Positions 1-32,720 of a stretch of 32,720 nucleotides of DNA are shown here, one piece after another (positions within the stretch are counted from its first letter, which is position 1; each line of letters opens with the position of its first letter). The notes beneath the pieces were generated by a model, which saw only the letters and a list, made by a program, of their open reading frames with translations, searched no databases and was not told the origin of the DNA. The DNA lies in contig JAOUGT010000013.1 of the NCBI GenBank assembly GCA_029865485.1, positions 1-32,720 on the forward strand. The letters are read 5' to 3'. The position numbers were made by a program, and so were the translations under genes. The DNA comes from Nitrospira sp. (GTDB taxonomy: Bacteria > Nitrospirota > Nitrospiria > Nitrospirales > Nitrospiraceae).

Positions 1-107
1 CCCATCCAAGCGCCATCGTCGCTTGGGATGACAGAGGTGTCCTCCGCACAGGAGTGGAACTGAGATCTCTCGACCACATCAGACAATTCAGAAAAGGAGC
101 CATATAT

Positions 108-428
108 ATGATTACCATCACACCGACAGCAGAAGGAAAGATCCGGGAACTCATGCAGGAGGAAAAGGACACGCTTGGCCTGCGCGTCTACGTGAAGGGC
201 GGTGGATGCCATGGCTATCAGTACGGGATGGCCTTTGAGTCCGTCATGAGCGAAGACGACACCGTCATTGAAAAAGGTGACGTCAAGGTCATCATGGACT
301 CGCAGAGCGCACCATTGTTGGCCGGCTGCGAAGTCGACTACATGGACAGTGTGCAAGGCTCCGGCTTTGCGATCAAAAACCCACAAGCCAAAACGACCTG
401 TGGGTGCGGCAGTTCATTCAGCGCATAA
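108..428 (+). CDS. A-type iron-sulfur cluster carrier/insertion protein (IscA/ErpA/HesB family)
   Basis: ORF 54..428; internal ATG at 108 gives MITITPTAEGKIRELM..., with the family pattern GGGCHGYQYG...CGCGSSF (one Cys plus C-terminal CGC). Confidence 0.9.
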   Translation: MITITPTAEGKIRELMQEEKDTLGLRVYVKGGGCHGYQYGMAFESVMSEDDTVIEKGDVKVIMDSQSAPLLAGCEVDYMDSVQGSGFAIKNPQAKTTCGCGSSFSA

Positions 429-488
429 CGACATGGCACGGTGCGCCGGATCGCTGGCCACCGCCGTTCTATAGAAAGGAAACGAGCT

Positions 489-1697
489 ATGGACGACACA
501 GTCATCATCGGAACTAAGAATAAGAAGGGGCAGGTCATCACCGATCCACGCATCATGATGAACGAGGCCCCGCGCACGCCGTCGTTTTTTACCGGCAGTG
601 AAGTCATTAAGGAGGCCGTCAGGCGCGCGAATGTCGATGTGATGGTGGCCTATCCCATTACGCCCCAGAGCGAGGCAGCCGCCCTCTGCGGCGAACTTTT
701 TGCTGAGGGCTATATCGGTGATTATTTCCGTGGGGAGAGCGAATTTGCGGTCATGTCCCAATGCGCCGGCGCCGCCTTCGGCGGGGCTCGTGTCTTCACG
801 ACGACCGCCGGGCCAGGAACCATGCGGGCCATGGAAAACTTTCCGATGTGGGCCGGAGCCCGCTTGCCGATTCAATGTATCGTGACCTGCCGCGGCATCA
901 ATTCTCCCTTGTCGATCCAACCGGACACGATCGAGATCGCCTACCTCATGAATACGGGTATGCTGGTCTGGCATGCGGAAACCGCGCAGGATTTTTACGA
1001 CTGGATTATCAAGGGCTACATGGTGTCTGAAGAGCCGGATGTGCATTTGCCCTTGGCCCTCTGTTGCGATGGCTTCTTCGTGACCCATACAAAGGACGTC
1101 GTCGATCTGACGCCGGTCGACATGTGCCTGCCGCCCTACGATCCCTATCGCTCACCGGTTCCCTGCATGGATATGGAATGTCCGCCGGTCCGGATGATGC
1201 GTGATCCCTTCGTGATGAAGAGCAACTACATCAGCTACGCCACGCACGCGAGCTGGCAACAGGAAGTCTGGGCCGCTGCGGAACGCTCGCGTAAGCACAC
1301 CATTTCCTGGCTGGACGGCCTGATCGAAACGGAGGACGTGGGTGCCGATATCCTCATCGTGTCATCGGGAACCGCAGTCTCCCAAGGGCGAGAAGCTATC
1401 CGCCTGCTGGCCGATGAAGGCATTCGCGCCGGACTGGTCAAGATCAAGACCCTGCGCCCATGGCCGGAAGAGGAACTGCTCGAAGCGACCAAGCATGCCT
1501 CGCACATCATCGTGCCTGAATTCAATGTGATCGGGTGGATGGCGAAGGAAATCAAAGCCACCATCCCTCACAGCGAGCGAGTCGTCGCCGGACCGCGCGT
1601 CTGCGGCGGCATGACCTTGCCACCGGAAGTGATCGTCGAGGAAGTCAAAAAGGCGATCGGGATGCGATCCGGCGTGCTGGCCGGACGCGGCGGATGA
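489..1697 (+). CDS. 2-oxoacid (pyruvate/2-oxoglutarate):ferredoxin oxidoreductase, alpha subunit
   Basis: ORF 441..1697, likely start at ATG 489 (MDDTVIIGTKNKKGQ) after an AGAAAGGA-like RBS; motifs VMVAYPITPQSEAA, GESEFAVMSQCAGAAFGGARVFTTTAGPG. Confidence 0.9.
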   Translation: MDDTVIIGTKNKKGQVITDPRIMMNEAPRTPSFFTGSEVIKEAVRRANVDVMVAYPITPQSEAAALCGELFAEGYIGDYFRGESEFAVMSQCAGAAFGGARVFTTTAGPGTMRAMENFPMWAGARLPIQCIVTCRGINSPLSIQPDTIEIAYLMNTGMLVWHAETAQDFYDWIIKGYMVSEEPDVHLPLALCCDGFFVTHTKDVVDLTPVDMCLPPYDPYRSPVPCMDMECPPVRMMRDPFVMKSNYISYATHASWQQEVWAAAERSRKHTISWLDGLIETEDVGADILIVSSGTAVSQGREAIRLLADEGIRAGLVKIKTLRPWPEEELLEATKHASHIIVPEFNVIGWMAKEIKATIPHSERVVAGPRVCGGMTLPPEVIVEEVKKAIGMRSGVLAGRGG

Positions 1698-1792
1698 ACC
1701 GGACAGGCAGACCAGAAGGTAAGCAGTTGACAACGTACGACATGTAACCATCACCACCGCAATGGCGGATAACAGCGAGAGCGAGGTATCCA

Positions 1793-2683
1793 ATGAGTCT
1801 CGATTATGTAAAATTTTCACCAGGATTCGAATCCTTCATGCCGAAAGAATATCGGGACATGGTGGAGCACGGACCATTTGGGAAAAAGACGACCGTGTCG
1901 CAGATGGGGAGCTTCAAAGAAATCCTCGAAGAGCATCCCATGTGCGCCGGCTGTGCGATGACCCTGTTCATCCGGCTTGCCATCGTGGCATTCCCAAATC
2001 CTGAGGACACGATTACCGTCGGAACGGCGGGCTGCGGCCGGTTGGCCATTTCACAAGCGGCGATTCCGTTCGTGTACGGCAACTATGGGGACCAAAATGG
2101 CGTGGCGAGTGGACTGTCACGCGGATTGCGGATTCGTTTCGGCGACCAGCACAAGGATGTCGTCGTGATGGCCGGTGACGGCGGCACCGCCGACATCGGA
2201 TTCCAGCAGGTGCTCCATTCCTGGTTCAGGAAAGAGCGATTCACGACCATCATGCTGGATAACGAAGTCTACGGGAATACCGGCGGACAAGAAAGTGGGA
2301 TGACGACCAAAGGGGCGGTGCTCAAGATGGCGCCACTTGGCAAGAAGTTCGAAAAAATGGACATGGTTGCCATGGCAAAGATCGCCGGCTGCGCTTACAT
2401 CGCTACCGTCGTGCCGAATAATCCACGCCGGGTGGAAAGCTGCATCAAGAAGGCCGTGCTGATCGCTCGCGAGGTCGGTCCGACCTATATCCAGGCCTAC
2501 ACGTCTTGCAACATCGAGTATGCGATCCCGACCGACCAAGTCATGGCCGATGCCAAGACCGTGGAAGATGACCGGTACAAATTTGCCGAGTATGTGAGCG
2601 AGGACGCCAAGGCCTATCTCGCCAAGCAATATGGGTACAAAGAGTTCGCCCAGAAGCCGGCAGCGGCCATCACGAACGCGTGA
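1793..2683 (+). CDS. 2-oxoacid (pyruvate/2-oxoglutarate):ferredoxin oxidoreductase, beta subunit (TPP-binding)
   Basis: MCAGCAMTLFIRLA, GTAGCGR, and the TPP motif GDGGTADIGFQQ...DNEVYGNTGGQESGMT are characteristic of POR/OGOR beta. Confidence 0.92.
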   Translation: MSLDYVKFSPGFESFMPKEYRDMVEHGPFGKKTTVSQMGSFKEILEEHPMCAGCAMTLFIRLAIVAFPNPEDTITVGTAGCGRLAISQAAIPFVYGNYGDQNGVASGLSRGLRIRFGDQHKDVVVMAGDGGTADIGFQQVLHSWFRKERFTTIMLDNEVYGNTGGQESGMTTKGAVLKMAPLGKKFEKMDMVAMAKIAGCAYIATVVPNNPRRVESCIKKAVLIAREVGPTYIQAYTSCNIEYAIPTDQVMADAKTVEDDRYKFAEYVSEDAKAYLAKQYGYKEFAQKPAAAITNA

Positions 2684-2689
2684 TCAGAT

Positions 2690-2740
2690 GGGTGGAAGAT
2701 TCCAAAGCAGGTTCACAGGGCCTGCTTGAATCTTCCACCC
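2690..2740 (+). terminator. Intergenic hairpin, likely terminator/processing hairpin of the oxidoreductase operon
   Basis: GGGTGGAAGATTC(CA)AAGCAGG - loop TTCACAGGG - CCTGCTT GAATCTTCCACCC: 13 bp + 7 bp stems interrupted by a 2-nt bulge, just after the stop at 2683. No long U tract. Confidence 0.65.
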
Positions 2741-2802
2741 TTCAACAGATAGGCCCTGTTGTGGATCTGGGAAGAACGTGCTGAAGCAGAAAGCAACCGA
2801 TC

Positions 2803-3216
2803 ATGCAAACACTTGATATCCATCGCCCCGACATGCCGGATCTTCAGTTCGTGCTGTTAGTCACAGCCCTCTGCACATCTCGCCTAACGGTACTCAATAT
2901 TCCTGAAACGCTCCGCGCCACCATATTTAATCGCTGCTGGGCGCTCATTCATGAAACCCCTCCGCCCCGAAGACTGGAGGATCGGGTCTTGGACCTCCGT
3001 CCCTGGACCGAGCTCACCGTCGAGGCAATGATCGAAACGATACGCGCGGGACTGACCGAAGCAGGAATCCGAACCTTGGCCTGGGACCATGCAGCGAGCG
3101 ACCCGACCCGCACCAGCACGCCAGAAGCGAAGCCCCTTATTGAACGACTCTCGACACTCTATCCTCAACCACCCAAAGAAACCGCCGGTGGCGATGCCGC
3201 CTTGTCACAGGCCTGA
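2803..3216 (+). CDS. Hypothetical protein (137 aa)
   Basis: Open frame with coding-like composition in an otherwise empty interval; no recognised family. Confidence 0.6.
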   Translation: MQTLDIHRPDMPDLQFVLLVTALCTSRLTVLNIPETLRATIFNRCWALIHETPPPRRLEDRVLDLRPWTELTVEAMIETIRAGLTEAGIRTLAWDHAASDPTRTSTPEAKPLIERLSTLYPQPPKETAGGDAALSQA

Positions 3217-3229
3217 AATTGATCGGTGG

Positions 3230-4201
3230 TTACCACGCATAGGCTTCCGGTGCGGTCCCACCGGGACCAGGAAACAAGCCATCTAGTTGCTTCAGCGTGT
3301 CCTGGCTCAGGGAAAGGCTCAGTGCCCGCATCGCCCCGTTAAGCTGCTCCATCGTGCGGGGGCCAATGATCGGAGCCGTGACAGCTTTTTGATGCAGCAG
3401 CCAGGCCAGTGCAACATCGGCAGGCCGCTCACTGAGCTTGGTACAGAGCGCCTCATAGGTTTCCAATTTCTGGCGAGACTGGGCCACTTCCTTTTTCAAA
3501 TCTTCATTGGCCCGACGCCCTCCTTCAACTGGGTCCAAGACTCCGGCTAAGAGCCCCCGCCCTAACGGGCTCCAGGGAATCAGCCCGATGCCATAAGCCT
3601 CGCAGGCCGGGATGACTTCCAGCTCAACCGTGCGTTCATTGAGGTTATAGAGACTCTGCTCGGAGACGAGTCCAAAGAAATGGCGGCTGCGCGCCGCCTC
3701 CTGAGCCTGGGCTAGGTGCCATCCGGCGAAGTTACTGCTGCCCACATAGATCACCTTGCCTTCCCGGACCAACTGTTCCATCGCCTGCCAAATCTCTTCC
3801 CACGGAGTCTCCCGATCGACGTGGTGCATCTGATATAGATCGATCCAGTCGGTTTGAAGCCGGCGCAGACTCTCTTCACAAGCTTGCTTGATGTGGCGAG
3901 CTGAAAGGCGAGATTGATTCGGCCACTCCCCCATCCGGCCGAATACTTTGGTGGCCAACACCACTTTCTCCCGACGACCTCCACCCTGGGCGAACCAGCG
4001 ACCGACAATCTGCTCGGTCCAGCCTTCACCGAGTTTCCAGCCATACACATCCGCCGTATCGAAAAAGTTGACGCCGAGTTCCAAGGCTCGATCCATGATG
4101 GCGAAGCTGTCCTTCTCGTTTGTCTGGGGCCCGAAATTCATCGTCCCCAAACAAAGCCGACTGACTTTGAGCCCTGAACGACCGAGATGAACGTATTGCA
4201 T
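3230..4201 (-). CDS. Aldo/keto reductase
   Basis: ORF 3230..4234, likely start at 4201 (MQYVHLGRSGLKVSRLCLGTMNFG); FFDTADVYG, DLYQMHHVD, VGSSNFAGW, IPWSPLGRGLL motifs. Confidence 0.93.
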   Translation of the reverse strand: MQYVHLGRSGLKVSRLCLGTMNFGPQTNEKDSFAIMDRALELGVNFFDTADVYGWKLGEGWTEQIVGRWFAQGGGRREKVVLATKVFGRMGEWPNQSRLSARHIKQACEESLRRLQTDWIDLYQMHHVDRETPWEEIWQAMEQLVREGKVIYVGSSNFAGWHLAQAQEAARSRHFFGLVSEQSLYNLNERTVELEVIPACEAYGIGLIPWSPLGRGLLAGVLDPVEGGRRANEDLKKEVAQSRQKLETYEALCTKLSERPADVALAWLLHQKAVTAPIIGPRTMEQLNGAMRALSLSLSQDTLKQLDGLFPGPGGTAPEAYAW

Positions 4202-4249
4202 GAAACAAGATTCCTCTGTGGAGCAGCTCACCAAGACACAGTAATGTCC

Positions 4250-4660
4250 TTAGTATCCCCTCCCAGTGCTGCCCCCACGACCCATCCGATCGAGGGGAAG
4301 CGCCTCGTACCGCTGTTTGAGATCGGGATGCTCGCTCAGGTACTGCTTGACCGCTGCATCATCTGCAAACACCTCTGGACTCCGCTTGCGATATTCCTCG
4401 AGCGTGAGCTCATGCTTGGCGAGAAGTGTCGTAAGCTTGGTATTGATGTCCGCCCCCATTTGCCGCATCTGTTCTTGCGATGGCTGCTGCCCCCCACCGA
4501 ATCCCCCTCCATCCTTGAAGTAATTCGTCATCATCTCGCCGATCTCAATGCGGGCATTGACGAATTTCTCAACATCCGCGGGCTCGGCGGCTAAAGCGAC
4601 ACCTATGAACAACACCAGACTCCCCAGGAGACTTATAAGAACCTGCACCTGCTTCATCAT
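4250..4660 (-). CDS. Small exported protein of unknown function
   Basis: ORF 4250..4708; MMKQVQVLISLLGSLVLFIGVALAAEP signal peptide-like N-terminus, soluble Gly/Gln-rich mature region. Confidence 0.7.
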   Translation of the reverse strand: MMKQVQVLISLLGSLVLFIGVALAAEPADVEKFVNARIEIGEMMTNYFKDGGGFGGGQQPSQEQMRQMGADINTKLTTLLAKHELTLEEYRKRSPEVFADDAAVKQYLSEHPDLKQRYEALPLDRMGRGGSTGRGY

Positions 4661-5396
4661 TATGCTTCGCTCCCTCCCTACTCGTGAGAAAAAGAACATC
4701 CCGTTCAAAGCCCTTCATCATACCACCCTGAATTCGTCACTTATAAGTCTGCGCCAGCATAGTTTGGCCTCGCAAGAATAGAGGTGTGCACCTCATCTCA
4801 CGCGATGGCCGGAGCTCCTGAGTTCGTCGTCCCAGGAATCACCTTGTAGGCATCTCCTCGTCTGGGAGCCATTGTGCTGGAAGTACAAGCCCTCTGAAAG
4901 CCCACCGCTATCGGACACAGCCTAACAACGCGGCAATTGGTCCGCCATGAAACATGCGCAGCCGCTGATGAAGCTCGGTGCGCTCCCTTACGGGCACCTT
5001 GGCAGGTCTTTATCTTTTCGTGAGACATCTCTCAGCCTCAGAACACACACTGCTGAAGCCCATCCCCCATTTAGACTCAGGTCCTTCCCCCTGGTAGGCT
5101 CAGGCACTTTTTCTATTATGGATAAGGATTCCTTAGTAGACTCCACTGAATACTGATTGCTATCATAGTGCCCACCAGCTCGCCACACCATTGAGGAGGC
5201 AAGAGGCCATCGGCGTGCATCGTACAGAGCGCGAAAGTCGGACATCCGTAGTGCCCAATAAGCGCAGCACCTCACTTTATCATTCGTGTTTTTCATTCAA
5301 CAACCGGACACTGACATGGCTGTCATGAAATCGATCTCGCCTTGGGTCTGATCTCCCTTTGATCTCGGCATCTTTTCCACAAGCAGGTTAAACGCG

Positions 5397-6800
5397 ATGA
5401 AAGACGATGAACTGACTCCAGGAACTTCACTCAGCAATCAGGAATTGCTGCTGCTTGCCACACTCTCGATCTGGGAATTGTCGATTGTGGTCATTGCCGC
5501 TACCCTCTACATGAGAGGCTCCCAACCGTTCAGTCGCTTCCTCACCAGCCAACCCGGAGTCACGTTTCTCTGTGCCATCACGACTCTCTTCATTGCTGGG
5601 GGATTTGTCATACGTCAGTACCTGGAAAGTCGACGAACAGCATCCCTCCGGTTTGCCCTGATCGTGGGGATGAACCTTGTCACCGTCGTCCTTCTTACAG
5701 TAACCGGTGAACTCATCGTGCGAGCAGGATCCCTCCCCTCTCCATACGGCATCGTATTTTCTGGTCGACCATTGAATCCAAAAAGTTGGGACAAGGTTAG
5801 ACATCGATACCAGCAACATGTTGAGAAAGCCGATGGCGATCTTTCTTACATCGTCTATGACAACGAACTCGGCTGGACGGTTGGGCCGGAAAGGCGTAGC
5901 GCCAACGGGCTCTACTTCTCCAGTTCATTGGGAACCCGTTCCGCGCATCCAGACATGTCCCTCGCTAACACTGAGGGGAGCATCGAAATTGCCATGGTGG
6001 GCGACTCATTCACATTCGCTGAAGAGGTGAGATATGAGGAGAGTTGGGGATTTCACCTTGGACAGATGCTGGGTGACAAATTCCAACTCTTGAACTATGG
6101 CGTTCCGAGTTATGGTGTAGATCAGACCTATCTGCGCTATCAGAAAGATGTGATTCAGCGAAAACCAAAATTCGTCCTCTTCAGCCTGATCTCACATGAC
6201 CTCGTCCGTACGATGTGGGTCTATCCATTTCTGGCTGTCCCTCAGTGGGACTGGCCATTTTCAAAACCTCGTCTTATCTTGCGAGGTGGCGAATTAGCAA
6301 CGATCAATGTCCCTACTCTCTCACCGAGTGAGATCTTTACGCACAATTCCCCCTCGGAGCTTCCCTTCCTGAACCATCATCAACCAAGCTACAGACAGAG
6401 CGACTGGGAAACAGGCGTACTCCATTTCTCGTATCTTTTTCGACTGTTCTCGACGATCTATCCTCCGTGGAGAGTGGATCCTATCAATGACACACTGACA
6501 GTCAACTCAGCGATTATCCAATCCTTCGTGCGCTCAGCCACTGAGGCCGGATCGATCCCTATTTTGATTTACTTCCCGAGTAAAGTTGATTTTTCAAACC
6601 CCTCAACCTTCCCTACTGGAAAGCGAGTGCTGCAAAACGTTGGGCTCCCTTTCATTGATCCAACGCCCTGTTTGCTGGAAGTAAAACCCACCGACCGGTT
6701 CCTGGTCGACCATTATTCACCTGCGGGCAATGCTGCAGTAGCGAAGTGTCTGTATGAATCGTTGCGCGAAGTGCTGAGGCAGGCCTCCACAGGTTCATAG
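5397..6800 (+). CDS. Membrane-anchored SGNH/GDSL-type hydrolase-like protein
   Basis: N-terminal hydrophobic segments; block I-like VGDSFTFAEE; C-terminal DHYSPAGNAAVA (Asp-x-x-His-like dyad). Confidence 0.75.
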   Translation: MKDDELTPGTSLSNQELLLLATLSIWELSIVVIAATLYMRGSQPFSRFLTSQPGVTFLCAITTLFIAGGFVIRQYLESRRTASLRFALIVGMNLVTVVLLTVTGELIVRAGSLPSPYGIVFSGRPLNPKSWDKVRHRYQQHVEKADGDLSYIVYDNELGWTVGPERRSANGLYFSSSLGTRSAHPDMSLANTEGSIEIAMVGDSFTFAEEVRYEESWGFHLGQMLGDKFQLLNYGVPSYGVDQTYLRYQKDVIQRKPKFVLFSLISHDLVRTMWVYPFLAVPQWDWPFSKPRLILRGGELATINVPTLSPSEIFTHNSPSELPFLNHHQPSYRQSDWETGVLHFSYLFRLFSTIYPPWRVDPINDTLTVNSAIIQSFVRSATEAGSIPILIYFPSKVDFSNPSTFPTGKRVLQNVGLPFIDPTPCLLEVKPTDRFLVDHYSPAGNAAVAKCLYESLREVLRQASTGS

Positions 6801-6853
6801 AGGGAGTACCGGAACTATCACCACACGGCCGCTCGGTACCTAGAAGACCGCCT

Positions 6854-8296
6854 CTATCCCTCTCCTTGGTCGTCATACGCCGAGGGGATCCCATAGCGTT
6901 TACACTTTTCCCACAAAGCCTTGCGCGACAGCCCCAGAATCTTCGATGCCGTCGTGCGGCTTCCTTCAACTCGCTCCAATACAGACACAATATAGTCCTT
7001 CTCAAATCCTTCTCGTGCCGCGGCCAACGAGGTCATGGACGCGACCTGTTTCTTGTTCTCACCGGTCAACCCTTCATGACAGAAACCGCAAGCCTCCTGC
7101 GCACTTCCCCCGACATACGGACAGGATTGAAATCCACAGAGGTCATTCGGTTGCACCAATGTCCGATCTCGGCCCAAGGCGACGGCCCGTTCTACGAGAT
7201 TCTGCAGCTCTCGCACATTTCCCGGATACGAGTACCGCAACAGCAATTCGCGAGCCGGCTGGGAAAACCCACGCAGCTGTTTATTGAGTTTCGGCGAAGA
7301 GGTTTCCAGCACATGCTCGGCAATCACCATGATGTCTTCTTGCCGTTGCCGAAGCGGTGGCACGAGGATCGGCACGACATTGAGCCGATAAAAAAGATCC
7401 TCCCGAAACCGGCCCTGCGCCACTTCCTTGCGCAGATCCTTTTGCGTGGCACAGACGAGCCGAACATCGACCTCGATCGGTTCGTTACTACCAACCCTCT
7501 CGAAGACCCGTTCCTGCAACACACGCAACAGTTTCACTTGTACAACGGGGGAGATTTCTCCGATTTCATCAAGGAAGAGCGTCCCCCGGTTGGCCATCTC
7601 GAACCGCCCGCGGCGCTGGCGTAGGGCCCCGGTAAATGCCCCTTTCTCATGGCCGAAGAGTTCCGCCTCCAACAACGTCTCTGGCAAGGCGGCGCAGCTG
7701 ACCTTAATCAACGGCGATCCTTTGCGCATGCTGTTTTGATGGAGAGCATTGGCTACCAGTTCCTTCCCCGTACCGCTTTCTCCGACAATAAGAACCGTGG
7801 AATCGGTTTCCGCCACCATCTTGATCTTGTCCAAGACCGCCCGCATCTGGCTATTGGCTCCCAAGATACCGTGGAAGCAGAATTTGTCTTCGAGTTGACG
7901 CTTGAGATCCTGATTCTCTCGCCGCAAGGCGATCACCCCGCCGATTCGCTCAATGATCAGCAGCAATTCCTCCATCTGAAACGGTTTCGTGATGTAGTCG
8001 AAAGCCCCCAGCTTCATGGCCCCCACGGCTGTTTCCACAGACCCATGTGCGGTGATCATGAGCACTTCCGTTTGAGTGGCCTTCTCCTTGGCCGTCTTGA
8101 GTACCGTGAGCCCATCAGCGCCAGGTAACCGGAGATCCGTGATCACCAGATCGAAAGTCCGCTTCTGAATCGCCTCGATCCCCTCCGTACCGGTCGCAGC
8201 GGCCTGCACATCACAGCCGACTGCCTCCAACGCATCCAGCATTGAAAGACGCATCAGCGGCTCATCATCCACCAGCAGCACAGCCAAACCTTTCAT
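6854..8296 (-). CDS. NtrC/AtoC-type sigma-54-dependent response regulator
   Basis: Receiver domain (VLLVDDEPLMR...DLVITDLRLPGADG), AAA+ Walker A GESGTGKE, GAFTGA loop, FLDEIGEI, Fis-type HTH (TTASKILGLSRKALWEKCKRYGI). Confidence 0.95.
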   Translation of the reverse strand: MKGLAVLLVDDEPLMRLSMLDALEAVGCDVQAAATGTEGIEAIQKRTFDLVITDLRLPGADGLTVLKTAKEKATQTEVLMITAHGSVETAVGAMKLGAFDYITKPFQMEELLLIIERIGGVIALRRENQDLKRQLEDKFCFHGILGANSQMRAVLDKIKMVAETDSTVLIVGESGTGKELVANALHQNSMRKGSPLIKVSCAALPETLLEAELFGHEKGAFTGALRQRRGRFEMANRGTLFLDEIGEISPVVQVKLLRVLQERVFERVGSNEPIEVDVRLVCATQKDLRKEVAQGRFREDLFYRLNVVPILVPPLRQRQEDIMVIAEHVLETSSPKLNKQLRGFSQPARELLLRYSYPGNVRELQNLVERAVALGRDRTLVQPNDLCGFQSCPYVGGSAQEACGFCHEGLTGENKKQVASMTSLAAAREGFEKDYIVSVLERVEGSRTTASKILGLSRKALWEKCKRYGIPSAYDDQGEG

Positions 8297-11200
8297 ACGT
8301 CCTTCTCCACCAAGGCACGGTCCCGCGAGACAGGCAAGTACAGCGTGAACGTACTGCCCGTTCCGACTTCGCTCTCCACCGAAATCCTCCCTCCATGGCG
8401 CTCGACGATGCCCAAGCTCACCGAGAGGCCCAGCCCTGTTCCCTCCCCCTCGCCTTTGGTCGTGAAGAAGGGATCGAAGATACGAGGGAGCACCGAGGCC
8501 GGAATGCCTGCCCCTGAATCCTGCACATCCACACGGCAGACGCCTTCCGATACGGACGTCCGGATGGTCAAGACTCCGCCGCTCTTCATCGCCTGCACGG
8601 CATTGAGGATCAAATTCATCAGCACCTGTTCGATCATATGCCGGTCGACCATGACGGGGGGAAGGCCCTGTCCCTGTAGGATCTCCAAGCGAATGCCGCT
8701 GGGAACGAACAGATGGGTCGTCAGGGTCAGCACCTGGTCGACGACTCGATTGATATCGGCCTGGCTGAACGCCGGCTCATGCTGTTGCGAAAAATCGAGC
8801 AATTGGCGGACGATTTTTTGCACGCGCCGGACACCGTGCTCCATCGACGCCCAATACTCCTCCTGGCGTGCCGGTGACGGAGTCCCTTTGCGTAGGTTGT
8901 ACAGACAGTTCAGAATCCCCCCCAGCGGATTGTTGATCTCATGAGCCACGCCGGCCGCGAGTTTGCCGACCGACGCCAGTTTTTCCGCGTTTCGAATCTG
9001 TCGTTCCAGCTTCTTGGTCTCTGTCATGTCCCGCGCGATACCGAGCACCCCCAAAATGCGACCGTCCGCCCCATGCAACGGCGAGACACTGACCGTGACG
9101 GTGCGTGGTTCGCCCAGACGAGTCACGACTTCGACTTCGTAGACCTGTTTGGCACCGATATCCAACGTGCTCTTCAGACGGCGCCCACGATGACGCCGCG
9201 ACAGGAGCGAGAGATAGGGCCGCCCGATCAGGTCATCCTTGCGATAGCCCCAGGCATTGACCTTGCTGTTGACATAGGTGAACTGTTGGTCGAGATCCAG
9301 TGTATAGATGACATCATTGGCGTTCTCGAGCAGATTCTCCAGGTATTGTTTCGTCTCCTCGATTTCTCGAGTTCGCTCACTGACTTTCAGCTCGAGATCC
9401 TCCCGATACGATTGGAGCTGACGCTCCAGTTTCTTCCGGACGGTAATATCCCGAAGCTGTACCATGACAAGGAGCGGGTCGGTCCCGTCGACTCGGATCA
9501 AGTCCATTTCCACAGGAACCGCACGACGGTCGGCGTGGTACACGACAATCTCCTGGGTCGTCGCCTGCCGCTGCTCACTACCGACATCGGCCAGCCAGTT
9601 CGCGAACGCCTCGTGATATTCCGGGAGGAAGACATCATGGATGGGCTTCCCGACCACCTCCGACTCCACATACCCCAGAACTTGTTGTTCCCGTTCATTG
9701 ACCGCGACAATCTCTCCTGTCACGCCAACCATAAACACGGAGTCCGCCACGACATCAAAGAGGGTCTTATAGCGTGCCTGCGAAACCGTCAACTGCTTGG
9801 TGCGCTCAGACACAACCCGTTCCAACCCCACGGCATACCGCTGCAGCTCCTGCTCCAATCGACGGCGTTCGGTCACATCGCGCACAAAGGCACGAGAGTG
9901 CACCAACCCACCTCGCTCGTGATCAAACAGCGCCGTCGCATGGATTTCGACATCGATCTGTCGGCCATCCCTCGCCAACAACACCGTCTCGATCGAACTC
10001 TGCCCCCGACACACCAACTGTTCGAGATAGTGCAATACCTGCCCTTCCTGTCCATGGGGCACGAGCTCCCATAACTTCATGTTCAACATCTCTTGACGGC
10101 TATATCCAAGCTTATCGAGGCCGGTCTTGTTGACATGAACTAGCCGCCCGCCTCGATCAAGCTGACAAATCATTTCAGGCGCATGCTCGATCAAGTCCCG
10201 ATATTTCTCCTCCAGTTGTCTGATCTCGGAGATTCGCTGTTCCAGCTGGCCGAAGGAGAGTTGCAGATTTGCTGCCATCTGATTGAACGCCCGTGCAAGC
10301 CCTTCGATTTCATCGCCGGTCTTGATCTCTATCCGCTGGTCCAACCGACCACTCCCGATCTGCTGAACTCCAGCGTGCAGCACACGAACCGGTTCCGCGA
10401 TCCGACGAGCGATCACGACGCCGATTCCGCCAAGCCCCATTGACACCACGACACCGAACAAGAGCACTTTGGCGATCAATTCACCCAGCGGGGCAAATGT
10501 CTCGCTTGGATCCTGGCGGACAACCGTCATCCAACGCTTTCCGCCCAGACTCCCCGGGTCAATGAGATCAGCAAACCGCACCGGTGCCATCCCAATCAGC
10601 GCGTCCTTGTTGCCGTGCCAATCGTCAGCCGCGATGACCCATCCCGGCTTCGTCGTGGGTAATGAGCTAAGAAATTCGGTATCAATTGAGTGGGCTTCAG
10701 GACCGAGGATCGGACAAATGACGACTCCCCCATCCGTCGCCACCAGCATGGCGTGACCGGTCGCACCAAACGACTTTTCCGCGATCACTTGGAAGAGCGC
10801 ATCACGCCGCAACAAAATCGTGACAGCTCCGATCACGGCCTGCCGGTGATCCTCTAGAATTGGGGTCACCACAGCCACGACATGCGTGCCGAACGAGGGA
10901 TCAAAGGTGATCTCACTCACATAGGGTCGTCGGCTGCCGTTCTTGACGACCGCTTGCCACCAAGCTGTTTTCGCATACGAATATTCGACTTGCGGAATGG
11001 AGCTGACGACCAAGGCACCCTGCCCATCAGTCACCAAGATCCCGATGTAGTCCGACTTTCGAATCTCGTGCCACTGAATCAAGTAGTTGGTCACGATCCG
11101 GTTGACGAACAGCGGAAACTCGCTTCGCTTAGCCCGCTGCCCCCATCGCTGCTGCCACTCCTTGATGATCTCAGCAATACTGCGTGCATCCTTCCCTTCG

Positions 11201-11481
11201 TAGGTCCGGTTCGCTTCGGAGACGGCTGTGCGGAGAAATGGTATGGTCGCGAGCTGCTGGGCCTCGCTCATCCCTCGCGTGACCTGCATCTCGATCCGCC
11301 GAGCGGCTTCGACGGCAACTTCTCTAAAATCCGCACCCGTCGCCTCGCGCAGCACTCGCCGTTCTTCCGCATAGATCAGGACAAGCAGGAGGGCAAGTGG
11401 GAGGAGGCCGACCATGACGATCGCGCCGATGATTTTTTGCTGGAGACTATATGACCGGCTCCAGATCGTCATAAGGGTCAT
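8293..11481 (-). CDS. Transmembrane PAS-domain sensor histidine kinase (extracytoplasmic sensor, HAMP, multiple PAS, HisKA, HATPase)
   Basis: N-terminal TM, long extracytoplasmic region resembling a Cache domain, HAMP (RRIAEPVRVLHAGV), repeated PAS segments, H-box VAAGVAHEINNPLGGIL, G2 box GTGLGLSVSLGIVERHGG; 4-nt overlap with the response regulator gene. Confidence 0.94.
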   Translation of the reverse strand: MTLMTIWSRSYSLQQKIIGAIVMVGLLPLALLLVLIYAEERRVLREATGADFREVAVEAARRIEMQVTRGMSEAQQLATIPFLRTAVSEANRTYEGKDARSIAEIIKEWQQRWGQRAKRSEFPLFVNRIVTNYLIQWHEIRKSDYIGILVTDGQGALVVSSIPQVEYSYAKTAWWQAVVKNGSRRPYVSEITFDPSFGTHVVAVVTPILEDHRQAVIGAVTILLRRDALFQVIAEKSFGATGHAMLVATDGGVVICPILGPEAHSIDTEFLSSLPTTKPGWVIAADDWHGNKDALIGMAPVRFADLIDPGSLGGKRWMTVVRQDPSETFAPLGELIAKVLLFGVVVSMGLGGIGVVIARRIAEPVRVLHAGVQQIGSGRLDQRIEIKTGDEIEGLARAFNQMAANLQLSFGQLEQRISEIRQLEEKYRDLIEHAPEMICQLDRGGRLVHVNKTGLDKLGYSRQEMLNMKLWELVPHGQEGQVLHYLEQLVCRGQSSIETVLLARDGRQIDVEIHATALFDHERGGLVHSRAFVRDVTERRRLEQELQRYAVGLERVVSERTKQLTVSQARYKTLFDVVADSVFMVGVTGEIVAVNEREQQVLGYVESEVVGKPIHDVFLPEYHEAFANWLADVGSEQRQATTQEIVVYHADRRAVPVEMDLIRVDGTDPLLVMVQLRDITVRKKLERQLQSYREDLELKVSERTREIEETKQYLENLLENANDVIYTLDLDQQFTYVNSKVNAWGYRKDDLIGRPYLSLLSRRHRGRRLKSTLDIGAKQVYEVEVVTRLGEPRTVTVSVSPLHGADGRILGVLGIARDMTETKKLERQIRNAEKLASVGKLAAGVAHEINNPLGGILNCLYNLRKGTPSPARQEEYWASMEHGVRRVQKIVRQLLDFSQQHEPAFSQADINRVVDQVLTLTTHLFVPSGIRLEILQGQGLPPVMVDRHMIEQVLMNLILNAVQAMKSGGVLTIRTSVSEGVCRVDVQDSGAGIPASVLPRIFDPFFTTKGEGEGTGLGLSVSLGIVERHGGRISVESEVGTGSTFTLYLPVSRDRALVEKDV

Positions 11482-11496
11482 CCGCTAAAGATGCGG

Positions 11497-11648
11497 AAAC
11501 CTGTGAAGAGTGAATCGTATCTCGTGAAGCGTTCTGATTCACAGGTTGCACGTTTCGAGTTTCACGTGTTGGGAGTTATTCTCGGGCAACGTGAAGCCAG
11601 AAACGTGACACCAGTGACTCTTCGTCAGAACGAACGACGCTTCACGAG
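11497..11648. repeat. Nested imperfect inverted repeat (REP-like intergenic structure)
   Basis: AACCTGTGAA 11498-11507 / TTCACAGGTT 11538-11547; CTCGTGAAGCGTTCTGA 11521-11537 / TCAGAAC 11625-11631 + CGCTTCACGAG 11638-11648; CACGTTTC 11549-11556 / GAAACGTG 11600-11607; TTCACGT 11561-11567 / ACGTGAA 11589-11595. Confidence 0.7.
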
Positions 11649-11674
11649 CGACGCCGTTCTATTCCACTATTCGC

Positions 11675-12592
11675 TCAATTGCGCTTCAAGAGTCGGCCCT
11701 GCGTTCCGGGCCACAACAATAAGAGAGGACTGGCCACAAATACCGATGAATAGGTCCCGAAAATCACACCCCCAAGCAAGGCCAACGAAAAATCATGGAG
11801 CACTTCGCCACCGGCAAGGGTCAACGGAATAAGGACCAGCACAACCGTCAAGCTGGTGACGATGGTCCGGCTTAAGACCTGATTGACCGCGCTGTTGATT
11901 GTCGCTTCCTCACTCTCACGACGACGCTGCTTCAAGTTTTCTCTGATCCGATCAAAGACGACCACCGTGTCGGTCAGCGAATACCCCGCCAACGTCAAGA
12001 GTGCCGTCACGATGAGAAGCGTGATTTCTTTGTCCAGGATATAGAAGACTCCAACGACGGCCAACACATCGTGGAAGGTCGCCAGCGCCGCTGCGACTCC
12101 AAAACGCAGCTCGAATCGAGCCGCAATGTAGAGAATAATTCCTACAAACGAAATGACGATGGCCACGAGCGCATCTTCTTGAAGTTTCTTGCCGATAGTC
12201 GGGCCGATCTCGGTGGTCGAGTCGACCACAAACTTGTTGCTTGGGAACTCTTTGGAGAAGATGGCCACCACACGCTCCGCAACCTTTTCTTCGATCGTCG
12301 TGGACGCCTTGACTCGGATGAGCAGTTTATTGTCCTGCCCGAATTCCTGTAATTCCGCATCGTTGAGACCGTTGGCCTGCAAGACCTTCCTAGCTTCGTC
12401 GATGCGAACCGGCTGATCGAACTTCAGTTGAACCGCAGTCCCTCCGGCGAAGTCGATCCCCAGATTCGCAGCACCTCGCGCAATCTGCACGAGCGCGATC
12501 AGCCCAAGCAGCACCATGATGCCCGAAAAGAGGAAAGCGAACTGGCGCTTGCCCATGAAGTCAATGTTGGTTTTCCCTAGAATCTCTAACAT
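11675..12592 (-). CDS. secF: Protein translocase subunit SecF
   Basis: ORF 11675..12652 with likely start at 12592 (MLEILGKTNIDFMGKRQ); GIDFAGGTAVQLKF, YSLTDTVVVFDRIREN. Confidence 0.95.
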   Translation of the reverse strand: MLEILGKTNIDFMGKRQFAFLFSGIMVLLGLIALVQIARGAANLGIDFAGGTAVQLKFDQPVRIDEARKVLQANGLNDAELQEFGQDNKLLIRVKASTTIEEKVAERVVAIFSKEFPSNKFVVDSTTEIGPTIGKKLQEDALVAIVISFVGIILYIAARFELRFGVAAALATFHDVLAVVGVFYILDKEITLLIVTALLTLAGYSLTDTVVVFDRIRENLKQRRRESEEATINSAVNQVLSRTIVTSLTVVLVLIPLTLAGGEVLHDFSLALLGGVIFGTYSSVFVASPLLLLWPGTQGRLLKRN

Positions 12593-12654
12593 GCGCGCTC
12601 CCTTTTGATAGCCCTGAGCCTCATCCTGGACAGTCAGTATCGATGGGGTCATGG

Positions 12655-14292
12655 TTAAATGCTCAGCGCTTCAACCTTCTGCTTCTGATACAACAGATCA
12701 AAAATCACTTTCGTCCCGACCAACGCCGTGAAGAGATTGATCGCGATGCCTAAGCACAGCGTCACGGCAAACCCCTTGATCGGCCCGGTCCCAAAGAGAA
12801 ACAACGCCACCCCTGTGATCAGGGTCGTGACGTGTGAGTCAATAATGGTGAGCAAGGCCTTGTCGTACCCGGCATCAATGGCGGACCGCACTGCCTTCCC
12901 ACTTCGAAGCTCTTCTCGAATGCGCTCAAAGATCAACACGTTCGAATCGACCCCCATTCCGATCGTCAACACAATGCCGGCGATCCCCGGGAGGGTCAAC
13001 GTCGCCGTCAAGGCCGACAAAGCACCCATCAGGCAGATGAGATTCAAGGCTAAGGCAAAATCTGCAATGAGCCCGGACAGACGGTAATACACGATCATGA
13101 ATACGACAACCATGAGGCCCGCGATCAAGGTCGCCTTGACCCCTTTGTCAATCGAGTCCTGTCCCAGGGATGGTCCCACCGTCAGGTCTTGAACGATCTT
13201 CAAGGGCGCCGGGAGGGCGCCGGCCCTCAACACGATGGCCAGATCGTTAGCCTCCTGCGTCGAAAATGTCCCCGTAATTTGCGCCCGCCCTCCCGCAATC
13301 CGCTCTTGAATTACCGGCGCTGAATAAATGGTGTTATCCAACACCACGGCCATACGCTTCTTGACATGTTCTCCCGTGATTCGCTCGAACTCCTGCCCCC
13401 CCTTGGAGTCGAAGGTAATCGACACATAGGGATCATTGAATTGGCCGATCGCGACCCGCGCGTCGCTCAAGACATCGCCGGTCAACATCACGCGTTTTTT
13501 GACGACGTAAGGCGCGCGAAATTCGACCCCGGTATCCTTATCAACCACCCGCTCGAACAAGATCTGATCCCCTTCAGGCAGTTTGCTTTCAAACTGCTGG
13601 AGCACCTCGGCCTCTTTGTCCTTCGTCACATGCCCGGGCAAATCCAGCCGGATATCTTCATCCAACATTTTGAATTCCAGCAATGCCGTTTCCTTGATCA
13701 AATCCTTGGCACGCTTGGGATCCTTGACGCCTGGAAGCTGGACGACGATCTGCTTCAAACCCTGCCGCTGCACGATCGGTTCCGCCACCCCGAATTGATC
13801 GATTCGGTTTCGGATGGTTTCCAACGCTTGATTGATCGCAGAGTCCTTGATGCGCTTGGTCTCCGCCTCACGCAACACCCAGATCACGGTCGCGGCCGAC
13901 TCCGCCGATTCGTTCTCGACGAAGCTTGGGAAATTGTCGATCAGCTTTTGAGTCGGAGCTTTCGCATCGGCGTTTTGAACCTGAACCGTAATCTGTTCAT
14001 GTCCGATGCGTTTGACCGAGTCGACGGCGATCTTCTTCTCCGTCAGGAGATCTTGCAGTGCCGTAACCGATCGATCCACGGCGATTTCCACGGCACGATC
14101 CTCATCCACTTCCAACACCATATGGATGCCGCCCTGCAGATCCAATCCCAATGTAATGCCCTTATTCGGCAGTACCCCTTTCAGCCAACTCGGCATGGCT
14201 TGATAGAGCGGCGGGTAGGAGGGAAGAAATGAGACGAACGATCCCACCAACACCAGTGCCAACAACCATAAGCGCCCACCTACTTTTTTCAT
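12655..14292 (-). CDS. secD: Protein translocase subunit SecD
   Basis: GITLGLDLQGGIHMVLEVD, GMGVDSNVLIFERIREEL; adjacent to secF and yajC. Confidence 0.96.
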   Translation of the reverse strand: MKKVGGRLWLLALVLVGSFVSFLPSYPPLYQAMPSWLKGVLPNKGITLGLDLQGGIHMVLEVDEDRAVEIAVDRSVTALQDLLTEKKIAVDSVKRIGHEQITVQVQNADAKAPTQKLIDNFPSFVENESAESAATVIWVLREAETKRIKDSAINQALETIRNRIDQFGVAEPIVQRQGLKQIVVQLPGVKDPKRAKDLIKETALLEFKMLDEDIRLDLPGHVTKDKEAEVLQQFESKLPEGDQILFERVVDKDTGVEFRAPYVVKKRVMLTGDVLSDARVAIGQFNDPYVSITFDSKGGQEFERITGEHVKKRMAVVLDNTIYSAPVIQERIAGGRAQITGTFSTQEANDLAIVLRAGALPAPLKIVQDLTVGPSLGQDSIDKGVKATLIAGLMVVVFMIVYYRLSGLIADFALALNLICLMGALSALTATLTLPGIAGIVLTIGMGVDSNVLIFERIREELRSGKAVRSAIDAGYDKALLTIIDSHVTTLITGVALFLFGTGPIKGFAVTLCLGIAINLFTALVGTKVIFDLLYQKQKVEALSI

Positions 14293-14331
14293 CTCGTCCG
14301 CAACCCCTTCTCCTATTGGACCGACGCCACG

Positions 14332-14673
14332 CTACTCTTTATCTTCATCTTCCGTACGAAGCCGGGAGATATTCTCCCGCTGCATCTTAATCTTGGTGTT
14401 GTCCGCAATTTGCAACGTGACGGTATCCTTCCCAAGATTGGTAATGGTTCCCCAAATACCCGAGGTGGTCACCACTTTGTCGCCCTTTTTGACGGCATCC
14501 AACAGCGCCTGTTGCTGCTTTTGCTTCTGCTGCTGCGGCCGAATGAGCAGAAAATAAAAAATCACAAAGATGAGCACAAAGGGAACCAACGACAGAATCC
14601 CTCCCGCCCCGCCTCCTGCAGCTGCCCCGCCTCCACCTGTTCCTTCCGCCCATGCCAGTGATTCCATCAACAT
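14332..14673 (-). CDS. yajC: Preprotein translocase subunit YajC
   Basis: LVPFVLIFVIFYFLLIRPQQQKQK...KKGDKVVTTSGIWGTI; position upstream of secD. Confidence 0.94.
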   Translation of the reverse strand: MLMESLAWAEGTGGGGAAAGGGAGGILSLVPFVLIFVIFYFLLIRPQQQKQKQQQALLDAVKKGDKVVTTSGIWGTITNLGKDTVTLQIADNTKIKMQRENISRLRTEDEDKE

Positions 14674-14688
14674 CGCACATCTTCCCTT

Positions 14689-15867
14689 CTATGCCTGATA
14701 AGTGTTTTCGCATTCGCGGTGAGCAGTCGCCTCACCATCCTTAATATGTTCTCTCACACCCTGTCGCTCCCGGCGCCGATAAAAGGCCTCGCGGAACGCT
14801 GGGAACCTGTTCTCCCTCATGGCTTCCCGAATGCCACGCATCAACTCGGAGAAATACCAAAGATTATGGATGGTGTTGAGTCGAGCCCCCAACATCTCCT
14901 TGATCAGATACAGATGATGCAGATACGCGCGGGAATATCGGGCACACACCGGGCACCCGCAATCGGGATCGATCGGCCGCTCATCGTTCGCATATTGGGC
15001 CTGCTTAATCACCACTCGCCCCGACGAGGTAAAGAGAGAGCCCGTTCTCCCGTGGCGCGACGGAACGACACAGTCAAAAAGATCAACCCCACGCGCCACT
15101 CCCTCGACGAGATCTTCAGGAAGCCCCACCCCCATCAGATACCGAGGTTTTGTTTCCGGCAACTCCTGAACCGTCACGTCGAGCATACTGTACATATCTG
15201 CCTTGCTCTCACCAACGGACAATCCACCGATGGCGTACCCCTCAAACCCTAACGTCACCAACTCTCGCGCCGATGTGACGCGTACGTCAGCCTCCAGGCC
15301 ACCCTGGACGATCCCAAACAACGCCTGGTCCGTCCGACGACGCGCTGCCTGACAACGCTCTGCCCAGAGCCTGGTCCGGCGTACCCCCTCCTGCACAATC
15401 TCTCTGCAGGCAGGAAGCGCCACGCACTGATCCAGTACCATAATAATGTCGGCCCCTAGAGCTTCTTCGATCTCAATCGCCTTCTCCGGTGTAATCACAT
15501 GGGTCGATCCGTCGATATGCGATTGAAACGTGACGCCCTCATCGGTGATCTCGCACAATTTCGCCAAGCTGAAGATCTGAAATCCTCCGCTATCCGTGAG
15601 GATGGACCCAGACCAGCCGGTAAAGGCATGGAGTCCTCCCATATCCGCGACGATCTTGTGCCCGGGACGCAGGTACAGATGGTACGCATTATTGAGCATC
15701 AAACCAAACCCTAACTCCTGCAGATCCTTGGGTTCAAGTCCCTTCACCGGCCCCAGGGATCCCACCGGCATAAACGCCGGCGTCTCGATCGTGGCATGGC
15801 CTGTCGTCAACTGGCCGATGCGACCCTTGGAATCTGGGTCGGAGTGGTGGATCTGGTACTGCATCAT
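14689..15867 (-). CDS. tgt: tRNA-guanine (queuine) transglycosylase
   Basis: ORF 14689..15930, likely start about 15867; ILTDSGGFQIFSL, YAIGGLSVGE, RYLMGVG, FDCVVPSRHGRTG, C-terminal Zn motif CGCPVCxxYSRAYLHHL. Confidence 0.96.
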   Translation of the reverse strand: MMQYQIHHSDPDSKGRIGQLTTGHATIETPAFMPVGSLGPVKGLEPKDLQELGFGLMLNNAYHLYLRPGHKIVADMGGLHAFTGWSGSILTDSGGFQIFSLAKLCEITDEGVTFQSHIDGSTHVITPEKAIEIEEALGADIIMVLDQCVALPACREIVQEGVRRTRLWAERCQAARRRTDQALFGIVQGGLEADVRVTSARELVTLGFEGYAIGGLSVGESKADMYSMLDVTVQELPETKPRYLMGVGLPEDLVEGVARGVDLFDCVVPSRHGRTGSLFTSSGRVVIKQAQYANDERPIDPDCGCPVCARYSRAYLHHLYLIKEMLGARLNTIHNLWYFSELMRGIREAMRENRFPAFREAFYRRRERQGVREHIKDGEATAHRECENTYQA

Positions 15868-15886
15868 CGTTCTTTGAGGTGGCGAA

Positions 15887-17617
15887 CTACATCTGTTCCG
15901 GGGCTGAGAGACCCAGCACCTCAAGCCCATTCTGAATCACCTGCTGGACCGCTCCCATCAAGACCAGCCGTGCCGCGGTGCGGCTGGGTGTGAGCACTTC
16001 GGCCACCTCCAGCTCATCCACCCCTGGCTCACCAGCCGGAGGGAGAATCCGGTGCTTGTTATAGAACGTGTGCAGGAGTGCCGCCAACTGCTGAAGGTAA
16101 TAGGTCACCCGATGCGGCTCAAACGCGAGGGCGCTTGCCTGGAGCACCTCCGGATACGCTGCCAGCTTCTTGATCAAGCCCAACTCATCTGGATCCGTGA
16201 GCACCGTGAGGTCCGTTTCACTGGCCGTTGGACGGGCAATGCCCCGTTCGGATGCAACACGCCACAGACTGCAAATTCTCGCATGGGCATACTGCACGTA
16301 GTACACCGGATTGTCGCTGGAACGCTGTTTGGCCAACTCCAAATCAAACTCCAAGTGGGTCTTGGAATCTCGCATCAGAAAGTAAAACTTCGCCGCATCA
16401 GCCCCGACCTCATCAATCACTTCCCGCATCGTGATGAAGTCGCCGGTCCGCTTGGACATCTTTACTTCGACTCCATCCCGTAGCAGCTTCACAAGTTGCA
16501 CCAACACGACGTGCAGACGCTCTTTCGGATGGCCATAGGCCTGGACCGCCGCTTGCAGCCGGGGGATGTACCCATGATGATCAGCCCCCCAGACATCAAT
16601 CAGCAGATCATACCCACGCCGTAGCTTGTCGTGGTGGTAGGCGATATCAGAGGCCAAGTAGGTGTATTCGCCGTCCTGCTTCTTGACGACGCGATCCTTC
16701 TCATCCCCGTAGACCGATGATCGAAACCACCAAGCGCCTTCCTGCTGGAACAGGAGGTCTTTGGTTGTTAATTCATCGAAAGCCCTCTCCACGGCCTGTG
16801 ATTCCAAAAGAGACGCTTCGCTGAACCACGAGTGGAACTCAATCCCAAAGGTCTTGAGGTCGCTGCGAATGTGTCCCAAGAGTTCTTGGTAGGCTAGCGT
16901 TCGGCAGCGAGCCTCGAGTTCCTCCGAACTGAGCTTGCCGGCCACACCATCAAGTTGCTCCTTTATTTTTTGAGCGACTGCCGTAACATATGCCCCATGG
17001 TACCCATCCTCCGGAAGCGCAGTGGGTTGCCCCGACAGCTCAAGATAGCGTGCATACACCGACGCGCCCAACAGCTTCATCTGCCGTCCAGCGTCGTTGA
17101 TGTAGTACTCGCTCACGGCATCATACCCGATGGCCTGCAGCAGTCGCCCAACCGCCTGTCCAACCGCAGCGCCTCGTCCATGTCCGACATGCAATGGACC
17201 GGTCGGATTGGCACTCACATACTCAACCAACACTCGCCGGCCATGCCCGATATCGGTTCGGCCATATGACCGCCCCTGTGCCAAAATTTCTCGAATGACT
17301 TCCTGCCAAAGAGCCGGCTTGACCGTGAGATTCAAAAAACCTGGCCTGACGATCTCCACACGATCAAACAGTTGCTCTCGCTCAGAGAGGTTATCCACAA
17401 TGATTTGTGCAATGTCATGCGGAGCCTTCTGCTCAGAAGCTGCCAAGGACATCGCCACGGTCGAGGCCAGATCTCCCCACTCCGGTCGCTTTGGGGCATC
17501 CAGACTCAGCGTCGGCCAGACCGGTGTCTTGAGCTGGCCCTTTTGCTTTGCCCCATTGAGGGCAGTCAGGAGGGCGGTGGCTACCTTCGCTTGCACGATA
17601 CCTTGCGACAAAACCAT
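15887..17617 (-). CDS. argS: Arginyl-tRNA synthetase
   Basis: VEYVSANPTGPLHVGHGRGAAVG (HIGH region), KMSKRTGDFITM, C-terminal DALR-type anticodon-binding region. Confidence 0.96.
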   Translation of the reverse strand: MVLSQGIVQAKVATALLTALNGAKQKGQLKTPVWPTLSLDAPKRPEWGDLASTVAMSLAASEQKAPHDIAQIIVDNLSEREQLFDRVEIVRPGFLNLTVKPALWQEVIREILAQGRSYGRTDIGHGRRVLVEYVSANPTGPLHVGHGRGAAVGQAVGRLLQAIGYDAVSEYYINDAGRQMKLLGASVYARYLELSGQPTALPEDGYHGAYVTAVAQKIKEQLDGVAGKLSSEELEARCRTLAYQELLGHIRSDLKTFGIEFHSWFSEASLLESQAVERAFDELTTKDLLFQQEGAWWFRSSVYGDEKDRVVKKQDGEYTYLASDIAYHHDKLRRGYDLLIDVWGADHHGYIPRLQAAVQAYGHPKERLHVVLVQLVKLLRDGVEVKMSKRTGDFITMREVIDEVGADAAKFYFLMRDSKTHLEFDLELAKQRSSDNPVYYVQYAHARICSLWRVASERGIARPTASETDLTVLTDPDELGLIKKLAAYPEVLQASALAFEPHRVTYYLQQLAALLHTFYNKHRILPPAGEPGVDELEVAEVLTPSRTAARLVLMGAVQQVIQNGLEVLGLSAPEQM

Positions 17618-17718
17618 TCCTCTCAGTCATGACGAATCAATGGAAATCAGCCCAGCACTGTAACATTATGCGATAGCGAGAGACAAGGCGGTTTACTTTG
17701 AATTCCAATGGGTTCTGA

Positions 17719-18711
17719 TCAAAACATCGCTAGTCCAGATGCGTCCAGTGGGGTAAGTATCTCTTCTGTCGGCACATCAAGGCACGGCTTTTCGTGGCAT
17801 TGTCGGACGGCTTCCCAAGATCGGCAGAGGCAGGATGGCCCTCGCACAATCGTCACGTGATCCCCGAGGGGTGCCCACCGATCCGGATCGGTTGGGCCAA
17901 AGACGGCGACGGTACGGACACCGAGGAGAGCCGCCAGATGTGTCACACCTGAGTCATGACCGAGAAAGAACCTGGCCTGCACCAGGACTCCGGCAAGCGC
18001 CGTGAGATCAAGATTTCGTAGAATGAGCGGTCTTCGGCTGCTTGCCTGTAGCACATGTCTGACCGCCTGCTGATCAGCCGGCCCCTCAATGACTATCGGC
18101 AACACCCCTTTCTCATCAAGGCTCTGAATGATGACCGCAAGGGTTTCTGAATTGAGACACTTGTGTGCACTCCCGCTCCCAGGATGCACGAGCACAAATG
18201 TGCGTCCCCGTGGAACCCCTAGACGCTCAAGGCAGACCATGCCCTCTTTGACAAGGCATGAGGGGATTTGAATGAAATGGTCTGAGAAACCATCATCGAC
18301 CGGCTCCTCAACCGTTTCAAGAAAACGATGGCTCTGATGCCTCGCACGTAAGGTGGGAGAAGATGGTGATTGAATTCGTATCTGTGGGACATTCAATTCT
18401 TGGAACCTGGCACGAAGTGCACCAGCGCTGTCTTCCATCCAGGCAACCGCGACATCACATCGGTTCAACCACGTCTCTAGCTCATGCGGTAGCTGGACGC
18501 CCATTGAAAAGAGCCCAACACCGGCTGGTCCTTCCAAGGACATCCAATCATCGATGACGCGACAAGCCCCGAGAAATCGACTCACGGCATCGCGGGCAAT
18601 GAGCAATGTTTCCAGCCCTGAGTACCGAGCATGAAGCCTTCGGATGGCCGGGACCGCCAGCAAGACATCTCCCAAGGAGCCTGGATGCAAGATGATCAAT
18701 GACCGTGTCAT
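17719..18711 (-). CDS. Glycosyltransferase family 9 (heptosyltransferase-like)
   Basis: LIILHPGSLGDVLLAVPAIRRL, VLVHPGSGSAHKCL, FLGHDSGVTHLAALLGVRTVAVFGPTDPDRWAP. Confidence 0.9.
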   Translation of the reverse strand: MTRSLIILHPGSLGDVLLAVPAIRRLHARYSGLETLLIARDAVSRFLGACRVIDDWMSLEGPAGVGLFSMGVQLPHELETWLNRCDVAVAWMEDSAGALRARFQELNVPQIRIQSPSSPTLRARHQSHRFLETVEEPVDDGFSDHFIQIPSCLVKEGMVCLERLGVPRGRTFVLVHPGSGSAHKCLNSETLAVIIQSLDEKGVLPIVIEGPADQQAVRHVLQASSRRPLILRNLDLTALAGVLVQARFFLGHDSGVTHLAALLGVRTVAVFGPTDPDRWAPLGDHVTIVRGPSCLCRSWEAVRQCHEKPCLDVPTEEILTPLDASGLAMF

Positions 18712-19346
18712 GCCAGTTTTGGAAAGTCACCATATCGGTCTTCCAACTGATCTCCAAAGATGGCGCGAGCGCGGTCAAGATCTGACGGTGTGTTGACATT
18801 AAGAAAGGATCGCCCCTCCACATCAATCGTGCGAATCTCCTCCTCCGTGACCAAACGAACACGCAGGGTAGGGTTTGTAACTAGTCTCTGTATCTTCAGA
18901 TTACCGCTGTGCATGAGCGCCTCCACAACCGGCAGGCAGTTTCGGCTATAGACGGCATGAGTCGGCTGAGGTCGCCCGTTCCAATAGGCTAGAACTACAT
19001 CCGACTCGTCCTTTTTGCCGACCATGTATTCTACGAGGCCTGCATGGATAAAGGGCATATCGCAGGCAGCGAGAAAGATATGCTTCGTCATTGCCTGCTG
19101 TAGTCCGGTATACAGTCCACCGAGACTCCCGCAGAATGGGACCAGGTCACGAATGACTGGAATGCGCGCCTCCAGCGCCGGACTATCCTGGGCAATAACT
19201 ATACAAACACGGTCAAACATGTTCGAAAGAACGTTGCAACTCCTTTCGAGCATCGTTCCCCCGCCGATGGCAAGAAAGCGTTTATCAGTCCCCATCCGTC
19301 GACTCTTGCCCCCAGCCAGGAGCACCCCTGAGACATCGCGAATCAT
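18708..19346 (-). CDS. mobA: Molybdenum cofactor guanylyltransferase
   Basis: ORF 18708..19391; start assigned to ATG at 19346 (MIRDVSGVLLAGGKSRRMGTDKRFL) because the upstream ATG lies in a terminator hairpin; CDMPFIH motif; 4-nt overlap with the GT9 gene. Confidence 0.9.
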   Translation of the reverse strand: MIRDVSGVLLAGGKSRRMGTDKRFLAIGGGTMLERSCNVLSNMFDRVCIVIAQDSPALEARIPVIRDLVPFCGSLGGLYTGLQQAMTKHIFLAACDMPFIHAGLVEYMVGKKDESDVVLAYWNGRPQPTHAVYSRNCLPVVEALMHSGNLKIQRLVTNPTLRVRLVTEEEIRTIDVEGRSFLNVNTPSDLDRARAIFGDQLEDRYGDFPKLA

Positions 19347-19366
19347 GGATGAATTACCTGCGAAAT

Positions 19367-19399
19367 AAAAAAGGGGGTGGGTTACCCCCACCCCCTTTT
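19367..19399 (-). terminator. Rho-independent terminator of the cytochrome/oxidase operon
   Basis: AAAAGGGGGTGGG-TTACC-CCCACCCCCTTTT, 13-bp stem; on the minus strand followed by a T run. Lies 36 bp past the stop of the 19435 gene. Confidence 0.92.
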
Positions 19400-19434
19400 C
19401 AGTTTACAGCACCTACTCCCGTTTCAAATGAGAA

Positions 19435-21228
19435 CTACAGTGTCTTTCCTCTTTTCTTATTCGAACGTCGTGTCAAAACCCAGCCCTCCAGAAGAACCAC
19501 ACCGACTGCAATGACGACCGGATAAATGTAGGTCTCCTGTGGAACAGGTGGATTCATGAAGGTGTAGTAGAATGCCGACACGGCCATCTTCCGTCCTGCA
19601 TCACCATTATGGCCATCCCAGGCAAAGAAGACGGTCGGAATATATTGGCCTACTTCAAAGAAGGTATCTTCATCGTAATCTTGATCCTTCTTATTTCCGA
19701 CAGGCCGCTGAATCATGACATACCACCGGCCATTCAACCATTCAGCCTTGAGAAGCTTCATCGCCTCTTCATAGTTATCCCGCTCTTCAAAATCCTTATC
19801 CCAGCCAGTCCCTTTGAAGGCACGCAGGGACCCATCCGCCTCCCACTTGACGATGTCCATGGGGAACTGTTCGTTCGTCCCGAACAGGTACCGTGGCTTG
19901 ATCGGCGCTGGAAGCTCTTTCCACTTGACTGCGGTCTCAATGGCAATGGCGTCATTATAAACCGCATAATTATTCTGTTGCGCGGCAATGGATCCTTCTT
20001 CACCGGTCTTCGGGTCCTGTTCCTTGATATCGATATTGACTTGGGTTGGAGCCCAAGGGAGCTTCCCCTCTGCCACACTCTTCGTTCTGTCATCCCACTC
20101 GAGCAGGTAGACAATGTATTTATCGTTATAGAGCGATCGCACCCAAATATCGTCCAGTCGATTGACAAAGTTTCTCGGCTTGTGGGTAATCTGCCCACCC
20201 ATGGCCACATATCGTTTTGGAGCCTTCTTCCATGCTTCATTCTCAAGATCGGTCGGGATTTCTCCTTCAACCATATCTGATGGAATGACGAAATTTATTT
20301 TGGGCTTATCAGTCAGAGGATCGATTGGTAAGGGATTACCCAGTGGATCTCGCTCACAAAGAGAATTAACAAAATTGGCAATATCCCAGCGCTCATCAAC
20401 GGTCGTGTTGTCTGCAAACGAAGGCATTGGCGTGCCGTTCACACCAGTTGAGAACGTTCTGAAAATGTTGGACACGTTGTACGGATCCTGACGACTCCCA
20501 CGGAAATTCCAACACTTATGCCAATTAGCCGGCTGAATGGAGAAGCCCCAGTCATCCTTGAGATTGAAGGCGTTTCCATCACCCCGGCCTTCCATGCCAT
20601 GACATTCAACGCACTTTTTTTCGACGATTAACTCACCACCACGCTTCCTGCTTTCATCGGTGGCCGGCTTCGGCTTCAAATCAGCCAACTGCAGCACGGT
20701 CTGACTTTCTGACTGCTTATCGGTGAATTTTCTATCTTTGACGAGCTGGGTCGTCACAAAAGAGAGGACTTGTTGACGCTGTTCCTCGCTCAAGATACCT
20801 TCCCACGGAGGCATCGCGGATCCGGGCAGACCATGCGTCACAGTTTCAAAGAGATCGTTTTGACCGGGGATCGGCTTCTTGGCATCAAACAAGGGCAACT
20901 CTCCGCTGGCCGTATGCCGAATCTTAAAAGTTCCCTGATTGAAGTTGCGTGGGCGAGGCCAGAGACGGTCGGCACCAGGCCCGTCACCTGCCCCGTCGAC
21001 CCCATGGCACCACACACATTTGGTAAAGTAGACTCGTTTCCCTGCTTCAATCATTTCTGCGGAGGGTTCAGCTGCAAGCTCTCCTTTTTTAAATCCCTCA
21101 GGGAGCCCTTGCGCTGAAACTGACGAATATCCAGCACTCGATACTAAAACCACTCCGAAGGCTGCAGCCGCGATGATCCCGGCCTTCTGAGTTATACTGT
21201 CCATCATGTTTAGCCTCATAATCTTCAT
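19435..21228 (-). CDS. Membrane-anchored diheme c-type cytochrome with C-terminal NxrC/ethylbenzene-dehydrogenase-gamma-like domain
   Basis: ORF to 21330; likely start 21207-21228 (signal peptide MMDSITQKAGIIAAAAFGVVLVSSAGYSSVSAQ). CVWCH and CVECH heme sites; large C-terminal domain (DLENEAWKKAPKR...VYLLEWDDRTKSV...); C-terminal TM. Confidence 0.85.
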   Translation of the reverse strand: MKIMRLNMMDSITQKAGIIAAAAFGVVLVSSAGYSSVSAQGLPEGFKKGELAAEPSAEMIEAGKRVYFTKCVWCHGVDGAGDGPGADRLWPRPRNFNQGTFKIRHTASGELPLFDAKKPIPGQNDLFETVTHGLPGSAMPPWEGILSEEQRQQVLSFVTTQLVKDRKFTDKQSESQTVLQLADLKPKPATDESRKRGGELIVEKKCVECHGMEGRGDGNAFNLKDDWGFSIQPANWHKCWNFRGSRQDPYNVSNIFRTFSTGVNGTPMPSFADNTTVDERWDIANFVNSLCERDPLGNPLPIDPLTDKPKINFVIPSDMVEGEIPTDLENEAWKKAPKRYVAMGGQITHKPRNFVNRLDDIWVRSLYNDKYIVYLLEWDDRTKSVAEGKLPWAPTQVNIDIKEQDPKTGEEGSIAAQQNNYAVYNDAIAIETAVKWKELPAPIKPRYLFGTNEQFPMDIVKWEADGSLRAFKGTGWDKDFEERDNYEEAMKLLKAEWLNGRWYVMIQRPVGNKKDQDYDEDTFFEVGQYIPTVFFAWDGHNGDAGRKMAVSAFYYTFMNPPVPQETYIYPVVIAVGVVLLEGWVLTRRSNKKRGKTL

Positions 21229-21262
21229 TATGTTTCGTTTGGCATTCTCGGGGATATAGCGA

Positions 21263-22306
21263 CTAATCCCAAGTCCGTGGATAGTATCCGGTGTGCCAAT
21301 ATTCAAACAAAACGACTTTCCAAATTTCATCCACGGTCAGGTGCTGTTCCCATGGTGGCATGACTGAAGCCCACGGGAATCCTTCATTGGGTAATCCAAT
21401 TCCACCCTTCGAAACACGCCAGAAGATAAATGTTTCCTGCAACTGGGCGATTGTTCCTGGATCGGTAAAATTTGCCGGAATTGGATTGAACGCAAAGGCG
21501 TGCAGCCCTCTACCATTCAGATTGTCACCATGGCAGAAATGACAGTTCTGAAAGAATATCTCACCACCCTCTCGCACATACTTCAGATAACCCTGATTCT
21601 TGTCGTCCCATGGGTTGGCATTGGGCTTCATCAAGCGCCCCATACCTTGCTCGACAATATTGGCGTTTGAGAACTCCTGATCATACTTCCCTTCCGGATT
21701 GACGCGGTAAGGGTTCTGAGATGTCTGCAGGGTATAGGTCTTACCATGCACTTTTGTGCTGGCAGGAGGGGCAGGATGTACCGTTCGCAACTCAATAGGT
21801 TCCTCCGATTTCGGCATCATGGCATTGAAGGAGAATCCCCCGATCAAAATCGGCAAGAGCACAAGATAGAGATAACGTAATAGCCTTTTCCCACCCGTTT
21901 GGGCATCAAGTACGTTTAGGATGGGTTGCTTGAATTTCGTCCAGTCCTCTTCATTCGCGGATATCCACATGAACACCGTTACAAGTCCAACTGTCCCGTA
22001 CATCGCACGCACGCTGAATGGGATTGGCGGGTAGACGCGATATTTGAGATAAACCATCAAAAATACCCAGAAGCCAATCCCTTGCCAAAAGCGTGGGAGA
22101 GCCATCCCCATAGCATTCATCATGTAGCTCAGCCCAGTAAAACCAATTACATAGCATGCCACTTCAAGCAGCAGCTGGATCGGCATATACCCTTCAACCA
22201 ATCGCACAGTAGTGGATGGAACAATATCAAAGAACATCCCACCGAGCAGGAGCAGCCCCGCTACTCCAATCAATGCACCAAGTGACATCAAAGCTTTCAT
22301 CGGCAA
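21263..22306 (-). CDS. Membrane protein with C-terminal monoheme cytochrome c domain
   Basis: Several N-terminal hydrophobic segments followed by GGEIFFQNCHFCHGDNLNGRG (CxxCH) and an ASVMPPWE axial-Met-like segment. Confidence 0.88.
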   Translation of the reverse strand: MPMKALMSLGALIGVAGLLLLGGMFFDIVPSTTVRLVEGYMPIQLLLEVACYVIGFTGLSYMMNAMGMALPRFWQGIGFWVFLMVYLKYRVYPPIPFSVRAMYGTVGLVTVFMWISANEEDWTKFKQPILNVLDAQTGGKRLLRYLYLVLLPILIGGFSFNAMMPKSEEPIELRTVHPAPPASTKVHGKTYTLQTSQNPYRVNPEGKYDQEFSNANIVEQGMGRLMKPNANPWDDKNQGYLKYVREGGEIFFQNCHFCHGDNLNGRGLHAFAFNPIPANFTDPGTIAQLQETFIFWRVSKGGIGLPNEGFPWASVMPPWEQHLTVDEIWKVVLFEYWHTGYYPRTWD

Positions 22307-22342
22307 ACTCCCTTTACTCTCCGCATGACAAACAACCGGGTC

Positions 22343-23653
22343 CTAGGAAATCTTTGGTGGTGGCGCTCCGGTTTTCACTTGCGATAAGTAGTCAACGATT
22401 TTTTTCAATGCTCCAGCGCTCAATTTCTGGCCGAAAATGGCCGGCATGGTCTTATCCGGGAATGGCTTAACAACATAGGCGCTTGGATCAACGATGGACT
22501 CCATAATATATTCAGCCGGTGATTTTGCTGTGCCCTTGTACGCCGGATCCTTTATACGCTGTGCGGCAGTGGTCCCTTCCTCAAGCTTCGGACCGATCGT
22601 CCCCATGGCACCTGGAATACCAGGAATGGTATGGCATGACACGCACTGAGCTTTGGCAAAAATTTGATCAACAGGCTCTGATCCATCTGCCAGCAGTGAC
22701 GTGGCTCCCGCAGGTTTATCATCTGCCTGCTTCGGACGGTCAGCCTCAGGAACAAACTTCTCATACGACTTCACGATGTCATCGAATGATGGAGGCTCAA
22801 CTCCCTCCCTGGCGTACATCCATGTATCAACTGCCGCAAGCTCTGCGAGACTAAGAGAGATTGGCGGCTTATGAATCGAGGGCATCGGGCTTTCTTTATC
22901 GTTCGTACCTTTCACACCATAGCCAGCAACAACATAGCAACTAGGACAGGCATGTGACTCTGCAATATATTCCTGTATGGTCTCTGCAGTGCCTGAACCA
23001 GGGAATGCTTCCTTGACAGAATACTCACGCTTTGACGGGTTACCCTTAGAGTACTTGGGGTCTTCTAAGCGCTCCTTGCGGGTTGGCAAACCCAACAAGT
23101 TTGGCGCTCTCTCACCGAGCATACCGGCATGGAAAGCATGGCAAAGCGGACATTGCCCCTTACCGATCGCACCTTGCTCCTTATTCTTTCCGACGCCGCC
23201 AAAGATAATTTCCTCACCCTTGTCAGCCAGCTGCTGAGTGGACATGGTTTCCCACGTAACCTTCTCCTCTACCGGCGGAAAGCCACCTTCCACTTGGGGA
23301 AGCCAATTCCCATAACCGGACAGGAACGCAGCCACGAAGAACATCATGCCACCGATCTTCAGAAGGGCACTGAGATTGGTGAAGTAGAGGGCCATGATGA
23401 AGGTTGTCACAGTAATCATGACTAACGAAACAGGAAGCAACCGGCTTTCGCCGTAAAAGTTAGTCTTGTAATTGGCGATCGCCATAAACAGGAGGAAGCA
23501 GGAAATAATCCCAATGAACGTCTTAAATACTGCGCGCTTCTTCGCAGCAGGGTCGCTGATGGACACCTGAAAATACACGAGCAATCCCCCAAGGATGGCC
23601 ATAGCCATCCAACCCATCGACAGTGCTTCTGTAATCAAATTACCCAAGGTCAT
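22343..23653 (-). CDS. Membrane protein with tandem cytochrome c domains (2 CxxCH)
   Basis: N-terminal TM segments; GQCPLCHAFHAG and AQCVSCHTIPG heme sites in two similar domains. Confidence 0.88.
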   Translation of the reverse strand: MTLGNLITEALSMGWMAMAILGGLLVYFQVSISDPAAKKRAVFKTFIGIISCFLLFMAIANYKTNFYGESRLLPVSLVMITVTTFIMALYFTNLSALLKIGGMMFFVAAFLSGYGNWLPQVEGGFPPVEEKVTWETMSTQQLADKGEEIIFGGVGKNKEQGAIGKGQCPLCHAFHAGMLGERAPNLLGLPTRKERLEDPKYSKGNPSKREYSVKEAFPGSGTAETIQEYIAESHACPSCYVVAGYGVKGTNDKESPMPSIHKPPISLSLAELAAVDTWMYAREGVEPPSFDDIVKSYEKFVPEADRPKQADDKPAGATSLLADGSEPVDQIFAKAQCVSCHTIPGIPGAMGTIGPKLEEGTTAAQRIKDPAYKGTAKSPAEYIMESIVDPSAYVVKPFPDKTMPAIFGQKLSAGALKKIVDYLSQVKTGAPPPKIS

Positions 23654-23731
23654 GACCTCCTACAGCTACAACTTCGCGTGGCGACATGTCCCCACACCGT
23701 CCGTTGAGCCGACTATCAACGAAGACACAGG

Positions 23732-25648
23732 TTAATGACTGGGAGCCGGCTGCGGAACACTACCAGGTATTCCAGCCTTAGACTCAACCGGAACCTTCTT
23801 TGCTGTTAAGCTACCCAACCAAAACACAAATAGAATTGTAATCCAGAAAAACAACACGTTGGCTGAAATCATGTTGGCGGCAAATCCCACCGTATGGGTA
23901 TAGGCCCATGGAGAATTGTCCCTCATGATTTCATTGACATGCCAGAAAAGCCTAACCGACGAGCGGATATAGCCCATCAATCCCATCATCCAGGTAAATG
24001 CGGTCGCCAACATAATTAGGGCGTATTGCGAGCGGGCTGAAATCTTGCCCCACTCAATCGGCCCCATTTGCTTGGCGCCCTTCATCATGAAGCTATTCAA
24101 CGCAAACATGAAGAAGAGACACGACAAAGTCGTCGCCACCTGGGGAACTGAGAGACCGACCCGTACATTTGCCGGAATGTAATAGCCGTACACGGCAAGG
24201 AAGATAATATTGAAATACGCGCAGCCGAAGAACACGCCCATAAAGATGTTACCGAACTTTGCCCACGATACAGTTGAAACTTTGTTCCCTCGCATATACC
24301 AGACAAAGCTCAACACCGTGGTGGTAATAATGACGTTAATGCCTCCGTTTTTCGCAGACATAACCCCATAGTTACCTAACACTGGGTGCTGTTGACCTCC
24401 CATGGCTTTTAGCTCTGCCGGAGTCATCACCATAGTGTGCGGGGTGATGAAGACCATATAGCCGCAGGCAAGCAGGAAGACCAGATACTTAATATAGCGC
24501 TGATATTTCTCTGCCCCACGCATACGACCCATGGCCTGCCAGAGATAGTAGTTGGTACTCAAGAATAGGATACCGATCATGGTGGCCTGAATAATAAACA
24601 ACCAAGCAAGCAGACCACCCATTAACGTAATACCCATTTGCTGACGATAGGCATACACCTCACGCATGAGCCAGTATCCGGCGAATGGCAAGGGGATTAG
24701 AAACGCGACACCCAATGCCATAGCGATGTAACCCATCCAGTCATAATGAGCACGATCCTCATCCGTTTTTGAGGCCAAAAACTTGTACGCAGCATAAGCC
24801 GCGACAACACCGCCTCCGAATGCCATATTGCCAAGGATTCGGTGGAGGTTAAGGGGATTCCAAAGTGCGGTGTGAATCACGTGCCAAATATTTCCGAGAT
24901 AGCGTCCCTGCTCATCAACACCAGCCGGGGACATCATGAAACCGATCCAGGAGTTTGCGAGGAACATGAGCAGTGTTCCGATGACGTTCAACACCACCGA
25001 CATGCTCAAATGAATCCACTTCAGAAAACCCTCCTTCATCTTGTCCCAACCATAATAATAGATATAGAGGGTTCCACTCTCCGCCACAAACATCAATGCG
25101 TAGATATGCATGACGGGGCGGAAGATACCCGACAGATACGAGAAAAATGCCGGATACAGAGTTAGAAAGGTAAAGATCAGAATACCGCCAAGGATTGCCG
25201 TAAGAGAGTAAGCCGTAAGACTGATCTTAATGAAGTCATAGGCCAGCTGATCATACCGCTTAGCAAGCGCCTTATCTTTTGTTACGACCCCCATGAACTC
25301 GATAATCATGCAGAAGATCGGCACCGCCAGCACAAAGCTTCCATAATAGAGGTGCTGCTGGTTCGCAAACCAGAGCAATACACGACTCTCAAAGTTATAC
25401 CTGGGATAATCCTTAACACCATCCGTCGTCTTAGGAGCGGGGGCACCAGAGACAATGCCTTCAGTCTTGTAATAAACATCCCGACCCTTTTCGACTTTAT
25501 CCCCATCCTTCTTCGCCGCATCGCCAGCATGAGTCTCTTCACCAATAGCCAGTGAAGGCAACGCCACGACGACCGGAAGCAGAAGGAGGCCGACCATCAT
25601 GCAGAGCGCCACAATCGAAAATACGCGCTTGCCGACTAAAAGGCCCAT
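23732..25648 (-). CDS. Cytochrome bd-like (CydA-related) oxidase subunit, paralog A
   Basis: Polytopic 638-aa protein; AESGTLYIYYYGWDKM...LANSWIGFMMSPAG resembles the CydA block FFLESTFLGLWFFGWDRL...ANSWMQxPVG; close paralog of the 29201..31075 gene. Confidence 0.85.
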   Translation of the reverse strand: MGLLVGKRVFSIVALCMMVGLLLLPVVVALPSLAIGEETHAGDAAKKDGDKVEKGRDVYYKTEGIVSGAPAPKTTDGVKDYPRYNFESRVLLWFANQQHLYYGSFVLAVPIFCMIIEFMGVVTKDKALAKRYDQLAYDFIKISLTAYSLTAILGGILIFTFLTLYPAFFSYLSGIFRPVMHIYALMFVAESGTLYIYYYGWDKMKEGFLKWIHLSMSVVLNVIGTLLMFLANSWIGFMMSPAGVDEQGRYLGNIWHVIHTALWNPLNLHRILGNMAFGGGVVAAYAAYKFLASKTDEDRAHYDWMGYIAMALGVAFLIPLPFAGYWLMREVYAYRQQMGITLMGGLLAWLFIIQATMIGILFLSTNYYLWQAMGRMRGAEKYQRYIKYLVFLLACGYMVFITPHTMVMTPAELKAMGGQQHPVLGNYGVMSAKNGGINVIITTTVLSFVWYMRGNKVSTVSWAKFGNIFMGVFFGCAYFNIIFLAVYGYYIPANVRVGLSVPQVATTLSCLFFMFALNSFMMKGAKQMGPIEWGKISARSQYALIMLATAFTWMMGLMGYIRSSVRLFWHVNEIMRDNSPWAYTHTVGFAANMISANVLFFWITILFVFWLGSLTAKKVPVESKAGIPGSVPQPAPSH

Positions 25649-25718
25649 GGAATACCTCCTTAATACACCACGTTAAATGTATGATTTTCAGAATACTCGA
25701 CAACACCTTCAGGAGGGC

Positions 25719-25850
25719 TTAGTTCTTGAAGAGATACCAGAAGTCCAGCCCTTGCATATCCATGAGGTAGTGATCAACCATCACAAAATAACCAACGGTA
25801 ATAATTAGAGAAACAACAAGTGCAATGACTGGATTGTTAAGTGCGCTCAT
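25719..25850 (-). CDS. 43-aa single-TM small protein, candidate small oxidase subunit
   Basis: Read directly: MSALNNPVIALVVSLIITVGYFVMVDHYLMDMQGLDFWYLFKN*; GAGAGGAAGAAA RBS immediately upstream of ATG. Below the ORF-track length cut-off. Confidence 0.8.
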   Translation of the reverse strand: MSALNNPVIALVVSLIITVGYFVMVDHYLMDMQGLDFWYLFKN

Positions 25851-25935
25851 TTTCTTCCTCTCCTCTGTCGACCAGTGCCATCAATCAGTTAAGCTGGACA
25901 GACCCACCCCGCACAAGACAAACCCTACGAAAAAC

Positions 25936-26058
25936 TCAACAAGGGCACTGAATACCAGCAAACCAATAGAAGAACCATAGTCCGACAGCACAAGTAATGT
26001 AAAAAATCATCTTCCCGACTTTTACCTTAAGCTCGCTATCAGGGGTAGCTGTTGCCAT
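25936..26058 (-). CDS. 40-aa single-TM small protein with C-terminal CPC, candidate small oxidase subunit
   Basis: Read directly: MATATPDSELKVKVGKMIFYITCAVGLWFFYWFAGIQCPC*; upstream GGAG RBS-like sequence. Below the ORF-track cut-off. Confidence 0.75.
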   Translation of the reverse strand: MATATPDSELKVKVGKMIFYITCAVGLWFFYWFAGIQCPC

Positions 26059-26120
26059 CGTCGTTTCACTCCAGATCAGGATAGTTATTAAGGGATAAAA
26101 TTCAGAATTACCGCATTTTC

Positions 26121-26149
26121 TTGACAGGCATCCGGCCCTGTGCTATCAA
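26121..26149 (+). promoter_or_regulatory. Putative sigma70-type promoter for the plus-strand micro-ORF
   Basis: TTGACA (26121-26126), 17-bp spacer, TATCAA (26144-26149), about 37 bp upstream of the GTG at 26187; spacer includes the dyad ACAGG-N8-CCTGT. Confidence 0.5.
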
Positions 26150-26186
26150 AATTTCTCCACTTTTAACACGAATTGGAGAGAAAATT

Positions 26187-26291
26187 GTGTCGAAAAACTC
26201 AAAAGTGTTTGACATTATAGTTTTGGCTGGAATGGTTGTCAATATCATTTTGGCCGTGTTTTTGATCCTCTACTACTTTGATTTCCTGTGA
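26187..26291 (+). CDS. 34-aa single-TM small protein
   Basis: Read directly: (GTG)MSKNSKVFDIIVLAGMVVNIILAVFLILYYFDFL*; GGAGAG RBS about 7 nt upstream. Overlaps the 3' end of the opposing gene by 47 bp. Confidence 0.65.
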   Translation: MSKNSKVFDIIVLAGMVVNIILAVFLILYYFDFL

Positions 26292-27192
26292 GTTCTTCCG
26301 GTTTTTTCTTCTCTTCTCCTACCGCATCAACGGTCGAACTTGCACAGCGAAATCCGATCGTTTCATCTCGGAAATCCGGCATCATTTTACTTCGGCTGGT
26401 AATCCGAACATCTCCTCCGCTCGTGGTATACCCACCGCCACGAAGGACACGATAGGTTCCGTACTCGGGACTCGGTGGATTCTGCTCCGGTGAGCTCTTA
26501 TAGTAAGTCTCATCATACCAATCAGCCACCCACTCCATGACATTGCCCGCACCATCCATCACTCCATAAGGACTCTTGTCACTCTGAAATGTGCCGACAC
26601 GTGCCGACGCTTCATGACCATCGTGTACCCGAGCCCAATTCGCCCCATCGGGTTGCTCACTATCCCCCCATGGCCAGAGCCGTCCGTCCGTACCGCGCAT
26701 GGCCTTTTCCCATTCGGCTTCAGTAGGAAGCCGCTTGCTTTTCCAACGACAGTATCCATCGGCGTCCTCCCAGGACACATAGACGATGGGCTGATTAATA
26801 CCACGCACCTTGGCCCCACTCTTGGCATAGCGCGAAGGCAGTCCTGGTTTTCGATGCCCCGTAGCCAGAACAAACTGCTGATACTGGTAGTTCGTCACCT
26901 CGTACCGATCAATCGCGAACGCATCCAGATAGATGGTTCGTTGCGGACGCTCATCGAACCCCCCACCCTCAGTTCCTCGAACAAACGGCCCCGCTGGAAT
27001 CGTGACCATCTCACTCGAAAGAGGTTCTTCTCCGGGAGCACTCTCAGCCATCGACACCACTTCGACAGTGGCATCAGACATGGACTTTTCATACGGCGTA
27101 ACCGTCGTCCCTCGCATGATGGCTACGATAGGCATAGCGGCGCACGCCAACACCACAAATAAGAAGACAAGTTTAAATTTTGAATCGAGCAT
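26245..27192 (-). CDS. Membrane-anchored SUMF1/FGE-fold protein (copy 1)
   Basis: N-terminal TM; MVTIPAGPFVRGTEGG...DAFAIDRYEVTNYQYQQF, RLPTEAEWEKAMRG, DGAGNVMEWVADWY, TIGFRCASS. Confidence 0.9.
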   Translation of the reverse strand: MLDSKFKLVFLFVVLACAAMPIVAIMRGTTVTPYEKSMSDATVEVVSMAESAPGEEPLSSEMVTIPAGPFVRGTEGGGFDERPQRTIYLDAFAIDRYEVTNYQYQQFVLATGHRKPGLPSRYAKSGAKVRGINQPIVYVSWEDADGYCRWKSKRLPTEAEWEKAMRGTDGRLWPWGDSEQPDGANWARVHDGHEASARVGTFQSDKSPYGVMDGAGNVMEWVADWYDETYYKSSPEQNPPSPEYGTYRVLRGGGYTTSGGDVRITSRSKMMPDFRDETIGFRCASSTVDAVGEEKKKPEELTGNQSSRGSKTRPK

Positions 27193-27205
27193 GCCGGCCT
27201 ATCAC

Positions 27206-28135
27206 TCAATTCTCAGCTGAAGCTGGATCCAAATCACTCGCACAGCGGATACCGATCGTGACATCAGTACGCCAATGCTTAGCGGCAAACCGCTTGGACA
27301 ACCTTGCGTGATGCTCCGTCTCTCTCCAAGAGCCCCCTCGCACGACTTTCAGGTCCGCATTCTCCGGCCCTTTCGGGTCACGAAACGGAGATTTCTTGTA
27401 ATAACTCTCGTCGTAGGAATCCTCAACCCACTCTGCCACGTTCCCCGTCATGTCGTGAATGCCATAGGGGCTGCGACCAACCTCGAATGATCCGGGAGGA
27501 GCCAAATACTTATACCCATCCTCCGCACCATCGACATTGGCAGCATTGACGACAAACTTATCCCCCCATGGATACCGCCTCCTACTCTCACCCCGCCCGG
27601 CTTTCTCCCACTCCGCTTCCGTAGGCAGACGCTTCCCCGCCCATTTGCAGTAGGCAGCCGCTTCATCCCACGACACACTCATCGCCGCAAGCTCGGGTTT
27701 CAAGATTTTTGATTGATCATCATCAAACACCTCGATTCTCGGCATCCCTCGCTTCGTCATCTTGGCAAACCGCTGATATTCCTGCTGCGTAACCTCGTTC
27801 CGATCGATGTAGAACCCTTTCAAATAGACCTGGTGCTCAGGCGCCTCATCGGGATCACCATCATTACTTCCCATCGTAAAAGGCCCTTCCGGAACCTGCA
27901 CCATTTCCCGCCCTTCATCTCCGATCCTTGTCTTGTACATGGAGAAATCCTGAACAGGCAGACTGCTGGCCGCCGGTCGCACTTCCGATTTCACCGATGC
28001 CGCAAGCTGTTTCATCTGCTTGGCCTTATAGGATTCGTAGGCCAACAGACCGATCATGAGAAAGAACGATGCAAACACGAAAATGATGGAGCCAACTAGG
28101 ACACCCTTATTTTCCACAAATACCTCGACAATCAA
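27206..28135 (-). CDS. Membrane-anchored SUMF1/FGE-fold protein (copy 2)
   Basis: N-terminal TM; MVQVPEGPFTMGSNDGDPDEAPEHQVYLKGFYIDRNEVTQQEYQRF, RLPTEAEWEKAGRG, DMTGNVAEWVEDSYD, TIGIRCASD. Confidence 0.9.
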   Translation of the reverse strand: MIVEVFVENKGVLVGSIIFVFASFFLMIGLLAYESYKAKQMKQLAASVKSEVRPAASSLPVQDFSMYKTRIGDEGREMVQVPEGPFTMGSNDGDPDEAPEHQVYLKGFYIDRNEVTQQEYQRFAKMTKRGMPRIEVFDDDQSKILKPELAAMSVSWDEAAAYCKWAGKRLPTEAEWEKAGRGESRRRYPWGDKFVVNAANVDGAEDGYKYLAPPGSFEVGRSPYGIHDMTGNVAEWVEDSYDESYYKKSPFRDPKGPENADLKVVRGGSWRETEHHARLSKRFAAKHWRTDVTIGIRCASDLDPASAEN

Positions 28136-28147
28136 CTCCCATGAATT

Positions 28148-28507
28148 CTATGACGACGACGTCCCAGCCTGTTCTGCCGCCGCTTTCTTCGCTGCGCGCA
28201 CATCGAGCAACATCGAAATCTGCACACCAAGAAATCCACCCATGGCCGCTCCTGCGCCAGCTCCGACCCAGATCCGATCAGCACCGGCCATCAACCAGGC
28301 CAGCAGACCACCGCTGACCGTGCCGACAAGAATACTCACGAGAAACCGGCGACCACCAAGAAAACCGATCACCACACCGAGCGCAAGCCCAACGAATATG
28401 GCGACCGGCATCAGCCCCCCGCCCATCGTCGTCCCGATCAGGGTCCCAACCGTCCCCATCACGACGATTCCGAGGACAATATCGACGACCTTACGACTCT
28501 CCATCAC
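28148..28507 (-). CDS. Small Gly-rich multi-TM membrane protein of unknown function
   Basis: 119 aa with repeated Gly-rich hydrophobic helices, in tight operon context. Confidence 0.7.
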   Translation of the reverse strand: MMESRKVVDIVLGIVVMGTVGTLIGTTMGGGLMPVAIFVGLALGVVIGFLGGRRFLVSILVGTVSGGLLAWLMAGADRIWVGAGAGAAMGGFLGVQISMLLDVRAAKKAAAEQAGTSSS

Positions 28508-28534
28508 ACAGATTCCTCAGAGGCTGTCCATTCG

Positions 28535-29194
28535 TCACTTCCCTGGAAGGGCGACAAGCGGACCAAAATCGATCTCCACCCCAGGCGCAGCGATAATCGA
28601 GATGCCCCAGGCTTTTTCCGCCGGTTCATGCTTGTGAATCCGCTTAAAGTCCTCGTACACATTGACCCGTTCCTCAAACCACTGTCCGATCTCCTTCGTC
28701 CCAGACTGGACAACGATCTCCGACCCACTGAACATCCCGCCTTCGGTCAAAGTGCCCTCAGGTTTCGATTCACTCCACACATACTTCGTGAATACCGGGA
28801 TAAACAGGAGGTCTGTATCAAGGGATGCATAGACGGCAGCCATTGGTTCGTTTCCCGTCGCAGCCTTGGTCAGACGCCATCGCCACGTCAGAACCGGATA
28901 GGCCTTAGGATCCCAGTCAATTTTCTTCTTCTTGATCCGCTGTCCCGCATCTTTGGCCGACAAAAAACTGACCCCGTTCTCAAGCCCTACCTTATAGGCA
29001 TCGCGGCCCTTTGTTTGACTTCGCTGGTTCTCATGTTCCCAAAGGGAAGGAAACCCATCCGCCTCTTTTGCCTGAAAATCTTCCAGCACCAGCGTCGGCT
29101 CTCCCGTGATTGCAGGCGTCACCCCACACACGAGAACGATCAAGCCGAGCACGGCTGCCGCAGCCATCAACACCGTACGTATCATGCCATGCAT
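28535..29194 (-). CDS. DUF3047-like exported protein
   Basis: Signal peptide-like N-terminus, then LVLEDFQAKEADGFPSLWEHEN...YPVLTWRWRLTKA...AAVYASLD, consistent with DUF3047. Confidence 0.7.
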   Translation of the reverse strand: MHGMIRTVLMAAAAVLGLIVLVCGVTPAITGEPTLVLEDFQAKEADGFPSLWEHENQRSQTKGRDAYKVGLENGVSFLSAKDAGQRIKKKKIDWDPKAYPVLTWRWRLTKAATGNEPMAAVYASLDTDLLFIPVFTKYVWSESKPEGTLTEGGMFSGSEIVVQSGTKEIGQWFEERVNVYEDFKRIHKHEPAEKAWGISIIAAPGVEIDFGPLVALPGK

Positions 29195-29200
29195 CCCTTT

Positions 29201-31057
29201 CTATGTTTCTTGCGAGGGAACCGGAGTCAGTAACGGTGACTCCTTCTCGCTCACGTCCTCAACCATCACCGGCTGCTGGCCCCGCTCACACATCCAAAAC
29301 AGCGCGAGCACCGCTGCCCAGAATACCACCATATTGAGCGTCACCATCTTGGTCGCATATTGGAGATCCGGGGTAAAGGCCCAGGGAGAGACATCAGCCA
29401 TCAATTCACTGACGTGCCACGACAAGCGCCCCGAAGAACGGATGTACCCCATCAACCCCATCACCCAACTGAACGATGCCGCCAACCCAAAGAGTCCGAC
29501 CATACCGCGTAATGGAATCTTTCCCCACTGAATCGGCCCATGCACCACCGCACGCCTGAGCATCAACCGATTGATCACGACCCCGACCACAATCACCGTG
29601 AACGTGGTGAAGGCTTGCGGGGCGGAAAGACCGACACGAACTTTTGCAGGCAAATAGAATCCGTAGATGGACAACCAAATGATGTTGATAGCGCCAATCA
29701 CATAGACCATGGTGATCACAATATTTCCGATCTTGACCCACGAGATCGTCATGGTGCGGTTTGCCCGGCGGTAGTAGAGGAAGCTCAGCGCGGTCACGAG
29801 GATAAGGATATTGACCGCTCCGTTCTTGGCCGACATCACTCCATAGTTACCGATGACCGGATGTTGCGCGCCTCCCATCGCCTTGGCTTCACTGGCGGAT
29901 GTGAGCAGCGTGTGCGGCGTCAACCAAATGAAGAGCGCGAGCATCAACACACCCAATAGGAGTTGGTAATAGGGCTGATACCGCTCTCCGCCCTTGATCC
30001 GCGCCATGCTCTGCCACAGATAGTAGTTGATCCCCAAAAACAAGACACCGATCAAGAGGGCCTGCACCACAAAGAGCCAGGTGAGCAGTCCACCCATCAT
30101 CGTCACCCCCATGGTCTGACGAAACACGAAGACCGACTTCATCAGCCAATACCCGGCGAACGGCATGGGAATGAGGGCGCAGACCGTGACGAACAGGAAC
30201 ACATATCCGACCCAATCGAAATAGGCCCGCTCTTCATCGGTCTTGCTGGTAAAAAATCGGTAACAGGCATAGGCGAGCACGACCGCTCCACCGGACATCA
30301 TATCCGCCAGAAAACGATGGACATTCAAAGGATTCCAGAGTGCGGAGTGCAACAGATGCCAGACGTTCCCCAGAAACCGGCCCTGCGCATCCACCCCGGC
30401 CGGCGACATCATGAAGGCCGACCACGCATTCGCCATCATCAGCAACGCGGTCCCCACAATATTGGTCAGAATCCCGATCGCAGCGTGAATCCATTTCATG
30501 CCCCGGTCTGTCATCCGGTTCCAACCGTAGTAATAGATCACCAGCAGGAGAGCTTCTCCAAAAAATACGGCGGCATAGGCCGGCATGAATCCTTTGAATG
30601 TTCCGCCCATATACTTCATGAAACTCGGATAGAGCGTGATAAACATCGTCAACATCAGACTGCCGATCAGTGCCGTGACCGACATGGCCAAGACCGCCAC
30701 CTTCGCAAGATCCCTCGCCAGACCATCGTACCGAAGTGCCAGGGCGGGCTTTTTCGTGATCAGCCCCAAAAACTCGAGCAAGGCGCAAAACAGCGGCAAA
30801 GCGAGAACGAATCCTCCAAAATAGGTATGTTGCTGCGTCACAAACCACACGAGCAGCCGACTGTCCAGTGAGCCAACTTGAGGATAGACCGTTTCCTGAG
30901 GAGTGGGAGCTGCTGGCCCCTGCGGAATGCCTTCGGTTCCAAAATAGACATCGGTGGATGAGTTGGCAAAGCTCAAATCGAGACCATGCCCCGGCCAGCC
31001 AAGGGTGATCAAGACAAATGCGATGCATATCGCCACACGAAGCAGGGAAGCGTTCAT
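29201..31057 (-). CDS. Cytochrome bd-like (CydA-related) oxidase subunit, paralog B
   Basis: ORF to 31075, likely start 31057 (MNASLLRVAICIAFVLITLG). VFFGEALLLVIYYYGWNRM...MANAWSAFMMSPAG; collinear with paralog A along its length. Confidence 0.85.
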   Translation of the reverse strand: MNASLLRVAICIAFVLITLGWPGHGLDLSFANSSTDVYFGTEGIPQGPAAPTPQETVYPQVGSLDSRLLVWFVTQQHTYFGGFVLALPLFCALLEFLGLITKKPALALRYDGLARDLAKVAVLAMSVTALIGSLMLTMFITLYPSFMKYMGGTFKGFMPAYAAVFFGEALLLVIYYYGWNRMTDRGMKWIHAAIGILTNIVGTALLMMANAWSAFMMSPAGVDAQGRFLGNVWHLLHSALWNPLNVHRFLADMMSGGAVVLAYACYRFFTSKTDEERAYFDWVGYVFLFVTVCALIPMPFAGYWLMKSVFVFRQTMGVTMMGGLLTWLFVVQALLIGVLFLGINYYLWQSMARIKGGERYQPYYQLLLGVLMLALFIWLTPHTLLTSASEAKAMGGAQHPVIGNYGVMSAKNGAVNILILVTALSFLYYRRANRTMTISWVKIGNIVITMVYVIGAINIIWLSIYGFYLPAKVRVGLSAPQAFTTFTVIVVGVVINRLMLRRAVVHGPIQWGKIPLRGMVGLFGLAASFSWVMGLMGYIRSSGRLSWHVSELMADVSPWAFTPDLQYATKMVTLNMVVFWAAVLALFWMCERGQQPVMVEDVSEKESPLLTPVPSQET

Positions 31058-31079
31058 CCTGACTCCTCGGCCCATAGAT

Positions 31080-32147
31080 CTACCCCTTCATACCGGTCTT
31101 ACCGAGTACCAACTCGCCAGTGGTATCAGTGGAACCAACCGTTTTACCAAGAATCCCCATCACAAACGGGCACCGTAACATTCCACTCGACAGTTGAGGC
31201 GCCTGTTCATTTTCAATATGACGGCGATCACCCAGATAATAGCCATATAGAGCCATGAGGGCTGTCACGACTGCGCCCATTACAGCGGCCGAACCCACCG
31301 TGATCGTGGATTGCTTGATGACAAACAACAGTAATCCCATTGCGACCAGGTAATAGGTCGAGGCAAAGGCCATCCCAGGCCACCACCAATATTTGACCAG
31401 CTCACCCGGTGCGGTCCGGCGAAGCGTCTGCACCCATGACGTGGAGGGATAGAGCCCACCAAAATACGCGCAGAGCGTCACCCCTCCACCGAGCACGGTC
31501 ACGGCGAACAACTGGGCCAACGCCGCCCCCTGAATATCCGCGATGAGCATCCCAGGAAGGGCTGCCAGCACACCCAGACCAAGTCCGGCAAGAACCCACG
31601 GCCCCAGCTGCCCCGTCTTGTACTGCAGCAACATCCGAAGTGGTGCTCCATCAGGGAAGGTGAGAAATGGCCGCCCCATCTGCGAGAGGCGGCGCACATG
31701 CCCAATTTCAAATGCATCACGTGCGACGGACGTACAGGAGATGATGATCGCCATCATCGCCGGTCCATCGGGATGCTGAAGATAGCTATAGTTCATGATC
31801 CACAGCAGCGTCAGCACCAATAAAGAGAGCTGTATGCCATAGACGGCACCGATCCATCCGACGAGCCAGCTGAGCAACCGGGCGCCGTCGTGGCGGACAA
31901 TCTCCGACCAGGGTGCAGCACGCCCAACCCGATAGGCCAAGACCGCCGTGACCATGGCGACCAACGCACTCACCGCCAAGAGCACCAGAGGCTCACCGAT
32001 CGGAACAAGATGTTTGGCAAGGCGATAGATCCCGAAAGCGATCAGGCCCGGAACAAACATCACGATTCGTTTTTTCTTGCGCACGGCCTCTTCCGTCACT
32101 GCCAAACTTAAACTTGGAAGCACCCGCAACGCCATTCGATGTAACAT
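31080..32147 (-). CDS. Polytopic membrane protein of unknown function
   Basis: ORF 31080..32195, start likely near 32147 (MLHRMALRVLPS); many hydrophobic segments; 22 bp from the start of the oxidase B gene. Confidence 0.75.
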   Translation of the reverse strand: MLHRMALRVLPSLSLAVTEEAVRKKKRIVMFVPGLIAFGIYRLAKHLVPIGEPLVLLAVSALVAMVTAVLAYRVGRAAPWSEIVRHDGARLLSWLVGWIGAVYGIQLSLLVLTLLWIMNYSYLQHPDGPAMMAIIISCTSVARDAFEIGHVRRLSQMGRPFLTFPDGAPLRMLLQYKTGQLGPWVLAGLGLGVLAALPGMLIADIQGAALAQLFAVTVLGGGVTLCAYFGGLYPSTSWVQTLRRTAPGELVKYWWWPGMAFASTYYLVAMGLLLFVIKQSTITVGSAAVMGAVVTALMALYGYYLGDRRHIENEQAPQLSSGMLRCPFVMGILGKTVGSTDTTGELVLGKTGMKG

Positions 32148-32173
32148 GATTAACTCGTCAGGTGTAAACCCTG

Positions 32174-32219
32174 AGGGGTGAGGCGAGAAATACAATTGTT
32201 CTCCTTACACTTCACCCCT
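32174..32219. repeat. Intergenic inverted repeat, possible terminator-like hairpin
   Basis: AGGGGTGA (32174-32181) / TCACCCCT (32212-32219) with inner GAGAA/TTCTC, between the 32226 stop and the likely 32147 start. Confidence 0.5.
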
Positions 32220-32225
32220 AACCCC

Positions 32226-32720
32226 TTACGTTTTTGGAGCACCCATTCCAAAATACTTCGCCTTCACTTCTTCCATCAGGGCAACGGTGATTCGCGGCAG
32301 CCCTCGATCAGCTGCCGTCCGCTCGAGCTCGATCCGAGCCATGGCACGAACCGGGGCCGGCACCCGATCTAATCGTCGCTCGGCCTCAGGATCCCATTCA
32401 ATTTGGTCCCCTCCCCGCGGCTGAAGCAACAGCTCGTAGGTGATGACACGAATGTTCCGTTGACGAGCCTCCTGCTCCACCTCTTCCCTGACGAGCGTCG
32501 CAAGATACGGCGGCATCCGGTCTCGTCGGTGCAAGGCCTCGTCGGTCCACATCAACCGATCAACCAACTGGTTCGGCTGTCCTCCAGGCACATCGACGCC
32601 AACCTTGAGGCCGCACCCTCGACACTCCGAACGGATGAACCACTGGAGGACGCCGTCATCATACGCGCGTTCCTCAATCCCCTCCGTATGCATCCAGCGG
32701 CCACAACCACAGGTCAACAT
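32226..32720 (-). CDS. Protein with two PCP_red-like helical repeats and an N-terminal Cys-rich segment (may be incomplete at the window edge)
   Basis: LMWTDEALHRRDRMPPYLATLVREEVEQEARQRNIRVIT and IEWDPEAERRLDRVPAPVRAMARIELERTAADRGLPRIT match the W-x-x-EA...R-P...R...E..A...G..IT pattern; N-terminal CGCGRW...CRGCG. Confidence 0.65.
   Translation of the reverse strand: MLTCGCGRWMHTEGIEERAYDDGVLQWFIRSECRGCGLKVGVDVPGGQPNQLVDRLMWTDEALHRRDRMPPYLATLVREEVEQEARQRNIRVITYELLLQPRGGDQIEWDPEAERRLDRVPAPVRAMARIELERTAADRGLPRITVALMEEVKAKYFGMGAPKT

Follow-up and report, generated by a model that had tools for sequence, protein, structure and literature searches.

A conserved Nitrospira operon for a CydA-like OR-N protein, three c-type cytochromes and micro-proteins: a candidate cytochrome-c-fed oxidase

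Introduction

The route by which high-potential electrons reach O2, or return to quinone, in Nitrospira, which include major nitrite oxidisers and comammox bacteria, has long been an open question, because most of these organisms lack a haem-copper oxidase. The window analysed here, a stretch of 32,720 nucleotides of Nitrospira sp. (contig JAOUGT010000013.1), carries a gene cluster that bears on this question. An earlier note, made from the letters alone, had read it as an operon linking a bd-like oxidase to three cytochromes c. We asked what this operon encodes, how far it is conserved and which electron acceptor it would serve.

A sharply bounded transcription unit

Examination of the open reading frames recovered the six minus-strand genes in the order first described: mp40, mp43, bd3, the genes of a 436-aa and a 347-aa cytochrome, and alt_NxrC_2. 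This order is invariant in about 118 loci wherever the contig permits, and the proposed check of its conservation gave the same answer at every Nitrospiraceae locus with a long enough contig. The operon is preceded by a perfect sigma-70 promoter, TTGACA-N17-TATAAT (26214..26242, minus strand); the 3.5 Mb genome has four of these sites in all. It scores 12/12 in 106 of 107 loci and 11/12 in the remaining one, whereas shuffled sequences reach at most 10/12. No Rfam family was found in the leader. At the other end lies a Rho-independent terminator with a GGGGG stem and a T-run (19373..19389, minus strand), and a comparable element is found downstream of alt_NxrC_2 in 104 of 108 loci, compared with 3 for shuffled sequences. 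The strong terminator of the earlier note was thus confirmed, and its single transcription unit holds as a predicted one, promoter and terminator flanking exactly the six genes. Judged from sequence, the operon is a sharply bounded transcription unit with predicted boundaries, conserved across Nitrospiraceae.

bd3 is a CydA-like protein without the quinol site

The bd3 product (bd-like_3; 23732..25648, minus strand; 638 aa) matches PF01654 with 55.9 bits (3.7e-15; curated cut-off 26.2), and the best Foldseek matches of its predicted structure are CydA chains. The models of bd3 and of its paralogue bd4, with mean pLDDT of 55 and 56, are too poor for haem-site geometry. A search of the 86% complete genome gave no match to CydB (PF02322); the presumed CydA ancestry without CydB is therefore upheld within that limit. 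H99, E190 and H269 of bd3 align with E. coli H19, E107 and H186. All three counterparts are invariant in bd3, and H99 and H269 also across all aligned paralogues and relatives. E. coli E99, M393 and E445 fall on Tyr, Gly and Leu respectively, in an alignment that is uncertain in its C-terminal part. For the quinol residues K252 and E257 of the Q-loop, no counterpart was found in the alignment of bd1 to bd4, and to this extent the suggestion of a non-canonical electron donor is borne out. CydA-like, devoid of the quinol site and of CydB and encoded beside cytochromes c, bd3 has the features of the OR-N family.

Three membrane-attached cytochromes with five c-type haem sites

The gene following bd3 (22343..23653, minus strand) encodes a membrane diheme cytochrome c of 436 aa with tandem cytochrome c domains, CPLCH and CVSCH. 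It is a homologue of the anammox protein Kustd1711 (PDB 7ZS0; match at 3.8e-12), whose haems lie near +350 mV (PMC11791136); such a potential suits O2 reduction and would be uphill to quinone. The next gene (21263..22306, minus strand) encodes a polytopic monohaem cytochrome c of 347 aa, recognised by hydropathy and by its CHFCH motif; the single CXXCH is retained in 110 of 113 loci. The last, alt_NxrC_2 (19435..21207, minus strand), combines a diheme cytochrome c (PF13442/PF00034 twice), a C-terminal EB_dh domain, NxrC-like and of the haem b type, and a C-terminal transmembrane segment. The EB_dh assignment is marginal (PF09459, 34.1 bits for a cut-off of 33.3), and the TIGR03477 match is partial and well below its cut-off. 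The diheme part matches PDB 6H5L_B at 4e-40; taking 6H5L for Kustd1711 itself was considered and rejected.

The announced series of diheme, monohaem and diheme cytochromes, the last with an NxrC-like C-terminal domain, was thus recovered by Pfam, and so was the count of five c-type haem sites (CXXCH, 2+1+2), which are retained in nearly all loci, class-level relatives included. Membrane attachment of the cytochromes also stood, but single anchoring of the two upstream ones did not, hydropathy giving them 4 and 3 hydrophobic segments. The start of alt_NxrC_2 had been placed at 21330; from the sequence and its Shine-Dalgarno motif it is most likely at 21207 (590 aa), so that the gene does not overlap its neighbour.

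Micro-proteins and an embedded promoter

Two single-TM micro-proteins open the operon, mp40 (40 aa; 25936..26058, minus strand) ending in FFYWFxG(I/V)QCPC, with the CPC end invariant in 108 sequences, and mp43 (43 aa; 25719..25850, minus strand) with the C-terminal motif VDHxxMxxQGLD(F/Y)WY. With dN/dS of 0.075 and 0.065 respectively, their reading as real genes, already put forward, is well founded: by their pattern of substitution, mp40 and mp43 are genuine proteins. Neither matched a family in Pfam or NCBIfam, CydX included.

The promoter region is hyper-conserved. An explanation by regulatory DNA alone was rejected on the basis of three-base periodicity and a wobble test. The periodicity disclosed an antisense gene, mp34 (26187..26291, plus strand), encoding a single-TM protein of 34 aa with a GTG start, the Shine-Dalgarno sequence GGAGAG and pN/pS of 0.065. 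It was found at 107 of 107 loci, and its matches in Pfam are all sub-threshold and unrelated. Both the operon promoter and the 3′ end of the neighbouring FGE1 gene lie inside its frame. Wobble sites of mp34 within the −35 and −10 hexamers never vary in the 107 loci whereas neighbouring ones do, a final count made without filtering on the promoter pattern, which indicates that coding and promoter constraints act on the same DNA. This overlap of a promoter, an antisense micro-gene and the end of a neighbouring gene is an unusual, well-conserved case of multiply constrained DNA. The earlier gene set did not contain mp34, which is part of the same conserved locus. Homologues of mp34, mp40 and mp43 are present across the class and, as far as checked, these companions of the operon look new.

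The upstream neighbourhood and bd4

Upstream of the operon, all on the minus strand, lie FGE1 (26245..27192), a membrane-anchored protein resembling formylglycine-generating enzyme (PF03781, 3.6e-57) that adjoins the operon in longer relatives; a second such protein, FGE2 (27206..28135; PF03781, 2.1e-55, and synteny); a small glycine-zipper membrane protein (28148..28507; PF05433 below cut-off, and synteny); a DUF3047 protein (28535..29194; PF11249, 2.6e-16, and synteny); bd4 (bd-like_4; 29201..31075), the second CydA-like protein (PF01654, 1.4e-19, 70.5 bits); and a polytopic membrane protein (31080..32195), assigned by synteny, with a weak DUF4010 match below cut-off. The earlier note did not mention bd4, which belongs to the same conserved locus.

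The bd4 protein is 49% identical to bd3 and could be its partner in a CydAA′-type heterodimer, a degenerate CydA′ in the place of CydB, with the cytochromes feeding the pair. Within the order, bd4 lies in the same 12-gene locus as the operon wherever the contig permits. It has replaced M305 of bd3 (V in 9/10) and E330 (S or A in 10/10), two residues that, one exception apart, are present in the other OR-N paralogues examined, and a pairing of OR-N1 with OR-N2 has been proposed for another cluster (PMC12342949). However, bd4 is outside the promoter-to-terminator unit, it does not adjoin the operon in class-level relatives, and in two class-level genomes (G169 and G297) bd3 is the sole CydA-like match found; besides, a role of M305 and E330 as ligands is itself conjectural. 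We consider such a heterodimer possible, if tentative. It would fit an oxidase as well as reverse electron transport.

The operon occurs beyond nitrite oxidisers

The complete operon, micro-genes included, is also present at 12 loci belonging to other orders of Nitrospiria. In the class-level genomes carrying it, no NxrA match was better than about 5e-5. The operon is therefore, on these genome comparisons, not NXR-specific, and the NXR-specific role suggested earlier is not supported. Neither the window's genome nor any of the 15 class-level genomes yielded a CydB, and no haem-copper oxidase over cut-off was found in the window's genome or in 12 of these 15.

These data bear on another explanation, in which the complex mainly tethers NXR to the membrane and takes its electrons, bd3 being a structural or electron-relay subunit. 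The NxrC-like domain of alt_NxrC_2 would suit such an anchor, as would an extra bd3 paralogue located directly upstream of nxrAB in some Nitrospira (G033, L203; G221) and the reported strong transcription of alt_NxrC_2 on nitrite (PMC6606698). Yet the expression level is reported to differ from that of NXR (PMC6606698), and the operon is complete where no convincing NxrA is present; we regard an NXR anchor as improbable. Occurrence in relatives lacking NXR weakens the published argument that links conservation of the operon with nitrite oxidation. The operon may be a general high-potential respiratory module, reused by nitrite oxidisers.

A possible cytochrome-c-fed oxidase

We propose, at a probability of roughly 50%, that the gene products assemble into a single membrane complex, a periplasmic cytochrome-c-fed OR-N oxidoreductase most likely reducing O2; complex formation, electron path and acceptor are all inferred. 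The complex would comprise bd3, the three membrane-attached cytochromes, whose five haems would lie on the periplasmic side, and single-TM micro-subunits (mp40, mp43 and probably mp34), which may play a structural role like CydX and similar peptides of other oxidases. High-potential donors in the periplasm would deliver electrons at the cytochrome c or NxrC-like domains; the diheme and monohaem cytochromes would relay them to the b-type haems of bd3, where they would most likely reduce O2. The c-type haems, earlier suggested as electron donors, are the obvious ones in the gene set. NXR would be one electron source in nitrite oxidisers; the complex would not be tied to it and is probably older.

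O2 as acceptor is favoured by the CydA homology with invariant counterparts of H19, E107 and H186 and without Q-loop residues, and by the scarcity of haem-copper oxidases noted above. On the other side, E99, M393 and E445 have no aligned equivalents (the C-terminal alignment being uncertain), and a homologous cluster is reported in anammox bacteria, which are strict anaerobes (PMC3578206, PMC6423088). These last points, that for E445 and M393 in particular, are shared by a serious rival, reverse electron transport to quinone by the complex, which has been proposed for the N. moscoviensis cluster (PMC6606698) and in N. gracilis (PMC3578206). Its case is strengthened by transcription of the anammox cluster, which drops with that of NXR without nitrite (PMC6423088), and by the different OR-N pair, bd-like_1/2 (OR-N1/OR-N2) of another cluster, that is the published terminal-oxidase candidate (PMC12342949), a point that also speaks against the oxidase reading. 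It is nevertheless somewhat unlikely: the known quinol-site residues are absent from bd3, and genes for complex III, a Rieske protein or a known quinone-binding partner are missing from the operon, whereas the other cluster has them. The presence of the operon in relatives without NxrA also argues against this rival, though these may need reverse electron transport too.

Taking the oxidase reading further, we tentatively propose a haem-copper-free, cytochrome-c-fed OR-N oxidase that is ancestral to the class Nitrospiria, does not depend on nitrite oxidation and has three dedicated micro-subunits. The promoter inside the antisense frame of one micro-subunit would tie expression of the complex to it. 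With a fixed set of subunits, three micro-proteins among them, and well-defined predicted transcript boundaries, there is now a concrete complex to seek in membranes.

Comparison with known systems

Canonical cytochrome bd (CydAB with CydX) shares with bd3 the CydA family and the N-terminal haem-ligand histidines. CydX is a single-TM micro-subunit of this oxidase, comparable to the micro-proteins here. In contrast to cytochrome bd, the operon encodes no CydB and no quinol Q-loop, and adds extra TM helices and five c-type haem sites. In the same genome, the bd-like_1/bd-like_2 (OR-N1/OR-N2) and complex III cluster on contig C191 is built of paralogous parts: the genes for TM cytochromes c and an EB_dh-like protein come after that of a CydA-like protein. 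It possesses Rieske and cytochrome b genes, absent here, and no homologues of mp34, mp40 or mp43 were found in it.

The four-gene core of the operon is already known as the bd-like_3/alt_NxrC_2 cluster of N. moscoviensis, which joins bd-like_3 and a pair of cytochromes c to alt_NxrC_2 (NITMOv2_3640), has bd-like_4 nearby and is reported to be conserved in Nitrospina and anammox bacteria (PMC6606698). The caution of the earlier note that the oxidase class might not be new was thus right. Genes, order and neighbour are the same as here, bd3 and alt_NxrC being 92% and 84% identical to those of the window. The passages found in that main text mention neither the micro-proteins, the FGE-like neighbours nor the embedded promoter (PMC6606698). 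The anammox kustd1708-1713 and Nitrospina clusters likewise encode diheme and monohaem cytochromes beside a CydA-like protein but, unlike the operon here, sit with nxrAB (PMC6423088, PMC3578206). Finally, in Manganitrophaceae, Nitrospirota that do not oxidise nitrite, a bd-like complex with a periplasmic cytochrome b, TO_1, is proposed as an oxidase (PMC9040806), a point in favour of the oxidase reading. It shares with the operon the bd-like protein and the periplasmic cytochrome b, and TO_1 may be the same operon.

Operon composition and boundaries

All six ORFs that the earlier note had named were found on the minus strand: the genes of two single-TM micro-proteins, mp40 (40 aa, 25936-26058) and mp43 (43 aa, 25719-25850), the CydA-like bd3 (bd-like_3, 23732-25648, Pfam PF01654), diheme (22343-23653) and monohaem (21263-22306) cytochrome genes, both matching Pfam cytochrome c families, and alt_NxrC (alt_NxrC_2), which combines diheme cytochrome c families with an EB_dh domain (PF09459). 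The latter was listed at 19435-21330; a start at 21207 has a GAGG Shine-Dalgarno sequence ahead and a plausible signal peptide, and 19435-21207 is more likely the true extent. The operon cytochromes carry five CXXCH motifs, matching the five c-haem sites proposed. The original observation of the operon was correct and tightly supported.

A perfect promoter (TTGACA-N17-TATAAT, 12/12) starts 184 nt 5′ of the mp40 gene. Among the 107 Nitrospiraceae loci with sufficient upstream sequence, it scored 12/12 in 106 and 11/12 in the remaining one, against at most 10 in shuffled controls; the window's own genome, of 3.5 Mb, holds four perfect sites. A terminator hairpin follows alt_NxrC in 104 of 108 loci (3 when shuffled). 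From these positions, the transcription unit is predicted to run from mp40 to alt_NxrC, precisely the compact six-gene operon described previously, in agreement with published transcript data. A MobA-like molybdenum-cofactor nucleotidyltransferase gene (18708-19391, minus strand) lies beyond the terminator, and is also downstream in N. moscoviensis.

The order (membrane protein)-bd4-DUF3047-glycine zipper-FGE2-FGE1-mp40-mp43-bd3-diheme-monohaem-alt_NxrC is kept wherever the contig suffices at about 118 Nitrospiraceae loci (some genomes being counted twice), including N. moscoviensis. The monohaem protein had a match in 60/60 family genomes, in a few merely a paralogue or fragment. FGE1 and FGE2 (26245-28135, minus strand), two membrane-anchored proteins with a formylglycine-generating-enzyme fold, adjoin the operon in longer relatives.

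Micro-proteins and the embedded promoter

Median dN/dS was 0.075 for mp40 (268 pairs; +1 frame control 1.72) and 0.065 for mp43 (281 pairs; control 1.08). The C-terminal end of mp40 shows an invariant CPC after FFYWFxG(I/V)(Q/N) in 108 sequences, that of mp43 an almost invariant QGLD(F/Y)WY stretch. Three-base periodicity around the promoter accompanies a third membrane micro-protein of 34 aa, mp34 (MSKNSKVFDIIVLAGMVVNIILAVFLILYYFDFL; 26187-26291, plus strand), antisense to the operon, encoded in 107/107 loci with a pooled pN/pS of 0.065. The mp34 frame, the FGE1 3′ end and the operon promoter, the last two on the minus strand, share bases here. None of the mp34 wobble bases within the two hexamers, an Ile ATA among them, varies in any of the 107 loci (100% invariance); spacer codons and those flanking the hexamers do vary (GCC/GCT/GCA/GCG, GGA/GGT/GGC, AAT/AAC). 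Selection therefore acts on promoter and protein alike.

The promoter also scored 12/12 at four further Nitrospirales loci (families f2 and f3). In relatives from other orders of Nitrospiria, mp34 profile matches persist (6e-16 to 3e-5) and the perfect embedded promoter is absent, the top score inside the mp34 region being 7 to 11. These relatives usually carry two small TM ORFs ahead of bd3, whose motifs (WFFYWF; DWxxMxxQGL) resemble those of the micro-proteins. At the phylum level, one relative (L202) shows three consecutive small TM ORFs on the operon strand and a weak mp34 match (E 0.007).

Predicted oxidase chemistry

In alignment with the E. coli protein, bd3 has counterparts of H19, E107, H126 and H186 and is missing the quinol-loop residues. 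Clear equivalents of M393, E445 and E99 are missing, but the C-terminal alignment is uncertain and AlphaFold models are poor. H570, M305 and E330, conserved across most OR-N paralogues, are candidate ligands. The second CydA-like protein, bd4 (bd-like_4, 29201-31075, minus strand), is without M305 and E330, which other OR-N paralogues almost always retain; the loss suggests that bd4 may be a degenerate CydA′-type partner. The tree gave no settled branching order among bd4, bd3 and the groups from other orders.

No CydB was found in the window's genome (86% complete), nor any haem-copper oxidase over the cut-off. The other two CydA-like genes of this genome sit among complex III genes on contig C191, in a paralogous cluster (L005:8026-18991) of bd-like_1, Rieske, cytochrome b, bd-like_2, TM cytochromes c, alt_NxrC_1 and a diheme cytochrome, where micro-protein homologues were not found. 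The earlier proposal of a cytochrome c-fed or NXR-fed oxidase holds in part: the favoured reading is a cytochrome-c-fed OR-N complex, with O2 as a plausible, putative electron acceptor; an NXR-dedicated complex was not supported.

Relation to NXR

NxrA of the window's own genome is encoded elsewhere (L208:1114-4551). The 296 Nitrospirota genomes searched with bd3 included 15 from other orders of the class, of which 14 gave a strong match (59-67%) and one a weaker match; in these 15, no NxrA match was better than about 5e-5. All 12 such loci examined have bd3-diheme-monohaem-alt_NxrC in order and five CXXCH, and FGE1 precedes these genes wherever the contig extends far enough. This four-gene order extends beyond Nitrospiraceae to genomes with no convincing NxrA, which speaks against dedication to NXR. 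The neighbouring orders JACQCE01 and JACQBZ01 were independently called NXR-negative (PMC12342949). Two loci from other orders (L194 and L195) carry an extra, divergently encoded bd-like gene (43-44% to bd3) adjoining the operon's FGE gene.

An NXR link is present in places: in some Nitrospira an additional bd3 paralogue, accompanied by an FGE-like gene, sits immediately upstream of nxrAB. L203 (G033:C1:2312500-2331500) has a tandem, single-strand array of an FGE-like gene, a bd3 paralogue (79% identical), nxrA and nxrB, and in another genome (G221) a bd3 paralogue is immediately 5′ of nxrA.

Comparison with known systems

The operon core is already known: published work describes the bd-like_3/alt_NxrC_2 cluster, reports that Nitrospina and anammox bacteria conserve it, covers bd-like_4 as well, and has suggested NXR anchoring and reverse electron flow (PMC6606698, PMC3578206, PMC8026999). 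The present analysis adds three points: the putative micro-subunits, the overlap at the promoter, and the operon's independence from NXR. In the literature passages searched, neither the micro-proteins nor the antisense gene nor the embedded promoter is mentioned; the novelty of these parts is provisional. The OR-N family has been discussed as putative cytochrome-c-fed CydAA′ oxidases (PMC12342949, PMC10839748). The 436-aa diheme protein is a homologue of anammox Kustd1711, whose haem potentials are near +350 mV (PMC11791136).
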